Shown: piece after piece, positions 1-64,000 of the stretch
How positions within the stretch are numbered: position 1 is the first letter of the stretch
Layout of the letters: every line of letters starts with the position of its first letter
Origin: Microbacterium excoecariae
GTDB lineage: Bacteria > Actinomycetota > Actinomycetes > Actinomycetales > Microbacteriaceae
Reading direction: 5' to 3'
Length of the DNA stretch: 64,000 bases
Assembly: GCF_011326725.1 (NCBI RefSeq)
Contig: NZ_JAANCO010000001.1
Coordinates: 744,001 to 808,000 of the forward strand
Made by a program: the position numbers and the translations under genes
The notes under the pieces: model-generated
Told to the model about the DNA's origin: nothing
Seen by the model: the letters and a program-made list of their open reading frames with translations, nothing else
The model's database searches: none

Positions 1-1
1 C

Positions 2-1477
2 TCGGACGAGGGGGCAGGGGCCTCGAGCGACTTCTCGCCGCTGCGGAGCAACATGGCCGAGGGCGTCGCGGGCGAGCCGGTCGAGGTGACTGTCGCGATC
101 GACGAGTACGCGGGCGCCTGGCTCCCGGACCTCGGGGTCGTCGACCAGATCGCGTTCGGCGGATCCGGTCAGCGCGCGGACGCGCTGCGGCGCGGGACTT
201 ACTTCAACGAGGCCACGGGGACGGGCATCGCGGTGAGCGGGCTCGCCGCCGGCGACCAGTACACCGTCAGCGCCGTTCTTCCCGAGGAGCCGACGGCCGA
301 GGATATCGGCGACGCGCCGTTCGCGCAGGTTGAGCTCCCGCCGGTCATTGGGGCACCCGAGGACGCGGCGTCCGTCGCGGCGGACGTGCTCGACGAGGCC
401 GACGCGCAGGTCGAGGGCGCGCTCTCGGCCTACGCGCGCGTCGAGGCCCTGGAGGAGTGGCTGCGCAACAGCTACTTCAGCCACGGCCTCTCGAAGGAGG
501 ACACGGGCCGCGAGGAGGACGACCCACAGTCGCGCGCGGGCCACGGCGCGCAGCGCATCGCGCAGCTCCTCACCGCCGACCAGCGCGTCGGCGACGACGA
601 GCAGTACGCCGTCGCGATGGCGCTCATGGCGCGCGAGTTGGGCATGCCCGCCCGGGTCGTCATGGGCTTCCACGCCGACGAGAACGATCCCGACGTGGAT
701 CCGTTCGTCGCCACCGGCGAGAACGTGCACGCCTGGGTCGAGGTCGCCTTCGAGGGCTTCGGATGGGTCGCCTTCGACCCGACCCCGCCCGAGGACAACG
801 AGCCCGAGGAGATCACGGAGCGCCCCCGGCAGGAGCCGCGCCCGCAGGTCCTCCAGCCCCCGCCCCCGCCGCAGGAGCCGGCCGACGAGCCCCCGCTCGT
901 GCCCAACGAGCGCGACGACGTCGAGGAGGACGAGCCGTTCTTCTCGCCGCTCGTGTGGCAGATCATCGTCGCGACGGGCATCAGCCTGCTCGTCATCGCG
1001 CTGCTGCTGTCCCCGCTGTTCATCATTGGCGCCCTCAAGGTGGCGAAGCGCCGTCGCCGCGAGAACGCGGAGCTTCCCGCCGACCGGATCGCGGGCGGCT
1101 GGGAAGAGCTCGTCGACCGGGCGACCGACCTCGGCGCGTACCGGAAGGCGGCCCTGCCCGTCGGCCTGACGCGCCACGAGGAGGCCGCGACGGTGGGCGC
1201 GGCGTTCGACGAGCCGCGCGTGACCGCCCTGGCCGTGCGGGCGGACGGGGGCGTGTTCGCGCCCGTCGACCCGAGCGACGACGAGGTGCGCGCGTACTGG
1301 GGCGAGGTGGACCAGGTCGTCGGCGACCTGCGCCAGAAGTCGACCCGCTTCGCCCGGCTGCGCGCGCGGCTGAGCCTGCGGGCGCTGGGGAAGAACTCCC
1401 CACTTCGTCGCGCGGGCGCATGGATCCGTGAGAAGGTCGCAGAGGCGAGAGCTTCCGCGAGTGCGAGAGGACGATGA
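2..1477 (+). CDS. transglutaminase-like membrane protein, 5' end outside window
   Basis: The reading frame is open from base 2, so the gene starts upstream; 491 codons are visible. The middle part has a transglutaminase-like core: GMPARVVMGF, then the His motif NVHAWVEV and the Asp motif FDPTP. The catalytic Cys position (normally G-x-C-E-Q) is Asp here (GDDEQ, codon 596-598), so a classical thiol activity is unlikely. A Pro/Glu-rich stretch follows, then one transmembrane helix (about 950-1040) and a cytoplasmic tail beginning RRRR with a GWEEL motif as in DUF4129 tails. It belongs to the TgpA-like group that often follows MoxR and DUF58 genes, which would lie upstream. The next gene starts 2 bases after its stop. 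Confidence 0.8.
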   Translation, partial: SDEGAGASSDFSPLRSNMAEGVAGEPVEVTVAIDEYAGAWLPDLGVVDQIAFGGSGQRADALRRGTYFNEATGTGIAVSGLAAGDQYTVSAVLPEEPTAEDIGDAPFAQVELPPVIGAPEDAASVAADVLDEADAQVEGALSAYARVEALEEWLRNSYFSHGLSKEDTGREEDDPQSRAGHGAQRIAQLLTADQRVGDDEQYAVAMALMARELGMPARVVMGFHADENDPDVDPFVATGENVHAWVEVAFEGFGWVAFDPTPPEDNEPEEITERPRQEPRPQVLQPPPPPQEPADEPPLVPNERDDVEEDEPFFSPLVWQIIVATGISLLVIALLLSPLFIIGALKVAKRRRRENAELPADRIAGGWEELVDRATDLGAYRKAALPVGLTRHEEAATVGAAFDEPRVTALAVRADGGVFAPVDPSDDEVRAYWGEVDQVVGDLRQKSTRFARLRARLSLRALGKNSPLRRAGAWIREKVAEARASASARGR

Positions 1478-1478
1478 C

Positions 1479-3065
1479 GTGAGCATGTCGACCGGACAGT
1501 CGGGGTACGCGAGCCAGCCCGCGTACGGCCCGAACCCTGGCGCTCAGGCCCCCCAGGCGCCGCAGGCGCCGCGCCCTCAGGTGCCGGGGATCGCGACGAT
1601 CGGGCGCCGCGTCGGCGTGTACATCGTCGACATGGCCCTTATCAGCGTCGCGGTGTCGATCGTCGGCGGGATCGTCCTGGCGATCGCCGTGCCGATGATC
1701 CTCGCGGGCGAGACCGCCGCCGCCACGGCCCTGTTCGGCCTGCCCGCGGTCGCGGGGCTCGCGTTCGCGATCGTCTACATCGCGATGCAGGGCGGGCGCG
1801 GTTCGTTCGCCCAGCGATGGTTCCGGATCCGCCTCGTGCGCGCCGATTCGGGAGACCCGCTCGGCTTCGGCAGGGCGCTCCTGCGATACGTGATCTGGGC
1901 CCTCGGGGCGTCGATCATCGTGGGGTACTTCTCGGTGTTCTTCGACTCGTCCGGGCGCCGTCAGGGGTGGCACGACCGCGTGTCGGGAGCCCTTGTGGTC
2001 GACGCGGACCATGCGCCCGCGCCCGCCGTGGGAGATACCGGCGCCGCGCGTCCGCAGGTCGCCGACGACCCGGCCCCGGCGGGAGCGCCCGCCGCTGCGC
2101 CCGCGGCCGGGTGGCAGACGCCCTCGCCCGCGGCCGGGTGGGAGGCGCCGGCCGCTCCCGCGACGCAGCAGGCGGCGTGGGAGGCGCCGGGCGCTCCCGC
2201 GGCACCCGCCGACCCGTTCGCGACCTCGGTTCCCGCGCCCCCTGCGTTCGCGGCCCCGACCGCCCCGCCCGCGCCCCCGACCTTCGCCGCGCCGGCCGCG
2301 CCCGTGGCGCCGGTGACCGGCGACGGCCCGGTGGCATCCGACGGTCCGATCGCGTTCGTGCCCGGCGTGACCGACGAGCGCCGCGGCGACGACATCCGCG
2401 CCGACGCGGCCCCCGCCGACGCGCCCCCGGCCCCCGCGTTCGACGAGCCGGCGCCGCCGGCGCCGTCCGCCTTCGACACGCCCGCCCCGCCGATGTACGA
2501 GGCCCCCGCCCCGCCGACGGCCCCCGTGTCCGAGCCGCCCGGCGCGCCCGCTGCCGTCTTCGAGCAGCCCGCCGCGCCGCCCGCGTTCGACACCCCTGTC
2601 CCGCCCGCCCCTGCCGCGCCGCCCGCGTTCGAGGATCCCGCGCAGCCCGCGGCACCCGCGTTCGAGCAGCCCGTCGCGCCGCCGACCGACGACGACTTCG
2701 TGGACGACACCATCGTCGTCAATCGCGGCGCAGCGGCGACGCCGCCGACGGTGACGCTCGCGTGGGACGACGGCACCCGGTCGGTGGTCGCCGAGCGCAC
2801 CGTGTTCGGCCGCAACCCGTCGGGGCCGGGCGAGGTCGTCGCGATCGCCGACGACACGATGTCGCTGTCGAAGACGCACTTCGAGATCGCCCTGGACGGG
2901 GACAGCGCGACCGTCACGGATCTGCACTCGACCAACGGCGTCGTGATCGAACGCGCGGGGACCGAGTTCACCGCCGCCCCCGGCACGCCGACACCCCTCG
3001 CGGCGGGCGACGCCCTCACGATCGGGGAGCGTCGCGCGACGGTCGAGCAGGTGGGATCGCTCTGA
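1479..3065 (+). CDS. RDD family membrane protein with C-terminal FHA domain
   Basis: 528 residues from GTG 1479, which has GAGAGG eight bases upstream; the in-frame ATG at 1485 is an alternative. Residues about 35-180 form an RDD domain: IGRRVGVYIVDMAL, two or three hydrophobic helices, and the late motif RRQGWHDRVSGALVV. A long Pro/Ala-rich linker with repeated APPAF-type units follows. The last 100 residues are an FHA domain with FGRNP, S-K-T-H-F and DLHSTNG, the usual phosphothreonine-binding positions. Just before the FHA domain is DDTIVVN, a Thr in an acidic setting similar to kinase-phosphorylated sites of GarA-type proteins. It is translationally coupled to its neighbours and probably receives signals from the kinase encoded downstream. 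Confidence 0.85.
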   Translation: MSMSTGQSGYASQPAYGPNPGAQAPQAPQAPRPQVPGIATIGRRVGVYIVDMALISVAVSIVGGIVLAIAVPMILAGETAAATALFGLPAVAGLAFAIVYIAMQGGRGSFAQRWFRIRLVRADSGDPLGFGRALLRYVIWALGASIIVGYFSVFFDSSGRRQGWHDRVSGALVVDADHAPAPAVGDTGAARPQVADDPAPAGAPAAAPAAGWQTPSPAAGWEAPAAPATQQAAWEAPGAPAAPADPFATSVPAPPAFAAPTAPPAPPTFAAPAAPVAPVTGDGPVASDGPIAFVPGVTDERRGDDIRADAAPADAPPAPAFDEPAPPAPSAFDTPAPPMYEAPAPPTAPVSEPPGAPAAVFEQPAAPPAFDTPVPPAPAAPPAFEDPAQPAAPAFEQPVAPPTDDDFVDDTIVVNRGAAATPPTVTLAWDDGTRSVVAERTVFGRNPSGPGEVVAIADDTMSLSKTHFEIALDGDSATVTDLHSTNGVVIERAGTEFTAAPGTPTPLAAGDALTIGERRATVEQVGSL

Positions 3066-3066
3066 C

Positions 3067-3912
3067 ATGACCGCAGCGATCACGACCGCCGCGGGCGCGG
3101 CGACGGACGGCGGGCGGCGCCGCGTGAACGAGGACGCGGCGCTCGCGTCCTCGCCGTGCTTCCTCGTCGCGGACGGCATGGGCGGGCACGACGCGGGCGA
3201 CATCGCCTCCGCCGCGGCCGTCGGCGCGTTCGCTCACTTCGCGGGGCGCGATTTCCTCACGGTCGACGAGGTGCGCGACGCCGTGGAGGAGGTGCGCGCC
3301 CGGCTGGACCGGTTCTCCGCGTCTCACGAGTCCGGCGCGGGCACGACGCTCACGGGCGCGGTGGTCGCGGAGGTGCACGGCGAGGGGTACTGGATGATCC
3401 TCAACGTCGGCGACTCGCGCACCTATCGCCTGAGCGGCGGCCGCCTCGAGCAGCTGACCGTCGATCACTCCGTCGTCCAGGAGATGGTCGACGCTGGCAC
3501 GCTCGCCGAGGAGTCCGCGCGCACCGACGCGCGCCGGCACATCGTCACGCGCGCGCTCGGGGCGGGCAACGCCGAGTCGGTGGACATGTGGATGTTCCCC
3601 GCGCACGTGGGCGACCGGATCCTCGCGTGCTCCGACGGCGTCACGGGCGAGCTGGACGACCGCGTGATCGCCGATGTGCTCCGCACGACGCCGGACCCGC
3701 GGCAGGCCGCCGCCGAGCTCGTGCGCCGCGCGATCGCCGCGGGCGGCCGCGACAATGCGACGGCGATCGTCGTCGACGCCCGCCACGTCGCGCACGCACC
3801 CCGCATCGCGGCCGCGCGGGACGACGAGATCGACGTCGCGACGATCGAGCGATCCGGTTCGGTCGCCTCCGACACGATTCCTCGATCGGGCCTGCCCGGG
3901 AGCGACTCGTGA
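3067..3912 (+). CDS. PP2C-family serine/threonine phosphatase
   Basis: 281 residues. It carries the PP2C metal and catalytic motifs in order: R-V-N-E-D near residue 20, VADGMGGH near 36, GTTLTGAVV near 95, NVGDSRTYRL near 115, SDGVTGELDD near 190 and GGRDNAT near 225. These residues bind two divalent metals and hydrolyse phosphoserine or phosphothreonine. There is no membrane segment, so it acts in the cytosol. It starts one base after the RDD-FHA stop and its TGA overlaps the GTG of the next FHA gene. It is the expected antagonist of the Ser/Thr kinase at the end of this operon. Confidence 0.92.
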   Translation: MTAAITTAAGAATDGGRRRVNEDAALASSPCFLVADGMGGHDAGDIASAAAVGAFAHFAGRDFLTVDEVRDAVEEVRARLDRFSASHESGAGTTLTGAVVAEVHGEGYWMILNVGDSRTYRLSGGRLEQLTVDHSVVQEMVDAGTLAEESARTDARRHIVTRALGAGNAESVDMWMFPAHVGDRILACSDGVTGELDDRVIADVLRTTPDPRQAAAELVRRAIAAGGRDNATAIVVDARHVAHAPRIAAARDDEIDVATIERSGSVASDTIPRSGLPGSDS

Positions 3913-4676
3913 CGTCGGCGCTCGTCGTGGGCGCGGCCGGCATCGCGCTCGTTCCCGCGGGGTCGGACCTCGGCGCCGTGCAGGGGGCCCTGGACCTCTC
4001 GCTCGACGCGGGCCGCGCGGCCGTCGCGCGCCTGGCCTGGGGCGTCGTCGTGGACCGGACGCCCGGCGGGAGGACCGAGCGGCACGGGGACGTGCCGCTC
4101 GAGGTCGCGGACGGCACCCCCGCCGAGGCCACCCACGAGACCCTGATCGACGTGGAGACGCCCGAGAGCATCGAGATTCCGGTGGCGGCGCCGCCGGCGG
4201 TCCCGCCGGCGGCGCCGGACGGCGACCACGACGGCGCCACGGTGTCGCTCGCGCAGCTGCGCGCGATGCGCGCCCAGGCCCCCGGCGATCACGACGGCGC
4301 GACGATCGCGCGCTCCGCGATCACGCGCCCTGTGGCGATGCCGCGGATCCGCCTGTCGACGGGCGAGACCCACACGCTCGCGCGCCCCGTGATCATCGGT
4401 CGGGCCCCGCGCCTGACGCGCGTGCCGCTGGACGATGCGCCGCTCCTCGTGACGGTCGCGAGCCCCGAGCTCGACATCTCGCGCTCGCACGTCGAGATCG
4501 TTCCCGATCACGACGCCGTCGTCGTCACCGACCTGCGCACGACCAATGGCACACGGCTCGTGCGCGACGGGGCGGATCCGGTGCGCCTGCGCGCCGGCGA
4601 GGCGACCGTCGTCGTGACGGGCGACGTCCTCGATCTCGGCGACGGCGTGACCGTCGCGTTTGAGGATCTCCCGTGA
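3909..4676 (+). CDS. FHA domain-containing protein
   Basis: 255 residues. I chose GTG 3909, which overlaps the phosphatase stop as GTGA; longer in-frame starts would lie inside the phosphatase gene. The N-terminal half is Ala/Pro-rich with no known domain. Two copies of DHDGAT (near residues 105 and 126) precede an FHA domain at about 140-250 with IIGRAP, ISRSHVEI and DLRTTNGT, the phosphothreonine-binding signature. Its own GTGA overlap leads straight into the kinase gene. It is likely a phosphopeptide adaptor for that kinase. Confidence 0.85.
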   Translation: MTSALVVGAAGIALVPAGSDLGAVQGALDLSLDAGRAAVARLAWGVVVDRTPGGRTERHGDVPLEVADGTPAEATHETLIDVETPESIEIPVAAPPAVPPAAPDGDHDGATVSLAQLRAMRAQAPGDHDGATIARSAITRPVAMPRIRLSTGETHTLARPVIIGRAPRLTRVPLDDAPLLVTVASPELDISRSHVEIVPDHDAVVVTDLRTTNGTRLVRDGADPVRLRAGEATVVVTGDVLDLGDGVTVAFEDLP

Positions 4677-6703
4677 CGCGCCGCGCGCCGTCCACCCCGC
4701 CCGAGATCCCCGGTTTCACGTACCTCGAGCTGCTCGGATCCGGCGGCTTCGCCGACGTGTTCCTGTACGAGCAGAAGCTGCCGCGGCGGCGGGTCGCCAT
4801 CAAGGTGCTCCTGCCCGACCGCATCTCGACCTCCGCCGCGCAGTTCACGGCCGAGGCCAACGTGATGGCGATGCTGTCGAGCCACCCGGCGATCGTCGCC
4901 GTCTATCAGGCGGGCGTCGCCTCCGACGGGCGGCCGTACCTGGCGATGGAATACTGCCCGCGCCCGAACCTGCAGGTGCGTTATCGCCGCGAGCGCTTCG
5001 CGGTGGACGAGGCGCTGCACACGGGGATCCCCGTGGCCGCCGCGGTCGAGACGGCGCACCGCGCGCACGTGCTGCACCGGGACATCAAGCCGGCGAACAT
5101 CCTCGTCACGGCGTACAACCGCCCGGCGCTGACCGACTTCGGCATCGCGTCCTCGCTCGCCAACCCCGACGAGAGCCAGGGCGTGTCCGTGCCGTGGTCG
5201 CCGCCGGAGGCGTTCGCGGATCCGCCGCGCAGCGACCCGCGCAGCGACGTCTACCAGCTCGGCGCGACGGTCTATACCCTCCTCGCGGGCCGCTCGCCGT
5301 TCGAGGTGCCGGGAGGCGACAACGGCACGGGCGCCCTCATTGCGCGCATCGAGCGCGAGCCGGTGCCCGACCTCCAGCGTGCCGACGTGCCCCAGTCGCT
5401 CGTCGATGTGCTCGCCCGCGCGATGGCGAAGGATCCGCGCGATCGCTTCGCCAGCGCGGCGGCGTTCGCGCGGGCGCTGCAGAAGGTGCAGATCGAGCTC
5501 GGCCACTCCGTCACGCCGATCGACATCCTCGACGACGGCGAGCACGACGACGCGGCCGCCGCGGGCGAGGACGCGGACGACACGGGCGTCACGCGGATCC
5601 GCAGCCTGCGGTCCGTGCCCGCGGCGCCGCCGGTCCGCCCGTCGCAGGACGCGGTCCCCGCCGCGCCGGAGACGATCGCGGAGCCCGCGGAGGACGCCGC
5701 CGCGGCGGGGCCGACGCCCGCCTCCGATTTCGCGCCCCCCGCGCCCGCCGCTTTTGCCCCGCCCGCTCAGGCGTCGAGCCCGGCGCCTGAGCCCGAGATG
5801 TGGGCCCCGGAGCCGCCCGCGGGCGGTCGCGCAGACACGTCCGCCTCCTTCGCGCCGCCCGCGGACGAACGCACGGTCGTGCGCCCCGCGTCCGCTCCCG
5901 CGGACGAACGCACGGCCGTTCGACCCGCGTCCGCTCCCGCCGACGAACGCACGGTCGTGCGCCCCGCGCCTCCCGCGGACGAACGCGCGGCGGCGCGCCC
6001 CGCCGCGGCGCCGGCCGCCCCGTCCGAGCCCGTCGAGGATCGCACCGTCGTGCGCCCCGCGACTCCGCCCGCCACGGCCCCCGAGGACGACACGCTCGTG
6101 CGCCAGGCGCCCGCGCCGGCGGACGACCGCACGGCGCCGCGCGCTCCTCGGACGGGGCCCGCGGGCCCCGAGTATCGCTTCGCCTCGCGCGTCGAGTTCG
6201 GGGCGGGGAGCGTGCCGCGCGCGGATCCGAGCCAGTTCCGCGTCGCGAGCCGCGTGTCTGACGGCGAGCCGCCGGCGATCACGCGCTCACAGCGGACGAT
6301 CCGTCGCCGCTCGCGGCGCTGGATCCTGTGGGTGGCGCTGGCCGTAGCGGTCGTGCTGGTGGCGGGCGCGGTCGTCTACGGTGTGTCGATGCTGCAGCCG
6401 GAGGAGGTCAGCGACGACAGCACGGTGCGGATGGGCGATGTGGATCCCGTCGCGAACCTGCAGGGCATCGTGACGGGGCAGGAGGCGACCTTCACGTGGG
6501 AGAACCCGTCGCCGCAGCTGGGCGACTCCTACCGCTGGGGCGTCTCCGTCGCCGATCAGCTGACGTCCTACGACAACGCGACCGGAGACACGAGCGTGAC
6601 GATCGGTCTCGAGCCCGGCGACGAGACCTGCATCGAGGTGTACGTCCAGCGCGGGGACGAGCGCTCGGCGCACGAGCGCGGCTGCGTCGAAAACCCGGGG
6701 TAG
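4673..6703 (+). CDS. membrane serine/threonine protein kinase, PknB-like
   Basis: 676 residues starting at GTG 4673 (GTGA overlap with the FHA gene). The N-terminal kinase domain has the Gly loop GSGGFADV, the Lys motif VAIKVL (near residue 43), the catalytic loop HRDIKPANIL (near 137) and TDFGIA (near 159). A Pro/Ala-rich juxtamembrane linker holds seven copies of a Thr-containing unit like DERTVVRP (5861-6150), the first three in exact 13-residue register. One membrane helix (near 545-565) follows RRRSRRW. The outside domain, about 110 residues, looks like a fibronectin type III fold (FTWENP, YRWGVS). There are no PASTA repeats, so the ligand differs from PknB. Confidence 0.92.
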   Translation: MTRRAPSTPPEIPGFTYLELLGSGGFADVFLYEQKLPRRRVAIKVLLPDRISTSAAQFTAEANVMAMLSSHPAIVAVYQAGVASDGRPYLAMEYCPRPNLQVRYRRERFAVDEALHTGIPVAAAVETAHRAHVLHRDIKPANILVTAYNRPALTDFGIASSLANPDESQGVSVPWSPPEAFADPPRSDPRSDVYQLGATVYTLLAGRSPFEVPGGDNGTGALIARIEREPVPDLQRADVPQSLVDVLARAMAKDPRDRFASAAAFARALQKVQIELGHSVTPIDILDDGEHDDAAAAGEDADDTGVTRIRSLRSVPAAPPVRPSQDAVPAAPETIAEPAEDAAAAGPTPASDFAPPAPAAFAPPAQASSPAPEPEMWAPEPPAGGRADTSASFAPPADERTVVRPASAPADERTAVRPASAPADERTVVRPAPPADERAAARPAAAPAAPSEPVEDRTVVRPATPPATAPEDDTLVRQAPAPADDRTAPRAPRTGPAGPEYRFASRVEFGAGSVPRADPSQFRVASRVSDGEPPAITRSQRTIRRRSRRWILWVALAVAVVLVAGAVVYGVSMLQPEEVSDDSTVRMGDVDPVANLQGIVTGQEATFTWENPSPQLGDSYRWGVSVADQLTSYDNATGDTSVTIGLEPGDETCIEVYVQRGDERSAHERGCVENPG

Positions 6704-6707
6704 CGGG

Positions 6708-7082
6708 TCAGGCGCTCTCCGGGGCGGGGGCGTCGTGCGCGAGCACCTTGATGATGATGCCGCGGTTGCCGAGCTCGGCGATCGTGCGCGCCTCCTCGTG
6801 CGCGTCGCGACCGAACACGCGCGCGCTGGTCACCACGACGACGTCTCCGCGCTCGAGGCGGCCGAACAGGCGGTTCAGGCGCTCCTCCCACGTCTCGACG
6901 ACGTTCGGAGCCGGGTGGCGGAAACCGCCGATGGGAACGCCGAAGCTCGTGAGCTGGCGGCGCTGCTCCACGATCGAGGGCATGCCCTCGCGCGCCACGA
7001 CGACGCCGACCAGGCGCGAGCCCGCGGGCCGGGCGCGCCAGATGTCGTTGCGCGTGAAGACCTGTTCGACGTGCTCGCTCAC
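6708..7082 (-). CDS. resolvase-like small protein, probably without recombinase activity
   Basis: 124 residues, converging on the kinase gene. The C-terminal two thirds resemble the N-terminal fold of serine recombinases: LNRLFGRLERGDVVVV, then SARVFGRDAHEEAR and GIIIKVL. The N-terminal strand LVGVVVAREG does not keep the VST motif with the catalytic Ser, and there is no DNA-binding HTH or zinc ribbon. I therefore read it as a stand-alone, probably non-catalytic resolvase-like protein. No inverted repeats or integrase partner lie beside it. Its role is unknown. Confidence 0.6.
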   Translation of the reverse strand: MSEHVEQVFTRNDIWRARPAGSRLVGVVVAREGMPSIVEQRRQLTSFGVPIGGFRHPAPNVVETWEERLNRLFGRLERGDVVVVTSARVFGRDAHEEARTIAELGNRGIIIKVLAHDAPAPESA

Positions 7083-7123
7083 GCGCCCAGCCTACCGGCC
7101 GGGCGCGCGCGATCCGGGACGGA

Positions 7124-7387
7124 TCAGATGAGGGAGAGCTCGCGAAGCTTCTGCTCGACGTCGGCGTTCGACGGCTCGACGTGGTGCGAGGCGTCCGGGT
7201 ACACGACGACCGGGATGTTCGTGCGGCCCGAGATGTCCTTCGCGACGTCTGCCGCCGCGGGCTCGGCCTCGAGGTCGACGTAGGTGTAGGCGACGCCGAG
7301 GCCGTCGAGCTGCGCCTTCGTGCGGCGGCAGTCGCGGCACCACTCGGCGCCGAACATCGTGATGGTGTCAGGGGAAACGGAAGTCAT
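7124..7387 (-). CDS. mycoredoxin/glutaredoxin-like protein
   Basis: 87 residues. The ATG at 7387 has a GGGAG ribosome site upstream; longer in-frame readings have no support. The thioredoxin fold begins with TITMFGAEWCRDCRRTK, giving a CRDC active site near residue 17. The cis-Pro motif TNIPVVVYPD is near residue 57. Mycoredoxins reduce mycothiol mixed disulfides in actinobacteria, while related NrdH proteins serve ribonucleotide reductase; the window has a separate NrdH. Cytosolic. Confidence 0.85.
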   Translation of the reverse strand: MTSVSPDTITMFGAEWCRDCRRTKAQLDGLGVAYTYVDLEAEPAAADVAKDISGRTNIPVVVYPDASHHVEPSNADVEQKLRELSLI

Positions 7388-7471
7388 GCTCCCAGAATAT
7401 GCGCGGCCAGGCGGGGCGGGGCCGGGCGAGGCGCCGTGGGACGATGGAGGCGTGGTCGAGGGGAGGCGGGC

Positions 7472-8566
7472 GTGAGCGTAACGGTCATCGTCCCGACCTA
7501 TAACGAGCGGGAGAACGTGGCGGAGCTCGTCCGGCGTACGGCCGGCGCGGTCCCCGGTGCCGAGATCCTCTTCGTCGACGACTCCTCGGACGGCACGGCC
7601 GACGAGGTGCGTCGCGTCGCCGCGGGCGCGGCGTGCCGGGTGCGCGTCGTTCACCGCGACCGGCCGACGGGCGGCCTCGGCGGCGCGGTCATCGAGGGGC
7701 TGCGCGCCGCGTCCCACGACGTGTGCGTGGTGATGGACGGCGATCTCCAGCACCCGCCCGAGCGGATCCCCGACATCGTCGCCGCGCTCGCCGCGGGCGA
7801 CGGCGAGATCGTCGCGGCGTCGCGGTACGTCGGCGGCGGGAGCGCGACGGGGCTCGCCGACGCGACGCGCCGCCTGGTGTCTCGGGCCTCCACCGCCGTG
7901 ACGCGCGCGATGTTTCCCGTCCGCCTCCGGCGCGTGACCGACCCGATGACGGGCTTTTTCGGGGTGGATCGCCGGCTGCTCGACCTCGACCGTCTGCGGC
8001 CGCGGGGGTTCAAGATCCTCCTCGAGATCATCGTGCGCACCGACCTTGCCGTCGCCGAGGTGCCCTTCACCTTCGGCGACCGGTTCGCGGGCGCCTCGAA
8101 GGCCTCCGTGCGGCAGGGGGCGCGCTTCCTGCACCAGCTGGCGCTCCTGCGCTTCGGGAAGATGGGCGCGTTCGCCCTCATCGGCGCTCTCGGCGCGGTC
8201 GCGAACGTCGCGATCGTGTGGGCACTCACCAGCCTCGGGACCGACTACGTGTGGGCCGCGATCATCGCGGCGGAGACGACGATCGTCGCCAATTTCCTCC
8301 TGGCCGAGCGCTTCGTCTTCCACGACCTGCGCCGCCAGGCGCGGGCCTTCTGGCGCCGGTTCGCGACGTCGTTCGGGTTCAACAACGCCGAGGCGGCGGT
8401 CCGGATCCCCGTCATGGCGCTGATGGTCGAGACGTGGGGGATCGCGAGCCCCGTGGCGACGGCGATCACGCTCGCCGTCGCGTTCGTGATCCGCTTCACG
8501 TTCCACTCGCTCGTCGTCTACGCGCCGCGGACCGAGGCGGCCGAGCGCGCCGCCACGCGCGCCTGA
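7472..8566 (+). CDS. family 2 glycosyltransferase with C-terminal GtrA domain
   Basis: 364 residues from GTG 7472, with GGGGAGG upstream. Residues 1-225 are a GT-A fold of the dolichyl-phosphate mannosyltransferase type: VIVPTYNERENV, ILFVDDSSDGT, VVMDGDLQHPPE and MTGFFGVDR. The last 130 residues are a GtrA-like domain with four hydrophobic helices, starting KMGAFALIGALGA. Fusions of this kind transfer a sugar from a nucleotide donor to polyprenyl phosphate and may help flip the product. It ends next to the convergent trhO gene. Confidence 0.85.
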   Translation: MSVTVIVPTYNERENVAELVRRTAGAVPGAEILFVDDSSDGTADEVRRVAAGAACRVRVVHRDRPTGGLGGAVIEGLRAASHDVCVVMDGDLQHPPERIPDIVAALAAGDGEIVAASRYVGGGSATGLADATRRLVSRASTAVTRAMFPVRLRRVTDPMTGFFGVDRRLLDLDRLRPRGFKILLEIIVRTDLAVAEVPFTFGDRFAGASKASVRQGARFLHQLALLRFGKMGAFALIGALGAVANVAIVWALTSLGTDYVWAAIIAAETTIVANFLLAERFVFHDLRRQARAFWRRFATSFGFNNAEAAVRIPVMALMVETWGIASPVATAITLAVAFVIRFTFHSLVVYAPRTEAAERAATRA

Positions 8567-8567
8567 C

Positions 8568-9464
8568 TCAGGCCGCGGGCGCGTGGCGCGCGCACACGGC
8601 GGACGCGCCGCACGCCTCGCACAGGACGGTGCGGGCCCGGCACGTGTCGTCGGCGCAGTTCACGAGCCGGTCCGTCGCGGATCCGCACCCCGCGCACGAG
8701 GAAATCACCGCGCCGCCCTCGCCGAACCGCACCCGCTCGCGTCCGTCGAACACGTAAAGCGAGCCCTCCCACAGGCCGGTGTTCCCGAACGTTTCGCCGT
8801 AGCGCACGATGCCGCCGTCGAGCTGGTACACCTCCTGGAAACCGCGCGAGATCATGAGGCTCGAGAGCACCTCGCAGCGGATGCCGCCCGTGCAATACGT
8901 CACGACCGGCTTGTCCTTCAGGTGGTCGTACCGGCCCGACTCGATCTCGCCGAGGAAGTCGTGCGTCGTCTCGGTGTCCGGAACGATGGCGCCGCGGAAC
9001 CGGCCGATCTCGGCTTCGAAGGCGTTGCGCCCGTCGAAGAAGACCACGTCCTCGCCGCGCTCCGCGACGAGGCGGTGCAGGGCGCCCGGCGCGAGCGGGG
9101 TGCCGCCGCCCACGACCCCGTTCTCGTCGACCCGGAGCTCCCCGCCGGCGCCGAAGGAGACGATCTCGTCCCGCACCTTCACCGACAGGCGGGGGAAGTC
9201 GAGGCTGAGGCCGTCGGCGTCGAGCCCCGTGCCCGAGGACCACTTCATGTCGACGTCGCGGAAGGGGGCGTACTGCTTCGTCTTGCGCACGTAGGTCTTG
9301 AGCGCCGCCATGTCGCCGCCCACGGTGCCGTTGATGCCGTGAGGGGAGAGGAGGATCCGCCCGCGCAGGCCCAGGAGCTCGCACAGGTCGCGCTGCCACA
9401 GGCGCACGGCCTCGGGGTCGGCGAGCGGCGTGAACACGTAGAAGAGCAGGATCTTGGCGGGCAC
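8568..9464 (-). CDS. trhO: tRNA uridine(34) hydroxylase TrhO (rhodanese family)
   Basis: 298 residues from GTG 9464; an upstream GTG at 9503 would add 13 poorly conserved residues. The N-terminal part [10 protein letters not shown], the SPHGINGTV motif and the rhodanese domain with active-site loop YCTGGIRCE match the YceA/TrhO family, which makes 5-hydroxyuridine at the wobble position of tRNAs using oxygen. The C-terminus has a Cys-rich cluster (CAGC, C-x4-C, LCEAC) that may bind zinc. It is a single gene, convergent with the glycosyltransferase. Confidence 0.88.
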
Positions 9465-9506
9465 GGATCCAGCGTAGGCGCCGGCGCCGGGAACGTCCCG
9501 CACGCG

Positions 9507-9532
9507 TCGGGCCCCACCGAGGTGGGGCCCGA
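9507..9532 (-). terminator. GC-rich hairpin after the BCCT gene
   Basis: Perfect 12-bp arms (TCGGGCCCCACC and its complement) around a 2-base loop lie between the stop of the BCCT gene and the start of trhO. There is no long T run, as is usual in very GC-rich genomes. It most likely ends the transporter transcript. Confidence 0.65.
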
Positions 9533-9546
9533 GACGTGCCTGCGCG

Positions 9547-11421
9547 CTATTCGCCGCCGCGCGCCGCCGGCGGCGCCTTCCGCGCGCCGCGGGTCCGCGA
9601 GATGCGGTAGTCGATGCGGTCGTCGACGTAGGTCTGCAGCTCCTCGTTCTCCGGCAGGCTGCTCGTCACGTCGTCCGAGATCGCCTCCGTGACCCGCTCG
9701 AGCCGGCGCTCGCTCTCGAGGTGCGTCATGTGCGTGAACTCGAACCGCAGGGCGCGCACCGTGGCGACGCACATGAGGATGAGCACCACGCTGAACGGCA
9801 GGGCCGTGATGAGGGATCCGGTCTGCAGCGTCGAGAGCCCGCCCGCGAGCAGGAGCGCGATCGCGAGGGCGCCCTCGAGCAGCGCCCACACGATGCGCGA
9901 CCACACGGGCGGGTTGGGGTGGCCGCCCGAGGCGAGCATGTCGACGACGAGCGAGCCCGAGTCGGAGGACGTGATGAAGAAGATCGCGACGACGATGATC
10001 GTGAGGATCGAGAGGATGTTGCCGAGCGGGAGCCCGCCGAGCACCGTGAAGAGCGAGCCCTCGGGCGAGACCGCCCCGTCGGTGACGAGGTCTCCCTCGC
10101 CGTACATCTGGCGGAAGAGCCCGGATCCGCCCATCACGGAGAACCAAAAGAACCCGACGATGGTGGGGACGAGGAGGACGCCGGCGATGAACTGGCGCAC
10201 GGTCCGGCCGCGGGAGATGCGCGCGATGAACACGCCGACGAACGGGGCCCAGGCGATCCACCAGCCCCAGTAGAAGATGGTCCACCCGGAGAGCCACTCC
10301 TGCGCGGCCTCACCCTGGAAGGTGCCGACGTCGACCGTCATCTCGAGCACGTTCGCGAGGTAGACGCCGAGCGACTCGACGAAGTTGCGCAGGAGGAAGA
10401 TCGTCGGGCCGAGGATCAGCATCGAGATCAGCAGGAGGCCCGCGAGGGAGAGGTTGATGTTCGAGAGCCACTTGATGCCCGCGCCGAGCCCGGACACGAC
10501 CGAGAACGTCGCGAGGAACGTGATGACGACGATGAGGATGACGAGGAGCGTCGTGTCGGTCTGCTCGACGACGCCGATCGCCTGCATGCCGGCCGCGATC
10601 TGCTGCACGCCGAGGCCGAGCGAGGTCGCGACGCCGAAGACGGTGCCGAAGATCGCGATGATGTCGATGACGTCGCCGACCCATCCCTTGACGCGCTCGC
10701 CGAAGAGCGGCTCGAGCGCCCACCGGATGGAAACGGGGCGGCCGCGACGGTGGATGGCGAACGCGAGCGCGAGGCCGATGACCGCGTAGACGGCCCACGG
10801 GTGCAGGCCCCAGTGCACGAAGGTCTGCGCCATCGCGAGCCCGGCGAGCTCCGCCTCGGATCCCTCCCACCCTGGCTTGGGGCTGACGGTCGCGTAGGTG
10901 AGCGGCTCGCCCACGCCATAGAAGATGAGGCCGATGCCCATGCCGGCGGAGAAAAGCATGGCGAACCACGACATCACGCCGAACTCGGGTGTGTCGTCGG
11001 CCCGCCCGAGCTTGACCGTGCCGAGCTTCGAGAACGCGATGACGATGGCGAAGACGACGAACGCGCCGACGACGAGCATGTAGTACCAGCCGAGGTCGCG
11101 GACGATCCAGTCCTGCATCGTCGTGAAGACCTCGCTCGTGCCCTCGGGGAGAAGGATCGCGACGAGTGTCACGGCGAGGATGACGCCGAGGGCGGGCCAG
11201 AACACGCGCGGCGCGATCATGCCCTTGCCGATGCGGACGCCCTGGCGCCGCAGCTTCTCGGTGATCTGCTCGTCGGTGTCGTCCTCGGCGATGTGCATGC
11301 GCCGCGGCACCGCCGTGACGGCCGGATCGAGCTCGAGCGCGTCTCCGCTGATCGGGTCGATGTGCGTGGGGGTGTGCGGGGCGCCGGACGAATCGCCGGG
11401 CGCGGCGGCTTGTGAACTCAC
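9547..11421 (-). CDS. BCCT family transporter (betaine/choline/carnitine type)
   Basis: 624 residues. GTG 11421 is preceded by AGGAGG seven bases upstream, which decides the start. A hydrophilic N-terminal arm of about 85 residues precedes 12 predicted membrane helices. The family signature is clear: [25 protein letters not shown] and the [11 protein letters not shown] segment near helix 8. BCCT carriers take up compatible solutes with sodium or protons and are activated by osmotic stress. The charged C-terminal tail ([18 protein letters not shown]) resembles the osmosensing tails of BetP-like carriers. The substrate cannot be read from sequence. Confidence 0.9.
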
Positions 11422-11621
11422 GCGTCTGCCTCCTGGTGCGTCGGTCTGTCGTGAACCGCATGCTGGCGCAGATCCGCGCGGAGCGCCAGGGCGGCCGCCG
11501 GTGAGGCAGTGGCCCGGGGGCACCCGCGGGGCGGTCGTCGCCTCACAAGCGGGGTGCCCAAAGGCACGGTTCCCCACCCTATCCGGGTGGTCAACAATCG
11601 GACAATCGACAGGCGCCGCCG

Positions 11622-12875
11622 CTACCCCGACTGCGCGCGCCGCGGGCGCGGGAGCGCGGCGGGCGCGGACTCGCCGCGCGGCGTGCGTGCGGAGTACCAC
11701 GCGCTGTAGCGCGCGACGAGGGGAACAGAGGTGAGCCCGTGCAGGAGGACGCTCGCCGCGACGGTGACGACGACCGTCGTGCGGACCGTGTCGGATCCCG
11801 GGAAGGCCGACTCCGAGGCGATCAGGAGGAACACGAGCGACGCGAGTCCGCGCGGCCCGAACCACCCGATAAACAGGGCGGTGGGGATCCGCGCCCCGCT
11901 GCGGATCAGCGAGAGGGCGACCGGGATCATCCGCACGAGCGTGAGGCTCAGGACGGCGTAGGCGACGACCCGCCACGTGAGATGCGGTCCGGCGAGGACG
12001 AGCGCGAGCCCGCCGAACGCGATCCAGGTGGCGGACGCGAACAGCTCGCCAGCCTCTTCGGCGAGCACGCCGACGTCCGAGCGGTGCGAGCCCACGACGC
12101 GTCCGAACGCGAGCCCTGCGACGAACGCCGCGATGAAGACGCTCCCGCCCAGGACGCTGGCGATCGCGAAGGCGAGGAGCGCGGAGGCCAGGGGGAGGAC
12201 GTATCGCCAATCGTGGGCGATCCACCCCCGGCGGTCGGCCGCGCGATAGAGCGCGCCGCCGCCGAGGCCCGCGATCGCGGCGGCGAGGACGCCCCATCCG
12301 ATCTGCTGGGCCATGTTGGTCAGCACCGCCGCCGCGACGCCGCCGGTTCCCGCGGACTCGGCGTACGTCAGCGCGACGAGGAAGAAGGGCACGGCGAGCC
12401 CGTCGTTGAGCCCGCTCTCGACGTCGAGGGCCTGGCGCACGCGCGGGGGCACCGCCTCGTCCGAGACGACCTTGCGCCCGAGCGCGGCGTCGGTGGGGGC
12501 CAGCATGGTGGCGAGGAGGAGTACGGCGGCGAGCGGCAGGTCCGGGAAGAGCAGGAAGCCGGCGGCCGCCCCCGCGATCATGGCGAGGGGGAGTCCGATG
12601 AGCAGCAGCCGCGCGGGCCAGCCCGCCTCGCGCCGCAGCGTCGCGAGGTCGAGCCGCGTCGCGTCGCCGAAGAGGAGGAGGCAGAGCGCGACCTCGGCGA
12701 TGTGCTCGGCACCGAGGGTGTCGATGTCGAGGTCCACGGCGCTCGGCCAGAGCGCCACGACCGTCGCGCCCGCGGCGGTGAAGAACAGCGCCGAGGTGAT
12801 CCCGCGGCGATCGAGCGGGCGGGAGACGGCCGACCACACCAGGATCAGCGCGGCGATGATCGCGATCGCGAGCAC
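11622..12875 (-). CDS. cation:proton antiporter, CPA1 type
   Basis: 417 residues starting at GTG 12875, with about 12 hydrophobic helices. The motifs APTDAALG and ESGLNDG are the ion-binding helices of CPA1 Na+(K+)/H+ exchangers. It lies downstream of the BCCT promoter region in the same direction, about 200 bases away. Together with the BCCT carrier it suggests a salt and osmotic stress block. No cytosolic regulatory domain is attached. Confidence 0.88.
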   Translation of the reverse strand: MLAIAIIAALILVWSAVSRPLDRRGITSALFFTAAGATVVALWPSAVDLDIDTLGAEHIAEVALCLLLFGDATRLDLATLRREAGWPARLLLIGLPLAMIAGAAAGFLLFPDLPLAAVLLLATMLAPTDAALGRKVVSDEAVPPRVRQALDVESGLNDGLAVPFFLVALTYAESAGTGGVAAAVLTNMAQQIGWGVLAAAIAGLGGGALYRAADRRGWIAHDWRYVLPLASALLAFAIASVLGGSVFIAAFVAGLAFGRVVGSHRSDVGVLAEEAGELFASATWIAFGGLALVLAGPHLTWRVVAYAVLSLTLVRMIPVALSLIRSGARIPTALFIGWFGPRGLASLVFLLIASESAFPGSDTVRTTVVVTVAASVLLHGLTSVPLVARYSAWYSARTPRGESAPAALPRPRRAQSG

Positions 12876-12983
12876 GGTGCTCCCTCCCTGGCATTCCCCG
12901 GCGGATCCGGGACCCGCGATTCAGGCTATCGGTGGCCGCCGAGGCCCCTGGACACCGCCCGCGCCCGGCGCCACGATGGGCTC

Positions 12984-13232
12984 ATGACCCCGCGCGTCAC
13001 CGCCCCCGACATCGACCCGGCGAATAAGCCGAAGGGCCCCGCGTCCTACTTCCCGAGCATCGAGCAGACCTACGGGCGGCCGATGCAAGAGTGGCTCGAC
13101 CTCGCCTCCGAACGCGTGGAGCACGGCGAGCGCCACGGCCAGGTCGTTGCGTGGCTCAAGGAGGCCCACGGGCTTGGGCACGGCCACGCCAACGCGATCG
13201 TCGCCTATACCCGCGCGGCCCTCGAGGCGTAG
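12984..13232 (+). CDS. DUF4287 domain-containing protein
   Basis: 82 residues from ATG 12984, divergent from the antiporter. The core KGPASYFPSIEQTYGR, then EWLDLASE and HGLGHGHANAIV, matches the DUF4287 family of small cytosolic proteins of unknown function. Six bases separate a weak -10-like CACGAT (12972-12977) from the ATG, so the mRNA may be leaderless. Confidence 0.8.
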   Translation: MTPRVTAPDIDPANKPKGPASYFPSIEQTYGRPMQEWLDLASERVEHGERHGQVVAWLKEAHGLGHGHANAIVAYTRAALEA

Positions 13233-13266
13233 CGGGCGGCTCCGCTGCGGTCCGGATGCAGACGAG

Positions 13267-13520
13267 CGACCCGAACGCCGAAGCGCCGCTTCGGGTCGCG
13301 CGAATGCACCGCGGATCCGCCTGCCGGCGTGCATATGCGCGATCTGGGCGCGGGAGGCCCGTTTCGGGTCGCGCGTATGCATCGCGGATCCGGCTCCGGG
13401 CGTGCATATGCGCGATCTGGGCGCGGGAGGGCCGTTTCGGGTCGCGCGTATGCATCGCGGATCCGGCTCCGGGCGTGCATATGCGCGACCGGGGCGGCGC
13501 GCGGGCCGCTTCGGGTCGCG
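13267..13520. repeat. 73-bp tandem repeat array with hairpin at its left end
   Basis: The marker TCGGGTCGCG occurs at 13291, 13364, 13437 and 13511, giving three units of 73, 73 and 74 bp. Units 2 and 3 are almost identical. Each unit holds CGGATCCG between two inverted arms (GCGCGTATGCAT and the complement of GTGCATATGCGC), so each can fold into a hairpin. The first copy is preceded by CGACCCGAA at 13267, which pairs with TTCGGGTCG at 13290. The unit length is not a multiple of three, so the ORFs crossing it are not genes. There are no spacers, so it is not a CRISPR array. Confidence 0.85.
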
Positions 13521-13566
13521 TGTCGGTTCCGGCGACTACGTCGTTCGGCCGATGTAGCAATCTGTT

Positions 13567-13582
13567 GGTACATATGTGTACC
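13567..13582. promoter_or_regulatory. inverted repeat, candidate GntR operator
   Basis: GGTACA-TATG-TGTACC has perfect 6-bp arms and lies 38 bases upstream of a membrane-protein gene whose partner is a GntR/YtrA-type regulator. An operator for that regulator is the simplest reading. This assignment is inferred from position. Confidence 0.55.
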
Positions 13583-13620
13583 GTTGCGTTGACACAAATG
13601 GCTCGGAGGGGGAGCTGGCG

Positions 13621-14535
13621 ATGATCTGGGTGATGGTGTTCGGGGTACCGCTTCTCGGGCTGATCGCGGCCGCGGCATGGTGGGCATTGTGGGGCCGTCG
13701 GCGGGGCGGTGTCACCGGGGCCGTGGCGGTGATCGCCTGCGTCGCGGGCTGCCTGGGGGTTCTGGCCGATCTTCTGGTGCGGCTATGGAGTGGGTGGTCG
13801 TTGCTCGTGCCGTTCGCGTCGGCACTCCCCGTATACGCGTCGTACCGTGACGTGCGGTTCGTGATGCCGCTCGTGGTCGGCATCGCGGGGCTGATCCTCC
13901 TGGCGTTCCCGGTGCGGTCCCGGAAGGGATCGGGCAGGGCCGACCTCACGAGGAGGTCTCCCGTCAGCTTCGCGCGGCCGCGGTGGTTCGTGCTTCCGGC
14001 GGCGCTCGCCGGATTGGTGGTGCTCCTCACGCTCGTCGCGGGGATGGCGTCCACGCGCGACGAGGTGACGGGGCGCTACACGGCATACGTCGTGGACGGC
14101 GGCGTCGGGTTTGTCGGCACGAGCATCTACGGATGGTTCTACTCGGTGCCCTCGCTCATCGCGCTCGCCGTGCTGGGCCTCGTCGCGGTGACCGATCTCG
14201 TGCTCATTGCCCGCCCGGCGATGGGGGACGACGCGATGCGAGATGCTGCGGTGCGCCGCCTCCGCACCAGAAACGTGCTTACCGTGACCAGCGGCGCGCT
14301 CCTGCTTCACCTCGCCGCAATTCTGTCGGATCTGGCGGGGGTCGCCTCACTGCGCGCGGGCATCGCCACCTCGGAGGGGACGGCCCTGATGTGGACGCCG
14401 TTTGCCGCACTGCACCCGGTTCTCACCTGGTCGTCTCAACTGGCGGTGATGTGCGGCATCGCCGCGTGGGCGACGGTCGCGCTCACCGCGATCCCGTCCC
14501 GTCGGCATGTTCCCGTGACGGTCGCGGCGCCGTGA
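13621..14535 (+). CDS. multi-pass membrane protein of unknown function
   Basis: 304 residues from ATG 13621, with a strong GGAGGGGGAG site just upstream; in-frame starts further up overlap the inverted repeat and are unlikely. I see seven or eight hydrophobic helices, a basic cytosolic loop (about residues 100-120) and no known motif. It overlaps the GntR gene by GTGA, so the two are co-translated. YtrA-type regulators usually sit with ABC exporters. Here only this permease-like protein is present, so it may be the stress-responsive partner. Confidence 0.75.
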   Translation: MIWVMVFGVPLLGLIAAAAWWALWGRRRGGVTGAVAVIACVAGCLGVLADLLVRLWSGWSLLVPFASALPVYASYRDVRFVMPLVVGIAGLILLAFPVRSRKGSGRADLTRRSPVSFARPRWFVLPAALAGLVVLLTLVAGMASTRDEVTGRYTAYVVDGGVGFVGTSIYGWFYSVPSLIALAVLGLVAVTDLVLIARPAMGDDAMRDAAVRRLRTRNVLTVTSGALLLHLAAILSDLAGVASLRAGIATSEGTALMWTPFAALHPVLTWSSQLAVMCGIAAWATVALTAIPSRRHVPVTVAAP

Positions 14536-14885
14536 TCAGCCTGTCGGGGAACGGTGCTCCGACGGACCAGATCCGCGACCAGATCCGCGGGCTGATTGCA
14601 TCCGGCCGGCTCGCCGCGCACGATCGCCTCCCGTCGGTCCGGCAACTCGCGCGCGACCTCGGTGTGGCCCCCGGCACCGTCGCGAAAGCGTATCGGGCCC
14701 TCGAGGCGGAAAACCTGCTGGTCGCGCGCACCGGCGGGGGAACGCGAGTGAGCGAGAGCGCGGCCGCCATCCCGCGCTCCGTGCTGGACGCCGCGCGCGA
14801 GCTCGCGCGCGCCGGAACCGCGACCGGCGTCGATATCGACGCGGCAGTTCGCGTGCTTCGCGCCATCTGGCCAGCGCGCGAATGA
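14532..14885 (+). CDS. GntR family regulator, YtrA-like
   Basis: 117 residues from GTG 14532 (GTGA overlap). The winged HTH is typical: QIRDQIRGLIASGRL, then LPSVRQLARDLGVAPGTV and KAYRALEAENLL, RTGGGTRV. The C-terminal part is only about 45 residues, too short for the FadR or HutC effector domains, which places it in the YtrA group. It probably binds the inverted repeat at 13567 and represses its own two-gene operon. Confidence 0.88.
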   Translation: MISLSGNGAPTDQIRDQIRGLIASGRLAAHDRLPSVRQLARDLGVAPGTVAKAYRALEAENLLVARTGGGTRVSESAAAIPRSVLDAARELARAGTATGVDIDAAVRVLRAIWPARE

Positions 14886-14908
14886 GGATGCCCCCCCCGG
14901 GCAAAGCA

Positions 14909-14942
14909 AAACCCCCGCGATGTAGAAGCTACGCGGGGGTTT
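14909..14942. terminator. bidirectional intrinsic terminator
   Basis: An 11-bp stem (AAACCCCCGCG with CGCGGGGGTTT) around a 12-base loop, A-rich on one side and T-rich on the other. It can end both the GntR transcript from the left and the tRNA-Glu-Asp-Phe transcript from the right. Confidence 0.85.
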
Positions 14943-14969
14943 CTGGGATGATTGTAACGATCACCCTTG

Positions 14970-15042
14970 TGGCTCCGACCGGCGTCGATCCGGTGACCTT
15001 TCGATTTTCAGTCGAACGCTCTACCAACTGAGCTACAGAGCC
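14970..15042 (-). tRNA. tRNA-Phe (GAA)
   Basis: 73 nt. The acceptor arm GGCTCTG, D-arm AGCTCAGTTGGTAGAGC, anticodon loop CTGAAAA with GAA, and T-loop GGATCGACGCC region form a cloverleaf. CCA is not encoded. It is the last tRNA of a Glu-Asp-Phe cluster. Confidence 0.95.
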
Positions 15043-15105
15043 GCACGGCACATATGCCGCGTCCTACACGAAGAGCCTTCCCGAAAGAAGGCCCGTCGCT
15101 TGGAG

Positions 15106-15179
15106 CGACCCTGACGGGACTTGAACCCGCGACCTCCGCCGTGACAGGGCGGCACGCTAACCAACTGCGCTACAGGGCC
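15106..15179 (-). tRNA. tRNA-Asp (GTC)
   Basis: 74 nt. The acceptor arm GGCCCTG pairs with CAGGGTC, the anticodon loop CTGTCAC holds GTC, and the T-arm is CGGGTTCAAGTCCCG. Discriminator G; CCA is not encoded. Confidence 0.95.
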
Positions 15180-15219
15180 AGATGTGCTGATGCACAATAT
15201 TCAATTGTATCAGGTCGTG

Positions 15220-15292
15220 TGACCCCAACGGGATTCGAACCCGTGCTACCGGCGTGAAAGGCCAGCGTCCTAGGCCGCTAAACGATGGGGCC
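15220..15292 (-). tRNA. tRNA-Glu (TTC)
   Basis: 73 nt. The acceptor arm starts GGCCCCA, the anticodon loop CTTTCAC holds TTC, and the T-arm is CGGGTTCGAATCCCG. It is the first gene of the minus-strand Glu-Asp-Phe cluster, an order common in actinobacteria. Confidence 0.95.
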
Positions 15293-15493
15293 GTGTGGCG
15301 AACCCGGAGGCTCTCGCGCCAACTGTTAAATCTTACGCATGGGCGGGATCGATTCGCAAAATCGTGGCGCGCCCCGCGTGTCTCGGGCGTGTCGCCGGGG
15401 CAGAATGGGTGGTCCCCGGTGTTCGAGCGCGGCGGATCCGACCCGGAATCTGTTGCGTATGTGTTGTGTGTTGTTACTGTGACGGATGTGACT

Positions 15494-16966
15494 ATGCCCC
15501 CCGAAGTGTCCGCGCGCGCGTCCGTGGAGGACTGCGACTGCGCCCCCACGGCCGAGGAGAAGCGCGCCCTCTGGGGCCCCGTCACGAGGCGTTCCGCCCT
15601 CGCCGTCGGCGCGCTCGGCGTCGCCGCTCTCGGGACCTTTGGCGCGATCCGCGGCGCGTCCTCGGCGTCGGCCGTCACCTATGACCCCTCCGACTACCCC
15701 TCGTGGGATGACGTCGAGAAGGCCCGGCAGAACGAGAGCGACAAGGCCGCGCAGGTCTCGCGCATCGAGGGCCAGATCGCACAGCTGAAGTCCGCCGTCG
15801 CGGCTGCCCAGGCCGAGGCGGAGAAGGCGGCCGACGAGTACTTCCAGGCGCAGCAGGATCTCAACGAGGCCGCCTACCGCGTCGAGCAGCTGCAGGGCCA
15901 GGCCGACGAGGAGGCCGAGCGGGCCACCGAGGCCGCGGACGCGGCGGCCAAGGTTGCCTCCCAGCTCGCGCGCTCGGGCGGCGAGAGCACGCCGTACGAG
16001 CTGCTGTTCGCGGAGTCCTCCGGCGACGCCGACGAGCTGCTGTCGAAGCTCGGGCAGATGGACAAGCTCGCGCAGCGCAACGACTCCATCTACGCCGACG
16101 CGATCGCGGCGCGCGACTCCGCGCAGGCGCTCAGCGACCAGGCGGAGGAGGCGCGCAAGGAGCGCGACCGGCTCCAGAAGATCGCCGAAGAGAAGATGGT
16201 CGCCGCGCAGGAGGCGCAGGCCGCGGCCGAGCAGGCGCTCGCCGACCAGGAGGAGCACCTCATCACGCTCGAGCAGCAGCTCGCGGCGCTGAAGGACACG
16301 ACCTCCAAGACGGTCTCGTCGTATCAGGACGGCGTGGAGCAGCGGAAGGCCTACGAGGCCGAACAGGCCCGCCTCGCGGAGGAGCGTCGCCAGCGGGAGG
16401 CCGAGCGCCGCGCGGCCGAGGCCGCCGCCGCGGCCGCCGCGGCAGCGGCCGCGCAGCCGAGCGGAGGCTCTTCGTCCGGGTCCAGCGGGTCCAGCGGGTC
16501 CAGCGGATCCACGGGCTCGAGCGGATCCTCGGGCGGCGGATCCGCCTCCAGCGGGTGGGCGCGCCCGAGCTCGGGGTACCAGACCGCGGGCTACGGGTAT
16601 CGCTCGCAGATCTGCGGCGAGAGCTACTGCTCGTCGAGCTTCCACGAGGGCGTCGACCTCGCGGCCGGGTGCGGCGCGGGCATCTACGCCGCGTCCAGTG
16701 GCACCGTCGTGTACGCCGGCTACTACGGCGGCTACGGAAACTACGTCCGGATCGACCACGGCGGCGGCGTGGCCACCGGCTACGGGCACATCGTCAACGG
16801 TGGCATCCTCGTCGGCTACGGCCAGCGGGTGTCGGCCGGCCAGACGATCGCGTACGAGGGCAACACCGGCAACTCGTTCGGTTGCCACGTGCACTTCGAG
16901 GTCTACGTCGGCGGTGCGACCGTCAACCCCACGACGTTCATGGGCGCGCGCGGCATCTCCGTCTGA
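15494..16966 (+). CDS. secreted M23 (LytM-type) peptidase with coiled coil
   Basis: 490 residues from ATG 15494 (GTG 15488 is possible); longer in-frame starts would run into tRNA-Glu. The N-terminus has a twin-Arg-like signal (TRRSALAVGALGVAALG, then ASSASA). Residues about 55-290 are a long coiled coil rich in Ala, Glu and Gln, as in RipA/EnvC-type wall proteins. A Ser/Gly linker follows. The C-terminal M23 domain keeps the zinc motifs HEGVDL and GCHVHFEV. It likely cuts peptidoglycan cross-links or stem peptides during growth or division. A strong terminator follows. Confidence 0.88.
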   Translation: MPPEVSARASVEDCDCAPTAEEKRALWGPVTRRSALAVGALGVAALGTFGAIRGASSASAVTYDPSDYPSWDDVEKARQNESDKAAQVSRIEGQIAQLKSAVAAAQAEAEKAADEYFQAQQDLNEAAYRVEQLQGQADEEAERATEAADAAAKVASQLARSGGESTPYELLFAESSGDADELLSKLGQMDKLAQRNDSIYADAIAARDSAQALSDQAEEARKERDRLQKIAEEKMVAAQEAQAAAEQALADQEEHLITLEQQLAALKDTTSKTVSSYQDGVEQRKAYEAEQARLAEERRQREAERRAAEAAAAAAAAAAAQPSGGSSSGSSGSSGSSGSTGSSGSSGGGSASSGWARPSSGYQTAGYGYRSQICGESYCSSSFHEGVDLAAGCGAGIYAASSGTVVYAGYYGGYGNYVRIDHGGGVATGYGHIVNGGILVGYGQRVSAGQTIAYEGNTGNSFGCHVHFEVYVGGATVNPTTFMGARGISV

Positions 16967-16975
16967 CCCCGCCCA

Positions 16976-17016
16976 CGCGAGAGGCCCCGGTTCGGGATGA
17001 ACCGGGGCCTCTCGCG
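16976..17016. terminator. bidirectional terminator between the M23 gene and ppa
   Basis: An 18-bp perfect stem (CGCGAGAGGCCCCGGTTC and its complement) with a 5-base loop sits between two convergent genes and can serve both. Confidence 0.85.
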
Positions 17017-17025
17017 TACGTCGCG

Positions 17026-17562
17026 CTAGTTGCGGGTGTCGGGGAACTCGCCCTCGCCCTGCGTGCGCGTCTCGTGCTCGGCGGCCTCGAAGCGCGCGAA
17101 GGCCTCCTCGACGAGGCGCTCGGCCTCGGCGGCGCCCGCCCACTCGTCGACCTTGACCCACTTGTTCGGCTCGAGGTCCTTGTAGTGCTCGAAGAAGTGC
17201 GCGATCTCCTTGCGGGTGTACTCCTGGAGGTCCTCGACGTCCTGGATGTGCTCCCAGCGCGGGTCCTTCGCGAGCACCGCGATGACCTTGTCGTCGCCGC
17301 CGGCCTCGTCGCTCATCTTCAGCACGCCCACGGGGCGCACCTTCGCCCCGACCCCCGGGAAGACCGAGTGGTCCATGATCACGAGGACGTCCAGCGGGTC
17401 GCCGTCCTCGCCGAGCGTGTTCTCGAAGAACCCGTAGTCAGACGGGTAGCCGAACGTCGTGTACAGCACGCGGTCCAGGAACACGCGGCCCGTGCCGTGG
17501 TCGACCTCGTACTTCACGCGGCTCCCGCGCGGGATCTCGATGACTGCGTCGTACGCGCCCAT
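17026..17562 (-). CDS. ppa: inorganic pyrophosphatase
   Basis: 178 residues from ATG 17562, with AGGAG upstream. It is a family I soluble pyrophosphatase: IEIPRGSRVKYEVD, YPSDYGF and the signature DGDPLDVLV with the metal-binding Asp residues, then KDPRW and HFFEHYKDLE. It hydrolyses PPi to phosphate and pulls biosynthetic reactions forward. The length is normal. It is divergent from tilS. Confidence 0.96.
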   Translation of the reverse strand: MGAYDAVIEIPRGSRVKYEVDHGTGRVFLDRVLYTTFGYPSDYGFFENTLGEDGDPLDVLVIMDHSVFPGVGAKVRPVGVLKMSDEAGGDDKVIAVLAKDPRWEHIQDVEDLQEYTRKEIAHFFEHYKDLEPNKWVKVDEWAGAAEAERLVEEAFARFEAAEHETRTQGEGEFPDTRN

Positions 17563-17639
17563 ACCTGTGCTGCTCCTTGAATCCGGGGTGAGGGACGCCT
17601 CACACCCTAATCGCTGGCGGTGACAATCGCGGAAGCGAT

Positions 17640-17645
17640 TACCGT
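17640..17645 (+). promoter_or_regulatory. -10 box of tilS, leaderless type
   Basis: TACCGT ends six bases before the GTG of tilS, so transcription would begin at or next to the start codon. I see no good ribosome site. Confidence 0.55.
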
Positions 17646-17651
17646 GGACCC

Positions 17652-18671
17652 GTGCTCGATCCCGCCATCGCCGCCGTCCGCCTCGCCGTCCGCCGCGCGC
17701 TTGTGCCCTGGCGCGGATCCGGAGCGACGGTCCTCGTCGCGCTCTCGGGCGGGCCCGATTCCCTCGCGCTCGCGGCGGCGGCCGCGCATGAGGCCGTTGC
17801 CGCCGGCGTCGAGGTCGTCACCGCCACGATCGACCACGGGCTGCAGGAGGGATCCGCTGAGGTCGCCGGCCGCGCCGCCGACGCGGCGCGCTCGGTGGGC
17901 GTCCGTGACGCGCGGGTCCTCCGCGTCGAGGTCGGGGACGACGACGGCCCGGAGGCCGCGGCCCGCGTGGCCCGGTACCGGGCGCTGACCCGCACCGCGC
18001 GCGAGGAGGGCGCGGCCGCGGTTCTCCTCGGCCACACCCTCGACGACCAGGCGGAGACGGTGCTGCTGGGCCTGGCGCGCGGATCCGGTGCCGGGAGCCT
18101 GCAGGGCATGTCGCCGCACCGCGTCGACGACGGCGGGCTCGCGTGGATCCGCCCCCTGCTGGAGCTGCGCCGGGCCGACACGCGCGCCTTCTGCGCCGCC
18201 TCGGGGCTTGCGCCCTGGACGGATCCGCACAACGCGGATCCGCGGTTCTCGCGCGTGCGCGTGCGCGAGACCGTGCTGCCCGTCCTCGAGCGCGAGCTCG
18301 GCCCCGGCATCGCCGAGGCCCTCGCCCGGACCGCGGAGCAGCTGCGCGAGGACACGCAGGCGTTCGCGGACATGATCGACGAGATCATCGAGGACATCGT
18401 CGAGCCCGCCGAGGCCGGCATCGCGGTGTCGGCCGCCGCGCTCGCGGCGAACCCGCCGGCCCTGCGCCACCGCATCGTGCGGCACGTCGTCGCGAGCGAG
18501 TTCGGCGCGAGTCTGACGCGCGCGCAGACGCTCGAGGTCGCGCGCCTCGCGACCGAGTGGGCGGGCCAAGGGCCCATCGACCTGCCCGGGTGCCGCGCCA
18601 CGCGCCACGCGGGGCTCGTCGTCATCGCGGCCCGCGGCGCGCGGGATGTGTCCTCCGGCGCGAGCGCCTAG
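17652..18671 (+). CDS. tilS: tRNA(Ile)-lysidine synthetase
   Basis: 339 residues from GTG 17652. The N-type ATP pyrophosphatase loop LSGGPDSLALA is near residue 30, followed by IDHGLQEGS, GHTLDDQAETVLLGLARGSG and the RPLLELRRADTRAFC segment typical of TilS. It changes C34 of tRNA-Ile2 to lysidine, which lets the tRNA read AUA. The protein is of the short actinobacterial type. hpt and ftsH follow, the usual order in this phylum. Confidence 0.95.
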   Translation: MLDPAIAAVRLAVRRALVPWRGSGATVLVALSGGPDSLALAAAAAHEAVAAGVEVVTATIDHGLQEGSAEVAGRAADAARSVGVRDARVLRVEVGDDDGPEAAARVARYRALTRTAREEGAAAVLLGHTLDDQAETVLLGLARGSGAGSLQGMSPHRVDDGGLAWIRPLLELRRADTRAFCAASGLAPWTDPHNADPRFSRVRVRETVLPVLERELGPGIAEALARTAEQLREDTQAFADMIDEIIEDIVEPAEAGIAVSAAALAANPPALRHRIVRHVVASEFGASLTRAQTLEVARLATEWAGQGPIDLPGCRATRHAGLVVIAARGARDVSSGASA

Positions 18672-18674
18672 GCT
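18669..18674 (+). promoter_or_regulatory. -10 box of hpt, leaderless type
   Basis: TAGGCT overlaps the tilS stop codon and ends six bases before the hpt ATG. The same spacing occurs before several other genes here. Confidence 0.55.
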
Positions 18675-18680
18675 GAGGGC

Positions 18681-19232
<552 letters not shown>

Positions 19233-19358
19233 CTAGCGCCGTTCCGCCCACGGCGAATCACAGAGCGCCCATAACCACGGGCCGGTAGCCTGAGACGATC
19301 CGCGCCGGGCCGGGCCCCGCGCGTCGACCGTCAGGAGGAGGCGGGACGCCCCGCACTT

Positions 19359-21365
19359 ATGAACGCCAAGAAGATCTTCCGCCACCCGCTGGTGTACGTG
19401 CTGCTGATCGCGGTCGTCCTGATCGCGGGGTTCTCGCTGTTCACGAGCTTCAGCGGCCCGAGGCAGGTCACGACGCAGGAGGGGCTGCAGCTCCTCGAGG
19501 ACGGGCGCGCGAGCGAGGTGCTCATCACGGACGGCGACCAGCGCGTCGACCTCACCCTCGCGGACGAGTACGAGGGCGCGTCGAGCGTCCAGTTCTATTA
19601 CGTCTCGGCCCGCGCGGAGGAGGTCGTCGAGGCGGTCGCGGCGGCCGAGCCCGCCGACGGCTATGACGACGCGGTGCCGCAGGCCTCCTTCTTCGGCAGC
19701 CTCCTGTCGATCATGATCCCGATCCTGCTCCTCGGGCTCCTGTTCTGGTTCCTGCTCTCGAACGCGCAGGGGGGCGGCAAGATCGCCCAGTTCGGGAAGT
19801 CCCGTGCGAAGAACGTCACGAAGGAGCACCCCGAGGTCACCTTCGCCGACGTCGCGGGCGCCGACGAGGCCGTCGAGGAGCTCCACGAGATCAAGGAGTT
19901 CCTCGCGGATCCGTCCAAGTTCCAGGCGCTCGGGGCGCGGATCCCCAAGGGCGTTCTGCTGTACGGCCCTCCCGGGACGGGCAAGACGCTCCTCGCCCGC
20001 GCCGTCGCCGGCGAGGCGGGCGTGCCGTTCTACCCGATCTCGGGATCCGATTTCGTGGAGATGTTCGTCGGCGTCGGCGCGAGCCGCGTGCGCGACCTCT
20101 TCAGCCAGGCGAAGGAGAACTCGCCCGCGATCATCTTCATCGACGAGATCGACGCGGTCGGCCGCCACCGCGGCGCCGGCATGGGCGGCGGGCACGACGA
20201 GCGCGAGCAGACGCTCAACCAGATGCTCGTCGAGATGGACGGCTTCGACCCCAAGGCCAACGTCATCGTGATCGCCGCGACGAACCGCCCCGACATCCTC
20301 GACCCCGCGCTCCTGCGCCCCGGCCGCTTCGACCGCCAGATCGGCGTCGACGCCCCCGACATGAAGGGCCGCCTGCAGATCCTCGGCGTCCACGGCCGCG
20401 GGAAGCCGCTGGCCGAGAGCGTCGACCTCGAGGACGTCGCGCGCAAGACGCCCGGCTTCTCGGGCGCCGATCTCGCCAACGTCCTCAACGAGGCCGCGCT
20501 CCTCACGGCGCGCTCGGACGCGCAGCTGATCGACAACCGCGCCCTCGACGAGGCGATCGATCGCGTGATCGCCGGGCCGCAGCGCCGCACCCGCGTGATG
20601 AAGGACAAGGAGAAGCTCATCACGGCGTATCACGAGGGTGGGCACGCCCTCGCGGCCGCGGCGATGAACCACACGGATCCGGTGACGAAGATCACGATCC
20701 TCCCGCGCGGCAAGGCGCTCGGCTACACGATGGTGCTGCCGGTCGACGACAAGTACTCCGTGACCCGTAACGAGCTTCAGGACCAGCTGACGTACGCGAT
20801 GGGCGGCCGCGTCGCCGAGGAGATCGTCTTCCACGACCCGACCACGGGCGCGTCCAACGACATCGAGAAGGCGACCGACATCGCGCGCCGCATGGTCACC
20901 GAGTACGGCATGACGAGCGACATCGGCCCGGTCAAGCTCGCCGGCTCCTCGGGCGAGGTGTTCATGGGCCGCGACATGGGTCACGGCCGCGACTACTCGG
21001 ACACGATGGCCGAGCGCATCGACCGCCAGGTCCGCGGCCTCATCGAGCAGGCCCACGACGAGGCCTACCGGGTGCTCAACGCGAACCGCTCGGTGCTCGA
21101 CCGCCTCGCGGGCGAGCTGCTCGAGAAGGAGACGCTCGACCACCGCCAGATCGCGGAGATCTTCCGCGACGTCGAGAAGCTGCCCGAGCGCCCGCAGTGG
21201 CTCTCGAGCGACGATCGCCCCGTGTCCGCGCAGCCCCCGATCCCCGTCCCGCCCGCGCCGAACCCCGCCGACGCGGGCCTGGCTCATGCCGACGCGGACG
21301 GCACAGAGGCCGAGACGCAGGGGCGCCCCGCGCCCGGCGGATCCGCCCGCCCCGCGACCGCGTAA
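19359..21365 (+). CDS. ftsH: ATP-dependent zinc metalloprotease FtsH
   Basis: 668 residues. There are two membrane helices (about 8-28 and 108-132) flanking a small outside domain. The AAA+ module has Walker A GPPGTGKT, Walker [12 protein letters not shown] and the SRH region [19 protein letters not shown]. The M41 protease site is HEGGH near residue 427. It degrades membrane and some cytosolic proteins. The C-terminal tail is Pro/Ala-rich. A -10-like TAGCCT near 19287 suggests its own promoter. The fol genes follow at once. Confidence 0.96.
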
Positions 21366-21377
21366 CCGGGAGGTGTG

Positions 21378-22013
21378 ATGGCCGTCGACACGCAGCGCGT
21401 CGCATGGCTGACGCGAGAGCTGCTCCTCGCGATCGGCGAGGATCCGGATCGCCCGGGCCTCCGGGAGACCCCGGAGCGCGTCGCGCAGGCGGCCGCGGAG
21501 TTCTACGCCGGCATCGACGAGGACCCGCGCGCGCCCCTCGCGCACGCGATCGACGTGTCCCGCGGGCCCGCGCCGGACACGGTCCCCACGGGGGCCGTGT
21601 TAGTGCGCGACGTGCTGTTCCGGTCCACGTGTGAGCACCACCTGCTGCCGTTCGAGGGGCGCGCGCACATCGCGTACCTGCCGGGGGACACCGTCGTGGG
21701 TCTCGGATCCCTCGCCAAGGTTCTCGACATCGCGGCCGCCCGACCGCAGGTGCAGGAGCGCCTCGGCGAGCAGGTCGCCGAGGCGATCGAGCACGGGGTC
21801 GGCGCGCGCGGCGTCTTCGTCATGCTCGACGCGGAGCACCGGTGCCTCACGGCGCGCGGGGCGCGGCGCCCCGGCGCGTCGACGGTCACGATTGCGGCGC
21901 GAGGGGAGCTCGCGAGCGAGGCGGCCCGCGCCGAGATGGCGGCGTACATCATCATCGGCGTGCAGAACCGCGCGACCGAGGCGGATCCGGGCATCGCGGG
22001 GCGCGACGCGTGA
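21378..22013 (+). CDS. folE: GTP cyclohydrolase I
   Basis: 211 residues from ATG 21378; GGGAGG fits this start better than the GTG three bases earlier. Family motifs: RPGLRETPERVA, then FRSTCEHHLLPFEG with the zinc-binding Cys and His, YLPGDTVVGLGSLAK, and EHRCLTARG. It makes dihydroneopterin triphosphate from GTP, the first step of folate synthesis. It is the first of four coupled fol genes, and its TGA overlaps the folP GTG. Confidence 0.96.
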   Translation: MAVDTQRVAWLTRELLLAIGEDPDRPGLRETPERVAQAAAEFYAGIDEDPRAPLAHAIDVSRGPAPDTVPTGAVLVRDVLFRSTCEHHLLPFEGRAHIAYLPGDTVVGLGSLAKVLDIAAARPQVQERLGEQVAEAIEHGVGARGVFVMLDAEHRCLTARGARRPGASTVTIAARGELASEAARAEMAAYIIIGVQNRATEADPGIAGRDA

Positions 22014-22804
22014 TCGAGATCATGGGCGTCGTGAACGTCACCCCCGACTCGTTCAGCGACGGCGGCGAGCACTTCGGGGTCGAGGAGGCGGTCGCCCACG
22101 GCGCGCGCCTCGCCGCGGACGGCGCCACGATCCTCGACGTCGGCGGGGAATCCACGCGGCCCGGATCCGAGCCCGTCGGTTCCGAGGAGGAGCTGCGCCG
22201 GATCCTGCCGGTCGTGGCCGCGCTCGCGGCCGCGGGCCACGTCGTGAGCGTCGACACGTATCGCGCGGACGTCGCGCGGCGGGCGGCGGCGGCGGGCGCG
22301 CGCTACATCAACGACGTCTCGGGCGGACTCGCGGACGCGGGTATGGCCGACGCCGTGGCGGGGACGGACGCCGCCTTCATCGTCGGGCACTGGCGCGGTC
22401 CGTCGGCCGACATGTACGCGCGCGCCGAGTACTCCGACGTCGCGGCCGAGGTTGCCGGCGAGCTCGCGCAGCGCGTGGAGCGGGCGCTCGCCGCGGGGAT
22501 CCCCGAGGGCCGGATCCTCGTGGACCCGGGCGTGGGGTTCGCGAAGGCGGGCAGCCAGAACTGGCGCGTCCTGAATGGGCTCAGCGCCGTCGTGGCGCTG
22601 GGGTTCCCCGTGCTCGTCGGCACCTCGCGCAAGCGCTTTCTCGCGAGCGCGCTCGGGGAGGACGCCTCGCGCGCGCGGCGCGATGCCGCCACGGCCGTGA
22701 CGAGCGTGCTCGCGCAACGCGCGGGCGCCTGGGGGGTCCGGGTGCACGACGCCGCGGCGACGCGCGACGCGCTCGCGGTTCTTGACGAATGGGATGGCGC
22801 ATGA
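22010..22804 (+). CDS. folP: dihydropteroate synthase
   Basis: 264 residues from GTG 22010, overlapping the folE stop. Motifs: MGVVNVTPDSFSDGG at the start, DVGGESTRPG near residue 43, YINDVSGG near 98, LVDPGVGFAK near 165 and GTSRKRF near 205. It joins 6-hydroxymethyl-dihydropterin pyrophosphate to p-aminobenzoate and is the sulfonamide target. It ends in an ATGA overlap with folB. Confidence 0.96.
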   Translation: MIEIMGVVNVTPDSFSDGGEHFGVEEAVAHGARLAADGATILDVGGESTRPGSEPVGSEEELRRILPVVAALAAAGHVVSVDTYRADVARRAAAAGARYINDVSGGLADAGMADAVAGTDAAFIVGHWRGPSADMYARAEYSDVAAEVAGELAQRVERALAAGIPEGRILVDPGVGFAKAGSQNWRVLNGLSAVVALGFPVLVGTSRKRFLASALGEDASRARRDAATAVTSVLAQRAGAWGVRVHDAAATRDALAVLDEWDGA

Positions 22805-23169
22805 CGAGCCTCGACACGATCGACCTCCGCGGGCTCACGGTGTTCGGGCACCACGGGGTGTTCGCGCACGAGCGCCGGGACGGGCAGGACTTCACGATCG
22901 ACCTGCGCCTCGCGCTCGACACCCGCCCGGCGGCGGCCTCCGACGACGTCGCCGACACCGTGCACTACGGGGAGCTCGCCGAACGCGTCGCCGCGATCGT
23001 CGCGGGCGAGCCGGTCGACCTGATCGAGACCCTCGCGCACCGGATCGCGGACGAGGTGCTGGCCGACCAGCGCGTGGCGCGCGTGGCGGTCACGGTGCAC
23101 AAGCCGCACGCGCCGATCGCGATCGCGTTCTCCGACGTGTCGGTGACCGTTCATCGGGGCCGCGAGTGA
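22801..23169 (+). CDS. folB: dihydroneopterin aldolase
   Basis: 122 residues from ATG 22801 (ATGA overlap). FGHHGVFAHERRDGQ near residue 15 and the active-site region LAHRIADEVL, then VHKPHAPI, identify FolB. It splits dihydroneopterin into 6-hydroxymethyl-dihydropterin and glycolaldehyde. Coupled to folK by another overlap. Confidence 0.95.
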   Translation: MTSLDTIDLRGLTVFGHHGVFAHERRDGQDFTIDLRLALDTRPAAASDDVADTVHYGELAERVAAIVAGEPVDLIETLAHRIADEVLADQRVARVAVTVHKPHAPIAIAFSDVSVTVHRGRE

Positions 23170-23699
23170 GTCGCCTGCTCGCGGGCGGCGCGGGCGCCGC
23201 GCCGCCCGCGCGGCCCGCGGCTTCGGCGCGCGCCGTCGTCGCCCTCGGCGCGAATCTCGGCGATACCTCCGCGACGCTCGCGGAGGCGGTCGACGAGCTG
23301 GCGGCGCTCCCGCTGACCGATCGCGTCGTGTGCTCGGATCCGATCGCCTCGGTCGCGGTGACGCTCGACGGCCCGGACCCGACGAAGCCCGGCTATCTCA
23401 ACGCGGTCGCCCTCGTCGACACCCGGCTCGCGCCGCACGTGCTCCTGACGTTCCTGCAGGCGATCGAGACCCGCCACGGGCGGGTCAGGCGCGAACGGTG
23501 GGGCGATCGCACGCTCGACCTCGATCTCGTCGCGTACGGCGACATCGAGTCCGAGGACCCCCGGCTGACGCTGCCGCACCCGCGCGCGCACGAGCGCGAC
23601 TTCGTGCTCGGCCCCTGGGTCCAGGTGGATCCGGACGCGGTGCTCCCGGGCCGGGGGCGCGTGGCCGATCTGCTCGCGGCGCTGCGGGGTGACGCGTGA
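23166..23699 (+). CDS. folK: 6-hydroxymethyl-dihydropterin pyrophosphokinase
   Basis: 177 residues from GTG 23166. After a 20-residue Ala-rich lead, ALGANLGD begins the HPPK fold. RWGDRTLDLDLVAYGD is the ATP and magnesium signature, and LPHPRAHERDFVL follows. It pyrophosphorylates the pterin for FolP. It overlaps the DUF3180 gene by four bases. Confidence 0.95.
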   Translation: MSRLLAGGAGAAPPARPAASARAVVALGANLGDTSATLAEAVDELAALPLTDRVVCSDPIASVAVTLDGPDPTKPGYLNAVALVDTRLAPHVLLTFLQAIETRHGRVRRERWGDRTLDLDLVAYGDIESEDPRLTLPHPRAHERDFVLGPWVQVDPDAVLPGRGRVADLLAALRGDA

Positions 23700-24172
23700 G
23701 GCGGACCTCGGCCGTCACGCTCGTGGCGTGCGCGGCCGGTGGGCTCGTCGCGGGATATGTCCTCGATCTGGCGCTGGTGAGCGCGGGGCGGTCGACCTTC
23801 TCTCCGTCGGTGATGCTCCCGATCCTCCTCGTGCTGCTCGGCGCGGCATGCGTGGGTTTCGCCTGGAGCGTGCGGCGCGCCGTCACGTCGCCGAAGGCGC
23901 CGCGCGTGGATCCGTTTCGCGCGGTCCGCATCGCCGTGCTGGCGAAGGCCTCGAGCATGGTCGGGGCGCTCGTCGCGGGGGCGGCGGCGGGCCTGATCCT
24001 CTTCCTCCTCACCCGGCCGGTCGTCCCCGGGATAGGGTCGATGGCGTCGGTGATCGCCACGGCGATCGGGGGAGCCGTCCTCGTCGTCCTCGCGGTGATC
24101 GCCGAGTACCTCTGCACCCTTCCGAAGGATCCCGATGACCGCGAATCCGACTCCGCCGAGCCCGAGTTCTGA
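23696..24172 (+). CDS. DUF3180 membrane protein
   Basis: 158 residues with four hydrophobic helices and the middle motif PRVDPFRAVRIAVLAKASS, as in DUF3180 proteins found next to folK in actinobacteria. The function is not known. The next gene starts 38 bases inside this one. Confidence 0.85.
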   Translation: MRRTSAVTLVACAAGGLVAGYVLDLALVSAGRSTFSPSVMLPILLVLLGAACVGFAWSVRRAVTSPKAPRVDPFRAVRIAVLAKASSMVGALVAGAAAGLILFLLTRPVVPGIGSMASVIATAIGGAVLVVLAVIAEYLCTLPKDPDDRESDSAEPEF

Positions 24173-24896
24173 CGACGGCGTCCCGGGCCGGGAGCCCTCG
24201 GCGTTCCCCGTCCCGGCCCCGCCCGCCGCGGGCGCGCCGGCGCCGCACGAGCCTCCGCCCGACGCGGGGGAGGGCGACGCGGCGGGGTCGGTCGACGGCG
24301 CGGCGGCGGCCGCCCCGGACAAGCCGACGGAGCCCGTCATGGCCGAGCCGCGCCCGCCGATTCCGGCGCCGCCCGAGCTCGACGAGGGGACGTACGAGGA
24401 GCTCATCGAGCCGCGCGGTGCGGGGCTCGCCCTCGACGGGACCTGGCACCAGATCTCGCCGAAGTACGTCGCCTCCCAGCTCGTCCAGGAAGGCCTGGGG
24501 CTCGTGGCCGTCGCGGCGGCCGCCGCGGTCGCGCACGCCCTGCTCGAGCAGCCCTGGGTGTGGATCGGTGCGGGGGTGTTGCTCGCGTTCCAGCTCGTGA
24601 GTCTCGTCATCATGCCGCGCCAGGCGCGCGCGCTCGGATACATGCTGCGAGGCGACGACATCGTGTTTCGCAAAGGGATCCTGTGGCAGCGCATGGTCGC
24701 GGTGCCGTATGGCCGGATGCAGTTGATCGACATCACGCACGGCCCGCTCGATCGCCTGTTCGGGATATCCAAGCTCAAGATGGTCACGGCGGCCGCGACG
24801 ACGGGCGTCGAAATCCCGGGGCTGTCGCAGCCGGCGGCCGAGGCGCTGCGGGACACGCTCATTGAGGTCGCCGAGACCCGGAGGACGGGCTTGTGA
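24135..24896 (+). CDS. PH domain (YdbS-like) membrane protein
   Basis: 253 residues from ATG 24135, overlapping the end of the previous gene. A Pro-rich cytosolic arm of about 85 residues is followed by two membrane helices (near 115-160) and a bacterial PH-2 domain (LRGDDIVFRKGILWQR, then VPYGRMQLIDITHGPLDR). YdbS and YdbT proteins occur as pairs, and the partner follows here with a 4-base overlap. The role in the envelope is not defined. Confidence 0.85.
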   Translation: MTANPTPPSPSSDDGVPGREPSAFPVPAPPAAGAPAPHEPPPDAGEGDAAGSVDGAAAAAPDKPTEPVMAEPRPPIPAPPELDEGTYEELIEPRGAGLALDGTWHQISPKYVASQLVQEGLGLVAVAAAAAVAHALLEQPWVWIGAGVLLAFQLVSLVIMPRQARALGYMLRGDDIVFRKGILWQRMVAVPYGRMQLIDITHGPLDRLFGISKLKMVTAAATTGVEIPGLSQPAAEALRDTLIEVAETRRTGL

Positions 24897-26542
24897 CCGT
24901 GTCGGCAGGCGGCGCGCGGCCGGTGCTGCCCGAGGGGGGCTCCTCGTCGCTCGCCGACGGTGCGTGGCACCGCATGCACCCCCTCACGCCCCTGTTCAAG
25001 GGCGGCCTCGTGCTCGTGGTTGTCGTCGGCATCGTCATCGCGAACATGCGCGATCGCCTGATCTATCTCGCCGTCGGCCTGTTCGGGCCGGAGGACGTGC
25101 GCGGCATGGACGTCGATTCCGACGACCCGGTCTCCTGGGCGATCGACTGGACCGTCGGGCACGGGCTCGTCGCGGCCGCCATCGCGGCCGTGTTCGGCGT
25201 CGTCGTGCTTGTCGTCGCGGGGTACTGGGCAGTGTGGCGGTTCCACCAGTTCCGCATCACGGGCGAGAACGTGGAGGTCCGCAAGGGCATGATCTTCCGC
25301 TCGCAGCGCCGCGCGCCCCTCGACCGCGTGCAGGGCGTGAACCTCACGCGCCCGTTCCCCGCGCGGCTGCTCGGCATGGCGAAACTCACGCTCGAGGGCG
25401 CGGGTTCCGGCGCGGACGTGGCGCTCGAGTTCCTCGCGACGGCCCGCGCCGAGCAGGTGCGCGCGGACATCCTGCGGCTCGCCTCGGGGGCGCGGCGGGC
25501 GCGCGACGAGGCGCGTCAGGGCGAGCCGGGCGCGGATCCGGGCATCGCGCGGGCCGTGAGCGAGGGCGTCACCCACCTCATCGAGGGCGTCGACCGCGAC
25601 GACGTGGTCCCCGAGAGCGTCGTGCGGATCCCCGTCGGGCGGCTGATCGGATCGCAGGCGATCACCGGCGCCGTGTGGCTGGTGTTCTTCCTGGTCCTGA
25701 TCGGGGCGTTCGTCGTGGCGCCGATCCTCGTGTTCGAGGACGGGCCGGGCAAGTGGCTGATTCTCGCGGGCGCGGCGATCGGATCCGGCCTGCCGATCCT
25801 GTTCGCGACGATCGCGGTGGTCGGGAGTGCGCTCCAGAAGGGCTTCCGCTATCAGATCGCGCCGACGCCCGATGGGGTGCGCGTCTCGAATGGCCTTCTC
25901 ACGACGGTCACGCGCACGATCCCGCCGGGCCGCGTGCACGCGGTCGAGATCTCGCAGAGCATCCTCTGGCGCCCCTTCGGCTGGTGGACCGTTCGCATCA
26001 ATCGCCTGGGCGGGACGAGCGCGTCGCAGCAGAACTCGAGCGGGGCGCAGGCGGCCGCGATCGTCCTGCCGGTGGGCACCCGCGCCGACGTCGATCGCGT
26101 GCTCGCGCTGCTGGTGCCCGACGCCCCCGAGCGCGACGCCGCCATGACCTGGGAGGACGGCGTCGAGGGCCCCCGCGAGGCGGATCCGTTCACGACCGTC
26201 GCGCCGCGCGGCGTCGTGTGGCACCCGATTCAGCGCCGGCGCCTCGGCGTGCGCGTGACGGCGTTCGCCGTGCTGCTGCGCCGCGGCCGGCTCGTCCGGC
26301 GCCTCGCGATCTTCCCGCTCGCGCGCTTGCAGGGCGTCTCGCTGCGGCAGGGCCCGCTTGCGCGCGCGGCCCGCCTCTCCGGGCTGCGGGTCCACGTCGT
26401 GCCCGGGCCGATTTCCGGATCCCTGAGCGCGCTCGATCGCGACGACGCGCTGCGGCTCGCGGAAGTCGTCACGCGCGGCGCGCTCGCCGCGGCCGCCGCC
26501 GACCACTCGCACCGTTGGGCGGCTGAGCAGCAGACCGCGTAG
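24893..26542 (+). CDS. PH domain (YdbT-like) membrane protein
   Basis: 549 residues from GTG 24893. Several PH-2-like units occur: one near 120-200 (RITGENVEVRKGMIFRSQ, APLDRVQGVNLTRP), one near 320-400 (YQIAPTPDGVRVSNGLL, IPPGRVHAVEISQS) and one near 445-535 (LARLQGVSLRQGPL). Between them are two pairs of membrane helices. This is the usual YdbT plan. It is coupled to the YdbS-like gene. Confidence 0.85.
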   Translation: MTVSAGGARPVLPEGGSSSLADGAWHRMHPLTPLFKGGLVLVVVVGIVIANMRDRLIYLAVGLFGPEDVRGMDVDSDDPVSWAIDWTVGHGLVAAAIAAVFGVVVLVVAGYWAVWRFHQFRITGENVEVRKGMIFRSQRRAPLDRVQGVNLTRPFPARLLGMAKLTLEGAGSGADVALEFLATARAEQVRADILRLASGARRARDEARQGEPGADPGIARAVSEGVTHLIEGVDRDDVVPESVVRIPVGRLIGSQAITGAVWLVFFLVLIGAFVVAPILVFEDGPGKWLILAGAAIGSGLPILFATIAVVGSALQKGFRYQIAPTPDGVRVSNGLLTTVTRTIPPGRVHAVEISQSILWRPFGWWTVRINRLGGTSASQQNSSGAQAAAIVLPVGTRADVDRVLALLVPDAPERDAAMTWEDGVEGPREADPFTTVAPRGVVWHPIQRRRLGVRVTAFAVLLRRGRLVRRLAIFPLARLQGVSLRQGPLARAARLSGLRVHVVPGPISGSLSALDRDDALRLAEVVTRGALAAAAADHSHRWAAEQQTA

Positions 26543-26569
26543 CGCCCGCGCGTGTGCGACGCTGGGGGG

Positions 26570-27280
26570 ATGCAGCGCGAGGGCCGTCTGGGCGTCGGAA
26601 TCGTCGGAGCGGGCCGGGTCGGCCCCGTCATCGGCGCGGCGCTCGCCGGCGTGGGGCACCAGATCACGGGAATCACCTCCGGGGCGGACGACGATCGCGC
26701 CGCCGCGATCCTGCCCGGCGTCCCCCTTCTCAGCACGCCCGAGGTCCTGCGCCGGAGCGAGCTTGTCGTCCTGGCGGTTCCGCGGGAGGAGCTGCCGGGC
26801 CTCGTGGCCGGCCTCGCCCATGCCGGCCACTGGCAGATGGGGCAGCTCGTGCTGCACACGGACGCGGCTTTCGGCATTGAGGTCCTGCGCCCCGCCGCCG
26901 AGCGCGGCGCGATCCCGCTCGCCGTGCATCCCGCGATGGCGTTCACCGGCACGTCGATCGACCTGCGCCAGCTCGCGGCGACGTACGCGGCTGTGTCGGC
27001 GCCCGCGCCGGTCCTCCCGATCGCCCAGGCTCTCGCCGTCGAGCTGGGGTGTGAGCCGATCGTCGTCGCCGAGGAGGATCGGGCCGCCTACGCGGAGGCC
27101 ATCGAAACGGCCAGCGCCTTCTCGCGCCAGATCGTGCACCAGGCGACGGGGATCCTGCGGGGGATCGGTGTCGAGAACCCGGGCGGCTTCCTGTCGTCCC
27201 TCGTGCGCTCGACCGTCGACCAGGCGCTCGCCGAGGCGAGCCCCGCGATCCCGGATCTGCCGCCGGACGACGGCGCGTAG
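26570..27280 (+). CDS. DUF2520/Rossmann-like oxidoreductase
   Basis: 236 residues from ATG 26570. The N-terminal NAD(P)-binding motif is GIVGAGRVGPVIGAAL. The second half has HPAMAFTGTSIDL and the helical DUF2520 domain. Relatives resemble ketopantoate or pyrroline-carboxylate reductases and often precede panC, but no panC is present here and lysS follows. The substrate is unknown. Confidence 0.8.
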   Translation: MQREGRLGVGIVGAGRVGPVIGAALAGVGHQITGITSGADDDRAAAILPGVPLLSTPEVLRRSELVVLAVPREELPGLVAGLAHAGHWQMGQLVLHTDAAFGIEVLRPAAERGAIPLAVHPAMAFTGTSIDLRQLAATYAAVSAPAPVLPIAQALAVELGCEPIVVAEEDRAAYAEAIETASAFSRQIVHQATGILRGIGVENPGGFLSSLVRSTVDQALAEASPAIPDLPPDDGA

Positions 27281-27319
27281 CCGCCCGCCCGCGGTCAGCG
27301 AGCGCCCGGGCCGGATCAC

Positions 27320-27325
27320 TAGACT
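27320..27325 (+). promoter_or_regulatory. -10 box upstream of lysS
   Basis: TAGACT would start transcription near 27332, leaving a leader of about 33 bases with GAGGAC before the lysS ATG at 27365. Confidence 0.5.
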
Positions 27326-27364
27326 GTGAGCGACGTTTCCCGCTTCACCCCGAGGACCTCCCGC

Positions 27365-28879
27365 ATGCCTGATACCCCCGAGACGACCGCCGCGCCGGAA
27401 GAGGACATCTTCGAGCAGAAGGCCGTGCGTCTGGCGAAGCGGGAGCGCCTGATCGGCGAGCGCGCGTCTGCCGCGGGCGGGGCCTATCCCGTCACCGTTC
27501 CCGTCACGGCGACGATCCCGCAGCTGCGCGCGGAGTATGGCGAGCTGGAGTCGGGCGCCGAGACCGGCGTGACGGCGGGCGTGGCCGGGCGCGTGGTGTT
27601 TAGCCGCAACACGGGCAAGCTCTGCTTCGCGTCGCTGCAGTCCGGCGACGGATCCCGGATCCAGGCGATGGTCTCGCTCGCGAAGGTCGGCGACGAGCGC
27701 CTCGCGGCGTGGAAGGAGCTCGTCGACCTCGGCGATCACGTCTTCGTCTCCGGCGAGATCATCTCGAGCCGCCGCGGCGAGCTGTCGATCATGGTCGACG
27801 AGTGGCAGATCGCCGCGAAGGCCGTCATGCCGCTCCCGAACATGTACGCCGACCTCAGCGAGGAATCGCGCGTGCGCCAGCGCTACCTCGATCTCCTCGT
27901 GCGCGATCAGGCGCGTGAGACGGTGCGGGCGCGGGCGACCACCATGCGCAGCCTGCGCGAGACCTTCGACGCCGACGACTTCCTTGAGGTCGAGACGCCC
28001 ATGCTGCAGGTGCAGCCCGGCGGCGCGACGGCGCGGCCGTTCGTGACGCACTCGAACGCCTTCGATACGGAGCTCTACCTGCGCATCGCGCCCGAGCTCT
28101 ATCTCAAGCGCGCCGTGGTCGGCGGCATCGACCGGGTCTTCGAGATCAACCGCAACTTCCGCAACGAGGGCGCCGACTCGACGCACAGCCCCGAGTTCGC
28201 GATGGTCGAGGCCTACCGCGCCTACAGCGACTACAACGGCATCGCCGACCTGACGCAGCGCCTGATCCAGAACGCGGCCGTCGCCGTGTCCGGATCCACG
28301 ACGGTCACGTGGGCCGACGGCACGCAGCACGACCTCGGGGGCGACTGGGCGCGCATCTCGATGTACCCGTCGCTGTCCGAGGCGGCGGGCGTGGAGATCA
28401 CCCCGGAGACGCCGCTTCCCACCCTCGTTGCGCTCGCGGAGCAGAACGCGGTCGACGTCCCGCCGCACGCGACGCACGGCAAGCTCGTCGAGGAGCTGTG
28501 GGAGCACTTCGTCAAGGCGCACCTGACCGCGCCGACGTTCGTCATGGACTTCCCGGTGGACACGAGCCCGCTCGTGCGCGAGCACCGCTCGATTCCCGGC
28601 GTGGTCGAGAAGTGGGATCTCTACGTCGACGGGTTCGAGCTCGCGACGGGGTACTCGGAACTCGTGGACCCGGTCATTCAGCGTGAGCGATTCGTGGAGC
28701 AGGCGAAGCTCGCGGACCGCGGCGACGACGAGGCGATGCGCATCGACGAGGACTTCCTGCGTGCGCTCGAGCACGGCATGCCGCCGACGGGCGGAATGGG
28801 CATGGGCGTGGACCGGCTGCTCATGGCGATCACCGGGCTCGGGATCCGCGAGACGATCCTCTTCCCCCTCGTGAAGTAG
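27365..28879 (+). CDS. lysS: lysyl-tRNA synthetase, class II
   Basis: 504 residues from ATG 27365. The in-frame GTG at 27326 lies directly after a -10 box and is probably untranslated. An N-terminal OB fold binds the anticodon (VAGRVVFSRNTGKLCF). Class II motif 1 contains FLEVETPMLQ, motif 2 is FEINRNFRNEGAD, and motif 3 is GMGVDRLLMAITGL near the C-terminus. Full length. It charges tRNA-Lys. Confidence 0.95.
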   Translation: MPDTPETTAAPEEDIFEQKAVRLAKRERLIGERASAAGGAYPVTVPVTATIPQLRAEYGELESGAETGVTAGVAGRVVFSRNTGKLCFASLQSGDGSRIQAMVSLAKVGDERLAAWKELVDLGDHVFVSGEIISSRRGELSIMVDEWQIAAKAVMPLPNMYADLSEESRVRQRYLDLLVRDQARETVRARATTMRSLRETFDADDFLEVETPMLQVQPGGATARPFVTHSNAFDTELYLRIAPELYLKRAVVGGIDRVFEINRNFRNEGADSTHSPEFAMVEAYRAYSDYNGIADLTQRLIQNAAVAVSGSTTVTWADGTQHDLGGDWARISMYPSLSEAAGVEITPETPLPTLVALAEQNAVDVPPHATHGKLVEELWEHFVKAHLTAPTFVMDFPVDTSPLVREHRSIPGVVEKWDLYVDGFELATGYSELVDPVIQRERFVEQAKLADRGDDEAMRIDEDFLRALEHGMPPTGGMGMGVDRLLMAITGLGIRETILFPLVK

Positions 28880-28884
28880 CGCGC

Positions 28885-29958
28885 TCACAGCGCGTCCCGA
28901 GCCGTGCCGTCTTCGGCATAGACCCACTCCGGCAGCATCCCGCCATCGGTCATGCGCAGGATGAGGTCGGCGAGGCTGAGGAGCGGATCCTCGGCGAGAG
29001 CCTGCTCGGCGTAGGACGCGGCGTGCGTGCTCGCCCCGAGCGCCCACGAGAGCCAGGCGCACGCGACGAGGCACGCGCCGCGCGGGGCGCCGTCGGCGAG
29101 GGCCGTGAGCTCGCGCGCGAAGCCGAGCGCCGCGCGGAGTCGGCGCGCGTCCGGCCGCCGGCCCTCGCCGCCCAGGCGCAGCGGAAACGTCGGCGCCTCG
29201 GAGGCGCCCTCGTGCCACGCGCGTTGCCACGCGAACGTGCGCACGGCCTCGGCGCGCCCGCCCGCCCACTGCGTGAGCACGATGTCGCGGAGCGCGGGGG
29301 AGGCGAGCACCCAGTGCCAGAGAGCCGCCCGCCGCGGGGCGGGCGGCTCGCCCGCGAACGCGCTCTCGAACAGGTCGTGCGGCGCGCGAACCAGCATCGC
29401 GAGGTCCGGATCCTCGCCCGGCTCCGTCAGAAGAAACGGATCCCCGAGGAGGCCCAGGCGCGCGTGCCGCTGCCGGGCCTCGGTGCGCGCCAGGAGCGGC
29501 CCGGGCGGGATGGTCGTGCCCTCGTGCTGGCTGGCTGCGACCGGGCCGTCGCCCGCGATCTCCGCGAGCGGCCGTGGGGCGGGATCGTCGTAGGGGGCCC
29601 ACCCGTCGCTCGCGACGCACAGCTCGCCCATCACGCCCAGGCCGCACGCGTCGGCGCGCTCGCCGATCGCGGCGACGAAGGCGTCGTACGCGAGCCCGTC
29701 GCCGTCGCGGAGCGGCGCGTCCGTGTACACGATGACGATCATCGCGTCGGCCTCCGCGACGCGGCACACGTGCCCCACGGCCGTCGCGGCGACGGCGTCG
29801 AGGTCGACAGGGCCGGGGAGGTCCAGCCGCAGGAAGCCGCGGGTCTCGTGCCCGACGAGCGGCGCGATGACGACGCTGTCGCGCGGGTGGAAACCGAGGG
29901 CGGGAGGCACGGCGGCCAGGAGCGTGGGGACGAAGGAGCGCGAGATCGTGTGGGTCAT
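28885..29958 (-). CDS. DUF4192 domain-containing protein
   Basis: 357 residues from ATG 29958, with GGGGGC upstream; a GTG 14 codons earlier is less likely. The start SFVPTLLAAVPPALGFHPRDSVVI fits the DUF4192 family, which is found almost only in actinobacteria. The C-terminal part has TPR-like helices (ACAWLSWALGASTHAASYAEQAL). Function unknown; cytosolic. It ends five bases from the convergent lysS. Confidence 0.85.
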   Translation of the reverse strand: MTHTISRSFVPTLLAAVPPALGFHPRDSVVIAPLVGHETRGFLRLDLPGPVDLDAVAATAVGHVCRVAEADAMIVIVYTDAPLRDGDGLAYDAFVAAIGERADACGLGVMGELCVASDGWAPYDDPAPRPLAEIAGDGPVAASQHEGTTIPPGPLLARTEARQRHARLGLLGDPFLLTEPGEDPDLAMLVRAPHDLFESAFAGEPPAPRRAALWHWVLASPALRDIVLTQWAGGRAEAVRTFAWQRAWHEGASEAPTFPLRLGGEGRRPDARRLRAALGFARELTALADGAPRGACLVACAWLSWALGASTHAASYAEQALAEDPLLSLADLILRMTDGGMLPEWVYAEDGTARDAL

Positions 29959-30073
29959 GCCCCCGATCGTCGCGGCGGCGCGGGGCGGGGTGAGCGTCAT
30001 ACACAGGGGGCGGGAGCGAATTCCGCCTGTGGACGAGGCCGCGCTACCAGGGCTCTCGCGGGACGGCGCGCAG

Positions 30074-30079
30074 TAGAAT
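30074..30079 (+). promoter_or_regulatory. -10 box of the 62-residue membrane protein gene
   Basis: TAGAAT ends seven bases before the ATG at 30087, again the leaderless arrangement. Confidence 0.5.
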
Positions 30080-30086
30080 CGGCACT

Positions 30087-30275
30087 ATGGACGACTTCTG
30101 GACCGCCGCAGCGTGGTCGCTCGCACCGACGATCGTGATCGCCGTCCTGTTCTTCTGGGTCCTGCGGAACATCCTGCGCTTCGACCGCACCGAGCGGCGC
30201 GTGTACTCGGAGATCGAGGCGGAGGAGCGTGCTCGCCGCGGGCTGCCCGCGCCGAACGATTCCCCTCGCGCCTGA
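30087..30275 (+). CDS. small single-helix membrane protein
   Basis: 62 residues with one membrane helix (about 10-30) and a charged, helical cytosolic tail (ILRFDRTERRVYSEIEAEER). It fits a small family seen in actinobacteria but has no assigned role. It has a leaderless-type promoter and lies 65 bases before cls. Confidence 0.7.
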   Translation: MDDFWTAAAWSLAPTIVIAVLFFWVLRNILRFDRTERRVYSEIEAEERARRGLPAPNDSPRA

Positions 30276-30340
30276 GAGGGTGTCGGACCCGTCCGGCAAT
30301 ATGCTGAGCCTGCGGGCGAGGCTCGCCGGGAGGGGAAGAC

Positions 30341-31801
30341 ATGGACTGGTTGTCATGGTCGAGCGCGTGGACGGTGTTCGTCGTCGTCATCGACGTCATC
30401 ATTCGCGTCGCCGCGGTGTTCTTCGTCCCGCCCGGGCGGCGTCCGACGTCGGCGATGGCGTGGTTGCTGCTGATCTTCTTCTTCCCCATTCCGGGCGTGC
30501 TGTTCTTCCTGCTCATCGGCAACCCGCGCCTGCCCAAGAAGCGGCGCGACGTGCAGGCCGAGGTGAACGAGTTCCTGCGCGACGCGAACGAGCATCTCGA
30601 GCTCGGGACGCTGCTGCCGAACCCGCCCGAGTGGTTCGAGCCGATCGTGAAGATGAACCGCGACCTCGGCGCGCTCCCGCTGTCCGGGGATAACGGCGCG
30701 CAGCTGATCTCCGAGTATCAGGAGAGCCTCGACGCGATGGCGGAGGCGATCCGGGGCGCGAAGCGCTACGTTCACGTCGAGTTCTACATCCTCAAGGCCG
30801 ATGCGGCCACGGAGGGCTTCTTCCAGGCGCTGGAGGACGCGGTCCAGCGCGGCGTCGCCGTGCGGGTGCTCATGGACCACTGGGCGAACCTGTCCAAGCC
30901 CCTCCACCGCGAGACGAAGGAGCGGCTCGAGCGCATGGGGGCCGACTGGCACCTGCTGCTTCCGCTGCAGCCGCTCCAGAAGAAGTTCCAGCGGCCCGAC
31001 CTGCGCAACCACCGCAAGCTCGTCGTCGTCGACGGGGACGTGGCGTTCATCGGATCCCAGAACCTCACGGATCCGTCCTACAACGTCCCGAAGAACATCC
31101 GTCGCGGCCTGCAGTGGATGGACCTCATGGTGCGGCTCGACGGCCCGGTCGTGCGGTCGGTGGACGCGGTGTTCCTCACCGACTACTACAGCGAGACGGG
31201 GACGATTCCCGAGGGCATCGACCTCTCGGAGGAGAAGCCCGGATCCGACGACTTCGACTGCCAGGTCGTGCCCTCGGGCCCCGGATTCGACAACGAGAAC
31301 AACCTCCACCTGTTCCTCAGCCTGCTGTACGCGGCGCAGGACAAGGCGATCATGATCAGCCCGTACTTCGTGCCCGACGAGGCGCTCCTGCGCGCCGTCG
31401 CCGCCGCGTGCGCGCGCGGCGTGCAGGTCGAGCTCTTCGTGAGCGAGATCAGCGACCAGGCGATGGTGTACCACGCGCAGCGCAGCTACTACGAGGACCT
31501 GCTCCGGATGGGCGTGCGCATCTGGATGTACGAGCCGCCGTACATCCTGCACACCAAGGCGCTGTCCATCGACTCGGAGACCGCCGTGATCGGCTCGAGC
31601 AACATGGACATGCGCTCCTTCGGCCTGAACTTCGAGGTGTCGCTGCTCATCCGCGGCGCCGAGTTCGTGAGTCAGGTGCGCCGCGTGGAGGACGCGTACC
31701 GCGAGCACAGCCGCGAGCTCACGCTCGACGAGTGGCTCCAGCAGCCGCTCCGCTCGCGTGCGCTCGACAACCTCGCGCGCCTCACGAGCGCGTTGCAGTA
31801 G
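30341..31801 (+). CDS. cls: cardiolipin synthase (phospholipase D family)
   Basis: 486 residues from ATG 30341, with GGGAGGGGAAG upstream. Two N-terminal membrane helices (6-28, 40-62) precede two HKD motifs: NHRKLVVVDGDVAFIGSQN near residue 225 and LHTKALSIDSETAVIGSSN near 405. This is the standard bacterial Cls layout. It makes cardiolipin or related phosphatidyl transfers at the membrane. Its last 20 bases overlap the end of the convergent lipid kinase gene. Confidence 0.93.
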   Translation: MDWLSWSSAWTVFVVVIDVIIRVAAVFFVPPGRRPTSAMAWLLLIFFFPIPGVLFFLLIGNPRLPKKRRDVQAEVNEFLRDANEHLELGTLLPNPPEWFEPIVKMNRDLGALPLSGDNGAQLISEYQESLDAMAEAIRGAKRYVHVEFYILKADAATEGFFQALEDAVQRGVAVRVLMDHWANLSKPLHRETKERLERMGADWHLLLPLQPLQKKFQRPDLRNHRKLVVVDGDVAFIGSQNLTDPSYNVPKNIRRGLQWMDLMVRLDGPVVRSVDAVFLTDYYSETGTIPEGIDLSEEKPGSDDFDCQVVPSGPGFDNENNLHLFLSLLYAAQDKAIMISPYFVPDEALLRAVAAACARGVQVELFVSEISDQAMVYHAQRSYYEDLLRMGVRIWMYEPPYILHTKALSIDSETAVIGSSNMDMRSFGLNFEVSLLIRGAEFVSQVRRVEDAYREHSRELTLDEWLQQPLRSRALDNLARLTSALQ

Positions 31802-32789
31802 CGAGGGAGTGCCCCGCCGGCACCGCGACGACGAGGCCCCCGCGGTCGATCTCGCAACGGATCCGCGCCGCGCGCCCGAACTCGTCCCCGTCGAGCTCGA
31901 CGGGGACGGGCTCCGGGGCGCCGGCCTCCACGCCGGTGCCCGAGAGATAGCGGATCGACTGGTTGCGGGTGCGCGCCACGACCCGCCTGCCGAGGCGGGT
32001 TCGCCGGAGGACGGAGTTGTCCCACCACAGCTTGCGCCACACGCCGAGCCAGCCGAACAGCCCCGTCGGCTGAATCAGCGCCACGTCGAGCAGGCCGTCG
32101 TCGACCCGCGCGCCCGGGACGAGATCGATGCCGGCGGGGAGCGCGCCGCAGTTCGCGAACAGCACGCTGTAGGCCTTCGCGGAGTGCAGTCCGTGTCCGT
32201 CGAACTGATAGGCCATCCGGAACGGTGCGGCGCGCGGGAGCGAGCGGGCGGCCCCGTCCACGTACGCCACCCACCCGAGCTGCCGCTTCATGCGGGGGTT
32301 CGTGTGCGCGATCATGGCGGCGTCGAGACCCATGCCCGCCATCACGACGAACGCGTGCGATTCGCGCGCCCCGTCCGCGCGCGTGAGGGTCGCGACGCCG
32401 ATGTCCACCGCGAGCGCGTCGCCCGAGAACGCGGCCTCGACCATCGGGCCCACGCGGTCCAGGGGGAGGCGGAGGTTCCGGGCGAGGAGGTTCCCGGTGC
32501 CGCTCGGCACGATCGCGAGCGGCACACCGGATCCGCGCATCGCCTCCGCGACCGCGCGCACCGTCCCATCGCCGCCCGCGACGAGAACCGACGTCGCGCC
32601 CGCAGCGAGCGCCTCCGCCGCGGCAGCCTGCCCCGGGTCGGTGACCGTCGTCTCGAGGATGAGCGGATCCGCCCACCCCGCCCGCGCCGACGCCGCCCGG
32701 ACGGACGCCGAAAGCGCCGCGACGCTGCGCACCTTGACGGGATTCACCACGAGCGCGGCGCGGTCGGTGACCTTCGCCCGTTCGTCCAT
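31782..32789 (-). CDS. diacylglycerol/lipid kinase family protein
   Basis: 335 residues. The DAGK catalytic region has ALVVNPVK, the nucleotide loop VAGGDGTVRAVAEA near residue 75 and VPSGTGNLLARNL near 98; the beta-rich C-terminal domain is complete. It phosphorylates diacylglycerol or a similar lipid and so recycles lipid turnover products. It is convergent with cls (20-bp overlap) and divergent from serS. Confidence 0.88.
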   Translation of the reverse strand: MDERAKVTDRAALVVNPVKVRSVAALSASVRAASARAGWADPLILETTVTDPGQAAAAEALAAGATSVLVAGGDGTVRAVAEAMRGSGVPLAIVPSGTGNLLARNLRLPLDRVGPMVEAAFSGDALAVDIGVATLTRADGARESHAFVVMAGMGLDAAMIAHTNPRMKRQLGWVAYVDGAARSLPRAAPFRMAYQFDGHGLHSAKAYSVLFANCGALPAGIDLVPGARVDDGLLDVALIQPTGLFGWLGVWRKLWWDNSVLRRTRLGRRVVARTRNQSIRYLSGTGVEAGAPEPVPVELDGDEFGRAARIRCEIDRGGLVVAVPAGHSLATATRS

Positions 32790-32846
32790 GGGGTCACTCT
32801 AGGGCGATCGCCAGCGGCGGCCGAGCGGCCGCGCCCCGCGCCCGCA

Positions 32847-32852
32847 TAGACT
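32847..32852 (+). promoter_or_regulatory. -10 box of serS, leaderless type
   Basis: TAGACT ends six bases before the serS GTG and there is no ribosome site between them. Confidence 0.6.
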
Positions 32853-32858
32853 TGGCGC

Positions 32859-34130
32859 GTGATTGATCCCGTGCTGCTCCGCGAAAATCCTGAGGCCGTC
32901 AAGCGCTCGCAGATCGCGCGCGGCGGCTCGCCCGATGTCGTCGACGACGCGCTCGCCGCGGAGGCGACGCGTCGCGTGTCGCTCACGGCATTCGAGGAGC
33001 TGCGCGCCGAGCAGAACGCGTTCGGCAAGCAGGTCGCGAAGGCGCCGAAGGAGGACAAGCCGGCGCTCGTGGCCGAGGCCAAGGTGCTCGCCCAGCGCGT
33101 GAAGGACGCGCAGGCGGCGTCGCAGGAGGCGGAGGCCGCGTACCGCGCGGCGATCGACAAGATCCAGAACGTCGTGATCGACGGCGTCCCGGCCGGCGGC
33201 GAGGAGAACTTCGTCACGCTGCGCGAGGTCGGCGAAATTCCGACGTTCGACTTCGCGCCCCGCGACCACCTGGAGCTCGGCGAGATGCTCGGCGCGATCG
33301 ATATGGAGCGCGGCGCCAAGGTCTCCGGGGCCCGGTTCTACTTCCTCAAGGGCATCGGCGCCCGGCTCGAGCTGGCGCTCATGAACTACGCGCTGAACAC
33401 GGCGCTCGAGAACGACTTCACGCCGATGATCACCCCGACCCTCGTGCGGCCCGACATCATGGGCGGCACGGGTTTCCTCGGCGCGCACGCCGACGAGATC
33501 TACCACCTCGCCGAGGACGACCTGTACCTCGTGGGCACGAGCGAGGTCGCCCTGGCCGGCTACCACTCCGACGAGATCCTCACCTTCCCCGAGAGCGGAT
33601 CCGTGAAGTACGCCGGCTGGTCGACCTGCTACCGCCGCGAGGCGGGCTCGCACGGCAAGGACACCCGCGGGATCATCCGCGTGCACCAGTTCAACAAGCT
33701 GGAGATGTTCGTCTACTGCCGCCCCGACCAGGCCGAGGCCGAGCACGAGCGCCTGCTCGCGCTCGAGGAGAAGATGCTCGCGTCGCTCGGGCTCGCCTAC
33801 CGGGTCATCGACGTCGCCGCGGGCGACCTCGGCTCGAGCGCGGCCCGCAAGTACGACACGGAGGCCTGGGTGCCCACGCAGGGCGCCTACCGCGAGCTGA
33901 CCTCGACCTCGAACTGCACGACCTACCAGGCGCGCCGCCTCGACGTCCGCCACCGCCCCGAGGAGGGTGGCCGCACGCAGCCCGTGGCGACGCTGAACGG
34001 CACGCTCGCGACGACCCGCTGGATCGTGGCGCTCCTCGAGACGCACCAGCGCGCGGACGGATCCGTGTGGGTCCCGGAGCCGCTGCGCCCCTACCTCGGC
34101 GGGCTCGAGGTCATGGAGCCGATCGCATGA
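32859..34130 (+). CDS. serS: seryl-tRNA synthetase
   Basis: 423 residues from GTG 32859. The N-terminal coiled-coil arm covers about residues 30-105. The class II core has [10 protein letters not shown], motif 2 [22 protein letters not shown] and motif 3 [15 protein letters not shown]. It charges the serine tRNAs, two of which lie just downstream. ATGA overlap with the HAD gene. Confidence 0.96.
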
Positions 34131-34990
34131 CGTCCCCCGAGGCGGGCGCGGCGCCCGTCCCGATGTCGGAGCGGGCGGGCGCCCGTCTCGTCGCGCTCGA
34201 CATCGACGGGACGGTTCTGCTCGAGGACGAGTCCTTCAGCCCCGGCGTCGAGTCCGCCGTCTCCGAGGCCGTCCGGCGCGGGCACATCGTGACCCTCGCG
34301 ACCGGTCGCAGCTGGGAGGCGACGCACCCCGTGCTCGTCCGCCTCGGGCTCGACCCGGAGTTCGTCGTCTCGGCGAACGGGGCCACGATCATGGAGCGCG
34401 ACCCGGCGGAGAAGACCGGATACCGCCGCCACACGATCGAGACCTTCCAGCCGGCCGAGGTGCTCACGCACCTCGAGCAGCACCTGCCGGACGCGAACTA
34501 CATGGTGGAGCTCGGCGACGGGACGCGGCTGTTCACGAGCTTCATGGACGACTGGGACCTGTCGCGGCCGAACGCCCGCCAGGCGACGATCGCCGAGATG
34601 AAGGAGCACGAGGTCACGCGCGTCGTGGTCGTCTCGCCCGACCACGACAACGGCCAATTCGTCGACTTCGTCGAGGAGATGGGCCTGCACCAGGTGTCCT
34701 ACGCCGTGGGATGGTCGGCGTGGCTCGACATCGCGCCGCAGGGCATCGACAAGTCGACCGCGCTCGAGCAGGTGCGGGGCATGCTCGGCCTCCCGCGGGA
34801 GAGCGTCGTCGTCATGGGCGACGGGCGCAACGACATCCAGATGCTCGAGTGGGCGCGCGACGGGGGCGGCGCCGCGGTCGTGATGGGTCAGGCGGTCCCC
34901 GAGGTCGCGGAGTGCGGATCTTTCCTCACGGGCGACGTGCACGAGGGCGGCGTCGCGCAGGCGTTCGCGCGCCTCGGACTCGCCGGCTGA
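34127..34990 (+). CDS. HAD superfamily hydrolase, Cof type
   Basis: 287 residues from ATG 34127 (ATGA overlap with serS). HAD motif I is ALDIDGTVL, motif II lies in [11 protein letters not shown], the Lys is in [11 protein letters not shown], and motif IV is [13 protein letters not shown]. The C2B cap between them marks a Cof-type phosphatase of sugar phosphates or nucleotides. The exact substrate cannot be told. Confidence 0.87.
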
Positions 34991-35100
34991 TCGGCCGCGT
35001 TCATCGGCTTCCCCCACCGCGCGCTCAGCGTGGTGCGAAACAATCACGCATCACTTCCTCGGTTAGACTCGACCGCTGTTGACGGGATGTTCCCGGCAAC

Positions 35101-35185
35101 GGAGGGTTGTCCGAGCGGCCGAAGGATCTGGTCTTGAAAACCAGCAAGCAGAAATGCTTCGTGGGTTCGAATCCCACACCCTCCG
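35101..35185 (+). tRNA. tRNA-Ser (TGA)
   Basis: 85 nt with a long variable arm. The acceptor stem GGAGGGT pairs with ACCCTCC, and the anticodon loop CTTGAAA holds TGA. Discriminator G. A -10-like TAGACT lies at 35064. Confidence 0.95.
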
Positions 35186-35217
35186 CTGGATAGGCCAGTC
35201 CGCCAGAAAGGACACGC

Positions 35218-36501
35218 GTGACAAGGACGCCGAAGCACGGCCTGAGGGGGCCGGTCGCCCGACACACGAAGTTGCGCTCTCCGGGGCTGATCAGCGGATC
35301 CCTCAAGGGGATCGCGTTCGTCGTCTCGGCGGTGCTTGTGTCGGTCGCGGGCGTCGCCGCCTACGCGTACACCGACTTCGCGAGCACGCTGCAGAGTAAC
35401 GCGGTCACGCTCGACGGGCAGGACACGGCGCCGCCGGCGGTCGAGGTGCTGCCGAACGAGGACGTGAACATCCTCATTACGGGCGTCGACATGTGCGAGG
35501 CCGAGTACCTGGACTACTTCGGCGGGCGCTGCACGGAGGAGATGGCCGCGGCGCAGGAGGATTCCTACTCCGGCATCCTCAACGACGTGAACATGGTGCT
35601 GCACGTGTCCGCCGAGCCGCGGAGCGTGACGGTCATCAGCATCCCGCGCGACATGATGACATCGCGGCCCGCGTGCACGGACGCCGACGGCAACGAGACC
35701 TGGCCCGCGACGGTGGCGGCCTTCAACGAGGCGTACGGCGTGGGCGGCCTCCCGTGCGTCGTCAACACGGCCGAGGAGCTCACGGGGCTCGAGATCGACC
35801 ACGCGGCGATGATGACGTGGGGCGGCGTGATCGACATCACCGATGCGATCGGCGGCGTCGACGTGTGCGTCGCGGAGCCCATTAACGACCCCACGAACAC
35901 GGGCCTCGTGCTCGACGCCGGCAATTACACGCTCGAGGGCGTGCAGGCCCTCCAGTTCCTGCGCGTGCGGCACGGCGTGGGCGACGGATCCGATCTCTCG
36001 CGCATCAGCAACCAGCAGGTGTACATGGGGGCGCTCGTCCGCAAGCTCGTGAGCGACGAGACGCTGTCGAACGTCGGCGCGCTGTTGCGGCTGTCGAACG
36101 CGGTGGTCGACAACGCGACGCTCTCCACGGGGCTGGCGGATCCGATGGCCATGGTGCAGATCGCGAACGCCGTCGCCGGCGTTCCGCTGTCGGACTACGC
36201 GTTCATCCAGTTCCCGGCCGTCGACTACCCGCTCGACACGAACAAGGTCGCGCCCGACACGGCGGCGTGGGCGCAAGTCGCGGCCGCGCTGGAGGCCAAC
36301 GAGCCGATCGTGTTCGAGGAGGAGGACGCCGCGACCGAGACGCCGGCGCCGGAGGAGACGACGGATCCGACGGAGCAGATCGAGGCGTCGCCGACGCAGT
36401 CGCCGGAGCCGACGGAGTCCGCGACGGTCGAGCTGCCGAGCAACCTCAGCGGGTCCAACGCGGACGACGCGCTGTGCTCGAACCAGTCCGCGCTGTTCTG
36501 A
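35218..36501 (+). CDS. LytR-CpsA-Psr (LCP) family wall ligase
   Basis: 427 residues from GTG 35218, with AAAGGA upstream. One membrane helix (near 37-57) anchors an outside LCP domain: NILITGVD, the conserved SIPRDMM loop near residue 143, FNEAYGVGG, and LQFLRVRHGVGDGSDLSRI with the Arg residues that bind polyprenyl phosphate. LCP proteins attach secondary wall polymers to peptidoglycan. The C-terminus has a Glu/Thr/Pro-rich tail. Confidence 0.92.
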   Translation: MTRTPKHGLRGPVARHTKLRSPGLISGSLKGIAFVVSAVLVSVAGVAAYAYTDFASTLQSNAVTLDGQDTAPPAVEVLPNEDVNILITGVDMCEAEYLDYFGGRCTEEMAAAQEDSYSGILNDVNMVLHVSAEPRSVTVISIPRDMMTSRPACTDADGNETWPATVAAFNEAYGVGGLPCVVNTAEELTGLEIDHAAMMTWGGVIDITDAIGGVDVCVAEPINDPTNTGLVLDAGNYTLEGVQALQFLRVRHGVGDGSDLSRISNQQVYMGALVRKLVSDETLSNVGALLRLSNAVVDNATLSTGLADPMAMVQIANAVAGVPLSDYAFIQFPAVDYPLDTNKVAPDTAAWAQVAAALEANEPIVFEEEDAATETPAPEETTDPTEQIEASPTQSPEPTESATVELPSNLSGSNADDALCSNQSALF

Positions 36502-36581
36502 CACGCGGCCGGACACGCCGTTTCGACGTGCGTCGTGCGACCGGGTAGGATGGACGAACGTGCCCGCGCGAGCGTGCACAA

Positions 36582-36670
36582 GGAGACGTGCCGGAGCGGC
36601 CGAACGGACTTCACTGCTAATGAAGGGTCGGGCTAAAACTCGACCGGGGGTTCAAATCCCCCCGTCTCCG
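36582..36670 (+). tRNA. tRNA-Ser (GCT)
   Basis: 89 nt. The acceptor stem GGAGACG pairs with CGTCTCC, the anticodon loop ACTGCTAA holds GCT, and there is a long variable arm. Discriminator G. The -10-like TAGGAT at 36546 and the terminator after it make a single-gene unit. Confidence 0.95.
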
Positions 36671-36696
36671 CCATGTGATGTCGCGGACATCGTGAA

Positions 36697-36734
36697 CGGA
36701 TGAACCCTCGGTTTCGGGGGTTCATCCGTTTTTT
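36697..36734 (+). terminator. intrinsic terminator of tRNA-Ser(GCT)
   Basis: An 11-bp stem (CGGATGAACCC with GGGTTCATCCG) followed by TTTTTT, a classical rho-independent site. Confidence 0.9.
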
Positions 36735-36892
36735 CGTGGGGGGCGATGGACGCGGATCCGCCAGCAGCGAGCGCGCGCCGGGATCGCCCGGGCCGGGTGA
36801 TCCCGGGGGTGAGGGGGTCTCGCGCGCGGGCGGGGTGCGGTCTAGCGTGAGCGTGTCGCAGACGCGACGCTCGCGCGGGGAAAGGGACCCTC

Positions 36893-37657
36893 ATGTCTGA
36901 CCACTCGACCACGGCCAAGGTGCCCTCGACCTTCTCCGCGCTCGCGGCGGAGTTCCTCGGCACGTTCCTCCTCGTCCTCGGCGGCGTCGGATCCGCCCTG
37001 CTCGCCTCCGACGCGGGGACGGGCGTGAACGGATCGAGCCTGGGGATCGGATTCCTCGGCGTCGCGCTGGCGTTCGGCCTCACGGTCGTCGTCGGCGCCT
37101 ACGCGTTCGGTCCCGTCTCGGGAGGCCACTTCAATCCGGCCGTCACCGTGGGCCTCGCGGCGGCCGGGCGCTTCGGCTGGTCAGGCGTGCCCGGCTACAT
37201 CGTGGCGCAGATCCTGGGCGGCGCGGTCGCGACGAGCCTCATCGCGCTCATCGGCTCCTCGCAGGCGGGGTGGTTCGAGACCGCGCACGAATCGGGGTTC
37301 GCGAGCAACGGGTGGGGCGAGCTGTCGCCGGGCGGCTTTGGCATGCTCGGCGCGATCGTGGTCGAGGTGCTGTTCACCGCGATCTTCCTGTTCATCATCT
37401 TGGGCGTGACGCACCCGAAGCGCGGGAACCCGGCGATGGCCGGTCTGGCGATCGGCCTGACGCTCACGCTCATCCACCTCGTGACGATTCCCGTCGACAA
37501 CACCTCCGTCAACCCGGCGCGCTCGATCGCCACCGCGATCTACGGCGGCGGTGAGGCGCTCGGGCAGCTCTGGGTCTTCCTCGTCTTCCCGATCGTCGGT
37601 GGCCTGCTCGCCGGCTACCTGTTCCGACCCCTCCTGGACGGCGAGAAGTCGGCCTGA
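36893..37657 (+). CDS. aqpZ: aquaporin Z-like MIP channel
   Basis: 254 residues, six membrane helices and two NPA-type half-helices: HFNPAVTVG near residue 80 and SVNPARSIA near 205, the variants A-V and A-R typical of AqpZ. These form a water pore in the inner membrane. The gene is monocistronic, with a -10-like TAGCGT at 36842. Confidence 0.92.
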   Translation: MSDHSTTAKVPSTFSALAAEFLGTFLLVLGGVGSALLASDAGTGVNGSSLGIGFLGVALAFGLTVVVGAYAFGPVSGGHFNPAVTVGLAAAGRFGWSGVPGYIVAQILGGAVATSLIALIGSSQAGWFETAHESGFASNGWGELSPGGFGMLGAIVVEVLFTAIFLFIILGVTHPKRGNPAMAGLAIGLTLTLIHLVTIPVDNTSVNPARSIATAIYGGGEALGQLWVFLVFPIVGGLLAGYLFRPLLDGEKSA

Positions 37658-37775
37658 CGCCTCGCGCCCTGCGCGCCTCGGTTCCTCTTCGCGGGCCGGG
37701 GCGCGCGGCCGTTCGGGAACTGTCACGCCTGCGGTACGGCGGCGACACCCGCGTGAAACAGACGCTTCCTAGCGT

Positions 37776-37793
37776 GTGAACTAATCGATTCAC
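37776..37793. promoter_or_regulatory. TetR operator and promoter of the ABC importer operon
   Basis: An imperfect palindrome (GTGAACTAATCGATTCAC) lies one base after a -10-like TAGCGT (37770-37775). Its central 16 bases match the perfect palindrome at 44422 in 13 of 16 positions, and both lie one base after their -10 box. Binding here would cover the transcription start and repress the importer. I saw no TPP or FMN riboswitch in this leader. Confidence 0.7.
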
Positions 37794-37832
37794 CTGGTGG
37801 ATCCCCTTCACTCGCAGGAAGCCGAGGCCCCG

Positions 37833-38651
37833 ATGACTCTCGCACCCCCGCACGGCGCGCACGACGCGGCAACGGCCGCCGGATCGCGCTCCGCGGTCCG
37901 CATCTCGGGCGCCGACAAGCAGTTCGCCCTCGGCCGTGGCAAGACCCTCACGGCGCTCGAGGCGGTCGACCTCGAGATCGAGGAGGGCGAGTTTGTCGCG
38001 ATCATCGGCCCGTCGGGCTGCGGTAAGTCCACGATTCTGCGCCTGGCGGCGGGGCTCGAGGAGCCGACGAACGGATCCGTCGAGATCTTCGGTGCCGCGC
38101 CCGAGAAGCTCGCGGCGGAGCACCGCCTCGGCGTGGCCTTCCAGGAGCACGCGCTGCTGCCCTGGGCGTCCGTGCGCCAGAACATCGCGCTGCCGTTCAA
38201 GGTCGCGGGGCGCAAGGTGGACGACCAGCGCGTCGACGGGCTCATCGAGCTCGTCGGCCTGAGCGGGTTCGAGAAGGCCCGGCCCAAGCAGCTCTCGGGC
38301 GGCATGCGCCAGCGGGTCTCCATCGCGCGGGCCCTCGCGCTCAGCCCCGACCTCCTGCTGCTGGACGAGCCCTTCGGCGCGCTCGACGCGGTCACGCGGC
38401 GACGGATGAACGCCGAGCTCGCCCGCATCTGGGCGGAGGAGCGGATCACGACGATCCTCGTCACGCACGACGTCGACGAGGCGCTGATCCTCGCGGATCG
38501 CGTCGTCGTCATGACGGGGCGTCCGGGACGGGTGCGCACGGTGCGGCCCGTCGACTTCCCGCGGCCGCGCGACCGCGACGTCACACGCCGGGACGACTTC
38601 CACGCGATCGTCGACGAGATGACGGGGTTGCTCGACGGGGCCGCGGCGTGA
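37833..38651 (+). CDS. ABC importer ATP-binding protein (SsuB/TauB/ThiZ type)
   Basis: 272 residues from ATG 37833. Walker A is GPSGCGKST near residue 67, the Q-loop is AFQEHALLPW, the signature is LSGGMRQRVSIARAL, Walker B is LLLLDEPFGALD, and the H-loop is VTHDVDEAL. It powers the two permeases that follow by overlap. It is of the family serving nitrate, sulfonate, taurine, thiamine-pyrimidine or riboflavin importers. It is the first gene of the TetR-controlled accessory locus. Confidence 0.9.
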   Translation: MTLAPPHGAHDAATAAGSRSAVRISGADKQFALGRGKTLTALEAVDLEIEEGEFVAIIGPSGCGKSTILRLAAGLEEPTNGSVEIFGAAPEKLAAEHRLGVAFQEHALLPWASVRQNIALPFKVAGRKVDDQRVDGLIELVGLSGFEKARPKQLSGGMRQRVSIARALALSPDLLLLDEPFGALDAVTRRRMNAELARIWAEERITTILVTHDVDEALILADRVVVMTGRPGRVRTVRPVDFPRPRDRDVTRRDDFHAIVDEMTGLLDGAAA

Positions 38652-39400
38652 GGCGCCGCCGGGGCGTGGCGGCCGCGTACGTCGTGGCCGGATCCGTCCT
38701 CCTCGTCGTGGGGGCCGAACTCATCGGCCGCCTGGAGCTCGCCGGGCGGGCATGGCCCCCGCTCACCGACGTCGTGTCGTACGTCGCGACGCCCGCGGGC
38801 GGCAGCCTGCTGTGGCGCAACCTCCTCGTGACGCTCGAATCCGCCGCGAAGGGCTTTCTGCTTGGCGCGGCGGTGGCCCTTCTGGGCGCGGCGCTCGCGC
38901 TCGTGGTGCCGCTCCTCCGGCCAGGGCTCGACCGGTTCTCCGCGATCCTCAACGCGGTCCCGACGATCGCGCTCGCGCCGCTGCTCATCACGACTGTCGG
39001 CCGCGAGGACACCCCCGCCGTCATCGCGGCGCTCAGCGTCGGGTTCCTCATGTTCGTGACCATGACCTCCGCGTTCTCGAACGCCAGCGAGGTCTACACG
39101 GACGTCTTCACGGTGTTCGGGGCCTCCCGGTTCACGCGGCTCGTGCGGTTCGATCTCCCGCGATCCGTGCCCGCGTTCTTCGACGGACTCACGCTATCGG
39201 CGCCGGCGGCGGTGCTCGGCGCGACGATCGGCGAGTGGTTCGGCGCGCCGGCCGGCCTGGGGCTGCTCCTGGTGAGCGCGATGCAGAACTACCAGATGGC
39301 GCTGCTGTGGGCGGCGGCCATCTCGGCGACGCTCGTCTCGCTCGCCGCCTACCTCCTCTGCACGCGCCTGCAGCGCGTCGTCGCGCGGAGGTTCGCATGA
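38648..39400 (+). CDS. ABC importer permease 1
   Basis: 250 residues from GTG 38648 (4-base overlap). Six hydrophobic helices and a BPD_transp_1 fold with the EAA-like loop FTVFGASRFTRLVRFDLPRSVP. It forms the channel with the next permease; two different permeases rather than one dimer occur in some SsuC/TauC-like systems. Confidence 0.87.
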   Translation: MRRRRGVAAAYVVAGSVLLVVGAELIGRLELAGRAWPPLTDVVSYVATPAGGSLLWRNLLVTLESAAKGFLLGAAVALLGAALALVVPLLRPGLDRFSAILNAVPTIALAPLLITTVGREDTPAVIAALSVGFLMFVTMTSAFSNASEVYTDVFTVFGASRFTRLVRFDLPRSVPAFFDGLTLSAPAAVLGATIGEWFGAPAGLGLLLVSAMQNYQMALLWAAAISATLVSLAAYLLCTRLQRVVARRFA

Positions 39401-40152
39401 CCCGCGCGAAGCGGATCCTCGCCGGCATCGCCCACCTCTGGCCGATCGCGCTGGTCGTCGTGGCGTGGGATCTCTGGGTCGTGCTCAACGGGTACACCTC
39501 GACCGTGGCGCCGCGGCCCTGGGCCGTCTTCGCCGACATGATCACGGGGGTCACGGCGTACCTCGCCCCCGCGGCCTACACGCTGGGCGTGTCGCTCGTG
39601 GGCCTCGTTGGCGGGACCCTGGTCGGGTTCGTGTGCGCCATCCTCGTCTGGGCGTCGGCCGCGCTGTCGGGCGTCGTCACGCCGGCGGCCCTCATCATCC
39701 GCTCCGTGCCGATCACCGCGATGATCCCGATCATCGCCCGGATCGTCGGATACGGCGATCCCGCCGTGATCGCCTCGACGGTGCTCATCTGCTTCTTCCC
39801 GGCCTTCGTCTTCACGCTCTCCGGGCTCGCGTCGATCCCCGACAGCAGCCGCGACCTGTTCCGCGTGCTCGGTGCGGGGCGAGCCCAGCTCCTGTTCCGC
39901 CTCGGCGTCCTCTACGCGCTGCCCCAGATGATGGTCTCGGTGCGCATCACGGCGCCGACCGCCGTTCTCGCGGCCATGCTCGCGGAGTTCCTCATGGGCG
40001 CCGACGGGCTCGGCGCGATGTTCTCGACGTCGCGCAGCTATTCCGACATGGAGCGCGCGTGGGGCACGGCCCTCGTGGCGACCATCGTCTCCGTTTTGGT
40101 GTTCGTGGCCGCCCGCGGCCTCGAACGCCGGGTCGTCGCGCGCGTCGCGTGA
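39397..40152 (+). CDS. ABC importer permease 2
   Basis: 251 residues from ATG 39397 (ATGA overlap). Same fold as permease 1, with the EAA-like loop FRVLGAGRAQLLFRLGVLYALPQ near residue 155 and the late motif EFLMGADGLGAMF. A 49-base gap with AGGAG leads to the binding protein. Confidence 0.88.
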   Translation: MTRAKRILAGIAHLWPIALVVVAWDLWVVLNGYTSTVAPRPWAVFADMITGVTAYLAPAAYTLGVSLVGLVGGTLVGFVCAILVWASAALSGVVTPAALIIRSVPITAMIPIIARIVGYGDPAVIASTVLICFFPAFVFTLSGLASIPDSSRDLFRVLGAGRAQLLFRLGVLYALPQMMVSVRITAPTAVLAAMLAEFLMGADGLGAMFSTSRSYSDMERAWGTALVATIVSVLVFVAARGLERRVVARVA

Positions 40153-40201
40153 TCCGCATCGTCCTGCTCCACCCCTTCATCACGTCCCCCAAGGAGACAC
40201 C

Positions 40202-41254
40202 ATGAATCGCTCGTCCCTTCGCCGCGCCCGAGTCGTGGCCGCGACAGGAGCCACGCTCGTCACCGCCGCCGTCCTGGCCGGGTGCTCCGGCACGTCCGCC
40301 GAGGAGGAGACCGCCGAGGGGCTGACGACGGTGCGCGTCGCCCTCGGATGGATCTCGAACGTCGAGTGGGCGGGCTTCTGGATCGCCGATGCCGAGGGTT
40401 ACTACGAGGAGGAGGGGCTGGACATCGAGTGGATCGGCGGCGGCCCCAACGCGCCGACCACCATGCAGTCGGTCGCGGCGGGCGACGCAGACCTCGGCAT
40501 CAACGCCGGCGGCGAGCAGTGGATCTCCTCCTTCGACGACGGCAACGACTGGACCGCGGTCGGCGCGCTGTTCCAGGAGAGCCCGGGGGCGATCGTGTCG
40601 CTCGCCGAGGATCCGGTGACCTCCGCCGAGGATCTCGTCGGCGAAACCGTCCTCGGCCAGGAGGGCACGCAGATTATCTACGACGCCATGTTCCACCTCG
40701 AGGGCCTCGAGCCCGACTACGAGTTCCTGCCCGTCGGCTTCGACATCGCCCCGCTCGTCGAGGGCCAGGGCAAGACCTACACCGCGTACGCGACGAACCA
40801 GCCGATCATGCTCGAGGAGCAGTACGACATGTCGCCCGACGACTACGTCGTCACGATGTACTCCGACATGGGCATGCCGATGTACGGGAACATCGTCTAC
40901 GGCGACTCGTCGTACGTCGAGGAGAACGCCGACGTCATGGAGGGGTTCCTCCGCGCCTCGATCCGCGGGTGGCAGGAGAACGGCGACGACCCGGCCGTCG
41001 GCGCCGAGCTGGCGGTTAACGAATACGGCGCCGACCTCGGCCTCGACCTCACGCAGCAGACCAAGGAGAACGACCTCCAGCAGGAGCTCGTCGTCGGCTC
41101 CTACGGGGATCCGCTGTTCTGGATCGACACGGACCGCCTCGGCGGGGAGATGTACGACGGCATGACCGCGGCCGGATACGAGGGCATGCCCGACCCGGAG
41201 AGCTACGTCGACCTCAGCTACCTCGAGGCCGCCTACGAGGGCCTGGGGGAGTGA
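40202..41254 (+). CDS. ABC importer substrate-binding lipoprotein, NMT1/THI5 type
   Basis: 350 residues. A signal peptide ends in the lipobox LAGC near residue 26, so it is lipid-anchored outside the membrane. The mature part begins TTVRVALGWISNVEWAG and has YYEEEGLDIEWI and AGDADLGIN, the pattern of NMT1/THI5-like binding proteins. Known members bind thiamine pyrimidine precursors (ThiY), riboflavin (RibY), taurine or sulfonates. The many acidic and aromatic residues fit a small polar ring compound. It precedes the deaminase gene by seven bases. Confidence 0.88.
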   Translation: MNRSSLRRARVVAATGATLVTAAVLAGCSGTSAEEETAEGLTTVRVALGWISNVEWAGFWIADAEGYYEEEGLDIEWIGGGPNAPTTMQSVAAGDADLGINAGGEQWISSFDDGNDWTAVGALFQESPGAIVSLAEDPVTSAEDLVGETVLGQEGTQIIYDAMFHLEGLEPDYEFLPVGFDIAPLVEGQGKTYTAYATNQPIMLEEQYDMSPDDYVVTMYSDMGMPMYGNIVYGDSSYVEENADVMEGFLRASIRGWQENGDDPAVGAELAVNEYGADLGLDLTQQTKENDLQQELVVGSYGDPLFWIDTDRLGGEMYDGMTAAGYEGMPDPESYVDLSYLEAAYEGLGE

Positions 41255-41261
41255 GCCGCGC

Positions 41262-42281
41262 ATGACGATCGCACAGACCGCGGAGACCGGATCCGCCACC
41301 CCCACGCGCGACCTGCGCGCGCTGCCGAAGGGGCACCTCCACCTGCACATGGAGGCGGGGATCCGTCCCGCCACGCTCGCCGAGCTCCGCGAGGCGCACG
41401 GGGTGCCCGAGCGCGACATGACCGCCTACGAGGGCTTCACGGCCTTCTCCGCGATGTACCGCACGCTCCTCGACGTCATGCCGGACGACGACAGCGTCTC
41501 GCGCCTCGTCGACGAGATTTTCGAGGACAGCGCGTCCGACGGGGTCTCGTGGTTGGAGCTCAACGTGAGTCCGGCGTTCTACGCCCAGCGCCTCGGGTCC
41601 CTCGAGGCCGCGATCGACATGCTCATCGCGGAGTCGACGGCGGCGTCGCGGCGCCACGGCGTTGCTTTCGGACTCATGGTGACGGCCGACCGCACGGCGG
41701 GGCTCGCGCCCGCCGTCGAGCTTGCGCGGGCCGCGGCGCCCTACGCGGGGCGCGGCGTCGTCTCGATGGGGCTCGCGGCCGAGGAACGCGGGTTTCCCGC
41801 GGCCGACTTCGGGCCCGCCTTCCGCATCGCGAAGGATGCGGGCCTGCAGATCACCCCGCACGCGGGCGAGCTCGTGGGGCCCGAGTCCGTGCGCGGCGCG
41901 CTCGACGTCCTGGGCGCCGACCGCGTCCTCCACGGCGTGCGCTCGCTCGAGGATCCGGAGCTGATCGCGGAGCTCGTGCGCACCGGCATCCCGCTCGACG
42001 TGTGCCCCACGTCGAACCTCGTTCTCGTCGACTCGGTCACCGACCTCGCGCGGCATCCGATCCGCGAGCTCCTCGACGCGGGCGTGCGGTGCTCGATCAA
42101 CGCCGACGACCCGATCCTGTTCGGCCCCGGCATCCTCGACGAGTACGTCACGTGCCGCGAGGTCATCGGCCTGAGCGACGAGCAGCTCGCGGACTGCGCG
42201 TGGACGTCGATCGAGACGACCCTCGCGCCGGCCGAGGTCAAGGCCGACGCGCGCGCCCGGATTGACGCCTGGCTCGCGTAG
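41262..42281 (+). CDS. adenosine deaminase family enzyme
   Basis: 339 residues. The zinc ligands of the ADA fold are kept: HLHLH near residue 27, PHAGE (catalytic Glu) near 204, LHGVRS near 225 and SINADDP near 281. The usual HLDG/HLEG stretch reads HMEAG, a small change in the first active-site loop. Family members deaminate adenosine, adenine or other 6-aminopurines. Placed between an importer and two monooxygenases, it more likely acts on an aminated heterocycle that the importer brings in than in general purine salvage. A strong hairpin follows. Confidence 0.82.
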   Translation: MTIAQTAETGSATPTRDLRALPKGHLHLHMEAGIRPATLAELREAHGVPERDMTAYEGFTAFSAMYRTLLDVMPDDDSVSRLVDEIFEDSASDGVSWLELNVSPAFYAQRLGSLEAAIDMLIAESTAASRRHGVAFGLMVTADRTAGLAPAVELARAAAPYAGRGVVSMGLAAEERGFPAADFGPAFRIAKDAGLQITPHAGELVGPESVRGALDVLGADRVLHGVRSLEDPELIAELVRTGIPLDVCPTSNLVLVDSVTDLARHPIRELLDAGVRCSINADDPILFGPGILDEYVTCREVIGLSDEQLADCAWTSIETTLAPAEVKADARARIDAWLA

Positions 42282-42289
42282 GACATGAT

Positions 42290-42323
42290 GGCGCCGGCCG
42301 CGACCGGGAGCGCGGCCGGCGCC
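42290..42323 (+). terminator. strong hairpin between the deaminase and monooxygenase genes
   Basis: Perfect 13-bp arms (GGCGCCGGCCGCG and its complement) with an 8-base loop, followed by CCCTTTCTCCC. It could end or attenuate the importer transcript before the first monooxygenase gene. Confidence 0.6.
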
Positions 42324-42352
42324 CCCTTTCTCCCGGTGTGAGGAGCATCCCG

Positions 42353-43735
42353 ATGAGTACGCTGCGTTTCGGAGTCTTCGAGGTCATGGGGCCGCAGGTG
42401 GGCGGCACCTACAGCTGGGCCCATCCGCTGAGCGCCGGCGAGCGCTACGCGGATCCGGACCACTGGATCCGCTTCGCCCGCGCCACGGAGGAGGCGGGCT
42501 TCGACTTCCTCTTCTTCGCGGGCGGATACGGGTACCCGATCATCGACGGCGATCTGTCCGAGATCGCGGCCCTCCGGGGCATCAACTTCGGCGGGATGGA
42601 CCCGGACTACCTGATCCCGCTCCTCGCGCACGCCACGACGCACCTCGGGTTTGTCGTCACGATGCCCACCGGCATCGATCACCCGGTCCAGCTCGCGCGC
42701 CGCTTCACGACGCTCGATCACCTCACCGGTGGGCGCGTCGGCTGGAACATCGTCACGGGCGCGTCGCAGAACGCGGTGGCGGACGTCTTCGGGCACGCCG
42801 AGATGGTGTCCCACGACACCCGCTACGCGATGGCCGCCGAGTTCGTCGAGCTCGCCGTGCGCATGTGGGAGACCTCCTGGAACGACGACGCGCTCGTGAT
42901 GGACCGCGCGACCGGGGTGTTCGCGCTCCCCGACCGGATCCATCCGCTCGACTTCGCGGGGGAGCACTACGCGTCGCGCGGCTACTTCAGCGCGCCGCCG
43001 TCGCCGCAGCGCACGCCCGTCCTGTTTCAGGCCGGCACCTCGCCGACCGGCCGGGCGTTCGCGGCCGGTAACTCGGAGTGCGTGTTCGTGCAGGCGACGA
43101 CGCCCGAGCGGACGGCCGCAGCGGTCGCCGACATCCGCCGGCGGGCGGAGGAGGCCGGGCGCGACGGCGCCGCGTTGCGGCTCATGGCGGGCATGACGGT
43201 GTTCGTCGCGGAGACCTCCGAGCGGGCACGGGAGCTTGCGGCCGAGTTCGACGCGCTCCAGACCGACGAGATCGTGGCGTCGCTGTACGCGGGGAACACG
43301 GGCATCGACCTGCTCGCGCTCGACCCGGACCGCACGCTGCACCAGGTGCTCGACCAGGGCGGCCCGGTCGGACAGATGGGAACGAGCAACATCGAGCGCT
43401 TCCTCGGCGACGACGCGCCCACGGTGCGGGAGATCCTCGACCAGCTACGCGGGCTCGGCACGCGCGGGTTCCGCGTCGTGGGGGACGGCGCCGAGGTCGC
43501 GGACCAGATCGAGGCGCTCGCCGCGGCCACCGGCCTCGACGGGTTCCTCATCGAGCCCGCGTTCGACGCGTACGACATCGAGGCATTCGGTCGCCTCGTG
43601 ACGCCCGTGCTCCGTGCGCGGGGCCGAATCGCCCACGGCACGCCGGGGGAGACGCTCCGCGCGCGCATGTCGGGGGTGCCCGGGGCCGCTCGACTCGGCG
43701 GATCCCACCCGGTGCTGTCCGCGGTGTCCGCCTGA
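42353..43735 (+). CDS. FMN-dependent monooxygenase, NtaA/SnaA/DszA group (first copy)
   Basis: 460 residues from ATG 42353, with AGGAG upstream. It has the bacterial luciferase-like fold: RFGVFEVMG at the start, EEAGFDFLFFAGGY, RRFTTLDHLTGGRVGWNIVTG near residue 125, and PPSPQRTPVLFQAG near 220. The GWNIVTG block separates this group from F420 enzymes. These proteins use reduced FMN from a separate reductase, and such a reductase is encoded at 45855. Known relatives attack nitrilotriacetate, dibenzothiophene sulfone and, in Microbacterium, riboflavin (RcaE). The substrate here is unknown. Confidence 0.88.
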   Translation: MSTLRFGVFEVMGPQVGGTYSWAHPLSAGERYADPDHWIRFARATEEAGFDFLFFAGGYGYPIIDGDLSEIAALRGINFGGMDPDYLIPLLAHATTHLGFVVTMPTGIDHPVQLARRFTTLDHLTGGRVGWNIVTGASQNAVADVFGHAEMVSHDTRYAMAAEFVELAVRMWETSWNDDALVMDRATGVFALPDRIHPLDFAGEHYASRGYFSAPPSPQRTPVLFQAGTSPTGRAFAAGNSECVFVQATTPERTAAAVADIRRRAEEAGRDGAALRLMAGMTVFVAETSERARELAAEFDALQTDEIVASLYAGNTGIDLLALDPDRTLHQVLDQGGPVGQMGTSNIERFLGDDAPTVREILDQLRGLGTRGFRVVGDGAEVADQIEALAAATGLDGFLIEPAFDAYDIEAFGRLVTPVLRARGRIAHGTPGETLRARMSGVPGAARLGGSHPVLSAVSA

Positions 43736-43745
43736 GGCGGCGCAA

Positions 43746-43751
43746 TACCCT
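43746..43751 (+). promoter_or_regulatory. -10 box of the TetR gene, leaderless type
   Basis: TACCCT ends six bases before the ATG at 43758. No operator-like palindrome is visible here, so the regulator may be expressed constantly. Confidence 0.5.
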
Positions 43752-43757
43752 GGGGTG

Positions 43758-44348
43758 ATGTCACAGACGTCCGAGCGCGACCGGCTCCTCGGCCTCGTCG
43801 CGGACCTGATCCTCCGCGACGGCATGATCGGCGTCAGCCTCAGCGCGATCGCGCGCGGGGTCGGCTCCAACAACCGCATGCTGCTGTACTACTTCGGATC
43901 CAAGGAAGAGCTCCTGACGGAGGCCTCCGTCACCGCCTTCAACCGGTTCCCCCGGCTCCGCACGCTGTTCGCCCAGCTCGCGACGCCGGGGGAGCTCGGC
44001 CCCAAGCTCCGGGCGGTATGGGAGGACATCGCCGCACCCGAGCACGAGGGCTTCCTGCGCGTGTATTTCGAGCGCTTCGGCGTCGCCGTCAGCGAACCGG
44101 CCCTCTGGAAGACGTTCATCGAACAGTCGAGCCGCGACTGGCTGGCGCACACGACGTCCGCGCTCGTCGCGCGCGGCCACGACCCCGCCCTCGCGCGAAA
44201 CGTGGCGACGTACCTCGTCGCGGTGTGGCGTGGCCTGCAGATGGGGCTGCTGACGGGAGAGCCGCGCGAGCAGCTCGCGGCCGCGAGCGCCCTCGCCGTC
44301 GCGGGAGCCGTTGCGGCGCTGGAGGAGGCGCCGCAGGCCGCGGCCTGA
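43758..44348 (+). CDS. TetR family regulator
   Basis: 196 residues. The N-terminal HTH fits TetR: GMIGVSLSAIARGVGSNNRMLLYYFGSKEELL near residues 22-55. The C-terminal ligand-binding half is helical. It lies inside the accessory locus, and two matching palindromes (37776 and 44422) sit on the promoters on either side of it. It is the obvious repressor, released by the pathway substrate or an intermediate. Confidence 0.88.
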   Translation: MSQTSERDRLLGLVADLILRDGMIGVSLSAIARGVGSNNRMLLYYFGSKEELLTEASVTAFNRFPRLRTLFAQLATPGELGPKLRAVWEDIAAPEHEGFLRVYFERFGVAVSEPALWKTFIEQSSRDWLAHTTSALVARGHDPALARNVATYLVAVWRGLQMGLLTGEPREQLAAASALAVAGAVAALEEAPQAAA

Positions 44349-44414
44349 CCGGCGGGTCGCGCACGCGCCGCGAGAGTTTCTTGCCCGCGTGACACGGCCG
44401 AAACATGTCGCTCG

Positions 44415-44437
44415 TACCGTATGAACTGATCAGTTCA
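44415..44437. promoter_or_regulatory. -10 box and perfect 16-bp TetR operator
   Basis: TACCGT (44415-44420) is followed after one base by TGAACTGATCAGTTCA (44422-44437), a perfect palindrome. It would cover the transcription start of the second monooxygenase operon. The importer promoter has the same layout. Confidence 0.75.
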
Positions 44438-44458
44438 GATTCGGACGAAGGGCACCCC

Positions 44459-45817
44459 GTGGCAGAACCGTGGAAGATCGGCATGTTCCAGTGCGCGGGC
44501 CTCATGGGCTCGTGGAAGCTGCCCGAGAACCGCTCGACGCAGTTCCTCGATCTCGGCCACTGGATCCGCATGGCCCAGCAGCTGGAGGACGCGGGCGTCG
44601 ACTTCCTCTTCTTCGCGGATGACTACGGCTATCCGGTCGTGGACGACGGGATCCCGGCCACCGCGATCCGCGGGGGCGTCCAGTTCCCCAAGGGCGACCC
44701 GACGATGATCCTGCCGGCCGTCGCGGCCGTGACCTCCCGCCTCGGCCTCGTTACGACGCTGTCGACCCAGGTCGAGCTGCCGGCCATGGTGGCCCGCAAG
44801 ATGTCGACCCTCGACAACCTCACGGGCGGGCGGATCGGCTGGAACATCGTCACGGGCGCGGGGCAGAACGCGTCGGCGCGCCTGTTCGGCCGCGCCCTGA
44901 CCGATCACGACAAGCGCTACGAGATCGCGGACGATCACGTCGACCTCAGCCTCAAGCTGTGGGAGGGGTGCTGGGACGACGGCGCGCTCCTCGGGGATCG
45001 CGAGGGCGGCGTGTACGCGGATCCGGAGGGCGTCCGCGAGATCGCGCACGAGGGGCCGCACTTCCGCTCGAACGGCGTGCTCCAGGTCCCGCCGGGGCCG
45101 CAGCGTACGCCCGTATTGTTCCAGGCGGGCGCGTCGGCGCCGGGGCGCGCGCTCGCCGCGAAGTACGCCGAGGCGGTCTTCCTGGCCGCCGAGGTCGATG
45201 CGCTCACCGCGCAGATCGCGGACATCCGGCGCCTCGCGGACGCGAACGGCCGCGACGGATCGGCGATCTCCTGCCTCATCGCCGGGACGTTCGTGGTCGC
45301 CGAGACGACCGAGGAGGCCGAGCGGATCCGTGCCCGTCAGACCGCGACCAAGAGCCTCGACGACGCGGCCGCGCAGTACGCGTTCTTCACGGGGCTCGAC
45401 CTGTCGAAGATGGACCCCGACCGCCCGCTCGACCCGAGCGCCGGCCTGACCCAGACGGGGCGCACGAACGTCGAGCGCTTCCTCGGGCCCGACGCCCCGA
45501 CGGTGCGCGAGATCCTCGAGGAGTTCCAGGCCAACAGCGTGATGGGCAAGCCGTTCGTGGGCACGCCCGCCGAGGTCGTCGATCAGGCCGCGGAGGTGCT
45601 CGCCCGCACGGGGGCCAACGGCTTCCTCGTGCAGCCCGACCACACGGGCACCTTCGACAGCTTCGTGGAGCTCGTGATGCCGGAGCTGCGTCGCCGGGGG
45701 CTCGCGGGCCACCAGGAGGAGGGCGAGACCCTGCGCGAGCGCCTCACGGGCGGATCCGCGCACCTCGCGCCGTCCCACCCGGGCGCCGCGTACCGCCGAA
45801 CCACGGCGCTGGTGTGA
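44459..45817 (+). CDS. FMN-dependent monooxygenase, NtaA/SnaA/DszA group (second copy)
   Basis: 452 residues from GTG 44459, with GAAGG upstream; the in-frame ATG at 44405 lies upstream of the operator and would add unrelated residues. It has the luciferase-like fold: WKIGMFQCAG, EDAGVDFLFFADDYGYP, RKMSTLDNLTGGRIGWNIVTG near residue 120, and PPGPQRTPVLFQAGAS. It is a clear paralogue of the first copy with the same FMN-type signature. The two may act on successive intermediates. It is followed by the reductase gene after 37 bases. Confidence 0.88.
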   Translation: MAEPWKIGMFQCAGLMGSWKLPENRSTQFLDLGHWIRMAQQLEDAGVDFLFFADDYGYPVVDDGIPATAIRGGVQFPKGDPTMILPAVAAVTSRLGLVTTLSTQVELPAMVARKMSTLDNLTGGRIGWNIVTGAGQNASARLFGRALTDHDKRYEIADDHVDLSLKLWEGCWDDGALLGDREGGVYADPEGVREIAHEGPHFRSNGVLQVPPGPQRTPVLFQAGASAPGRALAAKYAEAVFLAAEVDALTAQIADIRRLADANGRDGSAISCLIAGTFVVAETTEEAERIRARQTATKSLDDAAAQYAFFTGLDLSKMDPDRPLDPSAGLTQTGRTNVERFLGPDAPTVREILEEFQANSVMGKPFVGTPAEVVDQAAEVLARTGANGFLVQPDHTGTFDSFVELVMPELRRRGLAGHQEEGETLRERLTGGSAHLAPSHPGAAYRRTTALV

Positions 45818-45854
45818 GCCGGCCCGCCGACCTGCAGCACACGGGGAGACGACC

Positions 45855-46373
45855 ATGACGAACGAGAAGCCACAGATCACGGAGGCCGAGGCGCGCGCGT
45901 TCCGCGACGCCATGGGCGCGTACGCGTCGGGTGTGACGGTGGTGACGGGCCACGACGGCGACGAGCCGATCGGCTTCACGTGCCAGTCCTTCTCGAGCGT
46001 GTCCCTCGACCCCATGCTCGTCTCGATCTGCGTCATGAAGTCCTCCACCACGTATCCGCGGATCCGCGAGACGGGGCGCTTCGCGGTGAACGTGCTCACG
46101 GATCGCCAGGCGGAGACGTCGACCCGGTTCGCGCGCCGGGGGACGGACAAGTGGGCGGGCACGACGTGGCAGGCGTCGGGCGCGGGCAACCCGCTGCTCG
46201 AGGCGGCGCTGATGTCGGCGTGCTGCACCATCTGGCAGGAGCTGGACGCAGGCGATCACTGGATCGTCCTGGGGGAGGTGCGCGAGCTCGTCACGGGCGG
46301 CGAGGCCGCGGATCCGCTGCTGTTCTACCGCGGCGCCTACCGCCGTCTGGCCGCGATTGAGGCCGTCGCCTGA
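45855..46373 (+). CDS. flavin reductase (HpaC/FMN_red-like)
   Basis: 172 residues from ATG 45855, with GGGGAGA upstream. FRDAMGAYASGVTVVTG, then GFTCQSFSSVSLDPMLVSICV, is the flavin-binding split-barrel core. The late motif HWIVLGEVRELV completes the fold. It reduces free FMN with NAD(P)H and supplies the two monooxygenases of the locus. It is the last gene before the rRNA operon. Confidence 0.92.
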   Translation: MTNEKPQITEAEARAFRDAMGAYASGVTVVTGHDGDEPIGFTCQSFSSVSLDPMLVSICVMKSSTTYPRIRETGRFAVNVLTDRQAETSTRFARRGTDKWAGTTWQASGAGNPLLEAALMSACCTIWQELDAGDHWIVLGEVRELVTGGEAADPLLFYRGAYRRLAAIEAVA

Positions 46374-46616
46374 CCGGCGCGACACGCCCGGGTGTGGGCT
46401 GGAGTTGGCGTGGGGTTTACGTCCGCGTAATGTATTCACTTGTCGCCGCCAAGCGGTGAGGTTGAGCCGGAAGGTTCCTTCGCCCCAGGTCGTGTGACGA
46501 ACATCACATTTCCTTTCAGTTCGGACTCAGGTTCGGGTGGGTAGGTTTGTGGCTTGTCTTCCTGGTCTGGTGTCGGATGTGGCGGGTTGTGGCTTTCGGG
46601 TTACGGCGTGTCGGAT

Positions 46617-46644
46617 TTGACAGTGAGATTCGGACTGATAAGAT
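46617..46644 (+). promoter_or_regulatory. rRNA operon promoter
   Basis: TTGACA (46617-46622), 16 bases, then TAAGAT (46639-46644), close to the sigma-70 consensus, about 220 bases before the 16S gene. The 46374-46616 stretch holds no gene; a weaker TTGGCG/TAATGT pair near 46405-46434 may be an extra promoter. Confidence 0.75.
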
Positions 46645-46723
46645 AGAGAAGTTGCCCCGGAGGGCTCAGCTGGAAGGCTGAGGGCCGGGTGCGTCTGATC
46701 CTTGAGAACTCAACAGCGTGCAC

Positions 46724-46733
46724 TTGTCAAATG
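46724..46733 (+). other. 16S rRNA processing stem, left arm
   Basis: TTGTCAAATG here pairs perfectly with CATTTGACAA at 48486-48495, so the two flank the 16S rRNA and form the RNase III-type precursor stem. The nearby CTTGAGAACTCAACA is the usual actinobacterial leader. Confidence 0.75.
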
Positions 46734-46865
46734 CCAAATTATCCTCGGCACCTCTTTGTGGGGTGTTTGAGAATTCCTTTGGATCATTTGATGTCAGATG
46801 ACATCACATTGGTCAGTTTCAAACTCGCTGGTCACACGTTTTCCCGTGTGGTTATGCATTTTTTC

Positions 46866-48398
<1,533 letters not shown>

Positions 48399-48691
48399 AG
48401 CTTCGATGACAATCATTCTTTGGGGTGGTTGTTCAGAGAGCCCGTTCTCCGGCAAATGTTCGGAGCGGGTAGCTCATGGGTGGAACATTTGACAAGAGCC
48501 TGATTGGTGCTGTGGTTTGTGAGTACGTCGCTTCGGTGATGGGAAAGCGGATCGTGGGGCTGGTCGGGCTATGCACGTTGTTGGGTCCTGAAGGCTCAGC
48601 CGCCTTTTGGTGACTGGGTTTTCTGCCCTCATGCTGCATGCTCCTGTTGGGGTGTGTGGGTGGGGTGCACCCGTACTTTGAGAACTACACA

Positions 48692-48701
48692 GTGGACGCG
48701 A
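48692..48701 (+). other. 23S rRNA processing stem, left arm
   Basis: GTGGACGCGA pairs with TCGCGTCCAC at 51874-51883, bracketing the 23S gene. The spacer 48394-48754 holds this stem and the right arm of the 16S stem but no gene. Confidence 0.7.
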
Positions 48702-48754
48702 GCATCTTAAAGAAGCGAACATGAATAGATTTTTTCTGTTTGTGGCTCATGTGA

Positions 48755-51850
<3,096 letters not shown>

Positions 51851-51995
51851 ACACTTCGTCTTCTTGATGTTGTTCGCGTCCACTTTGTGGTTCTCAGGGT
51901 ACGGTTGTGCTTTTGAGGGCTGGTGATAAGTAAACAGTGTTGTGCTGTTGAAACACAGGTTTACCCGCGCCTTTGGGGTGTGTGGTTGGTAGGTG

Positions 51996-52114
51996 TTTCG
52001 GTGGTTATAGCGAGAGGGAAACGCCCGGTCTCATTCCGAACCCGGAAGCTAAGCCTCTCAGCGCCGATGGTACTGCACCGGGGACGGTGTGGGAGAGTAG
52101 GTCGCCGCCGGACT
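51996..52114 (+). rRNA. rrf: 5S ribosomal RNA
   Basis: 119 nt. It starts GTTTCGGTGGTTATAGC and contains CATTCCGAACCCGGAAGCTAA. The 3' end CCGCCGGACT pairs with the 5' end as usual for 5S. Confidence 0.95.
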
Positions 52115-52125
52115 TCACTTGGTCG

Positions 52126-52156
52126 AAAGGGCCGCCCGATGACGGGCGGCCCTTTT
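52126..52156 (+). terminator. rRNA operon terminator
   Basis: A 13-bp stem (AAAGGGCCGCCCG with CGGGCGGCCCTTT) around ATGA, ending in T residues, 12 bases after 5S. Confidence 0.9.
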
Positions 52157-52190
52157 GCATTTCTCTGGGCGTGCGCACGCGCCCGCCGGG

Positions 52191-52250
52191 CGAAAGGGCC
52201 CGCGAACCGACTCCGCGCTGACGCGCAGAGACGCTTCGCGGGCCCTTTCG
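52191..52250 (-). terminator. terminator of the acyl-CoA dehydrogenase-like gene
   Basis: 16-bp arms (CGAAAGGGCCCGCGAA and its complement) with a 28-base loop just after the stop of the minus-strand gene. Confidence 0.75.
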
Positions 52251-52255
52251 CGCGT

Positions 52256-53410
52256 TTAGGGGCGCGCGTCGATCCAGGAGGCCGCGGCCGTCTCGCGGGC
52301 GGCGTCGGGCGACGACGGGTGGAACGCCCCGGCGCGCACGTCGCGGGAAATCCGCTCGAGCTCGTGCCCGCGCCGGTACGCCCCGCCGCCCGCGACCAGC
52401 AGCGCGTCCTCGACGACGCGGAGGGCGGTCGAGGTAGCGCGGTCCTTCATGCCCGCCAGCAGACGGAAGGTCGCGGCGCCGTGGTCGATGCCGGCCTCGA
52501 CGTCGGCCGTGAGCGTGGCGAGCGCGAGCGGCAGCGCGTCGTACGCGATCGCCATGTCGCCGATTCGCGCGCGCACGAGCGGATCCTCGCTGCGCGCGGG
52601 GAAGCCGGCGCGCCCCGGCCGTGCGCGAGCGGCGTCCACGGCGAGCTCCAGCGCGCGATGCGCCAGCCCCGTGTAGACGGACGCGACGAGGAGCTCGAAG
52701 GCGGCGAAGATCGCGACCTGGAGCGGATCCGGGCCCTGGAGCACGCGGCGCACGACGCGATCCGCGGCCGCCTCGGCGCCGGTCAGCACGGTCGTGCGGC
52801 TCTGGGTGCCCCGCATGCCCTGCACGTCCCAGTCGTCGCGGGTCTCGATCCCCGACCCTCGCCCGACGAACGCGAACACGAGCGCGGGGGCGTCGGGGTC
52901 GCTGTCGTCGCGGCCGTGCAGGCCGAGGGACGTCCATACGGGCGCGAGGGAGGTGAAGATCTTCGTCCCAGTGAAGGCGTATGCGCCTCCCGGCAGCGGG
53001 CGCGCGGCGGTGCGGCTGTCGAAGAGCACGCGGTCGTTGCCGGGCTCGCTGATGCCGAACGCGAAGATCTCCCCGCGGGTCGCGCCGTCGAGGACGAACG
53101 CGAGGGCATCGTCGCCCTGAGCCGCGAGCTGCCGCGCGACGGCCGTCCACACGAGGTGCATGTTGACCGCGAGCGCGGTGGACGGCGAGGCCGTCGCGAG
53201 GCGCTGTTGCAGAATCGACGCCTGCGGGAGGGTGAGCCCGGCCCCGCCACGCTCTGCGGGCACGAGGATGCGGAGGTACCCGGCCGACGCGAGGTCCGCG
53301 AGATCCTCGTGAGGGAAGGACCCGGATTCGTCGACGTCGGCGGCGCGGGCGCGGATCCGCTCGATGAGGTCATCGGGGAGGTGGGCGGTCGGATCGAACG
53401 CGGCGGTCAT
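52256..53410 (-). CDS. acyl-CoA dehydrogenase family flavoprotein (possible SfnB/DszC-like)
   Basis: 384 residues from ATG 53410. It has the ACAD fold: a helical N-terminal part (ILVPAERGGAGLTLPQAS), a middle beta part (IFAFGISEPGNDR, GTKIFTSLAP, WDVQGMRGTQSRTT) and a helical C-terminal part. The middle segment and the absence of the usual catalytic Glu region point to the group that includes FMN-dependent hydroxylases such as DszC and SfnB as well as true dehydrogenases. It lies just across the rRNA operon from the monooxygenase locus and could belong to that metabolism, but nothing else links them. Confidence 0.75.
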   Translation of the reverse strand: MTAAFDPTAHLPDDLIERIRARAADVDESGSFPHEDLADLASAGYLRILVPAERGGAGLTLPQASILQQRLATASPSTALAVNMHLVWTAVARQLAAQGDDALAFVLDGATRGEIFAFGISEPGNDRVLFDSRTAARPLPGGAYAFTGTKIFTSLAPVWTSLGLHGRDDSDPDAPALVFAFVGRGSGIETRDDWDVQGMRGTQSRTTVLTGAEAAADRVVRRVLQGPDPLQVAIFAAFELLVASVYTGLAHRALELAVDAARARPGRAGFPARSEDPLVRARIGDMAIAYDALPLALATLTADVEAGIDHGAATFRLLAGMKDRATSTALRVVEDALLVAGGGAYRRGHELERISRDVRAGAFHPSSPDAARETAAASWIDARP

Positions 53411-53659
53411 GCGCTCAGCCTACGAGCGCCGCCGCGCTCGGCCGGCCGGCGCGACACGCCGTCGGAGCGGATGTGCAGGATTCCGATGTCGGTGGCTCCG
53501 CGTAGCGTGCGGGGTGTGGAAAGTCGGCCCCCATGCGGGGGACGAACCGCGCGGTGGTGCCGATCGCGACGGGTGCCGCGCCGGCGGATCCTGTGCACGA
53601 ATCGGTGGATAACCCTGTGGACGCGGCGGGGAAAGCGGTGGAAAATGACACGTGTGTAA

Positions 53660-53675
53660 CTACTATCCCTTGTGG
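53660..53675. promoter_or_regulatory. NrdR box 1
   Basis: CTACTATCCCTTGTGG matches the NrdR box pattern (ACACTATATCTTGTGT type) at about 11 of 16 positions. A second box starts exactly 32 bases further on, the tandem spacing known for NrdR. The stretch 53411-53659 holds no gene I can support. Confidence 0.65.
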
Positions 53676-53691
53676 TGACCCCGGAGGGGAG

Positions 53692-53707
53692 TACCTATAT
53701 GTAGTAT
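53692..53707. promoter_or_regulatory. NrdR box 2
   Basis: TACCTATATGTAGTAT, 52 bases before the nrdH start, fits the AT-rich core of an NrdR box. Binding of NrdR with ATP/dATP to both boxes would repress the nrd operon. Confidence 0.65.
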
Positions 53708-53759
53708 TGAGGTCCCGGCGGCGCACCGCTGGACACACCTAGCTTCTGGAGGGGAAACC

Positions 53760-53993
53760 ATGGCGATCACGGTCTACAGCAAGCCGTCCTGCGTGCAGTG
53801 CAACGCGACCTACCGCGCGCTCGACGCGAAGGGTATCGAGTACCAGGTGACCGACGTTTCCGAGGACGCCGCGGCGCTCGAGCAGGTCAAGTCGCTCGGC
53901 TACCTGCAGGCGCCCGTCGTCGTCGCCGACGAGGAGCACTGGTCGGGCTTCCGTCCCGACAAGATCGACGAGCTCGCCGCTCGCCTCGCCTGA
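53760..53993 (+). CDS. nrdH: NrdH redoxin
   Basis: 77 residues from ATG 53760, with GGAGGGGAAA upstream. ITVYSKPSCVQCNATYRAL holds the CVQC redox site. The late motif HWSGFRPDKIDEL is the NrdH-specific tail that lets thioredoxin reductase reduce it. It is the electron donor of the class Ib ribonucleotide reductase encoded downstream. Confidence 0.96.
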   Translation: MAITVYSKPSCVQCNATYRALDAKGIEYQVTDVSEDAAALEQVKSLGYLQAPVVVADEEHWSGFRPDKIDELAARLA

Positions 53994-54026
53994 TCCGTCG
54001 CTGACGCGGCGAGAGAGGAAACGATC

Positions 54027-54500
54027 ATGTCCGCGACAGCGACGCCCTCGCTGCCCGCCCGGCCCGGTTCCGCATCCGCGGAGGCGGGCCGCATGTCCGC
54101 CCCGCTCGTGGTCTTCTTCTCGAGCGTGTCGGGCAATACGGCTCGCTTCGTCGAGAAGCTGGGGATGCGCTCCGCGCGCATCCCCCTCTTTCGGGGCGAC
54201 GGTCCGCTCGAGGTGAACGAGCCGTTCGTGCTCGTGCTCCCGACCTACGGCGGGGGCAACGGGGAGGGCGCGGTGCCCAAGCAGGTCATCCGCTTTCTGA
54301 ACGACGAGAACAACCGCCGGTGGATCCGTGGGGTCATCTCCACGGGAAACACCAACTTCGGCGAGGCGTACTGCATCGCCGGAGACATCATTAGCCGGAA
54401 GTGCCGCGTGCCGCACTTGGACCGGGTCGAACTCTTTGGCACACCCGACGACGTGCTCCGCGTGAGCGAGGGATTGGAAGAATGGTGGAAGCAGCAGTGA
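54027..54500 (+). CDS. nrdI: NrdI flavodoxin-like protein
   Basis: 157 residues from ATG 54027. After a variable lead, [18 protein letters not shown] is the FMN phosphate loop, LPTYGGG the second loop and [14 protein letters not shown] the third, as in NrdI. Reduced NrdI helps build the manganese-tyrosyl radical cofactor of NrdF. Its presence fits a Mn-type class Ib enzyme. It overlaps the nrdE start. Confidence 0.95.
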
Positions 54501-56644
54501 CCACGCAGCTGGTGGACTACAAGCACAACGCGGCGTTCGAGGGGCTGGACTACCACTCCCTCAACGCGATGCTCAACCTCTACGACGCCGACGGCCAGAT
54601 TCAGTTCGACGCCGACAAGCGCGCTGCGCGGGAGTACTTCCTGCAGCACGTCAACCAGAACACCGTCTTCTTCCACTCGCTCCGCGAGCGCCTCGACTAC
54701 CTGGTCGAGAAGGAGTACTACGAGGGCGAGGTCATCGAGAAGTACGACTTCTCCTTCGTCGAGCGCCTGAACGACTTCGCCTACGCGAAGAAGTTCCGCT
54801 TCGAGACGTTCCTCGGCGCGTTCAAGTACTACACGAGCTACACGCTCAAGACCTTCGACGGCAAGCGCTACCTCGAGCGCTTCGAGGACCGCGTCGTCAT
54901 GACCGGCCTCGCCCTCGCGGACGGCGACGAGGACCTGGCGTGGAAGCTCGTCGACGAGATCCTGTCCGGGCGCTTCCAGCCGGCGACGCCGACGTTCCTC
55001 AACGCCGGCAAGGCCCAGCGCGGCGAGCTCGTCAGCTGCTTCCTGCTGCGCATCGAAGACAACATGGAGTCGATCGCGCGCGGCATCAACTCGGCGCTGC
55101 AGCTGTCCAAGCGCGGCGGCGGCGTCGCCCTGCTCCTGTCGAACATCCGTGAGGCCGGCGCCCCGATCAAGCAGATCGAGAACCAGTCGAGCGGGATCCT
55201 CCCCGTCATGAAGCTGCTCGAAGACAGCTTCAGCTACGCCAACCAGCTCGGCGCGCGCCAGGGCGCGGGCGCGGTGTACCTCAACGCGCACCACCCCGAC
55301 ATCATGCGCTTCCTTGACACGAAGCGCGAGAACGCGGACGAGAAGATCCGCATCAAGACGCTGTCCCTCGGCGTCGTGATCCCGGACATCACGTTCGAGC
55401 TCGCGAAGAACGACGAGGACATGTACCTCTTCTCGCCGTACGACGTCGAGCGGGTCTACGGCCTGCCCTTCGGCGACATCTCCGTCACGGAGAAGTACCG
55501 CGAGATGGTCGACGACCCGCGCATCAAGAAGACCAAGATCAACGCGCGCAAGTTCTTCCAGACGATCGCGGAGATCCAGTTCGAGTCCGGCTACCCGTAC
55601 GTCATGTTCGAGGACACGGTCAACGACGCGAACCCGATCGCGGGCCGCATCAACATGTCGAACCTCTGCAGCGAGATCCTGCAGGTCAACACGCCGACGA
55701 CCCTCAACGTTGACCTGTCGTACGACCAGATCGGCAAGGACATCAGCTGCAACCTCGGGTCGCTGAACATCGCCCTCGCGATGGACTCGCCCGACTTCGC
55801 TCGCACGGTCGAGACCTCGATCCGCGCCCTGACCGCGGTCAGCGACCAGAGCCACATCACGTCGGTGCGCTCGATCGAGGACGGCAACGACCGCTCGCAC
55901 GCGATCGGCCTCGGCCAGATGAACCTGCACGGCTACCTGTCGCGTGAGCGGATCTTCTACGGATCCGACGAGGGCATCGACTTCACGAACATCTACTTCT
56001 ACATGGTGCTGTTCCACGCGCTGCGCGCGTCGAACGCCATCGCGCGGGAGCGGGGCGAGACGTTCGAGGGCTTCGAGAACTCGACGTACGCGTCGGGCGC
56101 ATTCTTCGACAAGTACATCGACGCCGAGTGGGCGCCCGCCACCGCGCGCGTGCGCGAGCTGTTCGCGGGCCACCACATCCCGACGCAGGCCGACTGGGTC
56201 GACCTCAAGGCCGCGATCCAGGAGCACGGGCTCTACAACCAGAACCTCCAGGCCGTCCCGCCGACCGGGTCGATCTCGTACATCAACAACTCGACGAGCT
56301 CGATCCACCCGATCGCGTCGAAGATCGAGATCCGCAAGGAGGGCAAGCTCGGCCGCGTCTACTACCCGGCGCCGTTCATGACGAACGACAACCTGGAGTA
56401 CTACCAGGACGCGTACGAGATCGGCTACGAGAAGGTCATCGACACGTACGCTGCGGCGACGCAGCACGTGGACCAGGGGCTCTCGCTCACGCTCTTCTTC
56501 CCGGACACGGCGACGACCCGCGACATCAACCGCGCGCAGATCTACGCCTGGCGCAAGGGCATTAAGACGATCTACTACATCCGCCTTCGCCAGATGGCGC
56601 TCGAGGGCACTGAGGTGGAGGGCTGCGTCAGCTGCACGCTGTGA
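54482..56644 (+). CDS. nrdE: class Ib ribonucleotide reductase, large subunit
   Basis: 720 residues from ATG 54482, with GGAAG upstream; GTG 54497 (GTGA overlap with nrdI) is a good alternative. The N-terminal part lacks the ATP-cone of NrdA, as expected of NrdE. Active-site regions include [28 protein letters not shown] and the C-terminal redox tail GCVSCTL. It reduces ribonucleoside diphosphates in a complex with NrdF. Confidence 0.96.
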
Positions 56645-57655
<1,011 letters not shown>

Positions 57656-57679
57656 CCGCGTGTAGATCCGCAATCTATC

Positions 57680-57745
57680 TGGCACAGAACCATTGGAACT
57701 GGCACAGCGTCAGGCGAGTTGGCACCGCGTCAAAATAAGTGGCGT
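57680..57745. repeat. 20-bp periodic TGGCAC repeats, possible IS21-type end
   Basis: TGGCACAG at 57680 and 57700, TGGCACCG at 57720 and a weaker TGGCGTGG at 57740 are spaced exactly 20 bases apart. Regular repeats of about this length are known at the ends of IS21-family elements. No transposase is next to it, so it would be a remnant marking the left edge of the island. Confidence 0.5.
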
Positions 57746-57750
57746 GGGTC

Positions 57751-58023
57751 GTGCCTAGGACTCCGCGCCTCCGGCCCAACGAACTGGTCTCACCGTGGCC
57801 TCACGGTGAGACCAGTGACCCGTCAGGCGCTGTCGCTGGGTCCTTCGTCATGGCGCTTCAAAGGGCGATCGACGGGGAGAGCGTGCGGTCGGTGGCTGCG
57901 CGCTGCAATGTTAACAATCAGACGTTGCGCTCGATTTTGTCGGGCGAAGTGTGGCCAGACATGCGCACGATTGCGCTGCTTGAGTTCGGACTGAAGCACA
58001 CACTCTGGCCGGGTCTACGGTGA
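57751..58023 (+). CDS. small HTH-like protein
   Basis: 90 residues if GTG 57751 is used; ATG 57850 would give a 57-residue form. The second half FVMALQRAIDGESVRSVAARC, then NVNNQTLRSILSGEVWPD and TIALLEFGLKHTLWPG, looks like a one-domain helix-turn-helix protein. A perfect hairpin lies inside the first third. It may regulate the large gene 72 bases downstream, but the codon choice is not decisive and the start is uncertain. Confidence 0.5.
   Translation: MPRTPRLRPNELVSPWPHGETSDPSGAVAGSFVMALQRAIDGESVRSVAARCNVNNQTLRSILSGEVWPDMRTIALLEFGLKHTLWPGLR
57783..57816. promoter_or_regulatory. perfect 15-bp inverted repeat
   Basis: ACTGGTCTCACCGTG and its exact complement enclose a 4-base loop. It has no T run. 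It could be the end of the nrd transcript, an operator, or an RNA structure at the start of the small HTH-like ORF. Confidence 0.6.
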
Positions 58024-58095
58024 GTGCAGTCAGCGATCGCCGAGTCGGCCAGCGCTGTCCGATGATGGCCATAGGCTCAACCCGGGGAGGCAACG

Positions 58096-61000
58096 GTGAT
58101 TGATCCAATATCCGGGGCGGCAATCTCCGCCGGGGGGAAGGTCGCAACTTCTGCTGCTCTCAGTCTCGGGAAGAAGCTGACACTCGAATGGCGCATCGCG
58201 AGGAGTGCGGCTTCTGCAGCGAAAGAGCTGGGCGTGAGGGTTCCGCGAAAGCTACTTCGGGGCGCACTTCTCAGCTCTGATGTGATGGCGGCATGCAAGA
58301 GCAATGGGCCGGCAAGCGCGTCCGCCAGAAGCGTCCTCGACGAGATTAGATGCGACGGGTTGGAAGGAGCTGCGAGTGTGTTCTTGCTTCCGCTTCTGCG
58401 CGTCGCGACGGCTCGCGAGCTGAGCGCTGCCGACTCTCAGGCTTTGGTGCACGAGTTGGTTATGGTTCCGATCGCCGAGATAGCTGAGCAGGGTAAGGAA
58501 TCAGCGGATTCGCTCTTCGCCCGCTTCCCGTCAGCGCTGGCGTACGACGCGCGCACGCTCGAGCGAGGAATCGGTGAGCATGCGCTGCTCCGGATGCTTC
58601 GAGCGCTCGCAGAGCCTCACGCGCGTGCCGAGACACTTCAAGATTGGCTGCGCGCACGCCCGGCTTGGCTCGAGGAGAGCGAAGCAGTAGACGGATGGCT
58701 CGGACTTCTGGCGCTCGCGAGTGGGAAACAAGCTCTGGCGCGCGCCTGGATCGAACGTGCGATCGCCGGCGGCGTCACTCCGCGCGCGTATTGGCTTGTG
58801 CAGATTGTGGGGATCGATCGTTCAGAGCCGGAAGCACTCGATCTGCTTGCCAACGATCGCGAACATCCCCTGATCGAAGCGATCTTAGCCGAGAACGATC
58901 TCGCCGAGCGCGAGAATCGTTTGGCGGCGTGGCAACCGCAGACCGAGATGCAACGCGCCCTCGCGTCCACGCTGCGTGCGCAGCAGTTGTTCGAGGCGCG
59001 GCGGTTCGACGAGGCCGTCGAATTCTCAGTAGACGCGTTTGAAGGGGACGGGTTCCTCGGCGCAGGTGAGATCGGCGTGCGTGCCCTCATTGCTCGCTCC
59101 TTGGTGGGTGAACTTCATACTCAAACCGAAGACCTGTCAGCGGCGAGGCGTCTCGCGATCGCCATCCGAGACACTCAACGACGCACGGGCGTTCCGAGCG
59201 CCGAGGCTGTCGTCCTCGCAATTGAAGCGTCCATGCTGTTACAAGACAGCGATCGTGCGAAGGCGTTGTTCACCACTGCGCCGGAAGGCGAGGCGACTGC
59301 CGCTGAGGCAGCGCATGCGAGCGTCCGCAACGCCTCGGCGTTCGCGCTCCTCAACACGGGCCAACTGTCCAGCGCACACGCTCTGATGAGCGAGACCGCC
59401 TCAAAATCTATGCTCCTGCAGCTGGCTGCACGTGAGGCTGAACTCGAAGAGGATGACGACAAGGCGGCCCGACTATGGACCGAAGCCGTGGATGCCACCG
59501 AGGACTGGAACGAGAAGGCGGGGATCTGCTATCTCCTCGCTGTCCGCGGCATAGTGCATCCCTTCGTGGAGATCATGCGCCCCCTCAACGCGCAGCTCTG
59601 CGAGGAAATCGACAGCATCGCGGCACTCTTTCGCGAACAACCCGGCGCGGAGTCGCGCGTGTCTTCTTCCGCGTTGGACAATCCGCGGCTCGCACGTGCT
59701 CTGGGCCAGTATTACGCCAAGCATAGTCGGGACGACGATGCTCTCCGCCTGGCAGAGCAGTCAGCGCGCCGTTGGGGCGACCCTGATGAGTGGTTCCGGG
59801 CGTCGCAGTATCAGCTGGCTGCCGGCGACCACGAGAAGGCTGTAGACCGCGCACAGCGGGCGATCATTGCAGGCGGCGAGGACTGGGGAGCGCGTGTGCG
59901 CGCTCTTCGACTTCAGATTCAGGCGATGTACCAGGCTCGCCGGTGGGAGGAAGTCATATCGCCGGCGCGGGCTCTGCTGCGCATCGACCCGGACGCCGCT
60001 GATGCTGCCTGGGCGTTGGTCTTCGCATACAACCATGCCGCCGATGACCTTCAGGCGTTCAAGGAGTGGAAAGCGCATCCGGCGTGTCGTGTCCCGCAGG
60101 ACGCCGGTCAGGCGTCGCTGTGGCTGCATCTCTTCCAGCGATTCGGCACGGAGATGGCACAGGTGAGCGAGGTTCTCAGCCTGAGCCATCGGTTCTCGTC
60201 CGACGAGCAGGTGCGACGGCTGGCAGTCGGCGCGTTGATGATTGCGCCGATTGAGTACCGCGACTCAGACGTGCAGTTACTCGACTTTGCGGATGAGTAC
60301 CACGCGGACTTTCCCGATCGTCCCCGCCTGATCTGGGCCGTGACGGCGGAGGGAGATAGTCCGAACGAGTTGCTCGCGGCGATCGACAGGGCTGCGGGTG
60401 GACCTCGCCTCACCAACGACCTAGACGCCCACATGCGCAACGGCACGTTGCCGATCGGATTGATCGGACACTTCTCGCGACGCGGTCTGAGCGAGATCCT
60501 CATAAAGAGCCGTCACATGGCACGCTTCGCGGGAAGCTCCGACGAGAGACCACTGGACTTCTCAGTCGTAGAGCTTGCACGCTCGCGCGGGGTCGCCCTC
60601 GACACCACAGCGGCACTCACGCTCGCAAGTATCGACGACGACTTCGCGGACATGCTCAGTCGCATCCCCAAGCGTCTTCTAGGCACGTACGGTCAGCTTC
60701 GCGACGCGAAAGATGCCGGGCTAGAGCTTAACCGGGCTGGCGACATCTTCATCCCGAGCACCGTCGATCACGGTCCGAGTGTCATGCTCATACCTGAAGA
60801 CGAGACTTCGGAGCGCCAGCGACTGAGCGCAAGACTCACCGTTCGCCTCCGCCTCGTCGAACGCACCGAACCGCCAGAGCTCACACTTCCTACGGAACGG
60901 TTCGCGGACGTTCTCGGAGTGTGGTCCGAAGCAATCCGTCGCGCCGCCGAAGCCGACGTCCCCCTGTGGTGTGATGATGCCGCCACGCGACAGATTGCAA

Positions 61001-61623
61001 GCGTCTTCGGCGTCGCTTCATTTGGCACTCCGGCACTCGTGGAGTACATGCGCGCTCACCGCCAGCTCACCGATGCGCAGGCAGACGTGGTCGACGCGGC
61101 CTTGATCCGCGCGCACATCGTAGGAGTTCGGTTCCGAAAGAGCTCGTGGGAGTTGGCAGCGGCAATTGGCCGCGCGCCCGGCGGTGTGGGGCAGGCTATC
61201 GTTCACAGCGGGCCCACGGCCGCTGGAAGCAAGATCGAGATCGTCGTTCTCGGCATGGAACGATGCGCCAACGAACCCGACATGATGCAGGAATGGGCAT
61301 CGGTGGGCGCCCAGTACGTCACGGCGATCGCTGGCGCGGAACAAGACGCAGTGGACAACCTTGCCAACTTCATTCGCGCGACCCTGACCATGTCCTGGAC
61401 CGCGGCGCACCATCTTCAGTTCATCCTCGATGGCGTACGCCAGACGGCGTCGGATCGCTGGTTCCCCGCGCTTCGTCAGGCTATGACCGCCCATTGGAAG
61501 ACGTTGCAATCAGTCCTTCCCAGCGACCTGGCCGCGACCCTACTTCTCGGACAGGTACAGCTCTTGCCCGACTCGGATAGGCAACTCGTCCTGGAGATCG
61601 TGTTTCGCGACGACATCGACTGA
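58096..61623 (+). CDS. large TPR-like protein with C-terminal PIN-like domain
   Basis: 1175 residues from GTG 58096, with GGGGAGG five bases upstream. I do not recognise the whole protein. The N-terminal 150 residues are helical. About residues 180-700 are a long row of helix pairs rich in Ala and Leu (for example WLGLLALASGKQALARAWIERAI and DDALRLAEQSARRWGDPDEW), which reads as degenerate TPR repeats. Near residues 955-1040, LWCDDAATRQIASVFGVASFGTPAL resembles PIN-like nuclease domains, with the DD acidic pair. Its composition is less GC-rich than its neighbours and it has no GGATCC sites, so it looks acquired. Candidate defence or toxin effector. Confidence 0.6.
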   Translation: MIDPISGAAISAGGKVATSAALSLGKKLTLEWRIARSAASAAKELGVRVPRKLLRGALLSSDVMAACKSNGPASASARSVLDEIRCDGLEGAASVFLLPLLRVATARELSAADSQALVHELVMVPIAEIAEQGKESADSLFARFPSALAYDARTLERGIGEHALLRMLRALAEPHARAETLQDWLRARPAWLEESEAVDGWLGLLALASGKQALARAWIERAIAGGVTPRAYWLVQIVGIDRSEPEALDLLANDREHPLIEAILAENDLAERENRLAAWQPQTEMQRALASTLRAQQLFEARRFDEAVEFSVDAFEGDGFLGAGEIGVRALIARSLVGELHTQTEDLSAARRLAIAIRDTQRRTGVPSAEAVVLAIEASMLLQDSDRAKALFTTAPEGEATAAEAAHASVRNASAFALLNTGQLSSAHALMSETASKSMLLQLAAREAELEEDDDKAARLWTEAVDATEDWNEKAGICYLLAVRGIVHPFVEIMRPLNAQLCEEIDSIAALFREQPGAESRVSSSALDNPRLARALGQYYAKHSRDDDALRLAEQSARRWGDPDEWFRASQYQLAAGDHEKAVDRAQRAIIAGGEDWGARVRALRLQIQAMYQARRWEEVISPARALLRIDPDAADAAWALVFAYNHAADDLQAFKEWKAHPACRVPQDAGQASLWLHLFQRFGTEMAQVSEVLSLSHRFSSDEQVRRLAVGALMIAPIEYRDSDVQLLDFADEYHADFPDRPRLIWAVTAEGDSPNELLAAIDRAAGGPRLTNDLDAHMRNGTLPIGLIGHFSRRGLSEILIKSRHMARFAGSSDERPLDFSVVELARSRGVALDTTAALTLASIDDDFADMLSRIPKRLLGTYGQLRDAKDAGLELNRAGDIFIPSTVDHGPSVMLIPEDETSERQRLSARLTVRLRLVERTEPPELTLPTERFADVLGVWSEAIRRAAEADVPLWCDDAATRQIASVFGVASFGTPALVEYMRAHRQLTDAQADVVDAALIRAHIVGVRFRKSSWELAAAIGRAPGGVGQAIVHSGPTAAGSKIEIVVLGMERCANEPDMMQEWASVGAQYVTAIAGAEQDAVDNLANFIRATLTMSWTAAHHLQFILDGVRQTASDRWFPALRQAMTAHWKTLQSVLPSDLAATLLLGQVQLLPDSDRQLVLEIVFRDDID

Positions 61624-61805
61624 GCGAATCCGTGGAGCAGCATGTAGACGTTGCAGCGCGCTTCGCATCTACTGATCCGGCAGCGTCGAGGGCGCTCTGC
61701 GCTGGGTCGGGGCTTGGGGCCTTCGAGGCCGCGCGGATCTGCTGCATTCGGCATTCCGCGTACTCCGGCCCGCCGTCGCCGTCCTGCGTAGACCAGGACA
61801 CGGGG

Positions 61806-61848
61806 TTGGACACTGTCTTGGACAAAACAGACCCGTTTTAGCTAGACT
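61806..61848 (+). promoter_or_regulatory. fic promoter with direct repeats, leaderless type
   Basis: TAGACT (61843-61848) ends six bases before the ATG of fic. TTGGACA occurs at 61806 and again at 61818; the second copy is a possible -35 box or both may be a regulator site. The stretch 61624-61805 holds no gene I can support. Confidence 0.55.
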
Positions 61849-61854
61849 TCGGGG

Positions 61855-63090
61855 ATGCCAGCCACCGCTCGTCGTCACGAGACCTCGCATCCTTGGATTA
61901 CGTTTGACTTTCAGACAAACGCACTAAGCGAGGTCGTATGGGCACACCTGGGCGAGTCCTTCTCCAAGTGTCAACATCTGATTGGCGCCCCGCTTCAGCC
62001 GGGCGTTGCACTAGACCTCGCTCGCATCTACATGCGTCGTGGAGCCCTTGCGTCGGCGGCGATCGAGGGCAACACTCTGAGCGAAGACGAAGTCAACGAC
62101 ATCTTGGATAACAACAGGCGGCTCCCCGAGTCTCAGCAGTATCTCGAGCAAGAGGTGCGCAACGTTCTCGATGCCCTGACCAGCGTGCGTCGGGAGGTCT
62201 GGGAGTCGGATGGGACATTCCGTCTCTCGCCCGAGTGGATTCTCGGAAAGCATCAAGAGCTGATGGCGAGCCTAGATGTCGCCGATCATGTAAACCCCGG
62301 TGAGTATCGCAACATACCGATTGTGGTGGGCAACTACCGAGGCGCTCCCGCCGAGGACGTCCCGTTTCTAATGGACAGGTTGTGCACGTGGATCAATAGC
62401 ATCTTGGACGACGCTGCGAGCAAACAGAGCAGCGCCCCCGACCAGGCGTTCTTCCTCGTGTTCTTCGCTGCGACTTTGGCACATCTCTATCTGGCTTGGA
62501 TCCACCCGTTCGGCGACGGGAACGGCCGCACTGCCCGCCTGCTCGAGTGTGCGATTCTGGCACACTGTGGACTAGTTCCCTACGTCAGCACCAATCTGCT
62601 TTCCGACTACTACAACCGAACTCGCGGCCGCTATTACGAGAAGCTGGACGCGGCCTCGCGACGCGACGATGTCGCGGGGTTCGTCGCATATAGTGCGCTC
62701 GGCTTCCGGGATCAGCTTCGCGAGCAAATTCGCACCGTGCAGGCGCATCAGCGTGTTGTTGCCTGGGTCAACTACGTACATGAACGTTTTCAGACGGAGC
62801 CGTCCACCGACACTGCCCGGCGTCGCCGGGCGGTGGTACTTGCAATGCCAGACGGTGCGGAGCTCACCCGCAAGGAGATCCGCTATCTGAACCCGACGGT
62901 ATCGGAGATGTACGACGGAACCTCTGATCGCCTCCTGCGTCGCGACTTGAGCAAGCTCATCGCGCTCAACCTTGTAGACGAGCCGAGCCCTGGGCGATAC
63001 GAGTCGGGGATATGGCGGATGGATGCCTTTACTCCCCGTCCCGAGTTCGGAGTGTTCACACCGGTGCTGGAGCGGCTGTCCAGTGAGTAG
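61855..63090 (+). CDS. Fic family protein (probable AMP-transferase)
   Basis: 411 residues from ATG 61855. The Fic motif is HPFGDGNGRTARLLE near residue 216, complete for catalysis. An N-terminal inhibitory helix is present: SAAIEGNT near residue 65, fitting (S/T)xxxE(G/N), so activity is self-restrained. The C-terminal 110 residues look like a winged helix (RRRAVVLAMPDGAELTRKEIRYL). Such three-part Fic proteins usually transfer AMP to a protein target. It lies 231 bases after the TPR/PIN gene with its own promoter. Confidence 0.9.
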   Translation: MPATARRHETSHPWITFDFQTNALSEVVWAHLGESFSKCQHLIGAPLQPGVALDLARIYMRRGALASAAIEGNTLSEDEVNDILDNNRRLPESQQYLEQEVRNVLDALTSVRREVWESDGTFRLSPEWILGKHQELMASLDVADHVNPGEYRNIPIVVGNYRGAPAEDVPFLMDRLCTWINSILDDAASKQSSAPDQAFFLVFFAATLAHLYLAWIHPFGDGNGRTARLLECAILAHCGLVPYVSTNLLSDYYNRTRGRYYEKLDAASRRDDVAGFVAYSALGFRDQLREQIRTVQAHQRVVAWVNYVHERFQTEPSTDTARRRRAVVLAMPDGAELTRKEIRYLNPTVSEMYDGTSDRLLRRDLSKLIALNLVDEPSPGRYESGIWRMDAFTPRPEFGVFTPVLERLSSE

Positions 63091-63240
63091 CGATAGCGCG
63101 ATGCCCCGGCTTCGTACGCGGGGGCCCGAGCGCCAGCGCACTGTCGCGGCCCGAGCGCGCCGATGCCGCGTGGCAGACGGCGTGGACGAGTCTCGATCAG
63201 AGCCGATGTCTGACATGCCTGAGCGCGCGTCAGCGGGGTG

Positions 63241-64000
63241 AGATGTTCGGCTCGTGAGGTCCAGGCGGAGCGGTCGAGGAGCTCGCGTTGCATGGTCGAT
63301 CAGAACGACTCAATGAGCGCATTATCGACGCTGGATGCGACTCTGCCCATCGATCCGAGGAGCCCGGCTTGGCGGAGCCTGTGCCCGAACAGCCAGGACG
63401 TGTATTGCGCTCCTCGGCCCGCGTGGACCACGGTCCCAGGTTCGGGCCGTCGTCGCCAGCGGGCCATCTCTAGCGCGTCGGCGACGATCTCCGCAGTGAT
63501 CCGGTCCGAGATCGACCACCCCACGATCCGGCGACTGAACGCGTCGATCACGGCCGCGCAGTGGACCCATCCGTCATTCGCGCGGTGCTGCGTGATGTCG
63601 CAGAACCACAGCCGGTTGGGCGCGTCGGCACGGAACTGCCGCTTCACGAGGTCCTCGTGCGTGGCCGTGTCTGGCTTCCACCCGCGTCGCTTCCGACGGT
63701 GCGAGACGCCCACGAGCCGCCCAACCGCATCAACCGGGCGACGCGTTTCCGGCCGACGTGCACGCCGACGCCGAGCCGCAGCTCGGCGAGCACGCGTGGG
63801 GCACCATATGTCGCTCTCGAGTCGGCGTGAATCCGACGGATCGTTGTCGTCAGCTCCGCGTCAGCGACAGCACGCGGTGAGGGCGGTCGGCTCGCCCAGT
63901 CGTAGTAGCCGGAGGTCGAGACGTTCAGGAACCGGCAGGCCACCGCGACGGGAACACCGTCGGCGGCGAGCTCCTGGACCAGCCGGAACCCTATTTTGGG
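63241..64000 (-). pseudogene. IS3-family transposase (OrfB) remnant, continues past the window
   Basis: On the minus strand the frame IGFRLVQELAADGVPVAVAC..., SGYYDW, RATYGAPRV and RLMR is the OrfB start and HTH-like part. A one-base loss near 63715-63722 shifts the frame; the DDE core continues as VGVSHRRKRRGWKPD, WFCDITQH, VHAGRGAQYTS and SVDNALIES. The second catalytic Asp (normally H-S-D-R-G) is Gly (codon 63417-63419). A TGA at 63300-63302 stands where Trp is expected before STMQRELLD. The 3' end loses similarity near 63250. The element is dead. 63091-63240 holds no gene I can support. Confidence 0.85.

Follow-up and report, generated by a model that had tools for sequence, protein, structure and literature searches.

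Closest described systems

Bacterial N-demethylation of caffeine is carried out by Rieske enzymes of the NdmA type. The riboflavin catabolic (rca) cluster, which we take to include a riboflavin kinase, contains the characterised enzyme nearest to the monooxygenases considered here. According to the part of PMC12746152 available, it consists of five genes, and its riboflavin lyase RcaE cleaves the ribityl chain of riboflavin oxidatively at C1′. Among ADA-family deaminases acting at the base level, 3ou8 and 3rys are presumably adenine deaminases. The cytokinin deaminase Patl2390 of cog1816, to which E. coli Add also belongs, acts on N6-substituted adenines and not on adenine, and demodification of modified nucleic-acid bases is described as not established even for E. 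coli (PMC13296781, in the portion available). Aminohydrolases of the 8-oxoguanine deaminase/N2,N2-dimethylguanine hydrolase cluster remove alkylamines (PMC13054789, excerpt). The excerpt of PMC6278475 offered no link to the locus.

The locus described here lies in a 64,000-nucleotide stretch of the Microbacterium excoecariae genome (the window). We read it as part of a TetR-controlled regulon scavenging a purine that most probably carries an additional N-substituent, as do methylated bases or cytokinin-type N6-substituted adenines, and give this reading as a whole a probability of about 55%. The gene set, two operators, a conserved module, the sister position of the monooxygenases to RcaE and the recurring company of purine genes are established at the sequence level. 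No Rieske gene is present among the nine genes (Pfam); FMN enzymes are proposed for the same net N-dealkylation of purines for which caffeine degraders use Rieske iron enzymes.

Organisation of the locus

Nine co-directional genes, all open frames, occupy positions 37833–46373 of the plus strand. They encode an ABC transporter ATPase (37833–38651; ATG start, with an in-frame alternative GTG at 37797), ABC permeases 1 (38648–39400) and 2 (39397–40152), an NMT1/THI5-type substrate-binding lipoprotein, SBPa (40202–41254), an ADA-family deaminase (41262–42281), the FMN-dependent monooxygenase MO1 (42353–43735), a TetR-type regulator (43758–44348), a second FMN-dependent monooxygenase, MO2 (44459–45817), and a flavin reductase (45855–46373). 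The gaps are −4, −4, 49, 7, 71, 22, 110 and 37 bp, with MO2 counted from 44459. Pfam cut-offs are passed for PF00005 (ABC ATPase), PF00528 (both permeases), PF09084 (NMT1), PF00962 (A_deaminase), PF00296 (Bac_luciferase, twice), PF00440 (TetR_N) and PF01613 (Flavin_Reduct).

The MO2 frame opens at ATG 44405 in the ORF list; the second operator falls within that extension and the homologues, as called by script, start near the position of GTG 44459, which is probably the actual start. Because of these two features the genes are divided into two transcription units, one from the ATPase to the TetR gene and one comprising MO2 and the reductase. The order ATPase–permease–permease–SBP–deaminase, on one strand, recurs in 11 other genomes, so the gene set reflects more than chance. 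The first-pass annotation had listed the same nine genes, order and families and had regarded a unique gene order as an argument against its reading; its list holds apart from the start of MO2 and the division into two units, and the order is conserved. The locus was also called self-contained; judged by the operator this holds, both sites in the genome being located here.

Operators and the TetR-type regulon

Each unit is preceded by a palindrome of the pattern TGAAYYNNNNRRTTCA, starting at 37777 and 44422. Operator 1, TGAACTAATCGATTCA (37777–37792, within GTGAACTAATCGATTCAC at 37776–37793), precedes the transporter unit, and operator 2, the perfect palindrome TGAACTGATCAGTTCA (44422–44437), precedes MO2. 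The pattern has only these two matches in the whole 2.71-Mb genome, and the reversed-pattern control has one. The motif seeded from the window is present upstream of the ATPase gene in 11 of 11 type-a loci. Twenty stretches bearing the module (deaminase, monooxygenase, TetR and operator) contain 27 sites versus 0.05 expected under a Markov-1 model, and the 25 other stretches scanned alongside contain none.

Thirty genomes were scanned: the 20 with monooxygenases have 63 sites versus 3 for the reversed pattern, and the 10 without have 5 versus 2. Together with the two sites of the own genome, the monooxygenase-bearing relatives give 65 sites, 30 of which sit 9–64 bp upstream of a monooxygenase whose best match among the references is, in each case, an MO1, MO2 or MO3 entry (MO3 being a third type found in relatives). 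At these 30 sites position 10, free in the pattern, is always C or T, while A or G occupies position 7 in 27 of them; ten of the 30 lie away from any NMT1-type transporter. A further 14 sites have other targets: seven precede the gene of the transporter ATPase, two each precede an SBP gene, a flavin reductase gene and an ADA-family gene, and one, in genome G052, precedes a xanthine-dehydrogenase-type operon. The remaining 21 have no assigned target; six were inspected and showed no fitting gene, and 15 lie outside the fetched stretches. Among the 20 stretches anchored on monooxygenases, 15 contain the operator.

Since the sites precede clade monooxygenases across genomes, ten of them away from an NMT1-type transporter, they indicate a real TetR-type regulon. 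The locus has the TetR gene and the palindromic sites before controlled genes that characterise one-component regulation of this type, and we are highly confident that it belongs to such a regulon, with binding predicted from the motif. The suggestion of the first-pass annotation, a TetR-controlled locus that takes up, deaminates and with flavin enzymes oxidises an N-heterocycle, is supported, and its route of import, deamination and two oxidations is plausible.

Monooxygenases and flavin reductase

MO1 and MO2 both pass TIGR03860 (NtaA/DmoA; cut-off 279.7 bits), scoring 403.2 and 401.0 bits, respectively. In the tree they form, with MO3, a clade sister to RcaE; the branch uniting RcaE and this clade has a support of 100/99, and RcaE itself sits on a 0.93 branch. 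RcaE of Microbacterium maritypicum (PDB 5w48, 5w4y, 5w4z) is the nearest characterised sequence to both (36% identity to MO1, 42% to MO2) and the nearest fold to the predicted structure of MO1 (TM-score 0.86); the first-pass annotation had named it as a member of their family. Neither enzyme groups tightly with a characterised one, a result that the annotation would have counted against its reading. Both identity and sister position place MO1 and MO2 outside the RcaE orthologues, and the locus differs from the rca cluster in having no flavokinase family among its nine genes (Pfam), in agreement with the earlier remark on riboflavin kinase, and in its company of deaminase, ABC transporter and TetR. 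Riboflavin degradation is not preferred, the enzymes being only sisters of RcaE, the flavokinase absent and the company purine-like.

The structure predictions confirmed the fold only, which leaves the reaction unfixed: fold relatives of MO1 include RutA and BdsA, and the fold is also that of alkane, dimethyl-sulfide and hexachlorobenzene monooxygenases. From the chemistry of RcaE and a single operon that includes an aldehyde dehydrogenase we suggest, tentatively, that the oxidation is an N-dealkylation. In that operon (stretch L245) the operator is followed by MO2-like, ADA-family, aldehyde-dehydrogenase-type and MO1-like genes, an arrangement that release of an aldehyde would predict.

Alternatively, the monooxygenases may open or hydroxylate the ring, in the manner of RutA or xanthine dehydrogenase, after deamination and with no removal of a side chain. 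The fold shared with RutA and BdsA and the position of the deaminase gene upstream of MO1 are consistent with this, as is the confinement of the signs of aldehyde release to one operon. However, MO1 and MO2 are far from RutA (49.5 and 60.7 bits on its model, cut-off 498.3), their nearest enzyme cleaves a side chain, and an enzyme of the xanthine-dehydrogenase type is already encoded in the genome, so that ring hydroxylation is not wanting; we consider ring attack rather unlikely.

The best NCBIfam models for the window reductase, HsaB among others, score below cut-off. Reductases beside other MO copies are only 29–35% identical to it, so the function is kept and not the gene, and its candidacy as a conserved orthologue was rejected. 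The window has two members of the clade, and as many as four occur together in stretch L207. With MO1 as the query, a search of 394 genomes across the class retrieved two at 1e-145, the own genome and G561. Of 398 Microbacteriaceae genomes searched with the clade profile, 77 matched at 1e-138; the weaker entries there may lie outside the clade. The profile search across the phylum retrieved 9 of 396 genomes at 1e-110, the 10 places outside the own genome (G000) being of the DmoA/HcbA1 type.

Purine genes and the transporter

In other genomes the module adjoins genes of the 8-oxoguanine-deaminase type, nucleoside hydrolase genes, nucleoside-phosphorylase-like genes and further ADA-family genes. 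The NCBIfam 8-oxoguanine deaminase model is passed by neighbours of the module in stretches L030 and L046, and by genes beside the same deaminase subfamily in L052 and L053, where the module is absent; the window locus itself has no aminohydrolase of this type. For the nucleoside-hydrolase and phosphorylase-like neighbours the top-scoring models are "uridine" ones, with scores that stay under the cut-off. Counting ADA-family, 8-oxoguanine-deaminase-type, nucleoside-hydrolase-type and phosphorylase-like genes, 11 of the 20 monooxygenase-anchored stretches carry a purine-type gene, versus none of the 10 DmoA/HcbA1-type places used as controls, which are generally shorter and mostly come from other families (Fisher p 0.004). 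Stretch L210, with a weak (29%) aminohydrolase tblastn match that by eye is an imidazolonepropionase, was left out of the 11; seven of the 20 have neither a purine-type gene nor a transporter. One control stretch (L154) carries an NMT1-type transporter and no purine-type gene. The xanthine-dehydrogenase-type protein of stretch L251, at 467 of 780 bits, does not reach the cut-offs of NCBIfam.

SBPa scores 104.1 bits on PF09084 (cut-off 20.5). It shares family and fold with ThiY (3ix1), the thiamin-binding protein 4nmy and Thi5, and its model most resembles binders of the thiamin, FAMP and Thi5 types, but it differs from them in sequence, the four best fold-search matches sharing 17–22% identity with it. 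A second type of substrate-binding protein (type b) shares only some 30% identity with the type-a protein of the window, so the transporter's link to purines is indirect. In the own genome the neighbours of a type-b transporter relative include a xanthine-dehydrogenase-type gene, a further ADA-family gene and a gene that passes the cut-off for allantoate amidohydrolase. In G561, of the same genus, the deaminase and MO1 are paired with an SBP that shares 58% identity with that transporter relative. The notion of one purine transporter family comprising both types was dropped, the proteins being about 30% identical and on separate branches of the tree.

On account of the neighbours of the module elsewhere, a purine is preferred to riboflavin, thiamine or a pteridine. 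We regard a substrate of the purine class as likely, and the purine is probably N-substituted. The heterocycle left unnamed in the first-pass annotation thus stands as an N-heterocycle and is narrowed to this class, with the pteridine, riboflavin and thiamine options receding.

Another aminated heterocycle (a thiamine-type aminopyrimidine, pteridine, flavin or pyrimidine nucleoside) is an unlikely substrate. The SBPa model, on the ground of which thiamine-pyrimidine salvage is kept, the substrate of RcaE and the uridine models, although below cut-off, point in this direction. Operons in stretches L249 and L250 contain a sulfopyruvate-decarboxylase-like pair, one of them also a GMC oxidoreductase; the pair resembles in kind LumK/LumL of lumichrome breakdown (PMC12746152, in the part available). 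These genes would be superfluous in a simple purine route. The 8-oxoguanine-deaminase-type genes above cut-off, the ADA-family deaminase, the operator ahead of the xanthine-dehydrogenase-type operon and the allantoate amidohydrolase close to a related transporter argue against a non-purine substrate.

The deaminase

The deaminase passes TIGR01430 (243.7 bits, cut-off 216.55) and carries H27, H29, H200, E203, H224, D282 and D283, residues whose catalytic roles are presumably those in mouse ADA. It shares these seven residues with the base-level deaminases 3ou8 and 3rys, and the family with Patl2390 as well. In the tree, however, it lies on a branch separate from 3ou8/3rys, which are joined by a different protein of the own genome, and represents a subfamily apart from the solved structures compared, with the signatures LPK[GA]HLHxH.E, PHAGEL and NADDPxLFGP in the group of the window.

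In a cytokinin catabolism, imported N6-isopentenyl- or benzyladenines would either lose their N6 side chain through MO1 and MO2 or be substrates of the ADA-family enzyme acting as a cytokinin deaminase. The activity and cog1816 membership of Patl2390 and the aldehyde-dehydrogenase-type gene of L245 are compatible with this scheme. Yet the holders have no general tie to plants in the data gathered, and a deaminase removing the side chain would leave the monooxygenases without a task, so we consider cytokinin catabolism as such improbable. An accidental clustering of ordinary, functionally unconnected genes, which the seven stretches with neither purine-type nor transporter genes would fit, can be dismissed in view of the order conserved in 11 other genomes and an operator common to sites in cis and in trans, already contradicting it with 30 of 65 sites upstream of monooxygenases.

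Proposed pathway

Under the purine-scavenging reading, a ligand would release TetR from both operators, and the NMT1-type ABC transporter, judging from its family, would bring the compound in. The ADA-family enzyme, on the same ground, would take off a 6-amino or 6-alkylamino group, probably at the base level. The reductase would supply reduced FMN, and MO1 and MO2 would oxidise the carbon adjoining the nitrogen, so that the N–C bond is cleaved; this step is modelled on RcaE and the ribityl chain of riboflavin, with MO1, MO2 and MO3 perhaps serving different positions or side chains. The resulting oxopurine would pass to a xanthine-dehydrogenase/ureide route encoded elsewhere in the genome (C1, 642–662 kb).

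More speculatively, the clade may consist of TetR-controlled flavin-dependent purine N-dealkylases, multi-copy RcaE-like two-component monooxygenases stripping N-alkyl groups (RNA-derived base methyls or cytokinin side chains) from imported purines. The RcaE-like clade gains an assayable function and a defined operator. If N-dealkylation is true, flavin enzymes would join purine demethylation, and cytokinins or methylated bases from RNA could have a sink in this pathway; even with another substrate, the regulon points to the TetR ligand as the key question.

RNA hairpin

A strong predicted RNA hairpin is located between the deaminase and MO1 genes (42290–42323, plus strand). No clear T run follows it downstream. 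Its folding energy is −36.6 kcal/mol for a 61-base piece (z −3.0), and it possibly acts as an attenuator.

Organization of the Locus

The nine genes at 37833–46373 form a real, conserved regulon, the substrate of which is likely to be a purine. The genome has a size of 2.71 Mb in two contigs, and the window corresponds to C1:744001–808000. All genes are on the + strand, in the order ABC ATPase, permease, permease, NMT1-type substrate-binding lipoprotein (SBP), ADA-family deaminase, FMN monooxygenase MO1, TetR, FMN monooxygenase MO2 and flavin reductase. The first-pass annotation had named these nine genes and families, and both were borne out, with + strand frames in this interval and a Pfam family above cut-off for each gene. 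Upstream of the locus lie a tRNA (36582–36670) and a MIP-channel-like gene (36893–37657, named by eye). A complete rRNA operon (16S, 23S, 5S; 46866–52113) directly downstream causes a drop in G+C to about 0.55. The intergenic region between the deaminase and MO1 contains a very stable hairpin (42290–42323), perhaps an attenuator.

Enzymes and Binding Protein

In a tree of 34 rows, MO1, MO2 (44.5% identical to each other) and MO3, a third type found in relatives, form one clade (support 93/92), joined by the riboflavin lyase RcaE with 100/99 support. This group is separate from DmoA, LadA, HcbA1, YtnJ and five further NtaA-type proteins encoded in the window's genome. The MO1 model (pLDDT 79.8, 11 aligned rows) has RcaE as its best structural match (TM 0.86), and the best matches of the SBP model (pLDDT 87.2, 12 rows) are Thi5 and proteins that bind thiamin or FAMP. 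The deaminase subfamily is separate from 3ou8/3rys and 6n9m, and the expected catalytic positions are present; the genome encodes two further ADA-family genes. Four more NtaA-type monooxygenases, on a separate tree branch, and two flavin-reductase-like genes are located at G000:C1:2352001–2380000 of the same genome (L124, L125), accompanied by peptide-type ABC transporter genes (by eye). A genome-wide pattern scan found no operator of the kind described below in that region.

Conservation of Gene Order

The deaminase was matched at 1e-60 in 15 of the 249 genomes of the family, its own included. A search for the gene order in other genomes, suggested in the first-pass annotation, revealed ATPase–permease–permease–SBP–deaminase on one strand (type a) in 11 genomes besides the window: L024, L025, L026, L028, L038 (Microbacterium lacus), L039, L040 (Glaciihabitans tibetensis), L041, L044 (Nesterenkonia muleiensis), L060 (Streptomyces jeddahensis) and L201. 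Stretch L027 is a repeat reading of L040, and L193 of L039. Ten of the 11 genomes possess a clade monooxygenase, including G072, where the contig of L026 stops after the deaminase and contig C31 (L202) carries TetR, MO2 and reductase with the operator; none was found in the S. jeddahensis stretch. In the type-b arrangement, MO1 and TetR accompany a different NMT1 transporter, together with differing subsets of nucleoside hydrolase, ADA-family deaminases, a phosphorylase-like gene and an 8-oxoguanine deaminase (8OGD)-type gene. It was observed in L029, L030, L032, L033 and L046 and, from the monooxygenase side, in L192, L196–L198, L200 and L203.

The Operator and Its Distribution

The locus start at 37776 in the first-pass annotation is base one of palindromic GTGAACTAATCGATTCAC, and the core TGAA-N6..9-TTCA lies upstream of the ATPase in 11/11 type-a loci. 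The operator pattern TGAAYYNNNNRRTTCA occurs twice genome-wide, at 37777 and 44422 of the window (reversed-pattern control: one occurrence). Site 44422 falls inside the MO2 frame as extended at its 5′ end, MO2 homologues (script-called starts) begin downstream of the matching position and GTG 44459 is preceded by GAAGGG; therefore, MO2 and the reductase are interpreted as a separate, second transcription unit.

The 20 stretches bearing the module (deaminase, monooxygenase, TetR and operator) contain 27 sites vs 0.05 expected in a Markov-1 simulation, a count that is partly circular because the pattern was derived from some of these loci; the pattern is absent from the other 25 stretches of the scan. 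With one exception (L060, 4447), each of the 27 sites coincides with the approximate start of a gene for an ATPase, a monooxygenase, a deaminase or an SBP.

Sites in trans and free pattern positions provide less circular tests. Among 30 scanned genomes, the 20 with monooxygenases contain 63 sites (reversed pattern, 3), and the 10 taken from no-match rows of the monooxygenase profile search contain 5 (reversed, 2). The 63 sites and the two of the window's genome were compared with 55 monooxygenase genes from the profile search: 30/65 lie 9–64 bp upstream of one of these genes, against a total of about 0.008 expected when calculated from the per-site chance. The best matches of the operator-preceded monooxygenases are MO1, MO2 or MO3 rows (identity 45–100%; the window's own were matched in the tree), and 10 are in stretches with no NMT1-type SBP match (L199, L208, L209, L242–L246, L248, L252). 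Position 10, which the pattern does not specify, is C or T in 30/30 of the monooxygenase-preceding sites, and position 7 is A or G in 27/30. Clade paralogues dispersed over a single genome can also be closely preceded by the operator; this holds for three in each of G087, G090, G246 and G1024 and for one of two in G068.

A further 14 sites are upstream of a transporter ATPase (7), SBP gene (2), flavin reductase (2), ADA-family gene (2) or an operon in G052 (1); of the other 21 sites, six were inspected and have no fitting gene. The G052 site (L251) is about 120 bp upstream of the operon, which encodes a xanthine-dehydrogenase-type protein (53% identity to its counterpart in the window's genome) and then an 8OGD-like aminohydrolase (268 of 532 bits).

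Gene Company Pointing to a Purine

Aminohydrolases above the 8OGD cut-off adjoin the module in L030 and L046; in L052 and L053, where the module is absent, they adjoin a deaminase of the same subfamily. In L152, a weaker relative, nearest to 5′-deoxyadenosine deaminase (409 of 522), is beside an MO1-like gene. Purine-type genes, called by similarity to a chosen reference set, are present in 11/20 monooxygenase stretches vs 0/10 stretches around DmoA/HcbA1-type enzymes, five of which are shorter than 16 kb (Fisher p 0.004; 0.005 without L193). The 20 stretches are no random sample, because they were hand-picked from profile-search rows and some of the genomes had come up before in the deaminase search; two have a transporter only (L204, L207) and seven have neither.

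A cluster at 642–662 kb of the window's genome encodes allantoate amidohydrolase (490 against a cut-off of 479), an allantoinase-like fragment at the stretch edge, a type-b-like transporter (SBP 46%, ATPase 69% to L030), a phosphorylase-like protein 74.5% identical to that of L030, another ADA-family protein and a xanthine-dehydrogenase-type protein. In G561, of the same genus, deaminase and MO1 are joined by an SBP that shares 58% identity with the SBP of this cluster.

The neighbors of Proteobacterial SBP relatives point weakly to a purine. Those of A. tumefaciens (34%) and Kozakia (36%) adjoin an aminohydrolase nearest to 5′-deoxyadenosine deaminase, below cut-off; that of Polaromonas (36%) has a nucleoside deaminase and a thioinosine phosphorylase, above cut-off, within a few kb; that of Rhizobium (31%) adjoins a cytochrome P450; the Microvirga record (38%) is without annotation.

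Proposed Chemistry

RcaE takes off the ribityl chain of riboflavin through attack at C1′ (PMC12746152). By analogy, the simplest reaction for an RcaE-like monooxygenase with a purine substrate would be loss of an N-alkyl group, with an aldehyde as the released product. In L245, MO2-like, ADA-family, aldehyde-dehydrogenase-type and MO1-like genes follow the operator in a row. Literature on related aminohydrolases is compatible with modified purines: N6-methyl- and N6,N6-dimethyladenine, not adenine, are described as substrates of Patl2390 (cog1816; PMC13296781), and hydrolysis of N2,N2-dimethylguanine is described for members of the 8-oxoguanine deaminase/AtzB cluster (PMC13054789). No paper on this gene set was found in the open-licence PMC literature searched; the components are of known kinds, and the literature covered describes neither how they are combined nor the operator nor the proposed reaction.

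Variants of the gene set were also observed. In L052 (Acidimicrobiia MAG), the core is shared but the oxygenases differ: the same deaminase subfamily, a type-b transporter and three 8OGD-type aminohydrolases (one above cut-off) are accompanied by a Rieske protein, by oxygenases of two other families and by a xanthine-dehydrogenase-type protein. In two related genomes (L249:6530–10183 and L250:9085–14281), the operator is found with an ADA-family gene, an MO1-like gene (50–52%) and a two-gene sulfopyruvate-decarboxylase-like pair resembling in kind the LumK/LumL heterocycle decarboxylase; L250 additionally contains a GMC oxidoreductase.
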